NCBI GenBank assembly: GCA_903937385.1
Contig: CAIZZF010000015.1
Span: 62,001 to 126,000, forward strand
From: an uncultured Holophagaceae bacterium
Lineage (GTDB): Bacteria; Acidobacteriota; Holophagae; Holophagales; Holophagaceae
Direction of reading: 5' to 3'
Length of the DNA: 64,000 bases
Below the pieces are notes generated by a model. That model searched no databases and was not told the DNA's origin. It saw only the letters and a list, made by a program, of their open reading frames with translations. The translations under genes were made by a program, and so were the position numbers. This document shows, in pieces, positions 1 to 64,000 of this stretch. Position 1 is the first letter of the stretch; every line of letters starts with the position of its first letter.

Positions 1-41
1 ACCACGGCGGCTGTCAGGAGGAACATCAGGGGTCTCGCCAT
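1..41 (-). CDS. partial 5' end of an exported protein (runs off left edge)
   Basis: Only the first 13 codons or so are present, read leftward from an ATG at 41. The residues (MARPLMFLLTAAVV) look like the n- and h-region of a signal peptide, so the product is probably exported; nothing more can be said about its function. A TAGACT hexamer lies at 48-53 on the minus strand, only 6 nt before the ATG, with no good Shine-Dalgarno sequence, so the message could be leaderless. The gene is divergent from the methionine aminopeptidase gene. Confidence 0.35.
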   Translation of the reverse strand, partial: MARPLMFLLTAAV

Positions 42-138
42 GCCTTCAGTCTAGGGGCCTTGCTACGGTTTCGCACGGGTGGCGGAATCCTAAATCACAT
101 TCTTGTCGTTAGACTGGTTGCTTGAGGGGGGCCCGGTC

Positions 139-930
139 CTGATCCGCGAACAGATCCACTACAAGAGCCGCAAGGAAATCGACAAGCTGCGCGAGGCATG
201 CCGCGTGGCTGCCAACGCCCTCCGGATCGCTGCCCGTACGGCCAAGCCTGGCGTCAGCCTGCTCGACCTGGACCGGACTGCGGAGACCTACATCCGCCAG
301 CAGGGGGCCACCCCCAGCTTCAAGGGCTACCACGGCTTTCCGGCCACCCTCTGCACCTCCGTGAACGACCGGGTCGTGCACGGCATCCCCTCAAAATACA
401 TCCTGCAGGAGGGGGACATCATCGCCATCGACTGCGGGGCCAAGCTGGATGGCTTCCATGGCGATACCTGCCTCACCGTGGGCGTCGGCAAGATCACCGA
501 TGAAGCCCGGATGCTGATCCAGACGGCGCAGCTGGCCATGTTCCTGGGGATCGAGCACTGCCGGCCCGGCCTGCGCATGGGCGACATGGCCACAGCCGTG
601 CAGAAATTCGCCGAGGAGCGTGGCTACTCCGTGGTGCGCGAATACATCGGCCACGGCCTCGGGAAGGAACTGCACGAAGACCCCCAGGTGCTGTTCGCAG
701 ACCAGAAGCCGGGCACGGGCTTCCGCATGGAGCCCGGCATGACCATCACCATCGAGCCCATCCTGAACATCGGCAGCCACAAGTGCCTGGTGGAAGCGGA
801 CGGCTGGACCGTGCGCACCCGGGACGGTGGACTCTCGGCCCAGTTCGAGCACGACATCGTGATCACCCGGGATGGCCCAGAGATCCTCTCCGTGCCCGAT
901 GCGGAATACGAACTGGAAGACGGTTTCTGA
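139..930 (+). CDS. map: methionine aminopeptidase, type I
   Basis: This cytoplasmic dimetal peptidase removes the N-terminal methionine from nascent proteins. The 263-residue length fits the short type I enzymes. The metal-ligand motifs are all visible: the two aspartates in IDCGAKLDGFHGD, the histidine in GHGLGKELHEDP, and glutamates in TIEP and QFEHD. The reading frame is open from a TTG at 103, but family members begin about where IREQIHYKSRKEI begins. A CTG codon at 139 lies 7 nt after a GAGGGGGG Shine-Dalgarno-like stretch (124-131), while the upstream TTG codons lack one. A TAGACT box at 110-115, matching the one before the tRNA gene, would also exclude the TTG at 103. I therefore choose CTG139; TTG118 is the alternative. 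Confidence 0.93.
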   Translation: MIREQIHYKSRKEIDKLREACRVAANALRIAARTAKPGVSLLDLDRTAETYIRQQGATPSFKGYHGFPATLCTSVNDRVVHGIPSKYILQEGDIIAIDCGAKLDGFHGDTCLTVGVGKITDEARMLIQTAQLAMFLGIEHCRPGLRMGDMATAVQKFAEERGYSVVREYIGHGLGKELHEDPQVLFADQKPGTGFRMEPGMTITIEPILNIGSHKCLVEADGWTVRTRDGGLSAQFEHDIVITRDGPEILSVPDAEYELEDGF

Positions 931-968
931 TTTTCCGGCCATTCCGGGGTGCGCCCGCAAGTTAAGGC

Positions 969-997
969 CTGACAGCCTCCTGAGCCTGTGCTAACAT
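969..997 (+). promoter_or_regulatory. sigma-70-type promoter for gltBD
   Basis: CTGACA (969-974), a 17-nt spacer and TAACAT (992-997) give a near-consensus housekeeping promoter about 115 nt upstream of gltB. The expected transcription start, near 1003, coincides with the ATG of a 31-codon leader ORF. Confidence 0.6.
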
Positions 998-1002
998 CGG
1001 CC

Positions 1003-1098
1003 ATGAGACGTCGTCCGCGCACGGTCCTGGGCGTCCCGGCACAAAGCTTCGCCGGGGCCATCACCCTGGGAACACCGCGCACCGAACCTTCGATTTGA
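1003..1098 (+). CDS. possible leader peptide ORF upstream of gltB
   Basis: This is a 31-residue ORF beginning MRRRPRTVLGVPAQSF and ending with TGA at 1096-1098, 15 nt before the gltB start. Its ATG sits at the predicted transcription start, 5 nt after the -10 box, so it could be translated from a leaderless message. It may be a regulatory leader peptide or a chance ORF: it is short, and no arginine/glutamine run or attenuator hairpin is obvious. Confidence 0.25.
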   Translation: MRRRPRTVLGVPAQSFAGAITLGTPRTEPSI

Positions 1099-1113
1099 GC
1101 CCGGGAGCCACCG

Positions 1114-4100
1114 ATGGAGAGGCATCGCCCCATCCAGACCCAAGGTCTATACGATCCCACCCAGGAGCATGACGCCTGCGGCTTCGGTTTCGTGGTCGAT
1201 ACCAAGGGTCGCCCTTCTCATGACATCGTCCAGAAGGCCCTGAAGGTCCTCTGCAACCTGGTTCACCGCGGCGCCTCAGGCAGCGAGAAGTCCACCGGCG
1301 ACGGCGCCGGCATCCTCACCCAGATCCCCCACGCCTTCCTCGCGTCCCGCTGCCGCTCCATGGGCATCGAGCTGCCAGCTCCCGGCGAGTACGGCGTCGG
1401 CATGTTCTACCTGCCCACGGACGACCGCAACCGTCATGCCTGCGAGAAGATCCTCGAAGAGGCCGCCACGGATGAGGGCCAGCAGATCCTGGGCTGGCGC
1501 GACGTCCCCACGGACAACGCCTCGCTGGGACTCTCCGCCCGGGCTAGCCAGCCGGTCATCCGGCAGGTCTTCATCGGCCGGGGGCCCGCCACAGCCGTGG
1601 GCATGGACTTCGAGCGCAAGCTCTACGTGATCCGCCGCCTGGCCGAGAAGCGGGTGTCCCGCTCAGTGCTGCCGGGACGGGGCCACTTCTACATCGCCAG
1701 CCTTTCCAGTCGGACCGTGGTCTACAAGGGCATGCTGAACTCCGAGCAGCTCGGCACCTTCTATCCGGACCTGGCCGAGGAGACCTTCGTGGCCGGCCTG
1801 GCCATGGTGCACTCCCGGTTCTCCACGAACACTTTCCCCAGCTGGTCCCGGTCCCATCCCTACCGCTACATCTCCCACAACGGCGAAATCAACACCCTCC
1901 GCGGCAACGTCAACTGGATGGAGGGCCGCCAGCGGCTCTTCGCCTCTCGCATCCTGGGCGCCGACCTGCAGAAGGTGCTGCCGGTCATCGACCTCGAGGG
2001 CTCGGACTCCTCGATGTTCGACAATGTCCTCGAGCTGCTCTACATGTCCGGCCGCTCGCTGCCCCACGCGCTGATGATGATGGTGCCCGAGCCCTGGAGC
2101 CGGCACGAGTCCATGAGCCCGCTGCGGAAGGCCTTCTACGAGTATCACTCCTGCCTCATGGAGCCCTGGGACGGTCCCGCCTCCATCGCCTTCACGGACG
2201 GCACCCGCATCGGCGCCATCCTGGACCGCAACGGCCTGCGCCCCGCCCGGTGGATCGCCACCAAGGACGGCATGGTCGTGGTGGCCAGCGAGACCGGCGT
2301 GCTGGACATTCCCGTAGAGAAGATCATCCAGAAGGGGCGCCTCCAGCCCGGGCGCATGTTCCTGGTGGACACGGAGCTGGGCCGCATCGTCCCCGACGAC
2401 GAGATCAAGGACCAGCTGGCCTCGGCAGAGCCCTACGCCGACTGGGTGCGGGACAACCTCGTCCGCATCAACGACCTGCCCGAGCCTCCCCATGTCAACG
2501 AGCCGGACCACGAGACCGTGCTGCGCCGGCAGGAGACCTTCGGCTACACGCTCGAAGACGTGAACATGATCGTGAACCCCATGGCCGCGGACGGCGCTGA
2601 GCCCATCGGCAGCATGGGCACGGACATCCCCCTGGCGGTGCTCTCAGAGAACCCCCAGCTGCTCTACGACTACTTCAAGCAGCTCTTCGCGCAGGTCACC
2701 AATCCCCCGGTGGACGCAGACCGCGAGAGCATCGTGCTGGCCGTGGACACCGCCATCGGCCCTGAAGGCAACCTGCTGGAGCCCGTGGCCGAGTCGGCCC
2801 TGCACTTCGAGCTGCCCACGCCCGTCCTCCTGAACCGCGAGCTCGAGAAGATCCGCGGCTTGGACGGCCGTCCCGGCTCGCGCGGCTTCCACTCCATCAC
2901 CCTGCCCATGCTGTTCAAGGCTGAGGCCGGCGGCAAGGGCCTGCGCAAGGCCATCGAGGACCTGCGCCGCTCCTGCAGCGAGGCCATCGCCGAGGGCCAC
3001 AACATCCTGATCCTCTCGGACCGGGGCCACGACGCCACGGACGCGCCCATCCCCGCCCTGCTCGGCATCGCGGCGGTCCAGCACCACCTGCTGCGCGCCG
3101 GCACCCGCGAGAAGGTCTGTCTCGTGCTGGAGACCGGCGAGCCCCGCGAAGTACACCACTACTGCACCCTCATTGGCTACGGTGCCAGCGCCGTGAATCC
3201 CTACCTGGCCTTCGAGACCATCCACGACCAGCTGCGCCAGGGGATGCTCAAGGGCGACTCGGCCAAGGCTGAGATGAAGTACGTCAAGGCGGTCAACAAG
3301 GGCATCGTGAAGGTCATGTCCAAGATGGGTATCTCCGCGGTGCAGAGCTACCACGGCGCCCAGATCTTCGAGGCCCTGGGCCTCAGCCAGGACTTCGTGG
3401 ACGAGTATTTCTCGGGCACCCCCACCCGCATCGGCGGCGTCGGCATCGACGTCATCGCCCGGGAAGTGCGTCTGCGCCACGACCAGGCCTACCCCGACCG
3501 CCCTGCGGACGCGCCGAGCCTCAGCTCCGGCGGCCGCTACAAGTACCGGCGGGACGGCGAGATCCACCTCAACAGCCCCGAGGCCATCCACCTGCTGCAG
3601 TCTGCCTGTCGCACCGGCGACTACAAGCTCTGGAAGCGCTACACGGAGCTCATCGACCACCAGGGCAAGCAGCCCATCACCCTGCGTGGCCTGCTGGAGT
3701 TCCGCTCCCAGGCCCGGCCGGTGCCCCTGGACGAGGTCGAGCCTATCGAGGCCATCCTGGCGCGCTTCAAGACCGGCGCCATGTCCTACGGCTCCATCAG
3801 CCAGGAGGCCCACGAGGCCCTGGCCATCGCCATGAACCGCATCGGCGGCAAGAGCAACACTGGCGAGGGCGGTGAGGATCCGACCCGCTTCATCCCCATG
3901 CCCAATGGCGACTCCCGCAGCAGCGCCATCAAGCAGGTGGCCTCAGGCCGCTTCGGCGTCACCATCAAGTACCTGACCGAAGCACGGGAGATCCAGATCA
4001 AGATGGCCCAGGGCGCCAAGCCCGGCGAAGGCGGCCAGCTGCCCGGCCCCAAGGTCTACCCCTGGATCGCCAAGGTGCGCCACGCGACTCCTGGTGTGGG

Positions 4101-5721
4101 CCTCATCTCCCCCCCGCCGCACCATGACATCTACTCCATCGAGGACCTGGCGCAGCTCATCTACGACCTGAAGAACGCCAACCCGGGCGCCCGCATCAGC
4201 GTCAAGCTCGTCTCCGAAGCTGGGGTCGGCACCATCGCTGCGGGGGTCGCCAAGGCCCACGCGGACGTGATCCTCATCAGCGGCTTCGATGGCGGCACCG
4301 GTGCCGCCTCCCTCACCAGCATCCGCCATGCGGGTGCCCCCTGGGAGCTCGGCCTCGCCGAGGCCCAGCAGGTGCTGGTCATGAACAACCTGCGCAGCCG
4401 CGTGGTGCTCGAGACCGACGGCCAGCTGAAGTCCGGCCGGGATGTGATCGTCGCCGCCCTCCTGGGCGCCGAGGAATTCGGCTTCGCCACCGCGCCCCTG
4501 CTGGCCCTGGGCTGCGTGATGATGCGTGCCTGCCACAAGAACACCTGCCCCGTGGGCGTGGCCACCCAGGATCCGGAGCTGCGAAAGCATTTCCACGGGG
4601 ACCCCGAGCACGTGGTGAACTTCATGCGCTTCATCGCCATGGAAGTCCGCGAGCTCATGGCCCAGCTGGGCTACCGCCAGTTCTACAAGATGGTGGGCCG
4701 CACCGAGCACCTGGAGATGCGGCGGGGCGTGGACCACTGGAAGGCCCGCACCCTCGACTTTTCCCGCATGCTCTGGAAACCCTCCGTGGCCAAGGACGTC
4801 AAGCGTACCTTCCGGATGGCCCAGGAACACGGGCTGGAAACGGCTATGGACGCCACCACGCTGATCCCCCTCTGCAAACCCGCCATCGAGTCCCGGACCC
4901 CGGTCTCTGCCACGCTGCCCATCAGCAACGGCAACCGCACCGTGGGCACCATGCTCGGCAGCGAGATCACCAAGCGCTGGGGCGAGGAAGGCCTGCCTGA
5001 GGACACCATCCGCCTCCAGTTCCAGGGGTCGGCCGGGCAGAGCTTCGGCGCCTTCATCCCCAAGGGGCTGACCCTGTCGCTCGAGGGCGATGCCAACGAC
5101 TACCTGGGTAAGGGCCTCTCCGGTGGCCGCATTGTGGTCTTCCCGCCGCGCACAGCCACCTTCGTGCCCGAGGACAACGTCATCATCGGCAACGTCGCCT
5201 GCTACGGTGGCACCTCCGGCGAGGCCTTCATCCACGGCCTGGCCGGGGAGCGTTTCTGCGTCCGCAACTCTGGCGTCACTGCCGTGGTGGAAGGCATCGG
5301 CGACCACGGCTGCGAGTACATGACCGGCGGCGAAGTGGTCATCCTGGGCCGGGCCGGACGCAACTTCGCGGCCGGCATGTCCGGCGGCGTGGCCTGGGTG
5401 CTGGACGAGAGCGGGGACTTCCCCTTCCGTTCCAACCTGGACCTGGTCGGCATGGGTCCCATCGAGGATCCTGCCGAAGCCGAGCACCTGAAGGACCTGA
5501 TCAAGCGCCATGCCGCCGCCACCCGCAGCGCCCGGGCCGCGACCATCCTGAAGGACTGGAAGAAGTGGCTCCCCCGCTTCGTCCGCGTGATGCCCCATGA
5601 CTACAAGCGGGTCCTCGAGAGCCAGGCCCGCATGCGGGAAAAGGGTCTGCCCGAGGACGAGGCCGTGCTTGCGGCCTTCGAAGAGAACGCGCGGAGCCTC
5701 GCCCGCGCCGACGGGAACTAG
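1114..5721 (+). CDS. gltB: glutamate synthase (NADPH/Fd), large subunit
   Basis: GltB converts 2-oxoglutarate plus glutamine to two glutamates. The 1535-residue length matches bacterial alpha subunits. It starts with a 21-residue propeptide and then Cys22 (in HDACGFGF), the class II glutamine amidotransferase nucleophile that must become N-terminal. The central and FMN-binding synthase domains follow. The 3Fe-4S cysteines are C1134, C1140 and C1145 (CX5CX4C). The C-terminal GXGXG beta-helix domain follows, with repeated glycines in the segment around nucleotides 5100-5400. A GGGAG Shine-Dalgarno lies at 1103-1107. gltD follows after 9 nt, so the two form an operon, transcribed from the promoter at 969-997. 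A long ORF on the opposite strand is a compositional shadow. Confidence 0.98.
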
Positions 5722-5730
5722 GAGCCTGCC

Positions 5731-7215
5731 ATGGGGAAGACCACCGGCTTCATCGAATACCAGCGCGAACTCCCGCCCGACCGGCCGCCCCTCGAGCGGC
5801 TGCAGGACTGGAACGAGTCCCACCCGCGGATTCCCGACGAGCTGCTGCAGCGGCAGGGCGCCCGCTGCATGGACTGCGGCACGCCCTTCTGCCACACCGG
5901 CAAGCTCATGGGGGGCATGGCCTCGGGCTGTCCGCTGAACAACCTCATCCCGGACTGGAATGACCTGGTCTACCGCGGCCAGTGGCAGCGCGCCCTGCGG
6001 CGCCTGACGCGCACCAACAACTTCCCGGAGTTCACGGGCCGGGTCTGCCCCGCCCCCTGTGAGGGCTCCTGCACGGCGGGCCTCAACGGCGACCCCGTCA
6101 CCATCAAGGCCATCGAGGTCTCCATCATCGACAAGGCCTTCGAGGAGGGCTGGATCGGCCCCGAGGTGCCTCCGGTCCGCACCGGCAAGACCGTGGCCAT
6201 CGTGGGCTCCGGCCCCGCGGGCCTGGCCTGCGCCGCCCAGCTGAACCGCGCGGGCCACACAGTCACCGTCTTCGAGCGCGCCGACCGCGTGGGCGGCCTG
6301 CTGATGTATGGCATCCCCAACATGAAGCTGGAGAAGCGCCTGGTGGACCGCCGCGTGGGTCTCATGGCCCGCAACGGCATCCGCTTCGTCACCGGCGTGG
6401 AGATCGGCAGGGACATCACCACCGAGAGCCTGCTGAAGGACTACCACGCCACAGTCCTGTGCTGCGGCTCCACCCAGCCCCGGGACCTGGACGTGGAGGG
6501 CCGCCCACTCTCCGGTGTCCACATGGCCATGGACTTCCTCACGCTCAACACCAAGAGCCTCCTGGACAGCGGCCACGCGGACGGCGCCTACATCTCGGCC
6601 AAGGGCAAGAATGTGGTGGTCATCGGCGGTGGCGACACCGGCACGGACTGTGTCGGCACCTCCCTGCGCCACGGGGCCAAGTCCGTCACCCAGCTGGAGA
6701 TCCTGCCCCAGTCTCCGGACCACCGGGCCGGAGACAACCCCTGGCCCCAGTGGCCCAAGGTCAGCTCCATGGACTACGGCCAGGAAGAGGCCGCGGCCCT
6801 GCAGGGCGCCGACCCGCGGCTGTACAGCACCCTCACCAAGCGCTTTGTCGGCGAGGCGGGTGCCGTGCAGGAAGTCCACACCATGGGCCTCAAGTGGGCC
6901 CGCAGCGGCGAGGGCCGCATGTTCTCGGAGGAGGTCGCCGGCACCGAGCGCGTGCTCCCGGCGGATCTCGTCCTCCTGGCCCTGGGTTTCCTCGGCCCCG
7001 AGCGCAAGGGTCCCATCAGCGAGTTGGGCCTCAAGCTCGACGGCCGCGGCAACGTGGTGGCTGACGGCCAGCGCATGACCAGCATCCCCGGCGTCTTCGC
7101 TGCGGGCGACATGGTGCGCGGCCAGTCCCTGGTGGTCTGGGCCATCCACGAAGGCCGCAACACCGCCCGCAGCGTGGACCGCTACCTGATGTATGGCAAC
7201 ACCTACCTGCTCTAG
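5731..7215 (+). CDS. gltD: glutamate synthase, small subunit
   Basis: The beta subunit passes electrons from NAD(P)H through FAD and 4Fe-4S clusters to GltB. The product is 494 residues, a normal length. The N-terminal cluster-binding motifs are visible: CMDCGTPFC near residue 48 and [12 protein letters not shown] near residue 105. An FAD dinucleotide fold ([10 protein letters not shown]) and a second NADPH fold (GGGDTGTDC) follow. An AGGAG Shine-Dalgarno overlaps the gltB stop codon. The 105 nt after the stop, before the convergent neighbour, hold a GCCGC-GTGA-GCGGC hairpin (7224-7237) without a U-tract, so no clear intrinsic terminator is seen. Confidence 0.97.
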
Positions 7216-7320
7216 GCCGGGAGGCCGCGTGAGCGGCACCCAGCCTAGGTGGGAGTGATTGGGGTTGACCCCTCAGCCGAGGATTGCCCCAGTGGCGCGC
7301 AGATAAGCCGCGCGGGGCGG

Positions 7321-8841
7321 TCAGAACGGAGGTGCCATGGCCGGCAGCTTAGCTGAATCAATGCCCTCGCACAGATCGTTATCCACCGTCAGGTTGCCCT
7401 GGGCATCCAGCCTCACCGTCCAGATGGTGTTGTAGTCGTCCCCCAGCCAGCGGGCCGGCAGCGGGGGAAGGTTGCTGCCGCCATAGCTATCCAGGAGCGC
7501 CTTGATCAGCGGTAGGACGCGCTGGGACTCCCACGCCAGGAGCACGGTCCGATCTGAGAACTTGCCGCCGGTAAAGAAATAGTTGCTGGTGAGGGGGCCT
7601 ACGCCATCGCCAAACAGGGAGAACCCCGAAACCAGGTGATAGGGCAGATTATGGTCGATGGCGTAGGGCAGGACGGTCAAGGAGGCCCGGACGTAGGAAA
7701 CGTCATCCCCGCTGAGGGGCGCGGTGTACCACTGAGAAGGGTCTATGGAATAAACCACTTGGGGTTTTATTTTGCCGGCCAGGGCGTTGGTCAGGTCCAA
7801 CGCGCGCCATAGCCCAGCCGCCACAAAGTTGCCGTTTTCAAATTGGAACGTCGTGTCCGGATGGGCCTCGGCATGCCGGACGATATAGAGCGTCTGATTC
7901 TTGTTGATGGTCGCCGGGACCGTGACGCCGTCCACCCCTCCGATTCGCTTGGCACTGAACTGGGCCTGCAAGAGGTGGGTGCATGCCGCCCTTGGCACCG
8001 GCGCAGGGAGCAGGGGATACGTGGTCAGCGGGCTCAGATGGCTGTCATAGGTCACGAGGCTGACGCTTCCGGACGGGGCGATTGATATCGCATAGATGTA
8101 ATTCGGTCCCAGATACTCCGACGGCAGGTTCAGGTTGTATCGATATCTCGTGTTTGCAGTTGCCAACAAGTCACGGATGGTTTTCCAGGGTGCAGAAAAA
8201 ACGTGGTAGCCAGCCCTATTTTTATCAATAATTCGGGATAGCAACGCATCATTGCAGCCGCCGTTGTTGTAATAGTCCAGTCTGCTGCAGGTGGTGCTGT
8301 AGCCAAATTGCGGTGCAGCCACTCCGCCAGGCAGGGACGCGCTGGAAGGATAGGCAACCTTGAGCGCCTGGCTGTTCGCAGCAAAGGTGGGTCCAGTGGT
8401 CGATTTATCAATGAGCAGCGTCTCCTGATTGAGGAGGGCAAACGGCTGGATGTACCCAATCGCTGTCATGTCGGGATAAGCGTTTGCTGTCTGCAGATGC
8501 GTCATCGGTGCCAGCGCAATAATCTGGGTCACGTTTTTCGCCCCCAGCACCTGCTGCTTCAAGTACGTGGCCATCAGGAGTGAGCGATTAAGCCCCTGAG
8601 GGGTGAGGTTCGCCGTGTCCGGTTGGATGTCACCGGGTGCGTGGTAATCAAGATCGGGGCTGGACACAAAGATCAGGTTGATGTTGTTTTCATCAAGCGC
8701 CGAGGGGGCTGAGGACTGTGTGGAATTTAGGCTCCTACAGCCAATCAAACCCACGCTGACCGCTAAAGGATAGATAAGCGCCAAAACCAGAGATGCGCTC
8801 AACTTCCTTTTGGCGGCAGACCACTCTGATATTTTGCTCAT
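7321..8841 (-). CDS. lipoprotein with two tandem histidine-phosphatase-like domains
   Basis: The frame opens at 8871, but the ATG at 8841 has an AGGA Shine-Dalgarno 8 nt upstream, giving 506 residues. A lipobox (GLIGC, lipid Cys35) implies a membrane-anchored exported protein. The second half carries a histidine phosphatase signature, YIVRHAEAHP (R322, H323), and later VLLAWESQRVLP, where relatives usually have WEH; the second catalytic histidine appears to be Ser. The first half (about 55-285) has matching landmarks, namely NLIFVSSPDL in place of the RHG strand, LTPQGLNRSLLMATYL, and a terminal stretch like the end of domain two, so it looks like a degenerate duplicate. Base composition is lower in GC than in neighbouring genes. 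The substrate is unknown, and activity is doubtful given the altered residues. Confidence 0.75.
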   Translation of the reverse strand: MSKISEWSAAKRKLSASLVLALIYPLAVSVGLIGCRSLNSTQSSAPSALDENNINLIFVSSPDLDYHAPGDIQPDTANLTPQGLNRSLLMATYLKQQVLGAKNVTQIIALAPMTHLQTANAYPDMTAIGYIQPFALLNQETLLIDKSTTGPTFAANSQALKVAYPSSASLPGGVAAPQFGYSTTCSRLDYYNNGGCNDALLSRIIDKNRAGYHVFSAPWKTIRDLLATANTRYRYNLNLPSEYLGPNYIYAISIAPSGSVSLVTYDSHLSPLTTYPLLPAPVPRAACTHLLQAQFSAKRIGGVDGVTVPATINKNQTLYIVRHAEAHPDTTFQFENGNFVAAGLWRALDLTNALAGKIKPQVVYSIDPSQWYTAPLSGDDVSYVRASLTVLPYAIDHNLPYHLVSGFSLFGDGVGPLTSNYFFTGGKFSDRTVLLAWESQRVLPLIKALLDSYGGSNLPPLPARWLGDDYNTIWTVRLDAQGNLTVDNDLCEGIDSAKLPAMAPPF

Positions 8842-8974
8842 TGGGTATGTCCTAGTCGTTTTTACGTACATGACATAACTAGACGTTCACACTATCAATA
8901 AGCATCACGATGAGCCTGGGCTTCACCCGGGTCAAGGCCCACTCAACATACCCCTATGACGTTTGACTCAGCTC

Positions 8975-9007
8975 AGCTGGCACCCCGACCTGGCGGGGAT
9001 GCCAGCT
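8975..9007. other. stable hairpin in a divergent intergenic region
   Basis: AGCTGGCA-CCCCG (8975-8987) pairs with CGGGG-A-TGCCAGCT (8994-9007), a 13-bp stem with one bulge and a 6-nt loop. No U-tract follows on either strand and no gene converges here, so a terminator is unlikely. It lies in the 312-nt gap between the divergent genes starting at 8841 and 9154, so it may be an operator or a 5' leader structure. I see nothing else definite in the gap. Confidence 0.5.
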
Positions 9008-9153
9008 CATCTTGATACTGGGACTGGCGCAAACTGAAGAGTAGATCCGTTCAGAATAGGGAATACGCTGTTCATCAAGGATCGAGTGCGTCAATGCCAT
9101 CAGGCTTTGCAGCGCTGGTGGTTATCTGAACCTTCCATCGAGATGAGGCTGCC

Positions 9154-10221
9154 ATGCAAACCTTCAAACCGACCCTGAAGCCCAAATCCCTCTTTCGGTT
9201 CTTGCTGCTTCCGGCCATGGCCCTCCTGAGCCTCAACCCCGCCCACGCCTGCAGCCGCGTGGTCTATCAGGGACCCAAGGGCACCATCATCACGGCCCGG
9301 TCCATGGACTGGAACGAGGACATGAAGACCAACCTCTGGATCTTCCCCGCAGGCCTTGAGCGTAGCGGTGAAGCCGGACCCAACTCCTTCAAATGGACCT
9401 CAAAATTCGGCAGCGTCATCGCCACGGCCTATGACTGTTCCAGCTCGGACGGCATGAATGAAAAGGGACTCGTCGCCAACCTGCTCTGGCTCGCCGAATC
9501 CGAATACGAGGCCTGGAACCAGAAGAAGGCCGGGCTCTCCATCGCCGCCTGGGTGCAGTACGTGCTGGACTCCTACGCCACGGTGGACGAGGCCGTCCTG
9601 GGTTTGAGCAAGCAGGAGTTTGTGGTCGTCACGGGCGAGACCCCGGGCCGGAACTCGCTCGCCACCCTGCACCTAGCCATCTCAGACCCCACCGGTGACA
9701 ACGCCATCTTCGAGTACATCGGCGGCAAGCTCGTCATCCACCACAACCGGTCCTACCAGGTGATGACCAACTCGCCCATTTTCGAGAAGCAGCTGGCCCT
9801 GAATGAATACTGGAAGAACATCGGCGGCACCGTGATGCTGCCCGGCACCAACCGGGCCGCGGACCGGTTCGTGCGGGCCTCTTTCTACATCCACGCCATC
9901 CCGCAGACGGATGACGCCCGCGTGGCCATCGCCAGCGTCTTCAGCGTCATCCGCAACGTGTCCGTACCCTTTGGCATCAGCACCCCGGGCCAGCCCAACA
10001 TCTCGTCCACCCGGTGGCGCACCGTGGCCGACCACAAGAACAAGATCTACTTCTTTGAGTCGGCACTCACGCCCAACACCTTCTGGGTCGAGTTCAAGGA
10101 CATCGACTTCTCCAAGACCGGCAAGATCAAGAAGCTCAGCATCTCCAACGGCGAGGTCTACTCGGGGAATACCGCAGACAAGTTCGTGGAGACCAAGCCC
10201 TTCAGCTTCCAGGGGTTGTAG
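9154..10221 (+). CDS. exported choloylglycine hydrolase-family amidohydrolase (Ntn fold)
   Basis: The product is 355 residues. A signal peptide ends in AHA just before Cys33, so cleavage would expose the Ntn nucleophile. The sequence after it (CSRVVYQGP, then SMDWNED and GMNEKGLVANLLWL) matches the penicillin V acylase / conjugated bile acid hydrolase family, and the length is typical. Family members hydrolyse linear amides: bile salts, penicillin V or acyl-homoserine lactones. The likely location is the periplasm. In a non-intestinal organism the substrate is unclear, and an acyl-homoserine lactone or lipopeptide is as likely as a bile salt. It stands alone, between a divergent and a convergent neighbour. 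Confidence 0.88.
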   Translation: MQTFKPTLKPKSLFRFLLLPAMALLSLNPAHACSRVVYQGPKGTIITARSMDWNEDMKTNLWIFPAGLERSGEAGPNSFKWTSKFGSVIATAYDCSSSDGMNEKGLVANLLWLAESEYEAWNQKKAGLSIAAWVQYVLDSYATVDEAVLGLSKQEFVVVTGETPGRNSLATLHLAISDPTGDNAIFEYIGGKLVIHHNRSYQVMTNSPIFEKQLALNEYWKNIGGTVMLPGTNRAADRFVRASFYIHAIPQTDDARVAIASVFSVIRNVSVPFGISTPGQPNISSTRWRTVADHKNKIYFFESALTPNTFWVEFKDIDFSKTGKIKKLSISNGEVYSGNTADKFVETKPFSFQGL

Positions 10222-10239
10222 CTCCGAGTCGGCTCCGCT

Positions 10240-11544
10240 TCAGGGCGCCAGCACCAGGGAGGCGGGGTAGCGCGTGTCGCTCTGGTGATTGGGGTCGTAG
10301 GCGGTGGTCGGCACGGGAATGAGCACCAGGGTGCGCTTGCCACCGGGTGCGAAGGCCACGCGGGCAGGCCCGGCGGAGAGGTCCACCAGGTCGCCGTCCT
10401 TGCCTGAGACGAGGCCCGGCACCGCCTGGACCACCCAGCGGACACCCGGGACGACCGGCGCCTGCAGGGCCACCTGGAAGGAGGTCTGGGCCTCGCTGCT
10501 GCGCTTGACCTCCAGGTAGCTGCACCCGGTGAGCATGGGCGCCGGAGCCAGGGGCCGGCTTAGGTTCGCCAGGGTCACCTGCGGGATCGCCAGGGTCGCT
10601 TCCGGCAGAAAGGCGTGCTGGGTCCACTGGGTGGGCAGCCGGCGGAAGTGCTGGCCGTCGTCTCGCAGGCCGGCGTAGTAGCGCCAGCGGGCGAAGGCCG
10701 GCAGGGAGTCCAGGAAGGTCCCCCCCACGGGCCGCAGCAGCCCGTCCACCGCGTTCACGAAGTGCGGCGTGTTGACCGTGAAGTCCGGCCCCTGGTTGCG
10801 CATGGAGACCCACAGCTCCGGCAGCCAGCCGTCGTCGCCGTGGAGGTAGCAGTCCCGCAGGAAGTGGATGTACAGGGCCGAGCCATACATGTACCAGGTC
10901 GCGTACTTGCTGTCGGTCCGGAGTAAACCCCAGTCGGCCATGGCCTGGAAGTCCATCACAGAGTAGGACGCCACTGGACCGAAGAACTGCTCCACGTAGG
11001 AGGCGCACATCTCGAAGGCGATGGGGATCTCGTCCCAGTCGTTGGCCGCGTGCACGGCATGGTTGAACTCGTGGGCCACGGTGGCCCCCAGCAGTTCGCC
11101 GCCGTAGGGCCCCCAGGGGTCGATCTTCATGAAGCTGGCCTGCCCACCCCAGGCGGTTCGTGGCGCGGTCGACACCACGTCCACCTCGCACCTGCTGTAC
11201 CCACGCCAGACGAAGACGTCGAAACGGCCGTCCGGCCCACAGAACCCCTGGTCCGAGGGCGGAGGGGTGTTGCCCTGGATCTCGATCTCCACGCGCCAGG
11301 CGTTGTCTAGGTTCGTGATGATCTCCTCCACCATCGAGAGCTCGCTGTTGGTCCGGTAGTGCACCAGGAAGGGGTAGCGGCTGGAGCCCTTGGACAGCGG
11401 CCAGTACTCCGGGTGCTGGTAGGGGATGGTGTCCTCGGGGACCGCCCCTCGGGATTCGTTGGAACCGCCGCCGCAGGCCGCCAGGACCAGGAGCAGCACC
11501 ACCAGCAGCGCGGCGCGGGAGAAGAGGGGGCTTTGGGATTCCAC
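10240..11544 (-). CDS. HExxH metalloprotease-like lipoprotein
   Basis: The product is 434 residues. A lipobox (VLAAC, Cys24) is followed by a Gly/Ser linker. A zinc-protease motif, VAHEFNHAVHAAND, places H158, E159 and H162; E178 (IAFEMCASYVEQ) is a candidate third ligand in the gluzincin spacing. The region before it (EIEIQGNT onward) resembles N-terminal halves of surface metalloproteases. The C-terminal third is beta-rich, with no recognised domain. It is probably an outer-membrane or periplasm-facing endopeptidase of unknown substrate. It is on the same strand as the M28 peptidase upstream (gap about 120 nt), so the two may be co-expressed. Confidence 0.75.
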   Translation of the reverse strand: MESQSPLFSRAALLVVLLLVLAACGGGSNESRGAVPEDTIPYQHPEYWPLSKGSSRYPFLVHYRTNSELSMVEEIITNLDNAWRVEIEIQGNTPPPSDQGFCGPDGRFDVFVWRGYSRCEVDVVSTAPRTAWGGQASFMKIDPWGPYGGELLGATVAHEFNHAVHAANDWDEIPIAFEMCASYVEQFFGPVASYSVMDFQAMADWGLLRTDSKYATWYMYGSALYIHFLRDCYLHGDDGWLPELWVSMRNQGPDFTVNTPHFVNAVDGLLRPVGGTFLDSLPAFARWRYYAGLRDDGQHFRRLPTQWTQHAFLPEATLAIPQVTLANLSRPLAPAPMLTGCSYLEVKRSSEAQTSFQVALQAPVVPGVRWVVQAVPGLVSGKDGDLVDLSAGPARVAFAPGGKRTLVLIPVPTTAYDPNHQSDTRYPASLVLAP

Positions 11545-11664
11545 GGAGGCTCCGAATCGGGCAGTTCAGGACTGGCACAGGCCTTTGGGTATTGGGCGGG
11601 CGGATCGAATTCTGGAGGACTGGCGGCGCAGTGGGGTGATCCCGAGAGGCCTCGGGTCAGCTCG

Positions 11665-13431
11665 TCAGGGGCCGAGCACGGGTGCGCTGACCTCGACCAC
11701 CGGGTAGTCCTTCCCGCCCGTCACATCGAGGAATCGCCCGTCGGGCGCGAGGTTGAGCGCGGCGGCCGGTACGGTAAAGCGCGCACGGCCCGAGGTGTCC
11801 GTGACGATCCTGCCGGTCGCGTCGGACCAGGCCGGGAAGAAATCCCGCACGAGCAGCTCGACCGTCAACGGCACGCCGACGGCTGGCTGACCCGTGAGCC
11901 CCGTGACCTCCACCTCGACCGTGAGGTCTTCCGTGGTGGTGGACCGGAGCCCGGGCGTGACCTTGGCCTTCAGCAGCGACGGATCAACCTCTGCGAACTC
12001 GCCCGGTGCGTGCGTCATCAGCTCCGCCAGGACATCTCCGAAGTAGTCGACCGACCGCGCGAGGAACGCGTAGTCGAGGTGTTCCGGGTCATCCATCGAG
12101 GTGTGGTACCAGGGGGTCCCCGTCCAGGTGCAGAGGGTTGGAATACCAGCCCGGAAGTGCGGCTGGATGTCGGTGGCGATGATCCCGCCGCTGATCCTCG
12201 CGATGTCGTCGATCCCCTGGAGCTTCGGGTAGAGCGGCGTCGACAGGCGTCGCCCGACCGCGGCGAGGGTCTGTTCGAGGACCGCGATCCGGGAGTGGAT
12301 GAGGCTCCATGTGGGCAGCGCGGTGTCCGGGTAGCTCGCCTGGGAGGCCAGGTCGGCGCCCACGGGCATCTCCAGGTTCACCGATGCGAGCACGAGCTGG
12401 GGCTGCGGCGTAAAGACGTGCTTGCGCAGGTAGTCGTAGCCGCCGTAGAGGTCGATCTCCTCGCCGTCATAGGCGATGAACACCAGGGTGTAGCGGGGCC
12501 TGCGGCCCAGCTGGCGGTAGCGCACCAGCTCGCGCCGGGCCACGCCGAGGATGCCCGCCACGCCGCTCGCGTTATCCGAGGCGCCCGCCTTCCAGCTGTC
12601 GTAGTGCGCACTGACGAGGATCACCCGGCTCGCGTCCTCGCCCGGGATGCGGCCGATCACATTGCGGCCGTGACCAGGGGCGTCCAGGGGCGACAGGGTG
12701 ACGTCGAGGCGCACCGAGGCGCTCACCGGCGTCCCCGCCTGGAGCGCCTGGATCAGGGCCTGGCCGTCCTGCTTGCCGATGGAGAGCGCCGGGATCGGGT
12801 GGGATGGCTCGAAGGTGTGGCGGACGGTGCCCACCTGGCGCAGGTTCCCCGGCGCCTGGGAGACGTAGAGCATCGCCGCGGCACCGGCCGCGATCGAGTT
12901 CTGCAGCTGGACCGAGCGATCGTAGTTCTCGTCCCGCTTGAGGACGACGATCTTCCCGGCGAGGTCCCGCCCGAGGAAGTCTTCCGGAGCGCCGATGTTG
13001 ACGTAGGCCAGCTCCGCCCGGAGCCCGCTCGCGGCGGTCCCCCCGGAGGCTTCGAGCACATCGTAGGTGAGCTCCTGCGGCTGTCCGCCCAGGGTGATCG
13101 TCAGCGGGTAGGTGCGGTAGGCGTTATAGGGGAAGGAGAATTCCTCGCAGTGAGCGTCCTCGAGGCCAAGCGCCACCATCTCGCGCAGAATCCAGGCCGC
13201 CGCAGCGCTCCCCGCCTCGCTGCCGACCGCCTTCTCGCCAAAGCCGGCGAGGGTGGTCACGTAGGCACGCATTTCCTCGGGGCGGGTCGCTGGGAGAACC
13301 ACGCATTCGGGCCCGCCCACCCGGTGGCAGCCCTCGACCAGGAGGGTGGCCGACAGGAGGATGCCGCAGGAGAGTGCGAGCGAAAATGCCCTGGAGCGAA
13401 GCAGTTGAAGCACGGTTATCTCCTGGCTCAT
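11665..13431 (-). CDS. M28-family zinc aminopeptidase lipoprotein with PA domain
   Basis: The product is 588 residues. A lipobox (LLVEGC, Cys35) predicts lipid anchoring. A protease-associated (PA) domain lies at about 110-235 (GRDLAGKIVVLKR, AAGAAAMLYVS). The M28 catalytic domain follows, with co-catalytic zinc ligands in SAHYDSWKAGASDNASG and the YDGEEIDLYGG glutamate pair. The roughly 100 C-terminal residues form an immunoglobulin-like beta domain (TVEVEVTGL, GVPLTVELLV). The likely role is extracytoplasmic peptide degradation. It is divergent from ispE and lies upstream of the HExxH lipoprotein on the same strand. Confidence 0.88.
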   Translation of the reverse strand: MSQEITVLQLLRSRAFSLALSCGILLSATLLVEGCHRVGGPECVVLPATRPEEMRAYVTTLAGFGEKAVGSEAGSAAAAWILREMVALGLEDAHCEEFSFPYNAYRTYPLTITLGGQPQELTYDVLEASGGTAASGLRAELAYVNIGAPEDFLGRDLAGKIVVLKRDENYDRSVQLQNSIAAGAAAMLYVSQAPGNLRQVGTVRHTFEPSHPIPALSIGKQDGQALIQALQAGTPVSASVRLDVTLSPLDAPGHGRNVIGRIPGEDASRVILVSAHYDSWKAGASDNASGVAGILGVARRELVRYRQLGRRPRYTLVFIAYDGEEIDLYGGYDYLRKHVFTPQPQLVLASVNLEMPVGADLASQASYPDTALPTWSLIHSRIAVLEQTLAAVGRRLSTPLYPKLQGIDDIARISGGIIATDIQPHFRAGIPTLCTWTGTPWYHTSMDDPEHLDYAFLARSVDYFGDVLAELMTHAPGEFAEVDPSLLKAKVTPGLRSTTTEDLTVEVEVTGLTGQPAVGVPLTVELLVRDFFPAWSDATGRIVTDTSGRARFTVPAAALNLAPDGRFLDVTGGKDYPVVEVSAPVLGP

Positions 13432-13483
13432 GGTAGTCGGGCGGGGTTTCTCCGGCGTACAGGGAATTCGGAATCGCCCCCGG

Positions 13484-13513
13484 TTGCTCTGAGCGCCGCC
13501 TTCGCCCTACCCT
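13484..13513 (+). promoter_or_regulatory. candidate promoter giving a leaderless ispE message
   Basis: TTGCTC (13484-13489), an 18-nt spacer and TACCCT (13508-13513) stand 6 nt before the ispE ATG (13520). No Shine-Dalgarno is visible, so transcription probably begins at or next to the start codon. Confidence 0.4.
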
Positions 13514-13519
13514 GGGCCC

Positions 13520-14356
13520 ATGACCCTGACGGTGCACTGCCCCCCCAAGCTCAACCGCTTCCTGGCGGTGCTGGGGCGTCGGGCGGACGGCTTTCATGAG
13601 CTGGAGCTCGTCACCACGGTGCTCGAAGGCCTCCCGGGGCTCACAGACACCCTGACGGGGGAGCCCGCATCGGAGCTGACCCTGACGCTCGGGGGGCCAA
13701 CCAGCGAGGGCCTCGTGGCAGATGCCTCCAACCTGGTGCTCAAGGCCTGGCAGCTGCTGGAGGAGGCGGCGGGCCGGCCCCTGTCCGCGGCGCTCCACCT
13801 GGAGAAGCGCATCCCCCACGGCGCCGGCCTCGGCGGCGGCAGCAGCGATGCGGCGGGCGCCCTGCGGCTCGGGAACCAGCTCTTCGACCTGGGGCTGAGC
13901 GACGACACCCTGCTGCGTCTGGCCGGGCGCCTGGGCAGCGATGTGCCCTTGTTCCTGCTGGGCGGCACCTCCCTGGGACTGGGCCGGGGCGAGCGGGTCT
14001 TCCCACTGCGGCCGATCCCCCTGGAGCCCCTGCTGCTGGTGCATCCCGGGCTCTATGTCGGCACGCCCAGCGTCTACCGGGCCCTGCAGTCCGTGGGCTA
14101 TCCCTTCCCCGAGGCCCTGGCCTCCCAGCCCGCCGGGGCGCCCCCGCCCTGGCGCAACGACCTGACCGGCGCGGCGATCTGGGTCTGCCCCCTCCTGGCC
14201 GACGTGCGGGAAGCCATCCTTGCCACCGGCGGCGACCCCCTGCTCTGCGGCTCCGGCAGCTGCTGGGCCGGGCGGTTCACCACCCCCGCAGAACGCGACG
14301 CCGCCGCCACCAGCCTGCGCAGCAGCCACCCCGAGTGGCACCTCTGGACCGTCTGA
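13520..14356 (+). CDS. ispE: 4-diphosphocytidyl-2-C-methyl-D-erythritol kinase
   Basis: IspE is the GHMP-superfamily kinase of the methylerythritol phosphate isoprenoid pathway; it phosphorylates CDP-ME at the 2-hydroxyl. The 278-residue length is normal. The first strand CPPKLNRFLAVLGRRADGFHEL and the ATP loop PHGAGLGGGSSDAAG (about residues 99-113) are diagnostic, and the C-terminal GSGSCWAG glycine motif is present. The ATG at 13520 has no Shine-Dalgarno but sits 6 nt after a promoter-like -10 box. No other isoprenoid gene is in the window. Confidence 0.95.
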   Translation: MTLTVHCPPKLNRFLAVLGRRADGFHELELVTTVLEGLPGLTDTLTGEPASELTLTLGGPTSEGLVADASNLVLKAWQLLEEAAGRPLSAALHLEKRIPHGAGLGGGSSDAAGALRLGNQLFDLGLSDDTLLRLAGRLGSDVPLFLLGGTSLGLGRGERVFPLRPIPLEPLLLVHPGLYVGTPSVYRALQSVGYPFPEALASQPAGAPPPWRNDLTGAAIWVCPLLADVREAILATGGDPLLCGSGSCWAGRFTTPAERDAAATSLRSSHPEWHLWTV

Positions 14357-14395
14357 CCGCAATTTCCGCACGTGTGGGTAGTCTCTGCACTCTCA

Positions 14396-14525
14396 GGGGA
14401 AAGCAACCACTCTCGCGGAGAAAAGACGAGGAGAGCGGAGGGGCGCTGAGGGCTGCGGGTTACCCGCTGTTCTCTGCGAACCTCAGCCCTCTCCGCATCC
14501 TCTGCGAGAGGGGTTGCTCTTCCCC
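14396..14525. repeat. imperfect palindromic word repeat, type A
   Basis: The left arm begins GGGGAAAGCAACCACTCTCG and the right arm ends CGAGAGGGGTTGCTCTTCCCC. The arms pair imperfectly across about 130 nt, including the GGAGAGCGGAGGGG and CCCTCTCCGCATCC segments and a central GCGGGTTACCCGC palindrome. It fills most of the 341-nt gap between ispE and the ABC transporter genes. It contains no convincing ORF and no transposase. Confidence 0.65.
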
Positions 14526-14697
14526 CACGAGTTGGACGAATCCATGGGAAGTTGGCATTCTCAGAAATCCCGGAAGAACGGAATTTATGCCCTTCAGGTC
14601 GAGATAATCCAGGTCCCACGCTATCTTCGTTTCAGCTCTTACCCCTGTCCAGACACCCGTTTCGCATGGTATTCCTGAGGGTCCGAAAGGAGTGTCC

Positions 14698-15618
14698 ATG
14701 TCCCTGCCTGCCCTCCGCCTTCGCGGCCTGCGCAAGACCTTCCCCAAGGTCGTCGCCGTGGACGGCGTAGACCTGGATGTGGCGCAGGGCGAGGTCTTCG
14801 GGCTGCTGGGTCCCAACGGGGCCGGCAAGACCACCACGCTGGAGATCATCGAGGGCCTGACCAGCTCGGATGCTGGCGAGATCGAGATCCTGGGCCTCAC
14901 CTGGGCCAACAACGGCCAGGAGATCCGCTCACGCATCGGCGTCCAGCTGCAGAGCACCAGCCTGTTCAACAAGATCACCCCCCGGGAGTCCCTGGATCTC
15001 TACGGCAGCTACTACCCCAAGCGCCGCAGCACGGAGGAGCTACTGAAGCTGGTGCAGCTGGAGGAGAAAGCGGACGCCTACCACATCACCCTCAGCGGCG
15101 GCCAGCAGCAGCGGCTGGCCCTGGCCATGGCCCTGGTGAACGATCCCGAGCTGGTCTTCCTGGACGAGCCCACCACGGGCCTTGATCCCCAGGCCCGCCG
15201 CGGCCTCTGGGACGTGGTCCGCAGCATGAAGGCCGAGGGACGGACGGTGGTCCTCACCACCCACTACATGGACGAGGCCGAGGCCCTCTGTGACCGGCTG
15301 GCGATCATGGACCACGGCAAGGTCATCGCCACCGGCACCCCGGCCTCCCTCATCGCCGACCTGGCCATTCCCAGCGTGGTGGAGCTCACCTTCGACGGCC
15401 CCGCCCCCGAACCCGGCGCCTTCGCCACGGACCTTGGCCTTGCCGTGGAGCGCCGGGCCGACCTCTGGGAGATCCCCACGCCGGATCCCAAGGCCCTGCT
15501 GCCCCGGCTGCTGGAGGCTGCCGAGACCCGGGCCGTGCCCTTCCAGCAGGTCCACATCCGCCGCGCCACCCTGGAGGATGTCTTCCTCCATAGGACAGGC
15601 CGGAGCCTCAGGGAGTAG
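14698..15618 (+). CDS. ABC transporter ATP-binding protein (ABC-2 / DrrA-type)
   Basis: This is the cytoplasmic ATPase of an exporter. Its 306 residues include Walker A GPNGAGKTTT (about 38-47), signature LSGGQQQRLAL, Walker B LVFLDEPTTGLDP and an H-loop TTHYMDEAEAL. The C-terminal extension after about residue 210 is typical of DrrA/CcmA-like subunits. The ATG at 14698 lies 6 nt after AAGGAG; the in-frame GTG at 14692 overlaps that Shine-Dalgarno and is rejected. The stop codon abuts the permease gene start. Confidence 0.93.
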   Translation: MSLPALRLRGLRKTFPKVVAVDGVDLDVAQGEVFGLLGPNGAGKTTTLEIIEGLTSSDAGEIEILGLTWANNGQEIRSRIGVQLQSTSLFNKITPRESLDLYGSYYPKRRSTEELLKLVQLEEKADAYHITLSGGQQQRLALAMALVNDPELVFLDEPTTGLDPQARRGLWDVVRSMKAEGRTVVLTTHYMDEAEALCDRLAIMDHGKVIATGTPASLIADLAIPSVVELTFDGPAPEPGAFATDLGLAVERRADLWEIPTPDPKALLPRLLEAAETRAVPFQQVHIRRATLEDVFLHRTGRSLRE

Positions 15619-15620
15619 TG

Positions 15621-16679
15621 ATGATCTTGTGGCGGCAGTTCGCAATGGAGTGGCGGCTCTACGCCCGCGACCGGGTGGCCATGTTCTGGACCATGGCCTT
15701 CCCCGTGATCCTGCTCCTGGGCTTCGGCACGATCTTCCGGGACAGCGGCGGGCCCAAGCTCGCGGTGGTGCGGGTGGCCTCCCTGGCGCCGGGCCCGCAG
15801 GATGCGGCCCTGGACCAGGCCCTGGGGGACCTGCAGCTCAAGGTGGTGGCCCTGACGCGGGCCGAGGCCGAGGCCCGCTGGGCCCGGGGCGAGACTGCCG
15901 CGCAGCTTGAGCCCGACGGCGAGGGCTACCGCCTGCGCCTGAACAGCTACCTCATGGCCCAGGCGGGCGCCACGGCGGGTCTGGTGAACCAGGCCTGGCT
16001 GGTGGCCCAGGCGCGCCTCAGCGGCGCCCCGGAGCCCCGCCGCATCCCGGTCCAAGTGGAGAGCCCGGGCCGCAAGCGCTCTGCCAACTACGCCTCCTTC
16101 CTGCTGCCCGGGCTGCTGGGCCTCAACCTCGTGAGCATGGGCCTCTTCAGCGTGGGCATGGTGAACGTGTCCTACCGCGAGAAGGGCAAGTTCCGGCGCC
16201 TGGCCGTGACGCCCCTGCCCAAGTGGATCTTCCTGCTGGGCCAGGTGCTGCACCGGCTCACGGTCGCGGTGGTGCAGGCGGCCATCCTCCTGCTGGTGGG
16301 CTACCTCGTCTTCGGCATCGCGAACCAGGGCTCCTTCCTGAACCTGGCCCTCATCATGGCCCTGGGGACCGGCTGCTTCATGGCCTTCGGGTTCGCGCTG
16401 AGCGGCTTCGCGGAGACCTCAGAGGGCTATGCCGCCATCTCGAACCTGGTGTTCTTCCCCCTGATGATGCTGAGCGGCGTCTACTTCACGCTGGACTCCG
16501 CCCCGGTCTGGCTGCAGCACGTGGTGGCCGGGATGCCCCTGGCCCCGTTCCTCAAGGCCCTGCGCGCAGTGTTCAACGATGGTGCGGGCCTGGCGGGACA
16601 TGGCTTGGGCCTGGGCATCGTCGCGGCCTGGGGCCTGGCGGCCTTCCTCCTGGCCGTAAAACGCTTCCGCTGGGCCTGA
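15621..16679 (+). CDS. ABC-2 type permease
   Basis: The product is about 352 residues. It has an N-terminal membrane segment (MFWTMAFPVILLLGFGTIF), a soluble loop of about 130 residues, and then five hydrophobic segments from about residue 165 to the end (SFLLPGLLGLNLVSMGLFSVG onward). This is the usual layout of ABC-2 exporter permeases. The start is taken as the ATG 2 nt after the ATPase stop; a GTG at 15618 overlaps the stop. It pairs with the preceding ATPase to make a complete exporter of unknown substrate (drug, lipid or polymer). Confidence 0.9.
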   Translation: MILWRQFAMEWRLYARDRVAMFWTMAFPVILLLGFGTIFRDSGGPKLAVVRVASLAPGPQDAALDQALGDLQLKVVALTRAEAEARWARGETAAQLEPDGEGYRLRLNSYLMAQAGATAGLVNQAWLVAQARLSGAPEPRRIPVQVESPGRKRSANYASFLLPGLLGLNLVSMGLFSVGMVNVSYREKGKFRRLAVTPLPKWIFLLGQVLHRLTVAVVQAAILLLVGYLVFGIANQGSFLNLALIMALGTGCFMAFGFALSGFAETSEGYAAISNLVFFPLMMLSGVYFTLDSAPVWLQHVVAGMPLAPFLKALRAVFNDGAGLAGHGLGLGIVAAWGLAAFLLAVKRFRWA

Positions 16680-16752
16680 GAGCGTTTCTCGATACGGACA
16701 ATGGCTTTGCCCCGTATTATGCAAGGGAGGACTTCCCTGCGATGCCCCCAGC

Positions 16753-19700
16753 ATGACTGAGCGCCCTGCCATGAATGACCTGCAAGCGGCCCTGGAGGCC
16801 TCGGGGCGCCGCGAGGAGGAGCTGCGCACCCGCCTCGAGTCGACCCAGGGCATGATCGACTCGATCTCGGAAGCCATCTACATCCAGGACGCCCAGGGGC
16901 GCTTCCTGGAGGTGAACGAAGGCGCCGCGCGCATGTATGGCCACCCGAAGGCCTTCTTCATCGGTCAGCAGCCGGGGATCCTCTCCGCGCCGGGCCGGAA
17001 TGACTTTGAGCGGCTCGGCCAGGCCTTCCAGAAGGCGCTTGGCGGCGAGCCCCAGGCCCTCGAGTTCTGGGGCCTGCGCAAGAACGGCGAGGTCTTCCCC
17101 AAAGATCTCCGGTTCTATCCGGGGCTCCACCGGGGTGAGCAGGTCGTGGTGGCCGTCGCCCAGGACATCTCAGTGCGCCGGCAGGCGGAGCTGACCCAGC
17201 GGGCCACCTACCGCGTTGCCGAGGCCGCCGTCGAGGCGAAGAGCGCCCAGGAGCTCTTTGCCCTGGTCCACAGCATCGTGCGGGATCTCATGCCCGCCGA
17301 GAACTTCTACGTGGCCCTGTGGAACCATGAGAACGACACCGTCTCCTTCCCCTACTGGGTGGACGAGGTGGATCCCCGACCGGACCCCAAGCCCCTGGGG
17401 CACGGCCTCACGGAATACCTTCTCCGCCTCGGGCAGCCGGTCCTGCTGGACGTAGCAGCCCTCCTGAAGCTCGAAGCCGCGGGCGAGGTCGAGCCCTTCG
17501 GTGCCCTCTCCCTGGACTGGCTGGGCGTGCCGCTGCGCCGGAGCTCCGGCATCTTCGGGGCCCTGGTGGTGCAGAGCTACGAGGGCGGTCACCGCTACAC
17601 CGATCTGGAGCGGGACCTCCTCTCCTTCGTCTCGGGCCAGGTGGCCCTGGCCTTGGAGCGCACCGAGGCCCAGCGCGAGCAGCGCATCCTGAACGCGGCC
17701 ATCGACAAGGCCGTCGACCCTGTCTACGGCATGAACACTACGGGCCGGCTGGTCTTCGTGAACCAGGCCGCCGAGGCGGCCCTGGGCTACACCCGCCAGG
17801 AACTGCTGGGGCTGTCGCTCTGGGACGTCGAGCAAGGGACCAGCCCGGATCAGTGGCCGGACCGCTGGACCCAGCTCCGGGTGAGCGGGACCAGCCGCAC
17901 CGAGACCCTCCACCGTCGCCGGGACGGCAGCACCTTCCCGGTGGAGACCAGCAGCGGCTACATCGCCTTCGAAGGCCGGGAGGTGGTCTTCACCCAGGCC
18001 CAGGACATCACCGAGCGCAAGGCCGCAGAGGCCGCCCTCCGGCACAGCGAAGACCGCTTCTCGCGGGTCTTCCACGCCAGTCCCGACGCCATCAACCTCA
18101 CCCGGCTGGACGACGGCACCTACCTGGAGGTCAGCGAGGGATTCGAGAAGCTCACGGGCTGGTCCCGGGCAGAGACCCTCGGGCGCACCTCTCTCGACAT
18201 GAACATCTGGGTGAACCCCGGGGACCGGCTTCGCATGCTCCAGCTCATCAAGAACCATGGCGAATTCGTCGGCGAGGAGCTCGCCTTCCGCCGAAAGGAT
18301 GGCTCCACCCTGGTGGGCCTCATGTCGGCCAAGGTGATGGATGTGGGCGGCATCCCCGGCCTGCTGACCGTCACCCGCGACATCTCGGACCGCAAGGCCG
18401 CCGAAGCGGCGCTGCGCACGGCGGAGCAGCGCCTGCGCACGGTGCTGGCCAACTCCCAGGCCATCATCTTCCAGCTCGACCCCGCCGGCCGATTCCTGCT
18501 CTCCGAGGGCCTGGGGCTTGCCAACCTGGGACTGGTCCCCGGCGCAGTGCTCGGCCTGAGTGCCATGGACCTCTACCGTGATGATCCCGAGACCGTCGAC
18601 CAGATCCAGCGAGCCCTGGGCGGTGAGGCTTCCCGACAGATCACCCACGCCGTGGGCCGCACCTTCGACAACTCCCTCACCCCGGTCTTCGATGAGCAGG
18701 GCCGCCTGGAGAGCGTCATCGGCATCGCCACGGACGTCACCGAGCGCCAGCAGATCGAGGAGGACCTCCGGGCCGAGCGGGGCCTCTTCGTGGGTGGCCC
18801 GGTCATGGTCATCCGCTGGCGGGCGACCCCCCCCTGGCGGGTGGACTACGTCAGCCCGAATGTGGAGGCCCTGCTGGGCTACCGCCCCGAGGACCTGACC
18901 TCTGGCCAGATCCGGTTCGACTCGCTGGTCCATCCCGAGGACCGGAACCGCATCCACGTCGAGTCGGAGCAGCTTCGGACCAAGGGCAACACCCACTACG
19001 AGCAGCAGTATCGGCTCCGGAACGCCGCTGGCGAGTACCGCTGGTTCCAGGACTTCACCGCAGTCTCCAACCCGGAGACGGAGACGCCCTACTACCTGGG
19101 CTACATGCTGGACATCACGGACCGGCGCCAGGCGGAGGACGTGCTCCGGCAGTCCCAGAAGCTGGAGAGCCTGGGCATTCTCGCCGGAGGCATCGCCCAC
19201 GACTTCAACAACCTCCTCACGGTGGTGCTGGGCAACCTGAACCTGGCCCAGATGCAGGTTCCGGAAACTTCACCGGCCCAGCCCTACCTGGACCGGATGG
19301 AGGCCACGGTGCTCCGGGCCACGGAGCTGACGAAGCAGATGCTGGCCTACTCCGGACGTGGACACTTCCTGGTGCAGCCGCAGGACCTGAACGAGGTGGT
19401 CCGCGAAGTGACTCATCTGCTGGAGGTCTCCATCTCGAAGAAGATCCGGCTCCGGTTCGAGCTGGAGCCGTGCCTGCCCGCCATCCATGCCGATGCCGCC
19501 CAGATCCAGCAGGTGGTGATGAACCTGGTGACCAACGCTTCCGACGCCATCGGCGACCACGATGGCACGATCCACCTGACCACCTCCTCGGCGCTCCTCG
19601 ATGAGCACGACCTGGCGAGGGCCTACCGCGGCAGCGCCCCGGCCCCGGGCCACTATGTCCTCCTCGAGGTCGCAGACACGGGCTGCGGCATGACGACCGA

Positions 19701-20283
19701 CGTGCTGGCGAAGATCTTCGATCCCTTCTACACCACCAAGACGACCGGCCGGGGGCTGGGCCTCTCAGCGATGCTGGGCATCCTCAAGGGCCATGGTGCC
19801 GGGCTCCGCATCCAGAGCGAGCCCGGGCGCGGCAGCAGCTTCCGCATCTGCTTCCCCGCCTCCGAGGAATCCCCGGCCGAGCCCCGCGAGGGGAACGAGC
19901 ACCCAGTCTTCCAGCCCCTGCGGGGACGGGTTCTCCTGGTCGACGACGAGCGGTCCATCCTGGAGACCATGAGCGCCGCCCTGAATGCCCTGGGCCTGGA
20001 GGTGACCACCGCCGGCGATGGCCTGGAGGCCCTGGCCCGCTTCCAGGAGGGACCCCGCTTCGACCTGGTCCTGATGGACCTCACCATGCCCCGCCTCGAT
20101 GGCCGGGAAGCCTTCCTGGCCATGCACAACCTGGATGCCTCGGTCCCCGTCGTGCTCAGCAGTGGGTTCACCGAGACGGACTCCCTCAAGACCCTCTCGG
20201 GCAGCGGGCCCGCCGCCTTCATCCAGAAGCCCTATCAGCTCGAGGAGCTGCACCGCGTCCTGCAGCGGGTCCTGGTCCGGTGA
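16753..20283 (+). CDS. PAS/GAF hybrid sensor histidine kinase with C-terminal receiver
   Basis: This 1176-residue soluble kinase contains, in order: PAS (about 30-140), GAF (about 150-310), then four PAS domains up to about 800, each closing with a DIS/DITERK-like motif. The HisKA box GGIAHDFNNLLT follows (phospho-accepting H816), then a HATPase domain (NASDAIGD, DTGCGMT, GLGLSAMLG), and finally a REC domain (VDDERSILE, phospho-acceptor D1109 in LVLMDLTMP). No transmembrane segment is seen, so it senses cytoplasmic or diffusible signals. The receiver has no output domain and no partner regulator is adjacent. The start is ATG 16753; ATG 16771 is possible. Upstream, ATACGG and CCGTAT form a short inverted repeat (about 16692-16717). 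Confidence 0.93.
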   Translation: MTERPAMNDLQAALEASGRREEELRTRLESTQGMIDSISEAIYIQDAQGRFLEVNEGAARMYGHPKAFFIGQQPGILSAPGRNDFERLGQAFQKALGGEPQALEFWGLRKNGEVFPKDLRFYPGLHRGEQVVVAVAQDISVRRQAELTQRATYRVAEAAVEAKSAQELFALVHSIVRDLMPAENFYVALWNHENDTVSFPYWVDEVDPRPDPKPLGHGLTEYLLRLGQPVLLDVAALLKLEAAGEVEPFGALSLDWLGVPLRRSSGIFGALVVQSYEGGHRYTDLERDLLSFVSGQVALALERTEAQREQRILNAAIDKAVDPVYGMNTTGRLVFVNQAAEAALGYTRQELLGLSLWDVEQGTSPDQWPDRWTQLRVSGTSRTETLHRRRDGSTFPVETSSGYIAFEGREVVFTQAQDITERKAAEAALRHSEDRFSRVFHASPDAINLTRLDDGTYLEVSEGFEKLTGWSRAETLGRTSLDMNIWVNPGDRLRMLQLIKNHGEFVGEELAFRRKDGSTLVGLMSAKVMDVGGIPGLLTVTRDISDRKAAEAALRTAEQRLRTVLANSQAIIFQLDPAGRFLLSEGLGLANLGLVPGAVLGLSAMDLYRDDPETVDQIQRALGGEASRQITHAVGRTFDNSLTPVFDEQGRLESVIGIATDVTERQQIEEDLRAERGLFVGGPVMVIRWRATPPWRVDYVSPNVEALLGYRPEDLTSGQIRFDSLVHPEDRNRIHVESEQLRTKGNTHYEQQYRLRNAAGEYRWFQDFTAVSNPETETPYYLGYMLDITDRRQAEDVLRQSQKLESLGILAGGIAHDFNNLLTVVLGNLNLAQMQVPETSPAQPYLDRMEATVLRATELTKQMLAYSGRGHFLVQPQDLNEVVREVTHLLEVSISKKIRLRFELEPCLPAIHADAAQIQQVVMNLVTNASDAIGDHDGTIHLTTSSALLDEHDLARAYRGSAPAPGHYVLLEVADTGCGMTTDVLAKIFDPFYTTKTTGRGLGLSAMLGILKGHGAGLRIQSEPGRGSSFRICFPASEESPAEPREGNEHPVFQPLRGRVLLVDDERSILETMSAALNALGLEVTTAGDGLEALARFQEGPRFDLVLMDLTMPRLDGREAFLAMHNLDASVPVVLSSGFTETDSLKTLSGSGPAAFIQKPYQLEELHRVLQRVLVR

Positions 20284-20312
20284 CGGGCTACACTGGAGGA
20301 CGGGAGAGCCCC

Positions 20313-21578
20313 ATGCAGTCTTCAAAGCGCGCCAGGACGGCCATATTTCTCACGGTTTTTGTGGACCTCCTGGGCTTCGGGATCGTCATTCCCATCCTGC
20401 CCCTTTACGCGCAGGCCATCGCGGACCACCCCAGCCACTGGATGGCGAGCGTCAACCAGTTCCTGGGCCTGGGCGGCGCGGGCACGACCCCCGGCGCCTT
20501 CTGGGCCGGCGTGGGCTTCCTCAGCTTCAGCCTCATGCAGTTCATCGCCTCCCCCATTCTGGGTCGGGTCTCGGACCTGGTGGGCCGCAAGCCCGTCCTC
20601 TGGGTCAGCCTCATCGGCTCGGCCCTGGGCTACCTGATGCTCGCCCTCACCAGCCGCTTCGAGTGGATGCTGGCGGCCCGGATCCTCGACGGCATCACGG
20701 GCGGCAACATCTCCGTGGCCCAGGCGGCCATGGCCGACAGTTCCCTGCCCGAAGAGCGCTCCAAAGTCATGGGCATGATCGGCGCCGCCTTCGGCCTGGG
20801 CTTCGTGCTGGGCCCGGCCCTGGCGGGCATCCTGAGCGGCAGCGACTTCGGCCACATGCTGCTCCAGACCCGGGGCTGGCACCTGCCCTTCTTCGTGGCC
20901 GCGGGCCTGTCCCTGGTGGCCTCGCTCATGGTGCTGCTCTGGCTGCCCGAGACCCTCACGGACAAGGTCCGCGCCCGGGCCCGGTCCCATGAGAGCCGCG
21001 GCCATGCCCTGGTGAAAGCCATGAAGCGGCCGGGCATGCCCCAGATCCTGGGCGTGTCGCTGCTGGCCATGGCGGGCTTCGCCATGATGGAAGGCACCTT
21101 CGCCCTCCTGGTGCACCAGCGCTTCGACTTCCATCAGCGCGAGGTGGGCTTCCTGTTCGCGGGGATCGGGGTCCTGCTGGTGATCTACCAAGGCGGCCTG
21201 GTCCGGGTGGTCGCCAAGCGCATTCCGGAGCGCGTCGCGCTGATCACCGGCCTGCTGCTCATGGGCATCTCCCTGCCCCTGCTGCCCAAGGCCGCCTGGA
21301 TGTGGCCCTTCGTCCTGCTGTTCATCCCCCTCTCCTGGGGCAGCGGCATGGGCAACACCGCCGGCTCGGCCCTGGCCAGCCAGCTGACGCCCCCTGAGGA
21401 CCAGGGCGGGCTCTTCGGCGTGCTCAATGCCATGAGCGGGGTCGGCCGCATCATCGGACCCGCCGTTGGCACCTTCACCTTCGCCCGCTGGGGCGGGCAG
21501 ACCACCTATACCGTGGCGGGCCTCACCCTGGGCCTGGCGCTGATGCTGGCACTGACCCTGAAACCCAAGGAAGCCTGA
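20313..21578 (+). CDS. MFS transporter, TetA-like (12 TM)
   Basis: The product is 421 residues from the ATG at 20313, which has a GGGAG Shine-Dalgarno; an upstream in-frame GTG at 20280 is rejected. The first helix motif FVDLLGFGIVIPILPLYA and the loop motif GRVSDLVGRKPVL (MFS motif A) are as in TetA-family drug/proton antiporters. The substrate is not determinable. Its stop codon overlaps the hutH start, so it may be coupled to histidine degradation, for example as an uptake or efflux partner, but MFS drug exporters are often misplaced by neighbourhood. Confidence 0.9.
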   Translation: MQSSKRARTAIFLTVFVDLLGFGIVIPILPLYAQAIADHPSHWMASVNQFLGLGGAGTTPGAFWAGVGFLSFSLMQFIASPILGRVSDLVGRKPVLWVSLIGSALGYLMLALTSRFEWMLAARILDGITGGNISVAQAAMADSSLPEERSKVMGMIGAAFGLGFVLGPALAGILSGSDFGHMLLQTRGWHLPFFVAAGLSLVASLMVLLWLPETLTDKVRARARSHESRGHALVKAMKRPGMPQILGVSLLAMAGFAMMEGTFALLVHQRFDFHQREVGFLFAGIGVLLVIYQGGLVRVVAKRIPERVALITGLLLMGISLPLLPKAAWMWPFVLLFIPLSWGSGMGNTAGSALASQLTPPEDQGGLFGVLNAMSGVGRIIGPAVGTFTFARWGGQTTYTVAGLTLGLALMLALTLKPKEA

Positions 21579-23068
21579 TGATCCTCCTGGACGGCTGCTC
21601 CCTCACGGCGCCTCTGCTGGCGCGCATTGCCGCCGGCGAGGGCGTCGTCCTAGATGAGCCGGCCCTGGCCCGGGTGGCGGCGAACCGCGCGGTGGTGGAC
21701 CAGATCGTGGCGGAGGACCGCACGGTCTACGGCATCAACACCGGCTTCGGCCAGTTCGCCACGGTGGTCATCCCCCACGATCAGCTCCGGCTGCTCCAGC
21801 TCAACCTGCTGCGCAGCCACGCGGCCGGGGTGGGCGAGCCCCTGCCCCCGGACCAGACTCGCGCCCTCATGGCCGCCCGCATCAACTGCCTGCTGAAGGC
21901 CCACAGCGGCATCCGCCCCGAGCCCATCCGCCTCCTGGCCGAGTGCCTCAACCGCGGCATCCTGCCTGTGGTGCCCTGCCAGGGCAGCGTGGGTGCCAGC
22001 GGTGATCTCGCCCCCCTGGCCCACATGGCCCTGCTGCTGGTCGGCGAAGGCCTGGCCTGGGTGGCCGGCCGTCAGCTGCCCGGCGGCGAGGCCCTGGCCC
22101 AGGCGGGCCTCCGCCCCGTGGTCCTGCAGGCCAAGGAGGGACTGGCCCTCATCAACGGCACCCAGCTCATCACCGCCTTGGGCAACCTGGCTGCGGATAA
22201 GTTCTCACGCCTGGCGGGCCTGGCGGACGAGATCGCCGGCCTCAGCCTGGAGGCCCTGCGGGGTACCCGCGCCGCGTTCGATCCCCGCATACACGCGGCC
22301 CGGCCCCACCCCGGCCAGATCGCCGTGGCAGACCACATGCGCGCCCTGCTGGGTCCTGGCAGCGCCATCTCCGACAGCCACCAGGACTGCCACCGGGTCC
22401 AGGACGCCTACAGCCTGCGCTGCATCCCCCAGGTGCACGGCGTCACGCGGGATGCCCTGGGCTTCGCCGGCGCCATCCTGGAGCGGGAGCTGAACGCCGC
22501 CACGGACAACCCCATGATCTTCACGGACACCGCGGAATCCCGGTCCGGCGGGAACTTCCACGGGCAGTATCCGGCCTTCGCCTGTGACCTGCTCGCCATC
22601 GCCGCAGCGGACCTGGCCAGCATCTCCGAGCGCCGCCAGGAGCGCCTGGTGAACCCCGCCTACAGCGACCTGCCGGCCTTCCTCACCCAGAACGGCGGCC
22701 TCGAGTCGGGCTTCATGATGGCCCACGTCACCTCAGCGGCCCTGGTCAGCGAGATGAAGGGCCTGGCGAACCCCGCCTGCGTGGACAGCATCCCCACCAG
22801 CGCAGGCAAGGAGGACCACGTCAGCATGGGCCCCATCGCCGCCCGCAAGCTGCTGAAGGCCGTGGACGCCCTGGAGCAGGTACTGGCCATCGAGGCCCGC
22901 ATGGCCCTGGAGGGCATCCGCATCCTCGGCCTGGCTCCCGGCGAGGGCCTGCAGCCCCTGCTCCGGACCCTAGAGAAGGCTTGCGCCCCCTGGCATGATC
23001 GGGCCATGTTTGTGGAGATCAATGCTTCCCTCCAAGCCCTCCGGACCCACCTGGACGCTGTTCCATGA
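21578..23068 (+). CDS. hutH: histidine ammonia-lyase
   Basis: HutH deaminates L-histidine to urocanate. The 496-residue length is typical. The MIO prosthetic group is formed from A140-S141-G142 in GSVGASGDLAPLAHMALLL, and the lyase signature and YGINTGFGQFA N-terminal segment are present. No hutU, hutI or hutG is in the window, so the rest of the Hut pathway must lie elsewhere; a tyrosine ammonia-lyase is a less likely alternative. The start overlaps the preceding stop and the end overlaps the next ATG (ATGA), indicating translational coupling. Confidence 0.92.
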   Translation: MILLDGCSLTAPLLARIAAGEGVVLDEPALARVAANRAVVDQIVAEDRTVYGINTGFGQFATVVIPHDQLRLLQLNLLRSHAAGVGEPLPPDQTRALMAARINCLLKAHSGIRPEPIRLLAECLNRGILPVVPCQGSVGASGDLAPLAHMALLLVGEGLAWVAGRQLPGGEALAQAGLRPVVLQAKEGLALINGTQLITALGNLAADKFSRLAGLADEIAGLSLEALRGTRAAFDPRIHAARPHPGQIAVADHMRALLGPGSAISDSHQDCHRVQDAYSLRCIPQVHGVTRDALGFAGAILERELNAATDNPMIFTDTAESRSGGNFHGQYPAFACDLLAIAAADLASISERRQERLVNPAYSDLPAFLTQNGGLESGFMMAHVTSAALVSEMKGLANPACVDSIPTSAGKEDHVSMGPIAARKLLKAVDALEQVLAIEARMALEGIRILGLAPGEGLQPLLRTLEKACAPWHDRAMFVEINASLQALRTHLDAVP

Positions 23069-23745
23069 CCCTGCCCACCCCCTGGCGAACGGCCTGTGAA
23101 CAGGCGCTGCGGCGTTTCTCCGACGCCGACGCGATCCGCTTCTGGGGCATCGGGCACGAAGTGGACGGCAGCTACCAGCCCATCTTCAACTACCGGTTCG
23201 AACACACCTACGCAGCCGTGCTCCTGACCCGCTGGCTGGCGCCCGCCGTGGGCGCGGACCTGGAGGTGGTGGAGTGCGCCGCCTGGCTGCACGACGTGGC
23301 CAAGCGCCTGAAGGCCCCCCACACCAAGGACACCCACGCCCAGGAAGCCTCGGCCCTGGTGCCGGAGCTGCTGGCGGGTACCGACTTCCCGCCGGAGAAG
23401 ATCCCCGCGGTGCGGCACGCCATCGAGCACCACGTGGGCCTCAGCCTCGCCGCGCCCCTGAAGCCGCTGGAGACCGCCTGCCTCTGGGACTGCGACAAGC
23501 TCAGCAAGATCGGCGCCGCCAGCCTCATCCACTTCGGCTGCATCAGCGGTGCCTTCCAGCCCATCACCACCGCGGAGATCCTCCGGCGCGGCGAGGCCTG
23601 GCTGGAGCTGGCGCGGAAGATCACCGCCAGCTTCACCACCGAGCCCGCCCAGGAAGAAGGCCGGCGCCGCCTCGCCTTCCTCGAGGCGCACTACGCCCAG
23701 CTGCGGCGGGAGTGGTCCGACCCTCCGCAAAGGACTCCGGCATGA
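23065..23745 (+). CDS. HD-domain phosphohydrolase
   Basis: The product is 226 residues. The metal-binding signature is visible: FEHTYAA (His), AAWLHDVAKR (His-Asp), AIEHHVG (His pair) and CDKLSKIG (Asp). HD proteins of this size hydrolyse nucleotides or phosphate esters; the precise substrate cannot be deduced. It overlaps hutH and the following gene by ATGA junctions, so it is part of the same operon. Confidence 0.85.
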   Translation: MTLPTPWRTACEQALRRFSDADAIRFWGIGHEVDGSYQPIFNYRFEHTYAAVLLTRWLAPAVGADLEVVECAAWLHDVAKRLKAPHTKDTHAQEASALVPELLAGTDFPPEKIPAVRHAIEHHVGLSLAAPLKPLETACLWDCDKLSKIGAASLIHFGCISGAFQPITTAEILRRGEAWLELARKITASFTTEPAQEEGRRRLAFLEAHYAQLRREWSDPPQRTPA

Positions 23746-26267
23746 AGGACTTTCCGCGTCTGGCCCAGACCATGAGCGTCGCCCTCAAGGCGCTGCAGAT
23801 GTACACCGAGACCCACCCCCGGACCGAAGAGGCCGCCGCCATCGCGCACGCCACCCTGGGCCTGTGGTTCAGCGAGCACTCAAAGCTCCAGTTCGTGGTG
23901 ACCGGGACCAAGGTCTTCGTGGACGGCGAGCTGCAGGAGACAAGAAGCCCCCACGTGACGGGTCTGGCCAAGCTGGTGGCCGAGCGCGGCATCAGCGGCT
24001 TCACCTTCGAGCCCGGGGTCAGTCCCGCCGAATACCTGGTCTTCCTGGCCGGGCTCGGCACCCGGCCCCAGCTCCTCGAGGAGCAGGGCGGCTTCGAAGC
24101 CCTGCTCCGCAACGCGGGCGTGCTGCACATCAAGGTGGCGCAGACGCGCTACCAGGAAATCAGCGAGGGCGACCAGGGGGGCAGCGGGGACCAGGCCCCG
24201 GCGCTGAATCCGGCCGCGCCAGCCCAAAGCGCGATGTCCGCGGGCGACCTCGTGAAGTTCCTCCGCGAGGCCCTCATGCTCTCCATCACCCAGGGCACCA
24301 GCGCCGCCGGGACGGAGGCCGGGCAGACGCCCGGCGTCGGCAGCGGCACCGGCGGGGGCCGGGGCTCGGACGCAGGCCAGGGCGCTGACCGCGGCCGCGG
24401 CAAGGGGGGTGGCCAGGGTGCTGAAGAGGGCGGTGGCATTGACAGCGCCGCCAAGGGAAGCACCGGCGGCCCAGACAGTCAGAGCAGCTCAGGCAGCCAG
24501 AGCGGCGCGGGCGGCCAGGGCAACTCAGGCGGCCAGGGCAGCTCCGGCGGCCAGGGCAGCGCGGGAGGCCAGGGCGATCAGGGCCCGAGCCCTCTGCCAG
24601 GCTTCGGCCCTGCCGATCTCAGCGGCCTCGGGCCCGTCGGCCGGGAGCTGGGCCTCGGCGAGGGCATGCCGAGTCCGCCGCGCATGGGCGTCCTCCGCCA
24701 GATCCTCCTGGACCTGCCGCCTGCGGTCCAGCTGAGCCTGCTCGCCAGCCTGGCCACCCTGCCCGATCACCCGGCCGGGCTGTCCCTGGGCATCCGAGCG
24801 CTGGCCGGCGAAGTGCTCGCTTCCGCCACCAGCCAGGCCCTGTCTGGAGGCATCTCCTGGACCCAGCTCCAGGGTCCCATCAAGGACGTCCTGCGGCACT
24901 TCCAGGAGCGGGCCAGCCTGGTCCGGGCGCTCTCGGCACGCCTCCGGACTTCGGGGCAGGACGCCGGCCAGGCCGAGCTCATCCTGCGCCTCATGGAGTG
25001 GGAAGAGATGAGCCTGGAGGCCAAGCTCGTCAAGGTGCTCGAGGAGGGCTTCTTCTTCGAGCTCACCCTGGAGGAGCGCCTGGCGCTCCTCCGCGAGCTG
25101 CTGGACCTCCGGCGCTTCGATGAGTTCCAACGCATCCAGGACGTGCTGGTCGAGACGCTCCAGAGCGAGCAGCCGGGCCAGCGTCTGAAGGCCACCCAGA
25201 CCCTCGCCGGCTTGGCCCACTGGGTCGAGGATCCGGGCCTTCCCCCGGGCGCCGAGGCGGGCCTGCTGGAGGCCCTTCGGGCCCACTTCGCCTGGGAGCC
25301 GGAGTCTCCCGTCTTGCGCGGGACCACCCAGGCCCTGGAGTCGCTGCTCACAGCCCTCGTCCACCGCGGCGAGCTCCACGCGATCATCACGGAGGTGCAG
25401 GAGCTCAACAGCCTCTGCGCCTTCATGAATGCTGAGCAGCCCTGGCGCAAGGAGGCCCTCGGCCAGCTCTGTGCCGCGTTGATCCGGCCCGACCTCCTGG
25501 ACGCGGCCATTGACCAGACCTTCGCCCACGACCGCAAGCTGGTGGTTCAGGAGGTGCACCCCTACCTGGTGTTCCTGGGCGCCCCCGTGGCCCAACAACT
25601 GGTGGACCGGCTCGGCGCGGAGAACGACCGGACCCGGCGGGGCCGGCTGGTCGAAGCCGTCCGCAGCCTGGGACCAGTGGCCCTTCCGGCCCTCCAGGAG
25701 GCCCTGCAGGCCCCAGCCTGGTACCTGGTGCGCAACGCCCTCACCCTCCTGCCCGAAGTGGCCAGTGCCGAGGTGGCCCCCGCGATCACGCCCCTGCTGC
25801 GGCATCCCGAACCCCGGGTGCGGCGCACGGCGGTGCGGGCCCTTTGGAAGCTGCTTGGTCCCGGGGCTGAGCACGCGCTGCTTGCCCGGATGAAGGACAC
25901 GGACGCCGAGACCCTGCAGGAGATCCTCTTCGTCCTCGGGCAGCTGCGCTCCGAGTCCTGCCTGGGCGCTGTCACCGACCTGGCCAAGGACAAGCGGGTG
26001 GTGGAGCGGCTCCGCATCCAGGCCCTGGAGACCCTGGGCCAGATCGGCAGTCCCAAGGCCATCCCGGTCTTCCTGGAGTGCCTGCGCCGAAAGGGCTTCT
26101 TCACCAGTGGCGAGCCGCCGGCCGTTCGGCTGGCCTCCGCCAAGGGGCTGGCCGCCCTCCCGGCGCCGGAGGCCCGCGAGGCCCTCAAGCGCGTGGTCGA
26201 GGGAGAGCCCCGGGGCGCTGAGCGCGACCAGCTGCGCCAGCTCCTGGAGCAGCAGGTGGAGCCATGA
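23742..26267 (+). CDS. HEAT-like repeat protein with Gly/Gln/Ser-rich linker
   Basis: The true start is the ATG at 23742, which overlaps the HD gene stop; the frame is open further upstream only as an Arg/Pro-rich shadow of that gene. The 841-residue product has a conserved-looking N-terminal domain (MKDFPRLAQTMSVALKAL, to about 150), a low-complexity linker (about 185-285) with GGQGxx repeats, a helical middle region, and C-terminal HEAT/PBS-lyase-type repeats (LRHPEPRVRRTAVRALWKLL, LRIQALETLGQIG). It has no signal peptide. HEAT repeats act as protein-binding scaffolds. Overlap with the downstream histidine kinase gene suggests it serves in the same signalling unit. Confidence 0.85.
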   Translation: MKDFPRLAQTMSVALKALQMYTETHPRTEEAAAIAHATLGLWFSEHSKLQFVVTGTKVFVDGELQETRSPHVTGLAKLVAERGISGFTFEPGVSPAEYLVFLAGLGTRPQLLEEQGGFEALLRNAGVLHIKVAQTRYQEISEGDQGGSGDQAPALNPAAPAQSAMSAGDLVKFLREALMLSITQGTSAAGTEAGQTPGVGSGTGGGRGSDAGQGADRGRGKGGGQGAEEGGGIDSAAKGSTGGPDSQSSSGSQSGAGGQGNSGGQGSSGGQGSAGGQGDQGPSPLPGFGPADLSGLGPVGRELGLGEGMPSPPRMGVLRQILLDLPPAVQLSLLASLATLPDHPAGLSLGIRALAGEVLASATSQALSGGISWTQLQGPIKDVLRHFQERASLVRALSARLRTSGQDAGQAELILRLMEWEEMSLEAKLVKVLEEGFFFELTLEERLALLRELLDLRRFDEFQRIQDVLVETLQSEQPGQRLKATQTLAGLAHWVEDPGLPPGAEAGLLEALRAHFAWEPESPVLRGTTQALESLLTALVHRGELHAIITEVQELNSLCAFMNAEQPWRKEALGQLCAALIRPDLLDAAIDQTFAHDRKLVVQEVHPYLVFLGAPVAQQLVDRLGAENDRTRRGRLVEAVRSLGPVALPALQEALQAPAWYLVRNALTLLPEVASAEVAPAITPLLRHPEPRVRRTAVRALWKLLGPGAEHALLARMKDTDAETLQEILFVLGQLRSESCLGAVTDLAKDKRVVERLRIQALETLGQIGSPKAIPVFLECLRRKGFFTSGEPPAVRLASAKGLAALPAPEAREALKRVVEGEPRGAERDQLRQLLEQQVEP
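24505..24575 (+). repeat. in-frame tandem repeat coding GGQGxx
   Basis: Four or five 18-nt units of the form GGCGGCCAGGGC plus six variable bases encode the flexible linker of the HEAT-repeat protein. Units vary in a few positions; such arrays change length by slippage. Confidence 0.7.
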
Positions 26268-27352
26268 CCGAAAGGGTCCAGTCCCACCCGGACCCTCGAC
26301 AGCTGCTGGAAGCCTTCGAGGCCTTCACCGCCGCCTCGGAGCACCTGCAGACCCGCTACGAGGCCCTGCAGGCCCAGCTGGGCCAGCTCCAGGGCGAGCT
26401 GCAGACCGTCATTGAGGCCGTCCCCTTCGCCATCTGGGTGCTGGCCGAGGACGGCTCGCTGCGCTTCACCAACCGCCCCCAGGGCCTCGAGGGGCGGTTC
26501 CTCCAGGACGCTCCCCCCTGGGAGGCCGGCAGCCCCGGCGGCCAGCGGCGTTTCCAGACCGCCGGCGGGCGGGAGGTCATCTTCGAGGAGGAGCGCCGCT
26601 CGGCTCCCCACGGCGGCACCATCGTCACCCTGCGAGACGTCACCGAGGCGGTGCTTAAGGCCCAGCAGGCCACCCGGGAGGATCGCCTGGCCGCCATGGG
26701 CCGCATGGCGGCTGAGCTGGCCCACGAGATCCGCAACCCCCTGGGCAGCCTGGCGCTCTTCTCCGGCATGCTCGTGGAGGACCTGGCCGAGCAGGCAGGC
26801 CCCCTGGAGCTCGCCCGCAAGATGCAGGAGGGCGTGGGCCGCCTGAACCGGCTGGTCGGCAACACCCTGTCCTTCAGCCGGGACCTCCAGCCCAAGGAAG
26901 GCACCGTGACCCTCCGCTCCTTCTGGGAGGATGCTCTGCGCAGCGCCACCCTGGCGGAGGCGGTGCCCTGGGACAACCAGATCCCGCCCCACGCCTCGTG
27001 GCGAGGCGATCCGGAGCTGCTGCGGCAGGTCGCGCAGAACCTGCTCCAGAACGCCACCCGGGCGCTCGAGGATGTGGAGTCCCCGCGCCTGGTGCTGGCG
27101 GCCATGGAAGAGGAACTGGAAGGCCGGCCCTGCTGGCACCTGACCCTTTCCGACAACGGCTGCGGCATCCCCCAGGAGGCTCTGGCCAAGGTCTTCGATC
27201 CCTTCTTCAGCACTTTCGGCGGTGGCACGGGCCTGGGCCTGGCGGTCTGCCACCGCATCATCGTGGCCCACGGCGGGCTGCTCTTCATCGAGAGCCAGCT
27301 GGGGCGCGGCACCACGGTCCACCTGAGGCTCGCGGCGGTTCCCTCCGCGTGA
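26264..27352 (+). CDS. PAS-type sensor histidine kinase (NtrB/AtoS-like)
   Basis: The product is 362 residues. A coiled-coil-like N-terminus (about 10-50) leads into a PAS-like domain (VIEAVPFAIWVLAEDGSLRF), then HisKA with AHEIRNPLGSLALF (H154) and HATPase motifs (NLLQNATRALE, DNGCGIP, GTGLGLAVCHRI). No membrane segment is seen, so it is cytoplasmic. It overlaps the HEAT-protein gene by ATGA. No response regulator gene is adjacent, so its partner lies elsewhere or could be the receiver of another protein. Confidence 0.92.
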   Translation: MTERVQSHPDPRQLLEAFEAFTAASEHLQTRYEALQAQLGQLQGELQTVIEAVPFAIWVLAEDGSLRFTNRPQGLEGRFLQDAPPWEAGSPGGQRRFQTAGGREVIFEEERRSAPHGGTIVTLRDVTEAVLKAQQATREDRLAAMGRMAAELAHEIRNPLGSLALFSGMLVEDLAEQAGPLELARKMQEGVGRLNRLVGNTLSFSRDLQPKEGTVTLRSFWEDALRSATLAEAVPWDNQIPPHASWRGDPELLRQVAQNLLQNATRALEDVESPRLVLAAMEEELEGRPCWHLTLSDNGCGIPQEALAKVFDPFFSTFGGGTGLGLAVCHRIIVAHGGLLFIESQLGRGTTVHLRLAAVPSA

Positions 27353-27388
27353 TTAAGCTGCGACCATGGAACTCTTAAGGGAGAGCCC

Positions 27389-27916
27389 ATGTCGCTGGTC
27401 CACCTCAATCCCGGAAGGCAGTCCCCGGAGATCGTCAACGCGATCGTCGAGATCCCCACCGGCTCCCGCATCAAGTACGAGATCGACCACCACACGGGCC
27501 TGGTGCACGTGGACCGGGTGCTGTTCTCCCCCTTCCACTACCCCGCCGAGTACGGCTTCATCCCCGGCACCCTGGCCGAGGACGGCGATCCCGCCGACAT
27601 CCTGGTGCTCATCAACGGCTCGACCTACCCCGGCGTGGTCATCCGCGCCCGGCCCATCGGCCTCCTGCGCATGACGGACGAGAACGGCCCGGACGCGAAG
27701 ATCCTGGCCGTGGCCTGCGACGACCCCACCTACACCCACGTCAGCTCGCGCAGCGACCTGCCGCCGCACTTCCTGCTCGAGGTGGAGCACTTCTTCCTGA
27801 CCTACAAGGACCTCGAGCGCAAGACCGTGTCCAGCGATGGCTGGGGCGGCAAGGATGAGGCCCAGGCCTTCGTGCGGTCCTGCACGGCGGCCTACGAAAA
27901 AGACCAGAAGAAGTAG
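27389..27916 (+). CDS. ppa: inorganic pyrophosphatase, family I
   Basis: This cytoplasmic enzyme hydrolyses pyrophosphate to drive biosynthesis. The 175-residue length fits prokaryotic family I enzymes. Key motifs are present: EIPTGSRIKYEID, the substrate-site YPAEYGFIPGTL, and the metal-binding EDGDPADILVL (DxDPxD). An AAGGGAG Shine-Dalgarno precedes the ATG. It is 36 nt downstream of the kinase gene and just upstream of the HAD phosphatase gene. Confidence 0.97.
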   Translation: MSLVHLNPGRQSPEIVNAIVEIPTGSRIKYEIDHHTGLVHVDRVLFSPFHYPAEYGFIPGTLAEDGDPADILVLINGSTYPGVVIRARPIGLLRMTDENGPDAKILAVACDDPTYTHVSSRSDLPPHFLLEVEHFFLTYKDLERKTVSSDGWGGKDEAQAFVRSCTAAYEKDQKK

Positions 27917-27923
27917 GCCCCTC

Positions 27924-28631
27924 GTGACGGCACCTGAGGCGGCTCCCGGGCTCGTCTGCTTCGACCTGGACGGGACCCTCGTGGATCCCCTGCTGGGGGT
28001 GCGCAACTGCCTGCGGAAGACCTGCGCCGCCTTCGGCCTGGAGATGCCGGACGAGCCGACCGTGCGGGGCTGGATCGGCTTCGGCATGCGGGAGGCCCTG
28101 GCCTCCCTGCCAGGCATGGAGGATCCGGACCGCCTCGAGGCCGTCCTGGACTTTTACTGGGAGCGCTACCGGGAGGACGGCGTCTTCGAGCACGAGCTCT
28201 ACCCCGGGGTCTTCCACCTGCTGCACCGCCTGAAGCGCCAGGGCCACCGCATCTACATCGTCTCCGCCAAGCCGGGCATCTTCGCCCGGCGCATCGCCTA
28301 CCAGTTCGATCTGAACCTGATCTTCGACGACATCTTCGGCAGCACCCTGAGGGGCCAGTGGCAGCCCAAGACCAAGGTGCTGGCGGGGCTCGCGGCCCAG
28401 GGGACCATCGCCCCCGGGGGCGTCTTCATCGGTGACCGGGGCGTGGACATGACCGCCGCCCGGGACCATGGCCTGGAGGCCATCGGCGTGGGCTGGGGCT
28501 ACGGCAGCCGGGAAGAGCTCACCGCCGCCGGCGCCGAGCAGATCTTCGAGACCGTGCCCGACCTCGACCGCTGGCTTCGCGTCCGGTTCCCCCAGGCGGA
28601 AGTGTTCGACGCGTTCAGCCGTTCGGAGTAG
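27924..28631 (+). CDS. HAD-superfamily phosphatase, phosphoglycolate phosphatase-like
   Basis: The product is 235 residues from a GTG at 27924, 7 nt after ppa; upstream in-frame codons lie inside ppa and are rejected. Motif I CFDLDGTLVDPLLGV, a cap helical region, motif II YIVSAKP, the motif III lysine in WQPKTKVL, and motif IV IGDRGVDMTAARDHG are all present. It matches Gph/PpaX-type phosphatases; the substrate could be 2-phosphoglycolate, pyrophosphate or a nucleotide. Its end overlaps the convergent LolA-like gene by 17 nt. Confidence 0.88.
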   Translation: MTAPEAAPGLVCFDLDGTLVDPLLGVRNCLRKTCAAFGLEMPDEPTVRGWIGFGMREALASLPGMEDPDRLEAVLDFYWERYREDGVFEHELYPGVFHLLHRLKRQGHRIYIVSAKPGIFARRIAYQFDLNLIFDDIFGSTLRGQWQPKTKVLAGLAAQGTIAPGGVFIGDRGVDMTAARDHGLEAIGVGWGYGSREELTAAGAEQIFETVPDLDRWLRVRFPQAEVFDAFSRSE

Positions 28632-29199
28632 CCCAGCGGGTGCCGGCGGGGAGCTGGGGCTGGAACAGTCCTGGCGTCGGCGTGGCCGAGGTCTTCGGAT
28701 CCAGCAGCTCGAGCTTCTGCCGGGCCCCGGTGGGATCGGTCCACTCGAGGCTCCACAGCAGCCCCTTGCGCCCCGTGGCCTTCAGCTCCGGCAGACCCGA
28801 CTCCTTCGGCACCAGCCGCAGGGCTTCACCGCCCAGGGACTCGGCCCGGTAGAGCCGCTCCAGCCGGGCCGGATCGAGCAGGAGACCCAGGAGCGGGAAC
28901 TCCCGGACCGCCTGGGTCAGCGCCAGTCGCTGGGCGGTGCGCGTATCCGGATCGTACTGGACCAGGTTCCGACCGTCGCAGGTGACCGTCAGGCCCCCCG
29001 CATAGGCCACCCTCAGGCGGCCCCCCCGGGCCAGGGCCAGGTGCCCCTCCCGGGCCAGCTTGCCAAACACCAGGCTGTCGCTCTCCTGGCGGAAGCGACT
29101 CTCCAGCACCGGTGTCCGCGCGAAGGCATTCCACCAGCCGGGCAGGGCCGCCAGCACCGGGGCCGTGATCAGCAGGGCGATCAGCAGGGACCGCATCAA
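28615..29199 (-). CDS. outer-membrane lipoprotein carrier LolA-like
   Basis: The product is 194 residues with a short signal peptide (MMRSLLIALLITAPVLAALP). The pattern of beta strands (ESRFRQESDSLVFGKLAREG, GRLRVAYAGG, LVQYDPDTRTAQRL) fits the LolA fold, which shuttles lipoproteins across the periplasm; many LolA-family proteins have related but different cargo. Sequence support is moderate. It overlaps the upstream GTPase gene by 4 nt (ATGA), so the two are coupled. Confidence 0.7.
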   Translation of the reverse strand: MMRSLLIALLITAPVLAALPGWWNAFARTPVLESRFRQESDSLVFGKLAREGHLALARGGRLRVAYAGGLTVTCDGRNLVQYDPDTRTAQRLALTQAVREFPLLGLLLDPARLERLYRAESLGGEALRLVPKESGLPELKATGRKGLLWSLEWTDPTGARQKLELLDPKTSATPTPGLFQPQLPAGTRWATPNG

Positions 29200-30446
29200 G
29201 GCCGCTGCAGGTCGATGGTGAGCTGGTCGGTGGCCCCGGGAGACGGCGCTGGGCGGCAGAGCTGGGCTTCCAGCAGGACCCGGTCCCGCTGCCGGACCTG
29301 CACCACAACCTCCAGGTCCTGGGTGTCCAAGTCAGCGGGCAGCACCAGGGATAGCTGGGACGGAGAGACGGCGGGATCAGCCGGCTTCAGCCCATTCAGC
29401 AGGGAGGACAGCGACCCGGCGTCCTCGACCACCCGGGGGGGCATGGGCGCCGGTGACCGCACCGGCACCGTCAGCTCTAGGGTGGCGGCGGTTCCCGCCC
29501 CCATCCCAAGGGACGGTTCCCAGGCAGAGACGGCCGGGGCCGAAGTTTCGGGACTGGGTTCCGACAGGCAGGTGCGGTCACTCTCCAGAAGAAAGGCGAG
29601 GTCCTCGGGCACGGCCCCGGGCGACTCCGGCAGCAGAAGCGCCGCGCTGAGCAGGTCCTCGGCCAGCGCCTCCGGCGGCTCCGGCAGCTGGGGCGCCTCA
29701 ATGAGCAGGTCCTCCTCGAGGCCCTCCTCGGACAGGAGCAGGTAGTCGCTGAAACCACCCGCCGAGGCCCCTTCCAGATCCAGGAGATCCAAGTCAGAGG
29801 GCAGATCGGACAGGGTGAGGGGCTGAGCCACCGGGCCCCCGGCAGCGGGTCCCTCGTCCAGCAGGTGGGTCTTGATGCGTGACAGGGCCAGCCGTGTGAT
29901 GCCGCGCAGGGTCTCGAAGACGCCCTGTCCTTCGGAGGCGACCGCCTGAAAGCTGGGAATCCCGCCCGAATTGAAGGTCGCCTCCAGCTCCTCCAGTGAG
30001 AGCGCACTTCGAAGATCCCGCTTGTTCCACTGGAACACCGTGGGGATCTCCTCAGGCTTCAGCCCCTGCTCACGGAGGTTTTCCTGCAGGTTCTGGAGGC
30101 TCGCATGACAGGCGTCCAGCATCGCGGCCTGGCTGTCCACCACGAAGACGAGGCCATCCACGCCCTTCAGCACGAGCTTGCGGGTGCTGTTGTAGAACAC
30201 TTGGCCCGGCACCGTGTAGAGCTGAAGGCGGGTCTTGAAGCCACCCACCATGCCCACCTCCATGGGCAGCAGGTCGAAGAAGAGGGTGCGGTCCGTCTCC
30301 GTATTGAGGCTCACCATCTCACCCCGGGCCCTCGGGGTGGTCCTGGCGTAGATCGTGTTCAGGTTGGTGGTCTTTCCGCACAGGCCCGGGCCATAGTAGA
30401 CGATCTTCACCGTCATCTGCCGGGTGGCGTGATTGAAGAAGACCAT
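29196..30446 (-). CDS. MglA-type small Ras-like GTPase with long C-terminal extension
   Basis: Residues 1-195 form an MglA-like GTPase: P-loop GPGLCGKTTN (19-28), TVPGQ in place of DxxGQ (78-82), and NKRD (141-144). MglA GTPases set cell polarity and motility. Unlike a stand-alone MglA of about 195 residues, this one carries about 220 more: an acidic, Ser/Pro/Leu-rich, probably disordered stretch with repeated EDLL motifs, then a short beta-rich end (LEVVVQVRQRDRVLLEAQL). No MglB/roadblock gene is in the window. It overlaps the LolA-like gene. The tail may recruit partners. Confidence 0.9.
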   Translation of the reverse strand: MVFFNHATRQMTVKIVYYGPGLCGKTTNLNTIYARTTPRARGEMVSLNTETDRTLFFDLLPMEVGMVGGFKTRLQLYTVPGQVFYNSTRKLVLKGVDGLVFVVDSQAAMLDACHASLQNLQENLREQGLKPEEIPTVFQWNKRDLRSALSLEELEATFNSGGIPSFQAVASEGQGVFETLRGITRLALSRIKTHLLDEGPAAGGPVAQPLTLSDLPSDLDLLDLEGASAGGFSDYLLLSEEGLEEDLLIEAPQLPEPPEALAEDLLSAALLLPESPGAVPEDLAFLLESDRTCLSEPSPETSAPAVSAWEPSLGMGAGTAATLELTVPVRSPAPMPPRVVEDAGSLSSLLNGLKPADPAVSPSQLSLVLPADLDTQDLEVVVQVRQRDRVLLEAQLCRPAPSPGATDQLTIDLQRP

Positions 30447-30515
30447 TCCAGAGCCTCGTGGGGTTGGCGTGATTTTAGCCGGGAAATCAGCGCAGGCTCA
30501 ACGCTGCCCAGAGGT

Positions 30516-31007
30516 TTACTTGGTCAATGCCTTCAGGAAGTCGAGCACCTGCTGGTCATGGTCCTTGGTGCGGACATCGCTCAGGACGTGGCGGACGATG
30601 CCCTTCTTGTCGATGATGAAGGTCACCCGCTTGGCGATGCCGATGAGCGGCACCTTCACGCCGTAGGCCTCGATGATCTTCTTGTCGGGATCCGCCAGGA
30701 GGCTGAACGGAAGGTGGAACTTCTCGGCGAAGGCCTTGTGGCTCTGGCCGTTGTCGGCGCTCACGCCGAGGATCACCGCCCCGGCCTTGCGGATCTCGCC
30801 GAACCCATCGCGCAGGCTGCAGGCCTCGGCCGTGCAGCCGGGCGTGTCGTCCTTGGGATAGAAGTAGAGCACCACGGCCGACTTGCCCTTGAAGTCCGCC
30901 AGGCGCACGGTGGCGCCGTTCTGATCCTGCGCCTCGAAAGCCGGGGCCTTGGCCCCTTCGGTCACCTCGGCCGCCGAAGCGAGCCCCAGCATCGCGATGA
31001 TCCCCAT
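30516..31007 (-). CDS. bcp: thioredoxin-dependent peroxiredoxin, Bcp/PrxQ type, exported
   Basis: The product is 163 residues from the ATG at 31007, which has GGAGG 7 nt upstream; the longer open frame starting at 31067 is rejected. A signal-like N-terminus (MGIIAMLGLASAAE) suggests periplasmic placement. The peroxidatic and resolving cysteines sit in DTPGCTAEACSLRD (CX4C, as in PrxQ). It reduces hydroperoxides using thioredoxin-like donors. It is divergent from the dehydrogenase gene. Confidence 0.92.
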   Translation of the reverse strand: MGIIAMLGLASAAEVTEGAKAPAFEAQDQNGATVRLADFKGKSAVVLYFYPKDDTPGCTAEACSLRDGFGEIRKAGAVILGVSADNGQSHKAFAEKFHLPFSLLADPDKKIIEAYGVKVPLIGIAKRVTFIIDKKGIVRHVLSDVRTKDHDQQVLDFLKALTK

Positions 31008-31093
31008 GGTGATCCTCCCTGTCCGCGCCACTCCGGCCTCCAGATTCCAGGTGGAGTGTGGCACCATCGGCTCCTCAGGGGGAGGGAACCGCA

Positions 31094-32125
31094 GTGTCGA
31101 GACCGGTCCGCATCGCGCTCATCCCCGGCGACGGCGTCGGCGGCGAGGTCATGGCGGAAGCAGTGCCCTGCCTGGACTGGGCGGTGGCCCGGGGCCGGTG
31201 CCTTGAGGCGGTCCCCCTGCCCTACGGCGCCGAGCACTACCTGGCCACGGGAGAGACCCTGCCCGAGCACGCTTTCACGACCCTCCGTGACGGCTGCGAC
31301 GCGGTGCTCTTCGGCGCAGTGGGCGATCCGCGCATCCCCGACGGGCGCCATGCCGAGCAGATCCTCCTGCGCCTGCGCCGGGAGCTGGAGCTGGCCGTCA
31401 ACTTCCGCCCCTGCCGCCCCCTCGCGCCCGGCTTCGACCCAGCGATCAACCTGGAGATCTACCGCGAGAACACCGAAGGCCCCTACTGCCTGCAGGGCAC
31501 CACGGAGCCCGGCCGCGCTGTGGACTATGCCATCCACACGGAGCCCGCGGTCCACCGGCTGCTGGCCTGCGCCTTCCAGCGCGCGGCCGTCCTGGGCCGT
31601 CCCCTGCTGCTGGCCCACAAGGCGAATGTACTCAAGCACGGGCACGGCCTGTGGCTGCGGGTCTATGCAGACCTGAAGGCCCAGTTTCCGACCGTCGACG
31701 CCCGCACCATGCACGCGGATGCCCTGCTCTGCGCCCTGGTGCAGGATCCGAAGGCCTTCGGGATCATCGCCGCCGACAACTACCTCGGGGACCTCATCAG
31801 CGACCTCACCGCCGCCTATGTGGGTGGCATGGGCATGGCGCCCTCCCTCAGCTGGGCGCCCCATCGCCCCTTCCGCTGCGCGGCCCTGGCCGAGCCGGTC
31901 CACGGCTCTGCGCCGGACATCGCCGGGCAGGGTCTGGCCAACCCCGTAGGCATGTTCCTGAGCCTCGCGCTGCTCTTCCGGCACCTGGGTTGGGAACCCG
32001 AAGCGACCGCGCTGGAAGCAGCCGTGGGCGAGGCCCTGCACGCAGGCTTCCGCACCCGCGACCTCGGTGGAACCCATGGCACTTCCGAGATGGGAAAGGC
32101 CGTGCGGAGTCAGTTGCCGACCTGA
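31094..32125 (+). CDS. isocitrate/isopropylmalate dehydrogenase family (3-isopropylmalate dehydrogenase-like)
   Basis: The product is 343 residues from a GTG at 31094, with GGAGGG 7 nt before it; an upstream in-frame ATG at 31058 lies before the Shine-Dalgarno. The dinucleotide and substrate motifs are present: LIPGDGVGGEV, NFRPCRPL, YRENTEGPYC, the HKANVLK segment and the terminal GTHGTSEMGKA. The RENTEGPY form resembles the LeuB variants of some Actinobacteria and also homoisocitrate or tartrate dehydrogenases. It probably oxidatively decarboxylates a 2-substituted malate. No leuACD is adjacent, so the exact substrate is open. Confidence 0.8.
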   Translation: MSRPVRIALIPGDGVGGEVMAEAVPCLDWAVARGRCLEAVPLPYGAEHYLATGETLPEHAFTTLRDGCDAVLFGAVGDPRIPDGRHAEQILLRLRRELELAVNFRPCRPLAPGFDPAINLEIYRENTEGPYCLQGTTEPGRAVDYAIHTEPAVHRLLACAFQRAAVLGRPLLLAHKANVLKHGHGLWLRVYADLKAQFPTVDARTMHADALLCALVQDPKAFGIIAADNYLGDLISDLTAAYVGGMGMAPSLSWAPHRPFRCAALAEPVHGSAPDIAGQGLANPVGMFLSLALLFRHLGWEPEATALEAAVGEALHAGFRTRDLGGTHGTSEMGKAVRSQLPT

Positions 32126-32143
32126 GTGATCTCAATTCGCAAG

Positions 32144-32253
32144 CGAACAAAGTCAAAAAGGATTCACCACCAAGACACCAAGAACGACAACAGAGCTTCA
32201 CCCTTGCAGTTCTTGGTGCCTTGGTCTCTTGGTGGTGATCTTTATTTTGTTGA
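32144..32253. repeat. imperfect palindromic word repeat, type B (ACCAAG words)
   Basis: The left arm TCACCACCAAGACACCAAGA pairs with the right arm TCTTGGTGCCTTGGTCTCTTGGTGGTGA, each made of reiterated CACCAAG-type words, with AT-rich flanks (AACAAAG and TTTTGTTG) that also pair. It fills the gap between the dehydrogenase gene and the 3' end of lexA (convergent), so it could double as a bidirectional terminator. No ORF is supported. Confidence 0.7.
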
Positions 32254-32286
32254 ATGCCAATCGGAAGTCGAGGCGTCTGGCAGCTC

Positions 32287-32952
32287 TCAGCAGCTGCGCA
32301 TGACGCCGACGAGGACGCCCTGGATGTCGATGTTCTGTGGGGGATAGCAGCGGGGCTGCAGCTCGGGGTTGTGGGGGATGAGCCACACGCCCTTGGCATC
32401 GCGCCGGAACTCCTTCAGGGTGACTTCCTCCTGCTCGATGAGGGCCACCACGCGATCGCCATTGCGGTATTCCCCCTTGCGCTGGAGCACCACGAGATCG
32501 CCGTCGAGGATGGCGTCATCCACCATGGAGTCGCCCCGCACCCGCAGGACGAAGAGCTCGTCACGCTGCCGGTGGATGCTGTTGGGCACTTCGATGGGCA
32601 GGGCGCGGCTCTCGGGCAGGATGGGTGCGCCGGCGGCCACGTCGCCGCAGAACGGGTAGATCTTCATGGGCGACGCACTCTCAGGCCGCTGTTCCCCGCG
32701 GGCGGAGCGGCCCTGGTCCAGCGTCTCCTCGGCCTGGGTGGACACCACCAGGTTGTTGCCCTTCCCGTGGCTGCGGACCAGGAAGCCCTTGTCCATGAGG
32801 TGCTGAACATGCTTGTGGATGGTGGACACCGCACTGGAACCCACACCCTTGGCAATTTCCGAGAGAGTGGGACTGCGCCCCTCCTCCAGTACGAAAGTCC
32901 GGATGAAGTTCAGTACGGCCTGCTGCCGTTTGGTGAGATCACTGGTTTTCAT
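32287..32952 (-). CDS. lexA: SOS-response transcriptional repressor LexA
   Basis: The product is 221 residues from the ATG at 32952. The N-terminal winged helix (MKTSDLTKRQQAVLNFI, SPTLSEIAKGVGSSAVSTIHKHV) and C-terminal S24 protease domain are clear. The self-cleavage bond is Ala-Gly in CGDVAAGAPI, the nucleophile is Ser in RGDSM, and the general base Lys is in EEVTLKEF. LexA represses DNA-damage genes and is inactivated by RecA-stimulated cleavage. A near-perfect promoter ends 7 nt before the ATG with no Shine-Dalgarno, so the message is probably leaderless. I could not pick out a convincing LexA operator, so autoregulation is not shown. Confidence 0.96.
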   Translation of the reverse strand: MKTSDLTKRQQAVLNFIRTFVLEEGRSPTLSEIAKGVGSSAVSTIHKHVQHLMDKGFLVRSHGKGNNLVVSTQAEETLDQGRSARGEQRPESASPMKIYPFCGDVAAGAPILPESRALPIEVPNSIHRQRDELFVLRVRGDSMVDDAILDGDLVVLQRKGEYRNGDRVVALIEQEEVTLKEFRRDAKGVWLIPHNPELQPRCYPPQNIDIQGVLVGVMRSC

Positions 32953-32959
32953 GGGTTTT

Positions 32960-32988
32960 AATGTAGGAGTGGAGTGGCAGGTCGTCAA
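32960..32988 (-). promoter_or_regulatory. lexA promoter (probably leaderless transcript)
   Basis: On the minus strand TTGACG (32988-32983), a 17-nt spacer and TACATT (32965-32960) match the sigma-70 consensus well. The ATG is at 32952, 7 nt after the -10 box, so the start of transcription falls at or beside the start codon. Confidence 0.65.
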
Positions 32989-33166
32989 TCCCTTTTTTTT
33001 CGCTTATTTTCAGACCCCCACTCCCCCCTACGCAAGACCACTAATGGAACCAGCTTCCGGCCTCTGGCATACTAAATGACTGCTTGATAGATCAGGTATT
33101 TACGCCCCCTTTATCGTCTTTCATGCGCCCTTCAAGTCTGCTGTCTCGCCCCAAAAAGGAGTCTCC

Positions 33167-34990
33167 ATGACTGCCAGCCCAGCTGCCGCCCTCCCCGCCC
33201 AGGGAGCGAAAACCAGGATCAACGATTTTTCCATCCAGGTCGCCACGGTCAACGGCTCGGGCTCCCAGACCGCGAACACGGTGCTGCTGCGCGCCATCTT
33301 CCAGATGGGCGTCTTCGTCAGCGGCAAGAACCTCTTCCCCTCGAACATCGCCGGCCTGCCCACCTGGTTCACCATCCGCGCGAGCGCCAAGGGCTATGTG
33401 GCGCGCAAGGCCAGCAACGAGATGCTGATCCTGATGAATCCCGAGACGGCCAAGGACGACATCGCCAAGGCCGACACCGGCGCGCTGGTGATCTACGATG
33501 AGCCGCTGCAGCTGGACAAGCTGCGCAGCGACCTCGCCTGCATCCCCGTGCCCTTCCAGAAGCTCGTGACGGCCTCCTGTCCCGAACCCAAGCTGCACAA
33601 GCTGGTGAAGAACATGATCTACGTCGGCGTCGCTTCCCGCGTGCTGGGCGTGGACATGGCCGAGGTCAAGAAGGCCATCGCCAAGCAGCTGAAGGGCAAG
33701 GACAAGGCCATCGAGCTCAACCAGAACGCCGCCATGGCCGGCTACGACTGGGCCATGGAGAACCTGCCCGACCAGGACCAGGTCCGGGTGGTGCGCGACA
33801 ACAAGACCCAGGGCCTCATCATCGTGGACGGCAACGAGGCCTGCGCCCTGGGCGCCCTCTTCGCCGGCTGCACCGTGGTGGGCTGGTATCCCATCACCCC
33901 CGCCTCGACGCTGGTCGAGACCTTCATCGAATACGCGCAGGAATACCGCATCGATCCCAAGACCGGCAAGTCCACAGTGGCCATCGTGCAGATGGAGGAC
34001 GAGCTCGCTTCTGCGGGTGTGGTGCTCGCCGCCGGCTGGGCCGGCGCCCGCTCCATGACCTCCACCTCGGGCCCCGGCGTCTCGCTCATGAGCGAGTTCA
34101 TCGGCCTCGGCTACTACGTCGAAGCGCCGGGCGTGTTCTACAACGTCGCCCGCACCGGTCCCAGCACCGGCCTGCCCACCCGCACCCAGCAGTCGGACAT
34201 CGAGCTCTGCGCCAAGTGCAGCCACGGTGACACGCAGCACATCAACCTCTACCCCGGCAACATGGAGGAGTGCTTCCAGTTCTCCTACGACGCCTTCGAC
34301 CTGGCCGAGCGCTTCCAGACCCCTATCTTCGTGGTCACGGACCTGGACCTGGGCATGCAGAACTGGTCCTCCAAGCCCTTCGACTACCCAGCCAAGCCCT
34401 ATGACCGCGGCAAGGTGCTCAACCAGCAGCAGCTCGCCGAGGCCGAGGACTGGGGCCGCTACAAGGACGTGGACGGCGACGGAATTCCCTACCGCAGCCT
34501 GCCCGGCACCCCCGGCGGCAAGGGCGCCTACTTCACCCGCGGCTCGGGTCACAACGCCTATGCCCAGTATTCCGAGAAGCCCGAGGACTACCTCGCAGTG
34601 GTGGACCGCCTGAAGCGGAAATACGAGACCGCGAAGACCTACGTGCCCAAGCCCCTCTTCCGCAACCTGGGCTCCGACAAGGGCCTCTTGGCCTTCGGCT
34701 CCAGCAACCCCGCGGCCATCGAGGCCCAGGACCTCCTGGCCGAGGGCGGCCTCAAGACCGACTACCTGCGGCTGCGCGCCCTGCCCTTCACCGCCGAGGT
34801 CGACACCTTCGTGCAGGAGAAGCAGGTGGTCTACCTGGTCGAGCAGAACCGCGACGGCCAGATGGCCAACCTCTTCCGCGAGACCTATCCGGAGTTCGCC
34901 ACCAAGTTCAAGAGCGTCCTCCACTACGACGGCCACGCCATCGACGCCAAGTTCATCGTGGACCAGATCACCGCCTTCGAGCAGAAGTAA
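33167..34990 (+). CDS. korA: 2-oxoacid:ferredoxin oxidoreductase, gamma-alpha fusion subunit
   Basis: The product is 607 residues. The gamma domain (about 15-190, beginning FSIQVATVNGSGSQTANTVLLRA) is fused to the alpha domain (about 215 onward, DGNEACALGALFAGCTVVGWYPITPASTLVE), which is the layout of two-subunit 2-oxoglutarate-type enzymes. With the beta subunit it oxidises a 2-oxoacid with CoA and reduces ferredoxin, or runs in reverse for carboxylation. An AAGGAG Shine-Dalgarno precedes the ATG and korB follows after 12 nt. 2-oxoglutarate is the likely substrate from architecture, but pyruvate or branched-chain oxoacids cannot be excluded. Confidence 0.93.
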   Translation: MTASPAAALPAQGAKTRINDFSIQVATVNGSGSQTANTVLLRAIFQMGVFVSGKNLFPSNIAGLPTWFTIRASAKGYVARKASNEMLILMNPETAKDDIAKADTGALVIYDEPLQLDKLRSDLACIPVPFQKLVTASCPEPKLHKLVKNMIYVGVASRVLGVDMAEVKKAIAKQLKGKDKAIELNQNAAMAGYDWAMENLPDQDQVRVVRDNKTQGLIIVDGNEACALGALFAGCTVVGWYPITPASTLVETFIEYAQEYRIDPKTGKSTVAIVQMEDELASAGVVLAAGWAGARSMTSTSGPGVSLMSEFIGLGYYVEAPGVFYNVARTGPSTGLPTRTQQSDIELCAKCSHGDTQHINLYPGNMEECFQFSYDAFDLAERFQTPIFVVTDLDLGMQNWSSKPFDYPAKPYDRGKVLNQQQLAEAEDWGRYKDVDGDGIPYRSLPGTPGGKGAYFTRGSGHNAYAQYSEKPEDYLAVVDRLKRKYETAKTYVPKPLFRNLGSDKGLLAFGSSNPAAIEAQDLLAEGGLKTDYLRLRALPFTAEVDTFVQEKQVVYLVEQNRDGQMANLFRETYPEFATKFKSVLHYDGHAIDAKFIVDQITAFEQK

Positions 34991-35002
34991 GAGGAGCCGA
35001 CC

Positions 35003-36040
35003 ATGACCACCCCCACGCCTTCCGCTCCCGCCAACAAGCTCGGCTTCACCAAGCAGGACTATGTGGGCTCCAAGTCCACCCTCTGCGCCGGCTGCGGCCA
35101 TGACGCCATCACCGCCCAGATCATCAACGCCGCCTACGAGTCCAACATCGAGGGCTACCGCGTCGCGAAGTTCTCGGGCATCGGCTGTTCCTCCAAGACC
35201 CCCGCCTACTTCATCAACCAGGGCTGGGGCTTCAACAGCGTCCACGGCCGCATGCCCTCCATGGCCACCGGCGCCTCCCTGGCCAACCGCCAGCTCATCA
35301 ACATCGGCGTCTCCGGTGACGGCGATTCCATGTCCATTGGCACGGGCCAGTTCGTCCACGCGGTGCGGCGCAACGTCGCCATGATCTACATCATCGAGGA
35401 CAACGGCGTCTACGGCCTCACCAAGGGCCAGTTCTCCGCCACCGCCGACAAGGGCTCGTCCCTGAAGAGCGGCGCCGTCAACGAGCTGCCGCCCATCGAC
35501 CCCTGCACCCTGGCCATCGAGCTGGGTTGCGGCTTCGTGGCCCGCTGCTTCTCCGGCAACCCCAAGCAGCTGGGCGCCATCCTCAAGGCCGCCTTCGCCT
35601 ACCAGGGCACCGTGGTGCTGGACATCATCAGCCCCTGCGTCACCTTCAACAACCACGATGCCTCCACGCGCTCCTACAAGCACGTCAAGGACCATGACTT
35701 CCCCCTCCACGACCTCGGCTTCATCCAGTACTCCGAGGTCGAGGACGTGGACATCGCCGCGGGCGAGACGGAGCTGGTCACCTTCCCCGACGGCTCCAAG
35801 GTCGCCATCAAGGCCATCCATGAAGACTACGACCCCAGGGACCGCTACGGCGCCATGAAGGCCATCCACGAGTCCATGGAGAAGGGCGAGTTCCTGACCG
35901 GGCTGCTCTACATCAACCCGACCCAGCCCCCCCTCCCCGACCTGCTCAACCTGGTCGACGAGCCCCTGGCCAGCCTGGATGAGACCCTCCTCAAGCCCAG
36001 CCCCGCCGTCCTCGAGGACATCATGAAGGCTTTGATGTAG
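35003..36040 (+). CDS. korB: 2-oxoacid:ferredoxin oxidoreductase, beta subunit
   Basis: The product is 345 residues and binds thiamine diphosphate and a 4Fe-4S cluster. Visible landmarks are the cluster cysteines in TLCAGCGHDAI, C in GIGCSSKTPAYF, the ThDP/Mg motif GDGDSMSIGTGQFVHAVRRN with NGVYGLTKGQ, and CVTFNNHDAS. The length fits beta subunits of the two-subunit KorAB type. It is downstream of korA in the same operon. The tRNA-Ala gene follows on the same strand with its own promoter. Confidence 0.95.
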   Translation: MTTPTPSAPANKLGFTKQDYVGSKSTLCAGCGHDAITAQIINAAYESNIEGYRVAKFSGIGCSSKTPAYFINQGWGFNSVHGRMPSMATGASLANRQLINIGVSGDGDSMSIGTGQFVHAVRRNVAMIYIIEDNGVYGLTKGQFSATADKGSSLKSGAVNELPPIDPCTLAIELGCGFVARCFSGNPKQLGAILKAAFAYQGTVVLDIISPCVTFNNHDASTRSYKHVKDHDFPLHDLGFIQYSEVEDVDIAAGETELVTFPDGSKVAIKAIHEDYDPRDRYGAMKAIHESMEKGEFLTGLLYINPTQPPLPDLLNLVDEPLASLDETLLKPSPAVLEDIMKALM

Positions 36041-36066
36041 GCGGTGGGCCACCCAAGGACCCAGCA

Positions 36067-36094
36067 TTGACGCCACCCGTGGTCCCGCTAGACT
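36067..36094 (+). promoter_or_regulatory. promoter of tRNA-Ala
   Basis: TTGACG (36067-36072), a 16-nt spacer and TAGACT (36089-36094) place the transcription start a few bases before the tRNA 5' end at 36105. Confidence 0.6.
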
Positions 36095-36104
36095 GGAAAG
36101 CCCA

Positions 36105-36180
36105 GGGCCTGTAGCTCAGCTGGGAGAGCGCTGCGTTCGCAATGCAGAGGTCGTCAGTTCGATCCTGATCAGGTCCACCA
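36105..36180 (+). tRNA. tRNA-Ala (anticodon CGC)
   Basis: The 76-nt cloverleaf has acceptor arms GGGCCTG and CAGGTCC, a D-arm GCTC/GAGC, an anticodon stem CTGCG/TGCAG around loop TTCGCAA (anticodon CGC, codon GCG), a T-arm with GTTCGATCC, and an encoded 3' CCA. The G3-U70 wobble pair, the alanine identity element, is present. Confidence 0.96.
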
Positions 36181-36184
36181 AGAG

Positions 36185-36215
36185 AAATCCCCTGAGCGAT
36201 CAGGGGATTTTTCTT
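36185..36215 (+). terminator. intrinsic terminator after tRNA-Ala
   Basis: AAATCCCCTGA (36185-36195), a GCGA tetraloop and TCAGGGGATTT (36200-36210) form a perfect 11-bp stem followed by a T-rich run. It ends the tRNA transcript and possibly korAB read-through. Confidence 0.92.
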
Positions 36216-36280
36216 GTCTCCTGAAGGGCGCTCACCCCACAGGCAAGGAGGCACCAGCGCAGCTGAGGGCTGCGTGCTGG

Positions 36281-39232
36281 CTACTTGATCTGCTTTATGA
36301 GCAGCGAGGCGGAGACGGACTTGGTGCCCCCGGCAATGGGAGTCATGGTCAGTGCCGTCGAATTGCCCGTCGGGTTCCGGACGCTGACACGGGAGTTCGC
36401 CAAGCTCGTCTCAATCAGCACATGATTCGCAATCTGAGAGGTGCCGGTGGCCCGTCCAACCACCGTGAAGGCCTGCTCCACCTCGTTGAGCCAGAGGACG
36501 AGCTGCCCTGGCTCATCCACCGTGACCTGCCAGGACACTTCGTAGACGCCCACCGCTGGCAGGTAAAATTCGCCAGCGCTTGCCCGGCTGATCCCGCTTG
36601 CCGCTCCGTCCTGCGAAAAGCTCACCGCCGTAGCGCCAGCGACCGTGGCAGCGTTATCCGGGGGCATGAGCGCGTAGAAGAAGCCAAATGCCAGGGTGCC
36701 GGACGGGCCCTGCTGCCCGGTCGCGCCGATGGTGCCCTGTAGCCCAGTATCGCCTGGGAGTCCGCTCACTCCCGCGATGCCCGTGGCGCCAATCGAACCC
36801 GCATCGCCCTTGGAACCTGTTGCACCGACTCCGCCTGTCAGTCCGATCACTCCCTGGCTTCCGGTGCTACCCGCGGCACCAGTGGCCCCTGTGGTTCCAG
36901 AGGCCCCTGCCGTTCCTTGCAGACCGGTGGCACCGATCGAGCCCGTCAGGCCCATTAAGCCCTGGAGCCCCAACGCTCCCGCCGTTCCCGTGGCACCTGT
37001 TGCACCCGCATCGCCTTTGGCGCCGGCTGCACCGGCGCCGCCGGTCAGGCCGATCGCTCCCTGGCTACCCGCGCTGCCCGCAGCACCGGTGGCTCCCGTG
37101 GTTCCGGGGGCCCCTGCCGTTCCCTGCAGACCAGTGGCACCAATTGCACCTGCATCGCCCTTGGCACCGGCTGCACCTGCGCCACCCGTCAGACCGATCA
37201 CTCCCTGGCTACCAGCGCTACCCTCAGCGCCAGTGGCTCCTGTTGATCCGGAGGCCCCTGTCGTTCCCTGCAGACCGGTGGCACCCGTCGATCCCGTGAG
37301 ACCGATCGTACCCTGGAGCCCCGATGCGCCCGCCGTTCCCGTGGCGCCTGTCGCGCCGGCATCACCCTTGGCACCGGCTGCACCGGCACCACCCGTCTGC
37401 CCGATCACACCCTGGAGCCCACTCGCTCCTGCGGCTCCCGGGGCGCCCACGGCACCGGCGTCACCCTTGGCACCGGCTGCACCGGCACCACCGGTCAGTC
37501 CGATCGCCCCCTGGCTGCCGGTGCTACCCGCAGCACCGATCGAACCCGTCTGACCGATCACACCTTGGAGTCCACTCGCTCCTGCGGCTCCCGGGGCGCC
37601 CACGGCGCCGGCATCACCCTTGACGCCAGCTGCACCAGTACTGCCCGTCAGTCCCATCACGCCCTGGCTGCCGGTGCTACCAGCAGCCCCGGCGGCTCCC
37701 GCCGTTCCCGTGGCGCCGACCGCACCGCTTGCGCCCGCAGCACCGGTCGAGCCCGTCTGCCCGATCAGGCCCTGGAGCCCACTCGCTCCTGCGGCTCCCG
37801 GGACTCCCGGGGCGCCCACGGCACCAGCGTCACCCTTGGCACCGGGTGCACCGGCACCGCCCGTCAGTCCGATCGCCCCCTGGCTTCCAGTGCTGCCCGC
37901 AATACCTGTGGCTCCCGTGGATCCGGAGGCCCCTGTCGTTCCCTGCAGGCCGGTGGCACCGGTCGGACCTGTCAGGCCAATCAAGCCTTGGAGTCCACTC
38001 GCTCCCACGCTTCCCGCGGCGCCGACGGCACCCGCATCGCCCTTGGCCCCAGAGACCCCTGCGCCGCCCGTCAGGCCAACCGCTCCCTGGCTACCAGCGC
38101 TACCCGCAGCACCTGTGGCTCCCATGGATCCAGGTGCTCCTGTCGTCCCCTTAAGGCCGGTCGCACCGATCGAGCCTGCCAGACCGGCAGCGCCCTGAAG
38201 TCCGCTCGCTCCCGCGGTTCCCATGGCGCCGATCGCACCGGCATCACCTCTGGCCCCGGCGGCACCGGCGCCGCCCGTCAGGCCCACCGCTCCCTGGCTT
38301 CCGGCGCTACCCGCAGCTCCGGTGGCCCCCGTCGTTCCCTGCAGGCCGGTGGCACCGACCGAGCCCGGCAGGCCGACTCCACCCTGGAGGCCTAACGCTC
38401 CCGCCATCCCGCTGGCACCCGTCGTACCGACCTCACCCCTGGCACCTGCCACGCCGTCGGTACCCGCTGGCCCCACGAGGCGCATCCCAGCGAGCGGCCA
38501 AACCCCAGCAACCTTGGGGCCGTGGAGGTTGCTGGCGACCGTGTTCAGGTAGAAGTCACCGTCGATGCCGACGCTCTCGAGGGGATCCGTGATTCCACTC
38601 AAGATCGTCTTCCCGTCGAGCCCCTTCATGCCGGCTGCGCCGACCTCGCCCTTGGGACCGATCGCACCCACATCACCTTTGGCACCGATGGCAAGGACCC
38701 CACCGCTCAGGCCAATGAATCCCTGGCCAGCAGAAGAGCCCGCGGCACCGGTGGCTCCCGAGGCCCCTGTCCTTCCTTGTGGGCCGGTGGCACCAACCGA
38801 TGCCGTCAGACCTGTCACCCCTCCAAGTGCCTTCTCTCCCAAAGCAGCGGTAGAGCCTGCAGCCTCCTTGGCCCCCGTCACGGCTTCAGCTTCCACGGGC
38901 CCCGCCGGACGCACCTCGATCACAGACCAAGCCCCCGCGACCTTGGGGGCGTGAAGGTCCAGGGCGTCGGTCTGAGACACATGGCAGGAGATACACAGGA
39001 AGCGAACCCCGACGGCACTCTCGCCCTTGGCCTCGGGGGTCCGATGGAGGTCCACCAGGTTGCTGACGGGGGCACCCTTTGGCAGGCGGCCCGGGAGGGT
39101 ATGACAGTCATTGCAGAGGTCGGCACCCCGGGTGATCGGGATGAAGTAACCCGCACCGTGGGCGGTCACCGGCGGGGAGCCCCCCAGCAGAGAGACAGCA
39201 CTGAACGCGAGGAGGAGGATGAAATGGCGCAT
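36281..39232 (-). CDS. secreted dihaem c-type cytochrome / collagen-like fibre protein
   Basis: The product is 983 residues from the ATG at 39232. A signal peptide (MRHFILLLAFSAVSLLGG) precedes a small domain with two haem c motifs, C40-N-D-C43-H44 and C80-I-S-C83-H84; H25, H63 and H94 are possible distal ligands. A Gly-X-Y collagen-like region runs from about 146 to 844, interrupted at about 208-255 by a non-collagen insert (KTILSG through GPKVAGVW) known from bacterial collagen-like proteins; a short related piece (LHAPKVAGAW) follows haem 2. The stalk has about nine copies of a block of up to 23 triplets. The last 139 residues (GTLAFGFFYALMPP onward) resemble a BclA/C1q-like trimer head. 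No lipobox or sortase signal is seen. Inferred: a trimeric exported redox fibre; function untested. The further-upstream start at 39322 is rejected. Confidence 0.85.
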   Translation of the reverse strand: MRHFILLLAFSAVSLLGGSPPVTAHGAGYFIPITRGADLCNDCHTLPGRLPKGAPVSNLVDLHRTPEAKGESAVGVRFLCISCHVSQTDALDLHAPKVAGAWSVIEVRPAGPVEAEAVTGAKEAAGSTAALGEKALGGVTGLTASVGATGPQGRTGASGATGAAGSSAGQGFIGLSGGVLAIGAKGDVGAIGPKGEVGAAGMKGLDGKTILSGITDPLESVGIDGDFYLNTVASNLHGPKVAGVWPLAGMRLVGPAGTDGVAGARGEVGTTGASGMAGALGLQGGVGLPGSVGATGLQGTTGATGAAGSAGSQGAVGLTGGAGAAGARGDAGAIGAMGTAGASGLQGAAGLAGSIGATGLKGTTGAPGSMGATGAAGSAGSQGAVGLTGGAGVSGAKGDAGAVGAAGSVGASGLQGLIGLTGPTGATGLQGTTGASGSTGATGIAGSTGSQGAIGLTGGAGAPGAKGDAGAVGAPGVPGAAGASGLQGLIGQTGSTGAAGASGAVGATGTAGAAGAAGSTGSQGVMGLTGSTGAAGVKGDAGAVGAPGAAGASGLQGVIGQTGSIGAAGSTGSQGAIGLTGGAGAAGAKGDAGAVGAPGAAGASGLQGVIGQTGGAGAAGAKGDAGATGATGTAGASGLQGTIGLTGSTGATGLQGTTGASGSTGATGAEGSAGSQGVIGLTGGAGAAGAKGDAGAIGATGLQGTAGAPGTTGATGAAGSAGSQGAIGLTGGAGAAGAKGDAGATGATGTAGALGLQGLMGLTGSIGATGLQGTAGASGTTGATGAAGSTGSQGVIGLTGGVGATGSKGDAGSIGATGIAGVSGLPGDTGLQGTIGATGQQGPSGTLAFGFFYALMPPDNAATVAGATAVSFSQDGAASGISRASAGEFYLPAVGVYEVSWQVTVDEPGQLVLWLNEVEQAFTVVGRATGTSQIANHVLIETSLANSRVSVRNPTGNSTALTMTPIAGGTKSVSASLLIKQIK
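36701..38797 (-). repeat. collagen-like Gly-X-Y repeat array
   Basis: About 2.1 kb of 9-nt codon triplets with Gly in every third codon, arranged in roughly nine higher-order blocks of up to about 70 residues. Recurrent pieces are GSQGAIGLTGGAG, GAKGDAGAVGA, GASGLQG and TGATGLQGTTGASG. Block lengths differ by whole triplets, so the frame and glycine register are kept; one block has lost its GSQG opening. Ala and Thr are common at X and Y, and the antisense strand reads as Pro-rich ORFs that are artefacts. Confidence 0.9.
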
Positions 39233-39341
39233 GGTGACTGCCACGCCCCTCTCAAACCGTCCCTTAATCTGGGAACCAGGGGCTTTCAGGCATCGATCAG
39301 AAACTGCCCTCGCGGACCACATGAGTAAGCCCTAATTGTTA

Positions 39342-39371
39342 ATTTTATTTAAATTATTGAAGGGAGATCAA
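39342..39371 (-). promoter_or_regulatory. candidate promoter for the cytochrome-collagen gene
   Basis: On the minus strand TTGATC (39371-39366), an 18-nt spacer and TAAAAT (39347-39342) lie in a markedly AT-rich stretch (39330-39440), about 110 nt before the start. The rest of the 308-nt gap up to 39540 shows no gene. Confidence 0.4.
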
Positions 39372-39540
39372 AGATCATGGGTGCCTTCCTGAGGATGGAC
39401 CGATGTAAAAAAAGAAGAATACGCTTCATTACGTACGAATGCAGAAGACACCCAAGACCCGTCTGGTTAAACCAGCCCTGGAAATGGGTAACTTACAGCC
39501 CTGGCTGCTGCTCCGGCAATCCGCCTGGCTGGCCCTGCCG

Positions 39541-39822
39541 TCAGTTGGCCCGGGTTCTCTCGCGGGGCGGGCCCTGGGACTTCAGGAAGCCCAGCACGGC
39601 GGAAGGGCGGAAGAAGTGCCCCTGCAGGCCTGCCACCTCCACCAAGGGAAGGCCGCTCCTGCAGAGCTCACTGGCGGGGTCCAGGAGTTCCTTCTCGTCG
39701 ATGAAGTAACCCGCGGAGACGAGCCGCCTGGCCGGGTCTACGGCCACCACCAGCCAGCCCACGGTGAACAGGAAGAGGGCCCGGTCGTGGCCGATGATCG
39801 TCTTTGCGGTTTGCTGCTCCAT
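39541..39822 (-). CDS. small hypothetical protein (93 aa)
   Basis: I do not recognise this family. It begins MEQQTAKTIIGHDRALFLFT, has a moderately hydrophobic segment (LFLFTVGWLVVAV) and ends in a basic tail. The residue pattern and codon use look like coding sequence, whereas the overlapping plus-strand frame looks like a shadow. The Shine-Dalgarno is weak (GGTGAG, close to the ATG). It follows another small minus-strand ORF by about 66 nt. Confidence 0.5.
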   Translation of the reverse strand: MEQQTAKTIIGHDRALFLFTVGWLVVAVDPARRLVSAGYFIDEKELLDPASELCRSGLPLVEVAGLQGHFFRPSAVLGFLKSQGPPRERTRAN

Positions 39823-39888
39823 GGTCTCACCAATACGGATGACTATCTGGGTTGATCGGGGTCGCCAAGCCGCAGGCCTGGCCTGGCC

Positions 39889-40044
39889 TCAAGAGGCGGC
39901 CTGCCGCTTTGGCGCGTTGAGGTAGTCCAGGACGCCCACCAGGAAGCCCTCAGCCGTGGGACCAAGGGCGAGCCACTGGTAGGTGGCCCCCTCCGTCGCT
40001 GAGCGGTAGTAGTGCGAACGGCACCCCAGGGTCGATGTGTCCAG
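39889..40044 (-). CDS. very small hypothetical protein (51 aa), possible CTG start or remnant
   Basis: An open frame ends at TGA 39889-39891 and reads DTSTLGCRSHYYRSATEG, then ATYQWLALGPTAEGFLVG and VLDYLNAPKRQAAS, with clear coding character. No ATG, GTG or TTG is available before an in-frame TAG; a CTG at 40044 follows a GGAGGGAGAGG stretch and may be the start. It is too short for ordinary ORF listings. It could be a real microprotein or the 3' remnant of a longer gene. Confidence 0.4.
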   Translation of the reverse strand: MDTSTLGCRSHYYRSATEGATYQWLALGPTAEGFLVGVLDYLNAPKRQAAS

Positions 40045-40173
40045 AGAACCTCTCCCTCCGAGTGTCCCTTTCCCGGCTCCCCCGACCTAGAATTCGGAGC
40101 CGAAATGGGGTCCGGTCGGGCGAAGCAGGACTCCCTGCCTTGGAATGCCCCCCAGATCTGTTTAGCTTGAAGC

Positions 40174-41325
40174 ATGCGCATTCTCGTCCTGCTGATGTCT
40201 GCCCTGCTGCTCCAGGCCCAGGCCTTCGAGGCCCGGGGCCTCGCCGAGCTTCGGGCGGCCCTCGGCCGGGCCATCGAGACCAAGGTCACGCCCGGGGCTG
40301 TCTACTGGTGTGACCACGCAGGCCAGGAGGTCCACTGGGCCCAGGGCAACCGGGCGCTGGTTCCCTCGGTCGAGGCCATGACCGAAGACACCGTGTTCGA
40401 TGCCGCCTCCCTCACCAAGGTCGTGGCCACCCTGCCCTCGGTCATGCTCCTCCTGGAGCGCGGGAAGCTGGAGCTCGACGCCCCCGTGCAGCGCTACCTG
40501 CCGGAGTTTCGGCACCCGCGCGTCACGGTGAAGCACCTGCTCACCCATACCTCGGGTCTGCCCTCAGGCCTGCCCAAGCTGGAAGGCCGCAAGGATTGGC
40601 AGGGCTACGCGGAAGGCATCCGCCAGGCCTGCGCCTGTGTGCCCGATCCCGGCCCGGGCCTCCAGTTCCGCTACAGCGATGTGAACTTCATCCTGCTGGG
40701 TGAGATTGTCCACCGCCTGAGCGGGCGCCCCCTGGAGGTGTTCGCCGCAGAAGAGGTGTTCGCCCCCCTGAAGATGCTGGCCTCGACCTTCAAACCGGGA
40801 GCCAGCCTGCTCCCCCGCATCGCACCCACGGAGCGGGACGAGCACGGCGCGGTGCTGCGGGGCGTGGTCCATGATCCCACGTCGCGGCGCATGGGCGGGG
40901 TGGCCGGTCACGCCGGGCTGTTCACCACTGCGGCCGACCTGGCGAAGTATGCCCGGTTCATCCTGCGGGGCGGACCACTGCTGAAGCCCGAGACCCTGCG
41001 GCTGATGCGCAGCGTGCAGACGCCAGCCAACGTCCCTGAGCGGCGGGGCCTCGGCTGGGACATCGACACCCTCTACAGCCGGCCCCGCGGCAGCCTCTTC
41101 GCGCTGGGCTCCTTCGGGCACACGGGCTTCACCGGCACGACGATGTGGCTGGATCCCGCCACGGACACCTTCTTCATCCTGCTCACCACGCGCCTGCACC
41201 CGGACGGCAAGGGCGACACCCGCGCCTTGAATGCCGAGATCGGCACCCTCACGGCCCGGGCGATCGGCCTCACCGTGCGGAAGGACTCTGCCCTGGCGGG
41301 CCAGGGACTTCGGCTCGGCCCGTGA
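40174..41325 (+). CDS. exported serine hydrolase, class C beta-lactamase / penicillin-binding fold
   Basis: The product is 383 residues with a signal peptide (MRILVLLMSALLLQAQA). The SxxK motif is SLTK (nucleophile near residue 80), the second motif is YSDVN near residue 169, and HTGFTG near residue 313 stands for the KTG box. GVAGHAGLFTTAADLAKYA is typical of the beta-lactamase/EstB/DD-peptidase superfamily. In this neighbourhood a role on cell-wall peptides or D-amino acid esters is likely, but esterases share the fold. Its stop overlaps the next gene's GTG. Confidence 0.9.
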   Translation: MRILVLLMSALLLQAQAFEARGLAELRAALGRAIETKVTPGAVYWCDHAGQEVHWAQGNRALVPSVEAMTEDTVFDAASLTKVVATLPSVMLLLERGKLELDAPVQRYLPEFRHPRVTVKHLLTHTSGLPSGLPKLEGRKDWQGYAEGIRQACACVPDPGPGLQFRYSDVNFILLGEIVHRLSGRPLEVFAAEEVFAPLKMLASTFKPGASLLPRIAPTERDEHGAVLRGVVHDPTSRRMGGVAGHAGLFTTAADLAKYARFILRGGPLLKPETLRLMRSVQTPANVPERRGLGWDIDTLYSRPRGSLFALGSFGHTGFTGTTMWLDPATDTFFILLTTRLHPDGKGDTRALNAEIGTLTARAIGLTVRKDSALAGQGLRLGP

Positions 41326-41816
41326 GCGACCTGCGCATCGCTCCCCCCGCCAGCACGGCTGAGCTTGAAGCCTGCGCGGGGCTCATGGCCGCCTCTGAGC
41401 CTTGGCTGACCCTGCGGCGGGACCGGGCCACCTGCCTGCGGCTGCTGGAGGATCCGAACCGGGAGACCTACGTGGCCCACCTCGGCGACCAGCTGGCGGG
41501 CGTCCTGGTCCTGAACCTGCAGGGCGCCTTCGTCGGCTACCTCCAGGCGATCTGCCTCGCCCCCACCTTCCGCGGTCAGGGACTCGGCTCCCGGCTCATC
41601 GCGTTCACCGAAGACCGCATCTTCCGCGACCACCCGAACGTCTTTCTCTGCGTGTCCGGGTTCAACCACGCTGCCCGCCGCCTCTACGAGCGCCGGGGCT
41701 ACACCTGCATCGGCGAGCTCAAGGACTACGTGGTGCCAGGCCAGTCCGAGTGGCTCTACCGCAAGACCCGGGGACCCCTGCAGGCTGACCTGACCCAAGG
41801 GACTTCAATCCCGTAA
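41322..41816 (+). CDS. GNAT-family N-acetyltransferase
   Basis: The product is 164 residues from a GTG at 41322, which overlaps the preceding stop (GTGA). The acetyl-CoA binding signature is AICLAPTFRGQGLGSRLIAF, and the family end motif HAARRLYERRGYTCIG is present. It transfers an acetyl group to an amine on an unknown small molecule or protein. Coupling to the beta-lactamase-fold gene hints at a related substrate, such as an amino acid or amino sugar. Confidence 0.88.
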   Translation: MSDLRIAPPASTAELEACAGLMAASEPWLTLRRDRATCLRLLEDPNRETYVAHLGDQLAGVLVLNLQGAFVGYLQAICLAPTFRGQGLGSRLIAFTEDRIFRDHPNVFLCVSGFNHAARRLYERRGYTCIGELKDYVVPGQSEWLYRKTRGPLQADLTQGTSIP

Positions 41817-41849
41817 TCCCAACTCGGAAGGGCTAATGACAAAGAAAAA

Positions 41850-42010
41850 GAGAAAGGGTTCACCACGAAGACAGGAAGACCACGAAGGAAAGTAGGCGGA
41901 GGAAAGGCCCTCCAACAGTCCATTGGGGGAGTTCTTCTTCGTGGTCTTCCCGTCTTCGTGGTTCGTTCTTTTCTTAGGCTTTTCTTGGGGTCTTGGTGGT
42001 GAGCCTTCTC
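41850..42010. repeat. imperfect palindromic word repeat, type C (CCACGAAG words)
   Basis: The left arm TTCACCACGAAGACAGGAAG pairs with CTTCTTCGTGGTCTTCCCGTC and the following TTCGTGG words (about 41934-41962). Next to it TCTTGGTGGTGAG (41991-42003) repeats a word of the type B element at 32 kb, so this gap is a composite. It lies between convergent genes. Confidence 0.7.
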
Positions 42011-42052
42011 CCTTGAAGGCAAACCGGGCACGAGCTAACGCCCACTGCGGGC

Positions 42053-42826
42053 CTACTTCGGCACGCCGTCCTTCAGCACCTTGGTCTGGAGGTTGAACAG
42101 GATCTTGCGATCCTGGTCGTCCAGCTCTCCGGCTTCGAGGGCGCGGTAGTGGCGCCGGAAGGCGCGCAGCGAGGCGGCGGGATCCTTCAGCGAATACCCG
42201 ATGGTCTTCATGGCCAGCCAGGGGTCGAAGCCCGCCGGGGGGTCCACCAGGGTGTCGTCGGGCCACAGGCCGAAGCCGCGTTCCGCCAGCTGCTTCCAGG
42301 GGAAGTAGCCGCTGGGATCCTGTTTCCGGACCGGGTCCACGTCGGCGTGTCCGGTGACCTGGGTGCGGGGGATGCGGTATTTCTGGGTCACGTCCTCGAG
42401 GATCACCACCAGGGCGTCGATCTGGGCCTGGGGGAAGGGCTCGAAGCCGGTGTTGTCGAGCTCGATGCCGATGGAGAGCGAGTTGAGGTCCCGGTAGGGG
42501 CCCCAGGTGCCACCCCCGGCGTGGTAGGCCCGGTGGTCGTCGGCCACCAGCTGCGCGATGCGGCCCGCGCGGCCGATGAGGTAGTGGCAGCTCACGGGCC
42601 CGCCGCTGTTCTGGGTCTGGAGTACCCGCAGGGAGACATCGAAGGAGGGCTCGGCCGTGTGGTGGATGACCACCAGCTGCGGGCGACGGGCGTTGTAGTT
42701 GGGCGAGGGCAGCCACTCGGCGAGGGCGTTCCGCGGCGGGTGGCAGGCAGAGAGCCCCAGCAACAGGGTGAGGGCCAGGGCGGCCTGGCCCAGTCGGCGG
42801 GAGGTCCTGCGGAAAATCGACGGCAT
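42053..42826 (-). CDS. N-acetylmuramoyl-L-alanine amidase lipoprotein (AmiD/AmpD-like)
   Basis: The product is 257 residues; a lipobox (GLSAC, Cys28) predicts membrane anchoring. The amidase_2 zinc site is visible: VVIHHTAEP (His), and later GHADVDPVRKQDPSGYFPW (His and Asp/Lys). It cuts the bond between MurNAc and L-Ala, releasing stem peptides from muropeptides or anhydro-muropeptides. It is the last gene of a minus-strand run alr, dipeptidase, lysA, amidase, 2 nt after lysA. A second amidase of the same family lies at 52659-53450. Confidence 0.93.
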   Translation of the reverse strand: MPSIFRRTSRRLGQAALALTLLLGLSACHPPRNALAEWLPSPNYNARRPQLVVIHHTAEPSFDVSLRVLQTQNSGGPVSCHYLIGRAGRIAQLVADDHRAYHAGGGTWGPYRDLNSLSIGIELDNTGFEPFPQAQIDALVVILEDVTQKYRIPRTQVTGHADVDPVRKQDPSGYFPWKQLAERGFGLWPDDTLVDPPAGFDPWLAMKTIGYSLKDPAASLRAFRRHYRALEAGELDDQDRKILFNLQTKVLKDGVPK

Positions 42827-42828
42827 GG

Positions 42829-44202
42829 CTACTTCCGGGGAGCGGCAGCCGGCTTGGCGCTGCGGTAGAGGTCGTTCATGGTGCCCCGGCGGCGGACCAC
42901 CTTGGCCTCGTTGCCCACCACCATCACCTCGGCCGGCAGTGGCCGGGCGTTGTACTCGCTGGCCATGGAGAAGCCGTAAGCACCGGCGTCGAGGATCACG
43001 GCCAGGTCACCCGCCTTGGCCCGGGGCAGCAGACGCCCCTCGGCCAGGATGTCGCCGGTCTCGCAGACGTCGCCCGCGATGTCGACCTTGATCGGGTCCT
43101 GGGTCCGGCCGAGGATCCGCACACGGTGGTAGGCCTGGTACATGGCGGGACGCATGAGGGTGTTGAACCCGGCATCCACGTTCACGAAGGTCTTGATGGG
43201 GGTCTCCTTGACGGTGTTCACCCGCACCAGCAGGTAGCCGGAGCCGCCCACGAAGAAGCGGCCGGGCTCCAGCCAGAGGGTGGGCTCATAGCCTGCGGCG
43301 GCCACGCCCTCCTTCCAGACGGGCTCCAGGTCCTTGGCCAGATCCTCAGGCGACATCAGGTGCTGGCCATCCTGGTAGGGGATGCCCAGGCCACCGCCCA
43401 GGTCGAGGAAGGCGAGGCGGATGGCGAGCTTGTCCTTGAGCTCCTTCACGAAGCCCAGCATCTTCCGGGCGGTCAGCACGTAGCCATCGGTCTCCGTGAT
43501 CTGGGAGCCGATGTGGCAGTGGGCCCCTTCGATGCGGACCTCAGGCATGCCCTTGGCGGTCTCGTAGGCCCTGAAGGCGATGCCGCCCTGGAGGTGCAGG
43601 CCGAACTTGGACTCGGCGATGCCGGTGTTGATCTGGTGGATGGTGTGGGGATCGACGCCGGGGTTGATGCGGAAGGAGATCCGGGCCAGCTTCTTCTGGC
43701 GGCGGGCCTCGGCCTGGACCTGGTTCAGCTCATCCAGCGAGTCCACGTTCAGCACCGTGCCCAGCTCGATGGCGCGGCGGATCTCCCGGGGGTTCTTGGA
43801 CGAGGACGTGAACATGATGTCCGTGCCCGCGTAGCCCTGGCGCAGCGCCGACTCGATTTCGCCGCCGGAGACCACCTCGGCGCCGAGGCCCTCGGACCGC
43901 AGCAGGTCGATGACCGCAGGGTTAGTGTTGGCTTTCAGCGCGTAGAAGATCCGCAGCTTGGGGAAGCGGGGTCCGAAGGCCGCGCGGAGGCTGGCCACCT
44001 GGCCCTTGATGTGGGCCTGGTCGTAGATGTAGAGGGGCGTCCCGTGGGTGTCCGCCAGCCGCTTGAAGGCCGCGGCCACTCCGGGCTCGCCCGCGCGGTC
44101 CGCGCGAGCGGCCAGCAGGGCCTCATGAAGGGTGGGAGCCGCCTGCTGGGCCTGGAGGGCCAGGGGCAGCAGCAGGGCGAGGCTGAGGCGACGCAGGGAC
44201 AT
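42829..44202 (-). CDS. lysA: diaminopimelate decarboxylase with signal peptide (probably exported)
   Basis: The product is 457 residues from the ATG at 44202 (GGAG Shine-Dalgarno); the open frame continues far upstream only as a shadow of the next gene. It is a fold-III PLP enzyme with Lys90 in FYALKANTNP, LDLGGGLGIPY, EPGRFFVGGSGY, and the CETGD motif that recognises the D-centre of meso-diaminopimelate, giving L-lysine. Unusually, it begins with a Sec-type signal peptide, MSLRRLSLALLLPLALQAQ, ending LQA. An ATG at 44232 would lengthen the n-region. Co-oriented with alr, the dipeptidase fusion and the amidase, it probably uses DAP freed from stem peptides in the periplasm. Confidence 0.93.
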   Translation of the reverse strand: MSLRRLSLALLLPLALQAQQAAPTLHEALLAARADRAGEPGVAAAFKRLADTHGTPLYIYDQAHIKGQVASLRAAFGPRFPKLRIFYALKANTNPAVIDLLRSEGLGAEVVSGGEIESALRQGYAGTDIMFTSSSKNPREIRRAIELGTVLNVDSLDELNQVQAEARRQKKLARISFRINPGVDPHTIHQINTGIAESKFGLHLQGGIAFRAYETAKGMPEVRIEGAHCHIGSQITETDGYVLTARKMLGFVKELKDKLAIRLAFLDLGGGLGIPYQDGQHLMSPEDLAKDLEPVWKEGVAAAGYEPTLWLEPGRFFVGGSGYLLVRVNTVKETPIKTFVNVDAGFNTLMRPAMYQAYHRVRILGRTQDPIKVDIAGDVCETGDILAEGRLLPRAKAGDLAVILDAGAYGFSMASEYNARPLPAEVMVVGNEAKVVRRRGTMNDLYRSAKPAAAPRK

Positions 44203-44246
44203 GGCGAACTCCAGACAAGGGGTGGGCTTCATGGGAACGAGTCGGA

Positions 44247-45668
44247 TCAGTGCCCGGCCGGCTTGAGCTCGGCGGGCAGGCTCCAGGTGGCGCGGGTGGT
44301 CTCGAGCAGGGCCTCGGGGACCTGGAGGAGCACGGGGTTCTTCGCCGGATCCATCCACCGCAGCAGTGTGAGGAGGTCGTCCGCGGCCAGGGCCGTGCAC
44401 CCGGCCGTGCCCCCGCCGGGGGGCGGCGACACGTGGAGGAAGATGCAGCTGCCCGCGTTCTTGATGGGACGCAGGTCGTTGTAGTGGATGATCACCATGT
44501 AGCGGTAGTGCTCCGTGGGCAGGAGCAGATACTCGGCAGACCGGAAGGTCACGGGGGCCTTTGGGGTCGGCAGACTGACGATGCGCGCATAGTCCGCGTG
44601 GTCCGAGTCGTCCACGCAGCGCTCGCACTCGGTGGCCATGCGGTAGCGGAAGCGGACGCCCTCGGGGGCCGCGGGCGCATAGCCCCACATGTCGCCGAAG
44701 CTGAGGAGTCCTGCGGGAGCGCGGCCATCCCCCTCGCGCTTCATCGGACCAGCGGCCGGTGGCGGGGGCGCTCCATCGTCGGTGCGCCAGGCCAAGCCGC
44801 CCTTGCCGACCCACACGGTCAGCGGCGCGCCCACGGCCTTGAAGGTGCCCTGCTGGCGCTCGAAGCGCTGCAGGCTGCCCTTGGCGGCATCCCAGCCAGA
44901 GGTGGTCACCAGCAGCACCTGGCTGCTCTGGGCGAGCTCGGCGGAGCGGTCTCGGATGGCCTCGAAGGCGAGGTTCATGACGGGATAATCGACACTGGAG
45001 GCATGGTCGAAGTGCCACCACTCCTCCTTGAGCACCTTGAAGCCCTGGGCCTCCATGGCGGCCCGGAGCAGGTCCCGGTGGGCGCGGGCGGCGGCATCAC
45101 CGCCGGGGTAGGCGGCGTAGGAACGCTCGGACATCTCGTCGTAGCCGCTGGGCATGGTGGCCGGGGCCCCGGAGGCGAGGTCCACCAGGTCCAGGTCGAC
45201 GGCGCAGCCCCGGTTGTGGACGGAGCCCTTGGCGGGATCCGCCACGAAGTCATGATCGGCTGGCGGCGTGGCGTCCCAGAAGACCTTGGTGACCCACCAG
45301 GGTCGGTAGCCGTCATGGATGCGCACCACGTAGCCCGAGCGCTTGAGGGCCGCGTTCACGCGAACCAGGGCCTGGGCCACGGGGCGCTGGAGGAAGGCCT
45401 TCGCCTGGCCGTAGACCGGCGCATGCAGGAAGTTGTCCGAGGTGGCGTAGCGGATGTCCAGCTGGATCGACGGGTCGAGGCTGGTGACGTCCACCAGGTC
45501 CGGCGCCAGGCGCGTGGGGGGCAGGACAGGGGGCACGGCCTTCCGCGCTTCGGCGATCAGCACGCTCAGGGCCGGAATCGGTGGCGCCTGGGGCTTCAGG
45601 CTCTGGGCCTGAGCGGTCAGGGCCATCGCCACCGCGAGGAGCAGGCTCTTGAAGACAGGCTTCAGCAT
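44247..45668 (-). CDS. D-Ala-D-Ala dipeptidase (VanX/DdpX) fused to L,D-transpeptidase-like domain
   Basis: The product is 473 residues with a signal peptide (MLKPVFKSLLLAVAMALTAQA). Residues about 50-250 form an M15D dipeptidase: HDGYRPWWVTKVFW, zinc motif SVHNRGCAVDLDLVD and EEWWHFDH. Residues about 255-470 resemble the YkuD/ErfK L,D-transpeptidase group: IHYND, IFLHVSPPPGGGTAGCTALAADDL with the candidate His and Cys. VanX enzymes alone are about 200 residues, so this is a fusion. It would hydrolyse D-Ala-D-Ala dipeptide and perhaps process or exchange terminal D-amino acids of stem peptides. It lies 14 nt downstream of alr. Confidence 0.88.
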   Translation of the reverse strand: MLKPVFKSLLLAVAMALTAQAQSLKPQAPPIPALSVLIAEARKAVPPVLPPTRLAPDLVDVTSLDPSIQLDIRYATSDNFLHAPVYGQAKAFLQRPVAQALVRVNAALKRSGYVVRIHDGYRPWWVTKVFWDATPPADHDFVADPAKGSVHNRGCAVDLDLVDLASGAPATMPSGYDEMSERSYAAYPGGDAAARAHRDLLRAAMEAQGFKVLKEEWWHFDHASSVDYPVMNLAFEAIRDRSAELAQSSQVLLVTTSGWDAAKGSLQRFERQQGTFKAVGAPLTVWVGKGGLAWRTDDGAPPPPAAGPMKREGDGRAPAGLLSFGDMWGYAPAAPEGVRFRYRMATECERCVDDSDHADYARIVSLPTPKAPVTFRSAEYLLLPTEHYRYMVIIHYNDLRPIKNAGSCIFLHVSPPPGGGTAGCTALAADDLLTLLRWMDPAKNPVLLQVPEALLETTRATWSLPAELKPAGH

Positions 45669-45682
45669 GGAAGGGGGTCCAA

Positions 45683-46828
45683 TCAGAAGTGGTGGCGGAG
45701 GACCCGCCGGTTCAGGGCACAGGTGACTTCATAGGGGATCGTGCCCAGCAGCTTGGCGGTGTTCTGGACCGAGTTCGGGTCCAGCGGGTTCCGGCTCAGC
45801 AGGGTCATGCGCTCGCCGGCTCGGACAACCACATCCTCGGGCAGCGCCACGGTCAGCATGTCCATGGAGAGGTTGCCCACGACGGGGAAGGTCTCGCCCC
45901 GGTAGCCCACCTGGGCGCGGTTGGCCAGGGCGCGGGAGAAGCCGTCCGCGTAGCCGCAGTTGAGGGTCACCAGCCGCAGGGCCCTGGGCGCCACGAAGGA
46001 GCTGCTGTAGCCCACCGGGGTGCCTTCAGGAATGAGCACCGAGCGGGTGACCTCCGCGGAGAGCTCCAGGATAGGCAGAAGCCCTGCCTGCCGTGCCTCG
46101 TCGACGTCGGAGAGCCCATACAGGGCGATGCCACAGCGCGCATGGGTGTCGCCCTCCGAGAGCCCCCGGAGGCAGGCGGCACTGTTGCCGTGGTGGATCA
46201 TGGGCACCACGATGCCGGCGTCGCGCAGCTGGGCCAGGGCCCCCTGGAACCGCTGCCGCTGCAGCCGGATGCTCCGACCCTCGGGTTCCTCGGAGGCCGA
46301 GAACTGGCTCATGACCCCGCGGACCCGTCCCGGCAGGGCGCGGATCAGGTCCAGGCAGCCACCCAGCTCATTGAGGAGGATGCCCGACCGGCCCATGCCC
46401 GTGTCCAGCTTGAGATGGATGCTGACGTCATGCTCTTCGAGGCCCGGGGCCAGGGCCGCCAGGTGGTCCGCCGAAACCACCGTGAGGTCGATGGCGTGCG
46501 CGGCGGCCACCGGCAGCACCTCCGGGGCTTCCCCTTCGAACACGAGGACGGGGCCGCGGATGCCCGCGGTCCGTAGCTCGAGGGCCTCACCCAGGGTGGC
46601 CACGCAGAAGCCATCGATGCCTGAGGCCTCGAGGGCGCGGGCGACGGGGCCCGCGCCGTGGCCGTAGGCGTCCGCCTTCACGACCGCGAGGAGACCCAGA
46701 CCCGGAGCAGCGCGCCGGAGGCTGGTGTGGTTCCGCACCAGCTGACCCAGGTCCACATGCGCCGTCAGCGTGCGCCCGGACGGAGGTGGAGGGGAGGCAG
46801 AATCCCGTGGGGTGCTGTCGAAGGACAT
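45683..46828 (-). CDS. alr: alanine racemase
   Basis: The product is 381 residues and PLP-dependent. The lysine is in AVVKADAYGHG, and the RCGIALYGLSD, VGYSSSF and GNLSMDM motifs fit Alr; the end RRVLRHHF is normal. It has no signal peptide, in contrast to its neighbours, so it is probably cytoplasmic. It interconverts L- and D-alanine, for wall synthesis or for catabolism of D-Ala released by the dipeptidase downstream. It is the first gene of the minus-strand group and divergent from the beta-lactamase-fold gene at 46973. Confidence 0.95.
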   Translation of the reverse strand: MSFDSTPRDSASPPPPSGRTLTAHVDLGQLVRNHTSLRRAAPGLGLLAVVKADAYGHGAGPVARALEASGIDGFCVATLGEALELRTAGIRGPVLVFEGEAPEVLPVAAAHAIDLTVVSADHLAALAPGLEEHDVSIHLKLDTGMGRSGILLNELGGCLDLIRALPGRVRGVMSQFSASEEPEGRSIRLQRQRFQGALAQLRDAGIVVPMIHHGNSAACLRGLSEGDTHARCGIALYGLSDVDEARQAGLLPILELSAEVTRSVLIPEGTPVGYSSSFVAPRALRLVTLNCGYADGFSRALANRAQVGYRGETFPVVGNLSMDMLTVALPEDVVVRAGERMTLLSRNPLDPNSVQNTAKLLGTIPYEVTCALNRRVLRHHF

Positions 46829-46972
46829 GACAAGAGCCTAGCGGAATCCCCCCGCGATCGGAGGGCCAATCCAGGGCTCTGCGATGGAATGAGGGCTTCC
46901 GGTGGGGGAACGGGGTGACGATGATAGCCAGTGCCCCTCCGAACGGTCTGGGGCGGCTTCCGGGGAGTGCCG

Positions 46973-47917
46973 ATGCGGAAAGTTCTGAGTGCCTGCCTCC
47001 TGGCCGCAGCCACGCTCGGCCTATCCGCGCAGGTGCCCGAAGCGCGCCTGCCAGCCTCCCTGGCGCAGACGCAGCCGCTGCTCTGGACCCGCATGACCGA
47101 GGACATCACCCGGCTCGCCCATGAGATCGATGGCCGGGTGGGCGTCTACGTGCGGGACCTCGAGACCGGAGCCGCCTTCTCGCTGCGGGGCGACGAGGTG
47201 TTTCCTGCCGCCAGCACCATCAAGCTCGCCATCCTGCTGGAGCTCTACCGGCAGGCCCAGGGTGGACCCGGCCTGGCAAGCCTCAGCGACGCCTACGTGC
47301 TGCAACCCAAGGATCTCGCCGCGGACAGCGCCCTCCTCGGCAACCTGAGTGCAGGCACAAGGCTCACCAACCGGGATCTGGCCCTGTTCACCATCGTTGT
47401 GAGCGACAACAGTGCCTCCAACCTCCTCGCGGACCGCGTGGGTATGGCGCGGGTGAACGCCACCCTGGCGGGACTGGGCCTGGAGAAGACCCGGCTGCGC
47501 CGAAAGATGATGGACCTGCAGGCCGTGAAGGAAGGGCGGGAGAACCACGCCACGCCCCGGGAGCTGGCGGAGCTCCTCACCGCGATCCACCAGGGACCGC
47601 TGCTGAACCCCGCCTCGCGGACCGACCTGCTGGGCCTCCTGCGGACCCCCAAAGAGGGCTACCTGACCCGCCTCCTGCCGGAAGCGCTCAGCGTTGCCAA
47701 CAAGCCCGGGAGCCTGCCCGGGGTCCGGAACGATGTGGGCATCCTCACGCTGCGGGGTCAGAGCTTCGTCATCGCCATCATGACCTCCCACCTCCGGGAT
47801 GAGCGGCAGGGCGAGGCTGTCCTCGCCCGCATCGCCCTGCGCGCCGCCACCTGCTTCGATGCCGCGGGCGCCAGCTCGCCCGAGGGGCGGCTGCTCCGTC
47901 CCCTTCTGATCCCCTGA
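46973..47917 (+). CDS. exported class A beta-lactamase-like serine hydrolase
   Basis: The product is 314 residues from the ATG at 46973 (GGGGAG Shine-Dalgarno); the upstream in-frame start at 46931 is rejected. It has a signal peptide (MRKVLSACLLAAATLGLSA). Motifs are STIK (SxxK), SDNSASN (SDN), ENHATPREL in the omega-loop region and KPGSL replacing KTG. The class A fold is clear, but the changed third motif and the cell-wall neighbourhood leave penicillinase versus a muropeptide-related activity open. It is the first gene of a plus-strand group with the NlpC/P60 protein and the epimerase. Confidence 0.88.
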   Translation: MRKVLSACLLAAATLGLSAQVPEARLPASLAQTQPLLWTRMTEDITRLAHEIDGRVGVYVRDLETGAAFSLRGDEVFPAASTIKLAILLELYRQAQGGPGLASLSDAYVLQPKDLAADSALLGNLSAGTRLTNRDLALFTIVVSDNSASNLLADRVGMARVNATLAGLGLEKTRLRRKMMDLQAVKEGRENHATPRELAELLTAIHQGPLLNPASRTDLLGLLRTPKEGYLTRLLPEALSVANKPGSLPGVRNDVGILTLRGQSFVIAIMTSHLRDERQGEAVLARIALRAATCFDAAGASSPEGRLLRPLLIP

Positions 47918-47968
47918 GCCATCTGCGAAGATGACCACTCACTCGAGCTGGGTGCGTGAGGTTTCCGG

Positions 47969-48862
47969 ATGAGAACTGCCCTGTCCCACAGCCTGCTGGC
48001 CTGTCTGCTGTCCGCGCTGGCCGCAGTCACGGGCTGGACCGGCGAGCCCGCGGCCCATGTGGTCCTGAGGCCCGTCATCAACTTCTTCTCGGCCCCCCGG
48101 GAGGACAGCGACGTGGTCACCCAGGCGACTCTGGGCGCCCGGCTGGTGGAGCTCGAGCGCAAGGACGGCTGGGTCCGCGTCAAGGGCGATGACGACTATC
48201 CCGGCTGGGCCCCCCTGGCGGCCCTCCGGCCCCTGGCGGCCACCGAGCGCTATCCGGCCTCGCTGGAACCCGGCAAGGCTGTGGAAGTGGACGCCCTGTC
48301 CGCCAACCTCTATCAGGAAGCGGACGTCACCAAGCACGCGCCGGTCCTGACCGCCCCCTTCGGCGTACGCCTCGAACGCCTCAACGGCGGCCGGGACACC
48401 CAGCGCTGGCTCGAGGTGCGGCTGCCGGACCGGCGCGTGGCCTGGATCCAGAGTGGTGACGTGCGCACGGACCTCCGGCCCCTGAGCCTTGAGGCCTCCC
48501 TGGCCCTGGCCAAGCGCTTCCTCGGGATCACCTACACCTGGGGCGGTAGTTCCACCTTCGGCTTCGACTGCTCCGGCTTCACCCAGGCGATCTTTCGCAG
48601 GCGCGGCGTCGTCATGCCCCGGGACGCCAACATTCAGGCGGAGTGGTCCGGCCTGGCCGCCGTGAGCGACCGGGCGCTGCTCCAGCCCGGGGACCTGCTG
48701 TTCTTCGGCAAGGACGCCGCCCACATCACCCACACCGGGATGGTCCTGGGCCAGGGCCTGTTCATCCACGACACACCCAAGGACCACCCCGGGATCCAGA
48801 TCTCCGAGCTGGGCGACCCCGCCTGGTCCAGGCTCCTGGTGGCCATGCGGAGGCTGAAATGA
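47969..48862 (+). CDS. SH3b-SH3b-NlpC/P60 endopeptidase (YkfC-like)
   Basis: The product is 297 residues with a signal peptide. Two SH3-like domains (about 30-90 and 95-165) precede an NlpC/P60 domain: TWGGSSTFGFDCSGF (catalytic Cys) and HITHTGMVLGQ (His). This matches YkfC-type enzymes, which cut between D-Glu and the diamino acid of free murein peptides and release L-Ala-D-Glu. The next gene, overlapping by ATGA, is the epimerase for that product, exactly as in ykfBC operons. Confidence 0.93.
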   Translation: MRTALSHSLLACLLSALAAVTGWTGEPAAHVVLRPVINFFSAPREDSDVVTQATLGARLVELERKDGWVRVKGDDDYPGWAPLAALRPLAATERYPASLEPGKAVEVDALSANLYQEADVTKHAPVLTAPFGVRLERLNGGRDTQRWLEVRLPDRRVAWIQSGDVRTDLRPLSLEASLALAKRFLGITYTWGGSSTFGFDCSGFTQAIFRRRGVVMPRDANIQAEWSGLAAVSDRALLQPGDLLFFGKDAAHITHTGMVLGQGLFIHDTPKDHPGIQISELGDPAWSRLLVAMRRLK

Positions 48863-50001
48863 AGCGGCGGGAACTCTTCCAGACCCTGGCGGCGACCGCC
48901 GTCGGCGTCAACCTCATGGGCCGGGAGGTCCTCGACGGAGCGGCCGCCAGCCCCGCCCCGCGCAAGGCCCCGGCCTTCACCACCCGGATCCGGCGGCTGG
49001 AGCTGCGGCACACCTGGACCACCACCATGTCCTCCAGCTCCTATCGGGACACCCTGCACACGCAGTTCGACCGGGATGGGATCACAGGCTACGGCGAGGG
49101 GGCCGGCATCGTCCGCTACCAGCAGAGCGCCCTGGGCGGTCAGAAGGCCCTGGAGGGACTGCTGCCGCAGATCAGCGCCGCGGACCCGTTCTGCTACGAG
49201 AAGCTGCTGAAGGAGCTGGACCGGCAGCTGCCGGGCCAGCGCGCGGCCCTGGCCGCTGTGGACCTGGCCCTGATGGACTGGCTGGGCAAGCGCCTGGGCG
49301 TGCCGGTCTACCGCCTCTTCGGGCTGGATCCCAAGGACACGGCCGTCACCAACATGTCCATCGGCATCGACACGCCGGAGATCACGCGCCAGAAGGTGCG
49401 CGAAGCCGAGGACTTTCCCGTCCTCAAGGTGAAGGTGGGCCTGGCCACGGACGAGGCAACCATCGACGCCGTACGCAGCGTCACCAAGAAGCCCCTGCGC
49501 GTGGATGCCAACGAAGGCTGGACCAGCAAGGAAGAGGCCGCCCGCAAGATCAACTGGCTGGAGTCCCAGGGCGTGCAGCTCATCGAGCAGCCCCTGCCTG
49601 CGCACCTGGTCGAGGAGACCCGCTGGATCCGCAACCACGTGCATATCCCCATCTTCGCGGACGAGGCCTGCCACTCTGCCGAGGACATCCCCAAGCTGCG
49701 CGAGGCCTTCGACGGCATTGTCGTGAAGCTCGACAAGTCCGGCGGCCTCATCGAAGCCCTGCGCCAGATCCACGTGGCCCGAGCCCTAGGCATGAAGGTC
49801 ATGCTCGGCTGCATGGTGTCGAGCTCGTGCACGGTCACCGCCGCGGCTCATCTCTCGCCGCTGGTGGACTACGCCGACCTGGACGGCCACCTGCTGATCG
49901 GCAATGACCCCTACCAGGGCGTCACGGTCCAGAAAGGCAAGCTCATCCTCACGGACGCTCCGGGCCTGGGCCTCCGCCTGATGCCGGACGCAAAGAACTG
50001 A
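48859..50001 (+). CDS. L-Ala-D/L-Glu epimerase with Tat-type signal (YkfB-like)
   Basis: The product is 380 residues. The start ATG at 48859 overlaps the NlpC gene stop; the frame upstream is a shadow. It begins MKRRELFQTLAATAVGVNL, a twin-arginine-type signal. The enolase-superfamily core has the KVKVG lysines, metal ligands in RVDANEGW, IEQPLP and FADEACH, lysine in VVKLDKSGG, and the DLDGH motif of dipeptide epimerases. It converts L-Ala-D-Glu to L-Ala-L-Glu, a usable dipeptide. Homologues are usually cytoplasmic; export through Tat would move this step to the periplasm, next to the coupled endopeptidase. Confidence 0.9.
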   Translation: MKRRELFQTLAATAVGVNLMGREVLDGAAASPAPRKAPAFTTRIRRLELRHTWTTTMSSSSYRDTLHTQFDRDGITGYGEGAGIVRYQQSALGGQKALEGLLPQISAADPFCYEKLLKELDRQLPGQRAALAAVDLALMDWLGKRLGVPVYRLFGLDPKDTAVTNMSIGIDTPEITRQKVREAEDFPVLKVKVGLATDEATIDAVRSVTKKPLRVDANEGWTSKEEAARKINWLESQGVQLIEQPLPAHLVEETRWIRNHVHIPIFADEACHSAEDIPKLREAFDGIVVKLDKSGGLIEALRQIHVARALGMKVMLGCMVSSSCTVTAAAHLSPLVDYADLDGHLLIGNDPYQGVTVQKGKLILTDAPGLGLRLMPDAKN

Positions 50002-50021
50002 ACCTCAAGAGGGAGTGCCCA

Positions 50022-51164
50022 ATGCGCACTGGAACCTTGCTGCATCGCCTGATGGGACTGGTCCTCGGACTGGCCATGGGGCTGTCCCTGTCGGCCCGCA
50101 ACCTGGAGCGGTTTCTGGATGCGCCGCGCCCCCAGGGGGACGGCGCCCGCCTGGTGGTGTTCAATCCCACGGTCCACAACATCCGCTGTCTGGCGGCGCT
50201 GCGGGAGAAGGGCCTGCTCGAGGTGCCGGGCCTCACGATCATCGGAGTCTTCCACGACCGGCAGACCGAGAACTTCGAGGCCGCCAAGACCTACACCACG
50301 GAACACGGCTATGGCTGGCTCAAGTTCCACGCGGTCACCGCCGAGCTCAGCGAGCCCGTCCTCTTCAAGCGGAATGCCTGCACCCCCGAGTACGAAGCCA
50401 TCCTCGCGAAGGCCGACGGGGTCATCTTCTTCGGCGGCTCCGACATCCCGGCGTCCATCTTCCACCAGAAGACCAACCTGCTCTCCGAGGTGGACGACCC
50501 CTACCGGAACTACCTGGAGCTCTCGGCCATCTTCCACTTCCTGGGCGGCAGCCAGGACCGCACCAGCAAGCCCTTGCTGGCCGCCCGGCCCGGCTTCCCT
50601 GTGCTGGGCATCTGTCTCGGCTTCCAGAGCCTGAACGTCGGCACCGGAGGCACCCTCATCCAGGACATCCGCACGGAGATCTACCACAAGGCCAGCTTCG
50701 AGGAGACGGTGGCCCTGGGCGCCGAGCAGTGGCACAACAACCCCTACAAGCGCCTGCACCCTCTGGACAAGCTCATGTCCTACAACTTCCATTCGCTCCA
50801 GCTGAAGGGTCCCAGCAAGCTCACGAAGGTTCTGGGGTTCAAGGCCACGGATCACCCCCGGGTGCTCAGTTCGCACCACCAGGCGCTCGGCAAGCTGGGC
50901 CGCGGCTGGGTCACCATCGCCACCTCCCGGGATGGCAAAGTCGTGGAGGCCATCGAGCACAAGCAGTTCCCCAACGTGCTCGGCGTCCAGTTCCACCCGG
51001 AGCACTACCAGCTGTTCGATCCGGAGTTCCGCACCCGGCAGAAGCCCGGGGACACCCCCACCAGCTACTACGAGATCCTCGCGGGCACCCCGCCGAGCCT
51101 GGCCTTCAACAAAGCCATCTGGACCTGGTTCGGAGCCCGCCTCCAGGCGAGCCACAGCCACTGA
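50022..51164 (+). CDS. exported class I glutamine amidotransferase-fold peptidase (C26-like)
   Basis: The product is 380 residues; the ATG at 50022 follows a GAGGGAG Shine-Dalgarno 20 nt after the epimerase gene. A signal peptide (MRTGTLLHRLMGLVLGLAMG) is present. The nucleophile elbow is GICLGFQSLNVG (Cys198), and the His-Glu pair is in GVQFHPEHY. The family includes gamma-glutamyl hydrolases such as PuuD, so a role in cutting gamma-D-glutamyl bonds of stem peptides is inferred, not shown. A region of about 50 residues before the His motif differs from PuuD. Confidence 0.8.
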   Translation: MRTGTLLHRLMGLVLGLAMGLSLSARNLERFLDAPRPQGDGARLVVFNPTVHNIRCLAALREKGLLEVPGLTIIGVFHDRQTENFEAAKTYTTEHGYGWLKFHAVTAELSEPVLFKRNACTPEYEAILAKADGVIFFGGSDIPASIFHQKTNLLSEVDDPYRNYLELSAIFHFLGGSQDRTSKPLLAARPGFPVLGICLGFQSLNVGTGGTLIQDIRTEIYHKASFEETVALGAEQWHNNPYKRLHPLDKLMSYNFHSLQLKGPSKLTKVLGFKATDHPRVLSSHHQALGKLGRGWVTIATSRDGKVVEAIEHKQFPNVLGVQFHPEHYQLFDPEFRTRQKPGDTPTSYYEILAGTPPSLAFNKAIWTWFGARLQASHSH

Positions 51165-51175
51165 GGCGAGAAAAA

Positions 51176-51350
51176 GCTGGATGCAAGCGGAGGACGGCAG
51201 AGGAGTGGAGGAAAGCGTTAACTGCCTCCTGGCCTCTGGCTGCTTCACGTTCAGGAGAAACCCGACGACCCGCAGCACAACCCCTAGCTCAGGGCATTCT
51301 GTGGACCCCAGACCCTCTCTGCGCCATCCGCGTCATCTGCGGTTCAACGT
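51176..51350. repeat. degenerate palindromic word repeat, type D
   Basis: Between convergent genes, GCAGAGGAGTGGAGG faces CCTCCTGGCCTCTGGCTGC (about 51208-51243). At 51325-51344 stands the word CATCCGCGTCATCTGCGGTT, which recurs with two changes at 61940-61959. The left counterpart is degenerate (GCGGAGGACGGCAGAGG). No ORF or transposase is supported. Confidence 0.55.
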
Positions 51351-51364
51351 AATTGGAACTGAGG

Positions 51365-52579
51365 CTACCGAGGTGCCGGGGCAGTCGGTGTCAGGCTGCC
51401 GAGGTCTTCTTCGGTGACGAGCGGCGGGGGATCGTTCGGGAACATGGTCTTCGCCAGCTGCCGGGTGACCGGACCGTTCTGGCCGCTGATGGTGATGTTC
51501 GCCCGGGCGGTGCCAAGGAGCGCCTGGAGCTGCCCGGCGGCGAGGGGCGCCTTGCGCTCCCGGCCCTGCAGGCGCGCCTCGGCCATGCCCTGGAAGATCC
51601 TGGCCATGAGCTGGCCCTGGGAGATGTAGGTCGGCGGGCGGGGGCTCGGCAGCTGCAGCGCCACCTCAGCCCGGATCGTGTCATCGAAGATGGGGTAGTG
51701 GGTGCAGAAGTAGCCCACCACATCCGGGCCCGCCGCCTTCGGGAGCTGCTTGGCGAGCAGGCCCAGGTCCCGCTGGACCGCCTCCCGCTTGAGCTTCGCG
51801 TCAGCGCCGTGCTCGATGAGCTCGACCCAGTTCGCCGGGGCCAGCTGGATGACCTCGATGTGGCGCCCCCCCGGCAGGTTGATGGCGCTCTTCTGGATGA
51901 GGCTGTCGATGGTGGGGCCGTTGGCCGTGTACCAGCGGGGCTGCGTGAAGGCCTTGGGCGCCTCCTCCACCAGGGGCGCGGCGTAGAGGCGGGCCAGCTG
52001 CCGCGGATAGACCATGGCCCTGACTGTGGCCGGCGTGGCCATGATCAGGAAGGTCGCGGTGGACCGCTGGGCCAGGCTCAGGTCCAGGAGCCGCTTGGCC
52101 TCCGTCGCCGAGGCATCGATGATCGAGACCACGGGCTTGACCTGGCCGGGATAGGCCGCGTCCACGGCCTGCCGGATGCGGTCGTACTGGGTCGAGGCCG
52201 TGTTGCAGGCGATGAAGACCATGTCCGCGCCCTGCTCGAAGGCCCGCAGCACCCCTGCGCTCCCGAGGGTGGCGATCTGGCCCGGCGTCTTCTCGCCGTA
52301 GGGCAGGTTCTTGGTGTCCCCGTAGTGGCGAATGGTGATGGTGGTGTCGTAGTGCTGCAGCAGGGAGGCCGCCGTGACCTCGATGCTCTTGGCGGTCAGG
52401 TAGCCGCCGAAGCCCGAGTCGAAGGTCGCCACCCGGAGGGGGGACGCAGCGGGTGGGGCGACGACCTGGGCGAAGGCGCTCAGCGCGACCAGGGCCGAGG
52501 TGGCCGTGGCAAACACCAGCCGGCGGAGCCTCAGCGGAAACCGCGCACCCGCCTCCAGAGCCTTGTCCATCCATCGCAT
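51365..52579 (-). CDS. glutamate racemase-family protein with signal peptide
   Basis: The product is 404 residues from the ATG at 52579, with a G-run Shine-Dalgarno; an upstream GTG at 52585 is possible. A long basic n-region and hydrophobic stretch (LVFATATSALVALSAFAQ) predict export. The Asp/Glu racemase signatures are intact: FDSGFGGYLTAKSI, YGDTKNLPYGEKT, IACNTAS (first Cys) and FCTHYP (second Cys). It is over 100 residues longer than cytoplasmic MurI, with an insert in the middle and a C-terminal extension. It would interconvert D- and L-glutamate outside the cytoplasm, fitting the recovery of D-Glu from stem peptides. A wall-synthesis role is less likely if exported. Confidence 0.85.
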   Translation of the reverse strand: MRWMDKALEAGARFPLRLRRLVFATATSALVALSAFAQVVAPPAASPLRVATFDSGFGGYLTAKSIEVTAASLLQHYDTTITIRHYGDTKNLPYGEKTPGQIATLGSAGVLRAFEQGADMVFIACNTASTQYDRIRQAVDAAYPGQVKPVVSIIDASATEAKRLLDLSLAQRSTATFLIMATPATVRAMVYPRQLARLYAAPLVEEAPKAFTQPRWYTANGPTIDSLIQKSAINLPGGRHIEVIQLAPANWVELIEHGADAKLKREAVQRDLGLLAKQLPKAAGPDVVGYFCTHYPIFDDTIRAEVALQLPSPRPPTYISQGQLMARIFQGMAEARLQGRERKAPLAAGQLQALLGTARANITISGQNGPVTRQLAKTMFPNDPPPLVTEEDLGSLTPTAPAPR

Positions 52580-52658
52580 GAGCACCCCCCAATGGAACCG
52601 TGAAGGAATTCAGTCGAAACGCCCTGACCCCTGGCCGGTGGTCCAGGTTACCGGAAGT

Positions 52659-53450
52659 CTAGCGGGCCTTCCCGGGCGGCGTGGTCAGCACGTCGAGGAG
52701 CGCCGCGGTCTCGGCGTCGGGCTGGCCGTCATAACGCGCGGGGCGGTATTTCATCTGGAAGTTGGCCAGGACCTGTTTCGTTGTGGGGTCCAGGCTCCCG
52801 GTGACCGGCAGCGCGAAGCCATGCTCGCCCAGCTTGGTCTGGAACCACGTGAGGTCAGGCAGGCTGGCCTCGTAGCGCACCCGCCGCTCGGCCACCGCCG
52901 CGGCATCCGGCCAGGGGATGAGGCCCTCGTCCGCCAGCCGCTTCCAGGGGAAGGTCGGGCCCGGGTCCACCTTGCGAGTGGGCGCGATGTCGCTGTGGCC
53001 AAGGATGCGATCGGGCCGGATCTGGTGCCGGGCGACGATGTCCTTGACCAGCGCGATCACCGCATCGATCTGGGCCTTGGGGTAGTCATGAAAGACGATC
53101 CCGTCGGGGCCCTGGATATCCCCCGCGTTCTGGATCTCGATGCCGATGGAAGCGGCATTGAGCTGGGTCTGGCCCTGCCAGGAGCTGCGCCCGGCGTGGT
53201 AGGCCCGCTGGCTCTCGTCCACCAGCTGATAGACCTGCACGGGGCTGTCGCGCACCAGGTAGTGGCTGCTCACCGGGCCCTCCGTGAGGATCTTAACCGA
53301 GGCCTCCCAGGTGCCACCCGTGAAGTGCAGGATGAGGAACTGGGCCCGGCTGTCCTGGCTCTTGGCCCGGTAGCTGTGGTCGATGGCCGGCTGCCGCACG
53401 CAGCCCAGGAAAGCCAGCACCAGTAAGAGACAGGCAAAGATCCGGGTCAT
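52659..53450 (-). CDS. N-acetylmuramoyl-L-alanine amidase lipoprotein with peptidoglycan-binding domain
   Basis: The product is 263 residues. A lipobox (AFLGC, Cys17) is followed by an amidase_2 domain: LILHFTGGTW (His), SSHYLVRD, GHSDIAPTRKVDPGPTFPW (His and Lys/Asp). A C-terminal PG_binding_1 helical domain lies at about 200-255 (FALPVTGSLDPTTKQVLANFQ). This is the AmiD architecture: an outer-membrane-anchored amidase acting on (anhydro)muropeptides. It is the last gene of the minus-strand amino-sugar operon and overlaps the kinase gene by ATGA. Confidence 0.94.
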   Translation of the reverse strand: MTRIFACLLLVLAFLGCVRQPAIDHSYRAKSQDSRAQFLILHFTGGTWEASVKILTEGPVSSHYLVRDSPVQVYQLVDESQRAYHAGRSSWQGQTQLNAASIGIEIQNAGDIQGPDGIVFHDYPKAQIDAVIALVKDIVARHQIRPDRILGHSDIAPTRKVDPGPTFPWKRLADEGLIPWPDAAAVAERRVRYEASLPDLTWFQTKLGEHGFALPVTGSLDPTTKQVLANFQMKYRPARYDGQPDAETAALLDVLTTPPGKAR

Positions 53451-54403
53451 GACTCGAGCTCCTGGAGAAGGGGGCGGGGCGTGCCCGTCAGGGCGCCCAG
53501 GGCAAGCCGCGCGGCGGCGTGCTCACTCCGGCTGGCGCGCAGGGCGAAGGCCGTGCCGCCGGGCAGCGCGGCCTGCATGGTCTCGGCGATGAGCGGGTGC
53601 AGGGTGGCGGCCCGGCCGCTCAGGGCCACAGGCCGGGGGCCGTAGCGGCTGATCATCGTCAGCGCCAGCCGCGCGAGCTCCGTGCCCGCCGCGCGCAGGA
53701 TGTCCTGAGCCGCGGGGTCCCGGTCCGCGGCGCGCGCCACGGCCAGGGCCAGGCGGCCGATGTCGCCGCGGTTGCCTCCGTAGACGTGCTTCCGCGTGTG
53801 GGCCCAGTCCGAGCCGCCCACCAGGGCGAACAGCTCCTCGGCCAGGGGCGAGCCGTGCCAGGCGCCCGGGTGCTCGTCCTCAGCGCGCCAGACGTGGCGG
53901 AGTCCCTCGCGGGCGATCCAGTAGCCGCCGCCGCCGTCATCGATGAGCACGCCGCGCCCGCCCGCGCGGTGGAGCACGCCCTGACTGTCCAGGTAAGCGG
54001 CGACGGAGCCCGTACCCGCGTAGACCAGATAGCCCTGCCCCGGGGCGAAGAGGTCCAGGTAGGTGGTCTCGATGTCGCTGCTCAGGGTGATGGCCTCCTC
54101 GGGCAGTCCTAGTGGGCCCGCGAGGAGTTGGACCAGCGTGTGGCCCGTGGCGCCAAGGCCGGTCAGGCCCGCGTGAACTCGGCCCGGACGCCCCACGCCC
54201 AGCACCGCCAGGGCCAGAGACTCTAGGGTCGCCGCGACCCCGGCCTGCCCGGGTCCGTTCAGGTCCAGCGTGCTGATGGCCGGCACCTGGCCCTCCGCGA
54301 CGATGCCCCCGAGCGGGCTCGCCAGCGCCCACCGGGTGGCCGTGCCCCCGGCGTCGATGCCGAGTGCCAGGAGTCCGGTTGGTTCTGGTGTTCCCTGCTG
54401 CAT
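53447..54403 (-). CDS. BadF/BadG-family amino-sugar kinase (GlcNAc/MurNAc kinase-like)
   Basis: The product is 318 residues and cytoplasmic. The ASKHA-fold phosphate motifs are visible: LGIDAGGTATRWALA (phosphate 1), HAGLTGLGATG, YAGTGSVAA (phosphate 2), IDDGGGGYWIAREGLRHV and VALSGRAATLHPL. The family covers eukaryotic-type GlcNAc kinases and bacterial MurNAc/GlcNAc kinases such as MurK. In this operon, with murQ and a deaminase, it most likely phosphorylates MurNAc, GlcNAc or anhydro-MurNAc-derived sugar at position 6; no AnmK is in the window. Confidence 0.88.
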   Translation of the reverse strand: MQQGTPEPTGLLALGIDAGGTATRWALASPLGGIVAEGQVPAISTLDLNGPGQAGVAATLESLALAVLGVGRPGRVHAGLTGLGATGHTLVQLLAGPLGLPEEAITLSSDIETTYLDLFAPGQGYLVYAGTGSVAAYLDSQGVLHRAGGRGVLIDDGGGGYWIAREGLRHVWRAEDEHPGAWHGSPLAEELFALVGGSDWAHTRKHVYGGNRGDIGRLALAVARAADRDPAAQDILRAAGTELARLALTMISRYGPRPVALSGRAATLHPLIAETMQAALPGGTAFALRASRSEHAAARLALGALTGTPRPLLQELES

Positions 54404-54419
54404 AGGCTGCCCTGAGACG

Positions 54420-55955
54420 TCAGTTTCGCGCGTCTGGAATCAGTGTGGGGGGACTTTCCAGGCCGGTCCGACTCACGGAGGAGGCCAAGGCCCGATCGAG
54501 CGGGCTGCCCTGGAAGCTGGCGGGGATGTCGCCCGTTCCGCCCGGCAGGGTGAAGAAGCGCCAGCTCCGGCCATAGCGGGCCCAGACCGCCAGCAGCAGG
54601 TCGGCTTGGCCCTCGGTCCGCTCCACCCGCAGCATCGGGGCCGTGGCGGAGGCCCGCCGGAGGCCCACCGTGGGCGCAGCGGGCACCGCGCCCGGCAGCC
54701 ACGCCGCCACGGGCACCAGGGCGGGACCGTCGTAGAGCGCCGTGAGGGGTCCCCCGATGCCGCCGTAGTCCTTCTTTAGCGCCACCATGCTGAAGTGGGC
54801 ATGGCCTGGGCTGCCCGGCCGGAGGCGCGTGAGCTGGATCTGGCCCGTGATCTCGCTGACGGGCCAGGGTTCCACGGCACCCAGCCGGCTGGTGAAGAGC
54901 CCTGGCCAGACCGGTCGGCCCATGGGGTTCTGGGCGCGCCAGCTGTCCAGCAGGGGACCGAAGGGCTGCTCCGGAGCCTCGGTGCGCCAGTAGAGCTGCG
55001 GCACGAAGTAGTCCAGCCAGCCCTGCTCGAGCCAGCGCTCGGCGTGGGCGTAGAGTTCGTCGTACTGGCTGAACCCCGCGACGCCCGGAGGCCGCCGGTC
55101 GGGCCGGCCGAGGCCGAAGGGGCTCACGCCCACGCGGACCTGGGGCTTCACCCGGTGGACCTCTTGGTAGACGCGTTCGACGAAGCGGTCCACCTGGTCC
55201 CTGCGCCAATCAGCGCGGCTGAGGGTGCCGCCCCGGCCCAGGTAGCCCAGCCAGGGGGCCTCATCCGGGAAGTCGACCTTCAGCCCCGCGGCGTCCTTGA
55301 CGGGATAGGGGTAGAAATAGTCGTCGAAGTGCACGCCGTCCACCTCGTAGCGGCGCACGACATCGAGGATGACCGCGAGCACGTGGGCGGCGGCGGCGGG
55401 CTCTGCGGGATCCAGCCAGAGCTGATCGCCGTAGGTCCGGACCAGCTCCGGGTGCTGGCTCGCCACGTGGCTGGGCGCCAGGGGCGAGCGGCCCGTGGAG
55501 TGCCGGGCCCGGTAGGGGTTGAACCAGGCGTGCAGCTCCAGACCGGCTCGGTGGGCCTCCTCGATCCAGAAGGCGAGCGGATCGTAGAAGGGCTCTGGCG
55601 GCTTTCCCTGGGTGCCCGTGAGGTACTCGGACCAGGGCTCCAGGGCCGAGGCGTACAGCGCGTCCGCGGCGGGCCGGACCTGCAGGATGAGGGTGTTGAG
55701 CCCCAGCTCGCGGGCCCGCTGCACCAGGGCGCGGGCCTCGGCCTTCTGGGCCTCGGTGCTCAGCTTCGGGCTGCTGGGCCAGTCGATGTTGGCTACGGTC
55801 GCCACCCAGGCCGCACGGAACTCCCGCGGCGCCGGGGGTGGCGTGTCGGAGACCGCGGGCAGCAGCTTGGGCCGCAGACAGCCCGCAAGCAAGACCAGCG
55901 CGAGCAGGGCCAGCAGGGGCGCGCCGAGGCGGCGCTTCAGGCCTTGATGAACCAC
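54420..55955 (-). CDS. GHL10-family glycoside hydrolase-like lipoprotein (DigH/YddW-like)
   Basis: The product is 511 residues from a GTG at 55955, with GGAGG 5 nt upstream; the gene overlaps the next upstream gene by 19 nt, and the longer frame is a shadow. A lipobox (VLLAGC, Cys26) is present. The family domain starts REFRAAWVATVANIDWPS and includes GLNTLILQVRPAADALY, HAWFNPYRARHS, GVHFDDYFYPYP and FVPQLYWR. E. coli DigH is an outer-membrane lipoprotein that cleaves peptide-free glycan strands, matching the amidases encoded beside it. A carbohydrate-binding-like C-terminal beta region follows. Confidence 0.9.
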   Translation of the reverse strand: MVHQGLKRRLGAPLLALLALVLLAGCLRPKLLPAVSDTPPPAPREFRAAWVATVANIDWPSSPKLSTEAQKAEARALVQRARELGLNTLILQVRPAADALYASALEPWSEYLTGTQGKPPEPFYDPLAFWIEEAHRAGLELHAWFNPYRARHSTGRSPLAPSHVASQHPELVRTYGDQLWLDPAEPAAAAHVLAVILDVVRRYEVDGVHFDDYFYPYPVKDAAGLKVDFPDEAPWLGYLGRGGTLSRADWRRDQVDRFVERVYQEVHRVKPQVRVGVSPFGLGRPDRRPPGVAGFSQYDELYAHAERWLEQGWLDYFVPQLYWRTEAPEQPFGPLLDSWRAQNPMGRPVWPGLFTSRLGAVEPWPVSEITGQIQLTRLRPGSPGHAHFSMVALKKDYGGIGGPLTALYDGPALVPVAAWLPGAVPAAPTVGLRRASATAPMLRVERTEGQADLLLAVWARYGRSWRFFTLPGGTGDIPASFQGSPLDRALASSVSRTGLESPPTLIPDARN

Positions 55956-57079
55956 TGCTTCCTCCACATCCAGACTGCGACCGCGAAGATGGCCAGGTTG
56001 AACAGGACTGCGAAGACCAGTGAGGCGTTGGCCGGAGACAGCGGCAGGGTGGCCAGGGCCAGAAACAGCTTCTCCTTGAGCGTGATGGAGCCCGCGGGGC
56101 CCGCCACGTGCAGGACCTGCAGCACCCGCCCGACCAGCCCCGACAGGACGAACAGGGCCAGCGCGTTCATGCCGTAGATCGTGAGCGGCAGGCAGAGCCG
56201 CCGCGCGACCCGGGTGACCGCGGGGCTCGCCTCGTCCAGCAGCGCATGGAAGGCCGCGAGGAAGAGGCACGCCCAGCCTGCGGTGAAGACGGCATAGGAA
56301 GGGGTCCACAGGTTCTTGTTGATGGGGAGCAACACGGCGCCCAGGCCCCACCCCAGCGCCAGGAGGGCCAGTCCCGCCAGCAGCAGTCCTGCGGCCTTGG
56401 GCAGGCGCTGGCGGGGCGCCTGGAGGTAATAGCCCGCCAGGACACCGAAGAGCAGACTGGCCGTGGCCGGCAGGGTGCTGACCAGGCCCTCCGGATCCCA
56501 GGTCCTGGCGCTGGCCCAGAGGTGCCCGCCCAGCAGCAGGCGATCCAGCCAGGCGCCGAAATCCAGCCCGGGCGCCAGCCGGCCCGCGGCCACGACGCCA
56601 TCGGTCCCCGGCACCGGCACCAGCAGCATCAGCACGAGGTAGAGCCCGCAGAACCCGAAGATGCCAGCCAGGACGGCCCGCCAGCGCCCCCAGAGCACCA
56701 GGGGCGCCGCCAGGACGATGGTGAGGGCGATGCGCTGGAGCACCCCCGGGATGCGCAGGGTGGCCAGCTGGAAGCTTGGGATCAGGTTGAGCGCGAGGCC
56801 GATCAGGAAGATCACCGCCGCGCGGCGCGCCAGGGTGCGGAGCAGGGCCAGTCGGTTGCCCTCCTCCTGGGCCCGGCGGCTCAGGGAGAGGGTCATGGCC
56901 AGCCCTGCCGCGAAGAGGAAGAAGGGGAAGATCAGGTCCGTGAAGGTGCAGCCGTTCCAGGAGGCGTGGGCCAGGGGACCGTGGATGGCCTTCCAGCTGC
57001 CCGGATTGTTCACCAGCACCATGCCCGCGATGGCGAAGCCGCGGAAGGCGTCCAGGGAGCCCAGGCGCTGGCCAGTCAC
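55937..57079 (-). CDS. NagX-like multi-pass membrane protein (DUF5009 / heparan-glucosaminide acetyltransferase-like)
   Basis: The product is 380 residues with about ten hydrophobic segments. The family N-terminus RLGSLDAFRGFAIAGMVLVN and the FTDLIFPFFLFAAGLAM segment are diagnostic. Relatives are the predicted inner-membrane N-acetylglucosamine-pathway protein NagX and lysosomal glucosaminide acetyltransferases. Inferred role: transmembrane acetylation or handling of amino sugars. It overlaps the AmpG-like gene (ATGA) and the DigH-like gene. Confidence 0.85.
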   Translation of the reverse strand: MTGQRLGSLDAFRGFAIAGMVLVNNPGSWKAIHGPLAHASWNGCTFTDLIFPFFLFAAGLAMTLSLSRRAQEEGNRLALLRTLARRAAVIFLIGLALNLIPSFQLATLRIPGVLQRIALTIVLAAPLVLWGRWRAVLAGIFGFCGLYLVLMLLVPVPGTDGVVAAGRLAPGLDFGAWLDRLLLGGHLWASARTWDPEGLVSTLPATASLLFGVLAGYYLQAPRQRLPKAAGLLLAGLALLALGWGLGAVLLPINKNLWTPSYAVFTAGWACLFLAAFHALLDEASPAVTRVARRLCLPLTIYGMNALALFVLSGLVGRVLQVLHVAGPAGSITLKEKLFLALATLPLSPANASLVFAVLFNLAIFAVAVWMWRKQWFIKA

Positions 57080-58371
57080 GCGGGACCCCGGCGGCCGAAG
57101 GCGGGGTCGATGCGCAGGAAGGCCGTGAGGATGATCGACGGCACCGTCGCGCAGCAGACCCAGATGAAGAAGTTCAGGTAGCCCAGCCGCTCCTGGATCC
57201 AGCCGCTCGCCATGCCCGGCAGCATCATGCCCAGGGCCATGAAGCCCGTGGCGATGGCGTAGTGGGCGGTCTTGTGGGCGCCATCCGCGATCATGACCAT
57301 GAACATGATGTAGGCCGTGAAGCCGAACCCGTAGCCGAACTGCTCAAAGGCGATGGCGCTGGCGATGGTCGCCAGGCCCGTGGGCCGGAAGATGGCCAGC
57401 AGGACGAAGGCCAGGTTGGGAAGGTGCACGGCCAGGGTCATGGGCCACAGCCACCGCTTCAGGCCCATACGGGAGATCATGAAGCCCCCGGCGAGGCCAC
57501 CGGCGGTGAGGGCGAGCATGCCGACCGTGCCATAGGCGAGCCCCACTTGCGCGGTGCTCAGGCCCAGGCCGCCCTTCGCGGCGGGATCCAGCAGGAAGGG
57601 CGTCACCATCTTGATGGCCTGGGCCTCGCCCAACCGGAAGGTGAGCAGGAAGCCCAGGGTGAGGGCGAGGTCCCGGCGGGCGAAGAAGGTGCGGAAGGTC
57701 TCCACGAAGCCCTTGAACAGGCCCAGGCCTTCCTCCGCGGGGCGGTCCACGGCGGGGCGCGGCAGGATGAAGCGGTGCCAGGCGAAGAGGCTGAGGAAGA
57801 GCGCTGCCAGGAGCCCGAACACCGCCATCCAGGCCCGCCGCGGATCCCCCGTGCGCTCGGTTAGCTTGCCCGCCATGAGCACCAGCCCGCCCTGCCCCGC
57901 AATCATGGCGGCCCGGTAGAAGGCGCTGCGGAGACCCACGAAGGCCGCCTGCCGCTGCTCGGACAGGGCCAGCAGGTAGAACCCGTCCGCGGCGATGTCG
58001 TGGGTGGCGGACGCGAAGGCGATGAGCCAGAACATGGCAAGCGTGTAACGGAAGAAGGACGACCCGGGCACCGTCAGCGCCAGCATCGCAAAGGCGGCGC
58101 CCACCACACCCTGGAGCAGGTAGACCCAGGACCGCTTGGTGCCCAGCAGGTCCACCACCGGGGACCAGAGGGGCTTGATCACCCAGGGCAGGTAGAGCCA
58201 GCTGGTGTAGAGGGCGATGGCGGTGTTGGGCACGCCGAGGTTCTTGTAGAAGACCACCGACAGCACCATGACGGTGACATAGGGCAGGCCCTGGCCGAAG
58301 TACAGCGAGGGCACCCAGGCCCAGGGGGAGGCGGTCCACCTCGCGGTGCGGGGGGCAGGTTCCTCGGGCAC
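57076..58371 (-). CDS. AmpG-like muropeptide permease (MFS)
   Basis: The product is 431 residues with about 12 transmembrane segments. It starts WAWVPSLYFGQGLPYVTVMVLSVVFYKNLG and has SWLYLPWVIKPLWSPVVD and ATHDIAADGFYL, typical of the AmpG subgroup of MFS. AmpG imports GlcNAc-anhydroMurNAc and its peptides. Its place between murQ and nagX supports that assignment; the cargo after periplasmic amidases would be peptide-free disaccharide. It lies just downstream of murQ. Confidence 0.88.
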   Translation of the reverse strand: MPEEPAPRTARWTASPWAWVPSLYFGQGLPYVTVMVLSVVFYKNLGVPNTAIALYTSWLYLPWVIKPLWSPVVDLLGTKRSWVYLLQGVVGAAFAMLALTVPGSSFFRYTLAMFWLIAFASATHDIAADGFYLLALSEQRQAAFVGLRSAFYRAAMIAGQGGLVLMAGKLTERTGDPRRAWMAVFGLLAALFLSLFAWHRFILPRPAVDRPAEEGLGLFKGFVETFRTFFARRDLALTLGFLLTFRLGEAQAIKMVTPFLLDPAAKGGLGLSTAQVGLAYGTVGMLALTAGGLAGGFMISRMGLKRWLWPMTLAVHLPNLAFVLLAIFRPTGLATIASAIAFEQFGYGFGFTAYIMFMVMIADGAHKTAHYAIATGFMALGMMLPGMASGWIQERLGYLNFFIWVCCATVPSIILTAFLRIDPAFGRRGPA

Positions 58372-58372
58372 G

Positions 58373-59260
58373 TCAGTCCCGGAGCGCCGCGCGCACGCTG
58401 CCCTGCACCATCGCCAGCCGCTCCCGCGCCTGGTCCGGGCCGAGGGCCTTGAGCACGGCGACGATCGCCGTCTTCACCTGGCCGCCGCAGGCTTCGAAGG
58501 CCGCCTGCGCCCGCGGCTCATCCGCGCCCGTGGCGAGGCCGATGAGGCGGATCGCGCGGCGGACCAGCTTGGCGTTGGTGGGCCGCACATCGACCATGAG
58601 GTTGCCGAAGACCTTGTGGAGCCGGACCATCACCGCTGAGGAGAAGGTGTTCAGGGCGATCTTCTGGGAGGTGCCAGCCTTGAGCCGGGTGCTACCGGAG
58701 ATGACCTCCGGGCCGGTGTCGAGGGTGATCCCCACCTCGGCTCCGGCAGCCAGGGGGGAACCCGGGTTGTTGGCGATGCCGATGGTGAAGGCCCCGGCGG
58801 ACTTGGCCGCCGCGAGGGCGCCCAGGGTGTAGGGCGTGGCGCCAGAGGCCGCGAGCAGGAGCACGACATCGGTGGGGCCCGGCTGCAGCTCCGCAAAATC
58901 CCGGGCGCCCCGGTCCTGGTCATCCTCGGCGCCCTCCACGGCGGCGTAGAGGGCGGAAGGCCCCCCGGCCAGCAGGGCCAGGGCCCGGTCCGAGGGCCAG
59001 GAGAAGGTCGGGTTCAGCTCGACGCTGTCGAGCAGCCCCAGGCGCCCGGAGGTCCCAGCCCCCACGTAGATGAGCCGACCGCCGGCCTGGAGCCGCGGCA
59101 CCGCACCCTCCACGGCCTGGGCCAGCTGGGGGGCGGCGTGCTGCACGGCGACGGCGGCGACGGCCTGGTCCGCAACGAAAGCCTCGACCAGCTCGCGGCT
59201 CCCGTACTCGTCGAGCCGGTCGTGGCCGGGATAGGGCTGTTCCGTGCGGGACATCAGCAT
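58373..59260 (-). CDS. murQ: N-acetylmuramic acid 6-phosphate etherase
   Basis: The product is 295 residues from the ATG at 59260, 4 nt after the deaminase stop. The SIS fold and family motifs are clear: RLIYVGAGTSGRLGLLDSVE, ALYAAVEGAEDD, GIANNPGSP, and TRLKAGTSQKIALNT. MurQ removes D-lactate from MurNAc-6-phosphate and yields GlcNAc-6-phosphate. The product then needs NagA, which is not in the window, before the adjacent NagB-II-like deaminase. Confidence 0.96.
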   Translation of the reverse strand: MLMSRTEQPYPGHDRLDEYGSRELVEAFVADQAVAAVAVQHAAPQLAQAVEGAVPRLQAGGRLIYVGAGTSGRLGLLDSVELNPTFSWPSDRALALLAGGPSALYAAVEGAEDDQDRGARDFAELQPGPTDVVLLLAASGATPYTLGALAAAKSAGAFTIGIANNPGSPLAAGAEVGITLDTGPEVISGSTRLKAGTSQKIALNTFSSAVMVRLHKVFGNLMVDVRPTNAKLVRRAIRLIGLATGADEPRAQAAFEACGGQVKTAIVAVLKALGPDQARERLAMVQGSVRAALRD

Positions 59261-59264
59261 GGCA

Positions 59265-60284
59265 TCACCGGGTCTTCGTGACTTTGGAGAGGTGGGGCGG
59301 ATGGTCCGGGTCAAAGCCCCGGGCCCGGGAGAGGGCCTCGACCATGGGATAGAAGCTCTGGATCGCTGAGATGGTGTCCAGCTCGGGATGGGGCGCCGGG
59401 ATGAGCGGCAGGTCGACGCCGGGCACCTCGGGGGGTGCCGCCAGGAGCACCCGCGCCCCCTGGATCCGGAGGTCGTGGGTCAGGGCAAGCAGGCCCGCCT
59501 GCGCCGGGCCGCGCGGGGCGAAGACCAGGAGCGGGAAGCCCTCCTCCACGATGGCCATGGGACCGTGCCGGACTTCGGCGCCGGAGAAGGCCTCGGCCTG
59601 GATGCCGCAGGTCTCCTTCAGCTTGAGGGCCGCCTCGCTGGCGATGGCGAGGCCCGTGCCCCGCCCCAGGATGAACAGCCGGTCCACGCCGACGAGGGCC
59701 TTCGCTCCTGCGGACCAGTCCACGCGGGCGGCAGCTCCCAGGGCGGCCGGCAGGGCCTGCAGACCCGCTGCGAAGGCAGGGTCCTGCTCCCAGGCCGAGA
59801 CGATCCGTGCTCCCGCCACGAGCTGCCCGATGAAGGACTTGGTGGCGGCGACACTGCGCTCTTCGCCCGCCAGGAGCGGGAAGACCCGGGTGGCCTCGCG
59901 GGCCAGGGGCGACTCGGCATCGTTCACCAGGGCCACGGTGGTGGCGCCGTTCCGGGTGAAGTAGGCCATGGGATCCACCAGGTCGGGGCTCTGGCCTGAC
60001 TGCGAGAACGCCAGCACCAGCAGACCCGGCTTGGCCAGGTTCGCGTGGTAGAGCGTCACCAGGGACATGGGCAGCGAGGTCACCAGCCGGCCCAGGCGCG
60101 CCATGATGAGGTAGGCCGTGTGCTGGGCGGCATGGTCCGAGCTGCCCCGCGCCAGGGTGAGAATCCCGGTCGGAGGATGCTCCCGGAGGAATGCGCCGAA
60201 GGCCTCGTAGCTGCCATCGTTCGGGTTGAGCAACCGCGCCACCGCTGAGGGCGCCTCCCGGGCCTCGGCGAGCATGCGGCTCAA
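59265..60284 (-). CDS. SIS-domain glucosamine-6-phosphate deaminase (NagB-II-like)
   Basis: The product is 339 residues. The best start is TTG at 60284, with AAGGAG 6 nt upstream; the ATG at 60275 and TTG at 60311 are alternatives. Two SIS domains resemble the isomerase half of GlmS without its amidotransferase: TLARGSSDHAAQHTAYLI, SQSGQSPDLVDP, ERSVAATKSF, ILGRGTGLAIASEAALKLKE and AEVRHGPMAIVE. NagB-II enzymes of this type turn GlcN-6-P into fructose-6-P. It heads the minus-strand operon and is divergent from nagZ. Confidence 0.88.
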   Translation of the reverse strand: MSRMLAEAREAPSAVARLLNPNDGSYEAFGAFLREHPPTGILTLARGSSDHAAQHTAYLIMARLGRLVTSLPMSLVTLYHANLAKPGLLVLAFSQSGQSPDLVDPMAYFTRNGATTVALVNDAESPLAREATRVFPLLAGEERSVAATKSFIGQLVAGARIVSAWEQDPAFAAGLQALPAALGAAARVDWSAGAKALVGVDRLFILGRGTGLAIASEAALKLKETCGIQAEAFSGAEVRHGPMAIVEEGFPLLVFAPRGPAQAGLLALTHDLRIQGARVLLAAPPEVPGVDLPLIPAPHPELDTISAIQSFYPMVEALSRARGFDPDHPPHLSKVTKTR

Positions 60285-60453
60285 GCCGAGCTCCTTCCAG
60301 AAGCGGCCCAACTTCCGGCGAAAGCAGTGTTCGCGGGATCGGACAGGCGGGTCACGGCGGGGAAGGGCATGAAAAAAAACCTAACAGGCGATCAGGGGCC
60401 TTGGCGAGCGGCATTTCGGATCGTCGCAGGCGGGTGCTGCGAACCAGCCCGCG

Positions 60454-60482
60454 TTGAGAGCCGGGGTCGATCCCGGTAGGCT
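60454..60482 (+). promoter_or_regulatory. nagZ promoter
   Basis: TTGAGA (60454-60459), a 17-nt spacer and TAGGCT (60477-60482) put the transcription start near 60489, about 46 nt before the chosen nagZ start. This also excludes translation starts at or before 60482. The divergent 250-nt gap otherwise shows only an A-run at 60373-60380. Confidence 0.5.
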
Positions 60483-60534
60483 TCGGGGTGCGGTCCGTGC
60501 GCTCCTGCCTCGGCCGAGGGCCCCGGGAGGTTGC

Positions 60535-61548
60535 TTGTTCGCTGACTTCGGAAGCACGATCTGGATGGGTGTCCAAGCCCAGGATGCCGCGGATGTCCCC
60601 ACCAGCCTGGTGCCGGGCGGCGTGGTGCTGTTCGCCCGCAACTTCGATCCCGACCCGGTGCGGGGACCCGGCCGCTGCCATGCCCTGATCGCGGAGCTCC
60701 AGGCCCGCTGGGGGCAGGAGGTCCCGCTGGCCATGGCCATCGATCAGGAAGGGGGCCCTGTCTCCCGCCTGAAGACCTGGGTGGGCGAGACGCCCTCCTT
60801 CCGCCACATCTGGACCAGCTCCGGCGCGGCCGGCGCCGAGGCCTGGGGACGCCTGTGGGGTGAGGGCCTCAGCCTGCTGGGCTTCAACATCGACTTCGCG
60901 CCCCTGGTGGACCTGCATGACGGGATCCCGGGTACGGGCCTGGGGGACCGGCGCGCCTCCGGCGATCCCGCGGAAGCCACCGAAGCGGCGGAGGCCTTCC
61001 TCCGCGGCCTCGAAGGCCAGGGCGTGAAGGGCTGCCTCAAGCACTTTCCCGGCCTGGGCGGCACGCGGGTGGACAGCCACCACTCCCTGCCGGAACTGAC
61101 GGATGCCGAGGCCATCACGCGAGCGGTCCTGCCCTTCCAGAAGCTGGCCTGCCCGGACCGCCTGGTGATGGTGGCCCACGTCCGCACGCCCTGGACCGGG
61201 GACCTGCCCGCCAGCCTTCACCGCGCCCACGTGGCCGGGAACCCCTGGGGCGTCCAGGCCGCCTGGGTCACGGATGACCTGGAGATGGGCGGCGTCGCCG
61301 CCTGGCCCTGGCCTGAGCGGATCCGCCTGGCCCTGGAAGCGGGCCACCTGGGCCTGCTGGTCTGCCAGTCCCAGGCGGCACTGGAAGGCACCGTGGCGGC
61401 GCTGCAGGCACTCCCGGAGGAGCTGGTGCGCGGAGCGGTTGAGGCCGGCCGGGCCTACCGGCGCACCCTGACGCCCCCGAGTACCGCTGCCTTCGATGCA
61501 CCTGCCTGGAACGACTGGGTGGCCCGAGTGCGGCAGGCCGCAGGCTGA
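60535..61548 (+). CDS. nagZ: beta-N-acetylhexosaminidase, GH3 (NagZ)
   Basis: The product is 337 residues from a TTG at 60535, 4 nt after GGGAGG; a longer open frame begins inside the promoter. GH3 motifs are AIDQEGGPVSRL, KHFPGLGGTRVDSHHSLP (the His/Asp acid-base loop of NagZ) and WVTDDLEMGGV (nucleophile Asp). It has no signal peptide, so it acts in the cytoplasm on GlcNAc-anhydroMurNAc imported by the AmpG-like permease. In the usual motif the loop reads PGHG; here it is PGLG, a small departure. Confidence 0.94.
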   Translation: MFADFGSTIWMGVQAQDAADVPTSLVPGGVVLFARNFDPDPVRGPGRCHALIAELQARWGQEVPLAMAIDQEGGPVSRLKTWVGETPSFRHIWTSSGAAGAEAWGRLWGEGLSLLGFNIDFAPLVDLHDGIPGTGLGDRRASGDPAEATEAAEAFLRGLEGQGVKGCLKHFPGLGGTRVDSHHSLPELTDAEAITRAVLPFQKLACPDRLVMVAHVRTPWTGDLPASLHRAHVAGNPWGVQAAWVTDDLEMGGVAAWPWPERIRLALEAGHLGLLVCQSQAALEGTVAALQALPEELVRGAVEAGRAYRRTLTPPSTAAFDAPAWNDWVARVRQAAG

Positions 61549-61564
61549 GGATCTCAAGCAAAAA

Positions 61565-61895
61565 AGCAATTAAGCCACCGATGAACACCGATAAAGGCAT
61601 GATAAAGAGACCTGCGGATCGGCCCTGCTCCGCCCATGTGGAACTTCAAGGATCAGCAATAAGACTCCACCCCGGTGGGCCGGTGCATGGCTTGAGATGG
61701 GTAGAGATTTCAGCTGGTGAGGGTAGTGATTTCGGTGATTTTGGCCCAGGCCGAATCGGAGCATGGGCTCTATCCAGGGGTGGCTCACAACCCATCACCG
61801 TCATCACTGAAATCACCGACTAAGGTTCTTTCCAAATCTTTCTTTATCAGCTTTTAATCGGCGTTCATCGGTGTTCATCGGTGGCTAATTCTTTT
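61565..61895. repeat. nested palindromic word repeat, type E (CACCGATGAA words)
   Basis: The outer left arm AATTAAGCCACCGATGAACA (61568-61587) pairs with the outer right arm TTCATCGGTGTTCATCGGTGGCTAATT (about 61864-61890). Inside it an unrelated pair is nested: GGTAGTGATTTCGGTGATT (61722-61740) with ATCACTGAAATCACCGAC (61803-61820). The 514-nt gap between nagZ and the symporter shows no gene. Confidence 0.7.
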
Positions 61896-61920
61896 TTTTC
61901 GCCTCGCCCAAGCCGAACGC

Positions 61921-61965
61921 CCACCACGTTCATCGGCGGCATCCGCGTGATCTGTGGTTTCCCTT
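61921..61965. repeat. second copy of the CATCCGCGT...GGTT word
   Basis: CATCCGCGTGATCTGTGGTT at 61940-61959 matches 18 of 20 bases of the word at 51325-51344. It lies beside CCACCACGTTCATCGGCGG, which mixes words of the type C and type E elements. Confidence 0.55.
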
Positions 61966-62062
61966 GCTTTTCCCTCCGAAATCCCCGGCTGACCGCAGGC
62001 GCTGATCCCGCACGCGGCCTGCTGTGCCACCCTGGAACCCAACCGCCTCAAGGATCCTGCCC

Positions 62063-63559
62063 GTGGGTTTCGCGCTGCTCGACTACGTCATCGTTGCCGT
62101 CTACCTCATCGGTGTGACGGTCGCCGGCATCCTGATCTCCGGCCGGCAGCGCTCCTCCCGGGACTACTTCCTGGGCGGCAAGGAGATGTCCTGGTGGTCG
62201 GTGGGCTTCTCCATCGTGGCCAGCGAGACCAGCACCCTGACCTTCATCAGCATCCCGGGCCTGGCCTTCACCGGGAATCTCTACTTCCTGCAGCTGGTGG
62301 TCGGCTACTTCATCGGCCGGCTCATCGTCAGCGTCGTCTTCATCCCGGCCTACTACCGCGGGGACCTGGAGACCGCCTACGACTTCCTCGGTAAGCGGTT
62401 CGGCCTCTCCCTCCGCCGGCTGGCCTCCTCCGTGTTCATCCTGACGCGGGTTCTCGCCTCCGGCGTCCGCCTCTTCGCGACGGCAATCCCCGTCCACCTC
62501 ATCACCGGCCTGGACTACCCGACGAGCATCCTGCTCATCGGCGGGTTCACCCTCGCCTACACCTACCTGGGCGGCCTGAAGGCCGTGGTGGCCATGGACG
62601 TGGTGCAGCTGTTCATCTACCTGGGCGGTGCGGTGGCGGCGATGGTGCTGATCCTCCAGCACCTGCCCCACGGGTGGTCGGACGTGGTCGCCTTCGCCAC
62701 CGCCAACGGACAGAACAAGTTCGCCTTCATCAACGGCCACACAGGCACCACGCTGGCCGGTTTCCTCATGACCCCCTACACCCTGCTCGGGGGCCTGCTC
62801 GGCGGCACGTTCCTGACCATGGCCTCCCACGGCACCGATCAGCTGCTGGTGCAGCGGCTCCTGGGCTGCCGGACCCGCTGGGACAGCCAGCGTGCCCTCA
62901 TGCTCGACGCGACCTTCATCCTGCTCCAGTTCGGGTTCTTCCTCGTGCTGGGCCTGTGCCTCTACGCCTTCTATGGCGGGGTCACGGTCCAGCAGCTCGG
63001 GCTGAGCGCCTCGGACGAGGTCTTCCCGAAGTTCATCGTCGAGAACCTACCCACTGGCGTCGCCGGATTGGTGGTGGCCGGGGTGCTCGCCTCCGCCATG
63101 GGCACCCTGTCCTCCTCAATCAGCTCCCTGGCTTCCGCGACCTACCTGGACCTCTTCAAGGCCACGCGCTGGGGCCGCGCGCTGGATGAGCGAGGGGAAG
63201 TCCGCTGGTCCCGCATCTTCACCCTGCTCTGGGGCCTGCTGCTCATCGGCGGGGCCATGCTCTTCACGAACACCAAGAACCCAGTGGTGGAGCTGGGCCT
63301 GAAGATCGCCTCGGTGACCTATGGCGGGCTGCTGGGCACTTTCTTCCTGGGCCTCTTCTTCCGGCGGACGCAGCAGGCCGATGCCACGCTCGGCTTCATC
63401 GCCGGTCTGCTCGCCATGGTGGCGGTCCTGGCCTTCACCCGCATCGACTTCACCTGGCACACCTTCATCGGCTGCGCGGTGACGATCCTCGTTGGGAATA
63501 TCTGCAGACTCTTGCGTGAACAGTGGTTCGGCGCACCGGAGCCGAGAGCTCCTGTTTAG
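62063..63559 (+). CDS. sodium:solute symporter (SSS family)
   Basis: The product is 498 residues from a GTG at 62063 with an AAGGA Shine-Dalgarno; an upstream in-frame GTG at 62024 is less likely. It has about 13 hydrophobic segments. The family regions FALLDYVIVAVYLIGVTVAG, SSRDYFLGGKEMSWWSVG, SIVASETSTLTFIS and the sodium-site region LASAMGTLSSSISSLASATYLD are clear. The substrate is unknown; its place next to nagZ suggests an amino sugar, sialic-acid-like sugar or amino acid from wall turnover. Confidence 0.92.
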   Translation: MGFALLDYVIVAVYLIGVTVAGILISGRQRSSRDYFLGGKEMSWWSVGFSIVASETSTLTFISIPGLAFTGNLYFLQLVVGYFIGRLIVSVVFIPAYYRGDLETAYDFLGKRFGLSLRRLASSVFILTRVLASGVRLFATAIPVHLITGLDYPTSILLIGGFTLAYTYLGGLKAVVAMDVVQLFIYLGGAVAAMVLILQHLPHGWSDVVAFATANGQNKFAFINGHTGTTLAGFLMTPYTLLGGLLGGTFLTMASHGTDQLLVQRLLGCRTRWDSQRALMLDATFILLQFGFFLVLGLCLYAFYGGVTVQQLGLSASDEVFPKFIVENLPTGVAGLVVAGVLASAMGTLSSSISSLASATYLDLFKATRWGRALDERGEVRWSRIFTLLWGLLLIGGAMLFTNTKNPVVELGLKIASVTYGGLLGTFFLGLFFRRTQQADATLGFIAGLLAMVAVLAFTRIDFTWHTFIGCAVTILVGNICRLLREQWFGAPEPRAPV

Positions 63560-63662
63560 ACAATTTCTTTCACCATCTCCACCCACCCCCTTCACCCTGA
63601 TACGAGAAAGACGAGAAATGAGAATTCGTCTCACTTGGCCCTTCAGTTTTTTCGATCCAAAA

Positions 63663-63690
63663 GACCTAACCTGACGTATACAGTTAGGTC
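63663..63690. promoter_or_regulatory. inverted repeat upstream of the TonB-receptor-like gene
   Basis: GACCTAAC (63663-63670) and GTTAGGTC (63683-63690) are perfect inverted arms around a 12-nt centre containing GTATAC-like sequence. It lies 70 nt before the start at 63760. It could be a repressor operator or a hairpin; no U-tract follows on the plus strand. The 200-nt gap holds no gene. Confidence 0.4.
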
Positions 63691-63759
63691 AGAGATTCCT
63701 ATTTCCAACTCATGAGGGGCCACAATTTACCACCCTCAGGTCCTATTAAGGAGAAAGTG

Positions 63760-64000
63760 ATGCAGAAGCGGTACTGGAGTGCCTTGGCGCTCACACTTGT
63801 GGCTCTACCGGCCATGGCCCAGCAGTCAGGATCCATCTCCGGCAAGCTGACGGGGAAGCAGGGGCAGGCCCTCGCCGGGGTTCGCATCGATGTGACCGGC
63901 AACGTGCTGCCTCAGCCCCGGCGGGTCACCACGAACGAGGCGGGCGACTACCGGCTGCCGTTCCTGCCTCCCGGCGAATACGTCCTCACCTACACGCAGG
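63760..64000 (+). CDS. partial: exported protein with carboxypeptidase-regulatory-like domain (TonB-dependent receptor, Oar-like)
   Basis: Only the first 80 codons are present. A signal peptide (MQKRYWSALALTLVALPAMA, then Q) leads into a CarboxypepD_reg-like beta sandwich (GSISGKLTGKQGQALAGVRI, RVTTNEAGDYRLPFLPPGEY). This is the usual front end of the large Oar-like TonB-dependent receptors of Acidobacteriota; the barrel would lie past the window edge, so that part is inference. An AAGGAG Shine-Dalgarno stands 6 nt before the ATG. It follows the symporter gene, so it may import wall- or polymer-derived nutrients. Confidence 0.8.
   Translation, partial: MQKRYWSALALTLVALPAMAQQSGSISGKLTGKQGQALAGVRIDVTGNVLPQPRRVTTNEAGDYRLPFLPPGEYVLTYTQ

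Follow-up and report, generated by a model that had tools for sequence, protein, structure and literature searches.

The window analysed is a stretch of 64,000 nucleotides from an uncultured Holophagaceae bacterium. Its reverse strand contains a gene of 983 uninterrupted codons (Table 1), located between a tRNA-Ala(CGC) and a gene of the beta-lactamase family. The encoded protein consists, in order, of a signal peptide, two CXXCH motifs, Gly-X-Y repeats in three blocks, and a head of about 139 residues. The original prediction of one secreted polypeptide with two CXXCH motifs after the signal peptide is borne out, as no frameshift splits the haem domain from the stalk. The N-terminus resembles the start of the bacterium's own NapB (MRHSILLL) and that of the collagen-like proteins of the genus (MRHFIL). 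No outer-membrane anchor was seen in the protein, and it has no match among defence families. With two haem motifs and no lipobox, it is not a ten-haem lipoprotein of the OmcA/MtrC type. The architecture of a chimera with a dihaem domain, a collagen-like stalk, and a head is practically certain. It appears to be a genuine and so far undescribed combination of known domains; the literature searched yielded no paper combining a cytochrome, a collagen-like stalk, and such a head, as had been anticipated.

Table 1. Features of the fusion gene and of related loci. Positions are those of the window.
Feature	Residues	Position	Strand	Basis
Whole fusion gene, 983 aa		36281..39232	(-)	single open frame
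Sec-type signal peptide, no lipobox	1-18 to 1-24 (cleavage site uncertain)	39161..39232	(-)	sequence reading
NapB-like dihaem domain	19-92	38957..39178	(-)	Pfam NapB; PDB NapB 1jni; own NapB
His25, first distal haem ligand by homology	25	39158..39160	(-)	invariant alignment column
CNDCH, haem-binding motif 1	40-44	39101..39115	(-)	sequence, alignment
Asn58 (replacing canonical second distal His) and new His63 (NLVDLH)	58-63	39044..39061	(-)	alignment, spacing
CISCH, haem-binding motif 2	80-84	38981..38995	(-)	sequence, alignment
Fusion junction, truncated GPK linker module LHAPKVAGAWSVIEVRPAGP	93-112	38897..38956	(-)	matches intact module of same protein
First short Gly-X-Y stretches	147-167 and 183-209	38606..38794	(-)	triplet count
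GDFYLNT...GPKVAGVW linker module interrupting the stalk	about 223-253	38474..38566	(-)	module shared with further collagen-like proteins from the genus and the genome
Main stalk, 198 unbroken Gly-X-Y triplets	254-847	36692..38473	(-)	triplet count, Pfam, repeats
Head, BclA/C1q-like	about 845-983	36284..36700	(-)	Pfam BclA_C; Foldseek
tRNA-Ala(CGC) bordering the variable site		36105..36180	(+)	
Tethered decahaem lipoprotein loci of this bacterial family (L075, L077, L083, L087-L095, L097-L099, L102, L104, L106-L108)				9-16 triplets overall

The haem-binding domain

The haem domain resembles NapB. Taken alone, it matches the Pfam NapB family (PF03892) with an E value of 3.4e-5 and 24.4 bits, just below the gathering cut-off of 25.1. 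The whole fusion protein scores 19.7 bits, also below the cut-off, and the separate NapB of the same genome 80.3 bits. NCBIfam likewise identifies the domain as NapB, and a sequence match in the PDB is NapB 1jni (E 4e-4). A profile of the domain together with NapBs from the genus and from proteobacteria finds NapB structures only, with an E value of 6e-24 to 3ml1. The identity to the bacterium's own NapB is 57% over residues 19-93. Alignment and profile place both CXXCH motifs in a NapB-type context. No variation occurs among the 23 aligned sequences at the four cysteines, the two CXXCH histidines, or the first distal histidine, and the haem motifs pointed out in the original prediction are thus conserved among homologues. 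The two-haem cytochrome that it described is indeed a dihaem domain, but a known one, NapB from periplasmic nitrate reduction, which had gone unrecognised. A tree places the domain together with NapBs from the nearest species, but its branch is long and the grouping weakly supported. Judged from these sequence comparisons, the haem module almost certainly originates from NapB, the dihaem subunit of periplasmic nitrate reductase.

Approximately 45 NapB residues between the signal peptide and the haem core are missing from the fusion. The inter-haem loop comprises 35 residues, four fewer than in the NapBs of the genus and the same as in proteobacterial NapBs. Both distal histidines of NapB are axial haem ligands in NapB structures. 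All 22 other aligned sequences have a histidine at the canonical second distal position, where the fusion has Asn58. His63 lies 19 residues after the first CXXCH, and the corresponding distance in other NapBs is 17-19 residues. The AlphaFold model of the domain has a pLDDT of 50, which is too poor for judging a ligand swap. If the fusion is expressed, haem is quite probably attached to it.

The collagen-like stalk and the head

The stalk contains 214 Gly-X-Y triplets, or 642 residues, and the protein matches Pfam Collagen (PF01391) with 277 bits and an E value of 4e-84. The stalk, for which the original prediction gave about 700 residues of Gly-X-Y repeats, is interrupted by a non-collagen module. 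The glycine codons of the main run comprise all four GGN forms (69, 55, 51, and 23). The third base varies while glycine is kept at 198 of 198 positions, so the main stalk is not a low-complexity accident, and very recent duplication is not enough to account for its glycines. Its DNA contains tandem repeats of several periods, up to 207 bp (with 76-81% matches), which show how the stalk grew.

The main stalk is very poor in proline, which makes up 2% of its residues and 2.3% of its X positions. Across all bacteria, proline occupies 19% of the X positions of bacterial collagens (PMC8968730). The low proline content makes a stable triple helix uncertain, and the helix may be weak. The stalk has 11 Lys-Gly-Asp/Glu (KG[DE]) motifs, which might aid the stability of the predicted triple helix. 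With a collagen-type rise of about 0.286 nm per residue, 594 stalk residues correspond to about 170 nm, and the stalk could reach 170-180 nm.

The head matches Pfam BclA_C (PF18573) with an E value of 2.7e-5 and 24.5 bits, below the cut-off of 38. In Foldseek, the head model finds BclA structures first (3tyj, E 1e-6, TM 0.66) and then C1q/TNF heads; the pLDDT of the model is a modest 57.6. The modelled head has a BclA-like C1q/TNF jelly-roll fold, in agreement with the beta-rich, trimer-type domain originally proposed. BclA and C1q/TNF heads are trimeric families, and on the basis of the model the fusion would, on balance, be expected to form a trimer through its head.

The junction and the origin of the chimera

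The module that directly follows the haem core, LHAPKVAGAWSVIEVRPAGP, was compared with the intact copy, and 0 of 5000 shuffles were as good. Its resemblance to the intact GPK module places the junction within that module of the collagen family, and the gene is thus a NapB/collagen chimera. At the level of sequence, the comparison shows an origin by in-frame fusion of a NapB copy with a collagen-like, BclA-headed surface protein. The NapB copy supplied the signal peptide and the dihaem core, lacked about 45 residues of the N-terminal part of NapB, and took the place of the usual N-terminal domain of the collagen protein.

Distribution and genomic site

The fusion was found in 1 of 47 genomes of the genus. 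Searches of the 46 others by haem domain and by head did not find it. Searches by NapB and by head found no further fusion in 396 genomes of the phylum. None was found in a scan of GTDB contigs, and a scan of viral contigs found neither the fusion nor relatives. Of the co-occurrence of haem and collagen domains across the group, which the original prediction had raised, the genus searches found this one case. NapB frames of more than 600 aa in G390, G397, and G324 were considered as fusions and rejected, as all lack collagen; they are a napA-napB frame, an alternative frame over napA, and an octahaem protein. The 1111-residue open frame in G390 (L047, contig C21) comprises NapA and then NapB. 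It may be a genuine fusion of napA and napB, or a stop codon may be missing between the genes by chance.

In G022, the two genes that border the fusion gene are only about 250 bp apart and the site is nearly empty. In G023, an unrelated metabolic gene set lies between the tRNA and the beta-lactamase-family gene. These differing contents indicate that the site, which covers positions 36180-40174 of the window 3' of the tRNA, is variable. The genes at the G023 site resemble a glyoxylate/hydroxypyruvate pathway (a carboligase, an isomerase, and two reductases), being named by reading only. An integrase-type island found no support, and direct repeats of the tRNA end do not flank the fusion gene. 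A short ORF at 39541-39822 (-) of the window is conserved in G023 and G003 (L041 and L043) and has no Pfam match.

Comparison with known systems

NapB (PF03892; PDB 1jni, 1ogy, and 3ml1) shares with the fusion the two CXXCH motifs, the first distal histidine, and the haem-core motifs, and NapBs of the same genus are up to about 62% identical to its haem domain. In contrast to NapB, the fusion has lost the N-terminal segment, has an apparently moved second distal histidine, carries a stalk and a head, and does not lie beside napA. BclA and the BclA-like collagen proteins of Bacillus exosporium filaments likewise consist of an N-terminal domain, a long collagen-like region, and a C1q/TNF-like C-terminal head. 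The fusion differs from them in its cytochrome N-domain and its proline-poor stalk, and it is not a Bacillus spore protein.

The closest comparison within the genus is with the collagen proteins L023, L024, and L025, from three genomes. Their heads are 62-69% identical to that of the fusion and they have the GDFYLDT/GPK linker module, whereas they contain no CXXCH and no haem, and their stalks are shorter and richer in proline. In L023 and L024, the N-domain is of the 'AYQGRL' kind, proline occupies 30-46% of X in the short collagen stretches, and the GDFYLDT...GPK module is present; the N-domain is readable in these two only, as the N-terminus of L025 is lost at a contig end.

The cytochrome PgcA of Geobacter is also secreted and carries its haem modules on long repeats of the tripeptide type, but these are PTx/PAx and not Gly-X-Y, there is no head, and circular dichroism of PgcA found no collagen-like structure (PMC5732950). 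In Bucl8, a collagen-like part is added to an unrelated functional module, as in the fusion; Bucl8 is, however, an efflux outer-membrane protein without haem (PMC7682875).

Proposed role

A chimera that forms a haem-bearing surface fibre is the best explanation, with roughly even chances of being correct. The NapB-like domain would be exported via Sec and would receive two c-type haems in the periplasm. The C1q-type heads would trimerise the chain, so that a fibre of up to about 170-180 nm would bear six haems, all at the same end. A straight fibre of this length is too long for the periplasm and is therefore probably displayed outside the cell. It may serve as a surface adhesion or matrix fibre whose haem end would act at short range on other cytochromes of the surface or the periplasm, by electron exchange or by docking. 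A redox-tipped or haem-anchored surface fibre is our best guess, made with modest confidence, and a redox role of the fusion in particular is doubtful. Because the stalk is insulating and has all its haems at the same end, the fibre is no wire along its length, and only local electron exchange or docking is left. Of the redox centres on a rigid stalk that were originally proposed, the dihaem domain and the stalk are present, but the low proline content makes a stable triple helix uncertain. Nothing ties the protein to the metal respiration that was also suggested. If the explanation is correct, the protein would be a natural cytochrome-collagen chimera, which would show how a respiratory electron carrier can be moved onto a surface fibre and could be used directly as a scaffold for protein fibres that carry haem.

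The strongest competing view, possible but not favoured, sees the haem domain as a passenger in decay. A NapB copy would have been joined by accident to a fibre that, if it works, is an ordinary adhesin, and haem binding would be vestigial or structural. The gene is a singleton at a variable, tRNA-adjacent site, and the loss of the canonical second distal histidine is accompanied by a four-residue deletion. The protein has also changed faster than the NapBs, with a Nei-Gojobori dN/dS of about 0.48 (fusion to L004) versus about 0.17 (L002 to L004). Decay is harder to reconcile with the intact frame, the reappearance of a histidine at the right spacing, and the retention of both CXXCH motifs, the first distal histidine, and 23 of 31 genus-invariant NapB positions over a long branch. 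A codon model with F3x4 frequencies rejects neutrality of the haem domain by 15 lnL units, whereas equal frequencies do not (1.75 lnL units), and the branch is near saturation.

The asparagine at the canonical second distal histidine would also fit a sensor or peroxidase-like site, in which the changed ligand opens one haem to small molecules and the haem cluster is shown on the fibre. This is very unlikely, since the spacing of His63 suits a replacement ligand and no catalytic residues are known. Slightly less likely still is a continued function in nitrate reduction, in which the NapB domain docks to NapA and is trimerised by the stalk into a multivalent nitrate-reductase scaffold. The NapB ancestry and an intact napA in the genome are compatible with such a scaffold. 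However, the fusion lacks the N-terminal NapB segment and has a stalk far exceeding the periplasm, and the genome retains an ordinary napA-napB pair, with NapB directly after a NapA-like subunit, on another contig; no nap genes surround the fusion. Least likely of all is an assembly artefact linking a NapB paralogue and a collagen gene: the genome is a draft of 30 contigs and collagen repeats are prone to mis-assembly, but the join is in frame and falls within a GPK module that has diverged, the rest of the genome has no identical sequence that could have caused it, the haem domain differs from all other NapBs, and the gene lies inside a 253-kb contig, away from its ends, with flanks syntenic with G022.

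Collagen-like segments on other cytochromes

Six other genes of the genome match collagen (L070-L075). L075 (832-3207; G000:C8:84834-87206 in the bacterium's own genome) encodes a ten-haem lipoprotein of the OmcA/MtrC type, in which the lipobox is directly followed by 16 Gly-X-Y triplets. Among the loci of the TIGR03507 search, decahaem lipoproteins of this type from the same family have 9-13 triplets after the lipobox, mostly (GTN)n, against 1-3 in the members retrieved from the phylum's other families. With L075 included, the triplets of the family are mostly GTN or GAT. These sequences suggest that this bacterial family may tend to place its cytochromes on collagen-like segments, although the Gly-X-Y tethers are short and could be plain flexible spacers. 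The decahaem tethers, present throughout the sampled family members, offer an explanation, open to testing, of how cytochromes on the outer surface contact their acceptors. The haem-bearing surface fibre favoured here could be one case of such family-wide positioning, comparable to the OmcA/MtrC-type tethers, in which a surface collagen-like trimer with six c-type haems derived from a nitrate-reductase subunit presents redox centres away from the envelope or at its base; this broader proposal is speculative and rather improbable.

The five further long collagen-like genes, on contigs C11, C26 (two genes), C7, and C3 (L070-L074), contain no CXXCH. Four of the five have the 'AYQGRL' N-domain and GPK modules, and the fifth (C3) ends at a contig edge. 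Their C-termini differ, and some resemble tail-fibre or chaperone-type ends. The genome also contains a large multihaem cytochrome (L003, G000:C16:50176-53319), with at least 14 CXXCH motifs in an open frame of 2672 aa.
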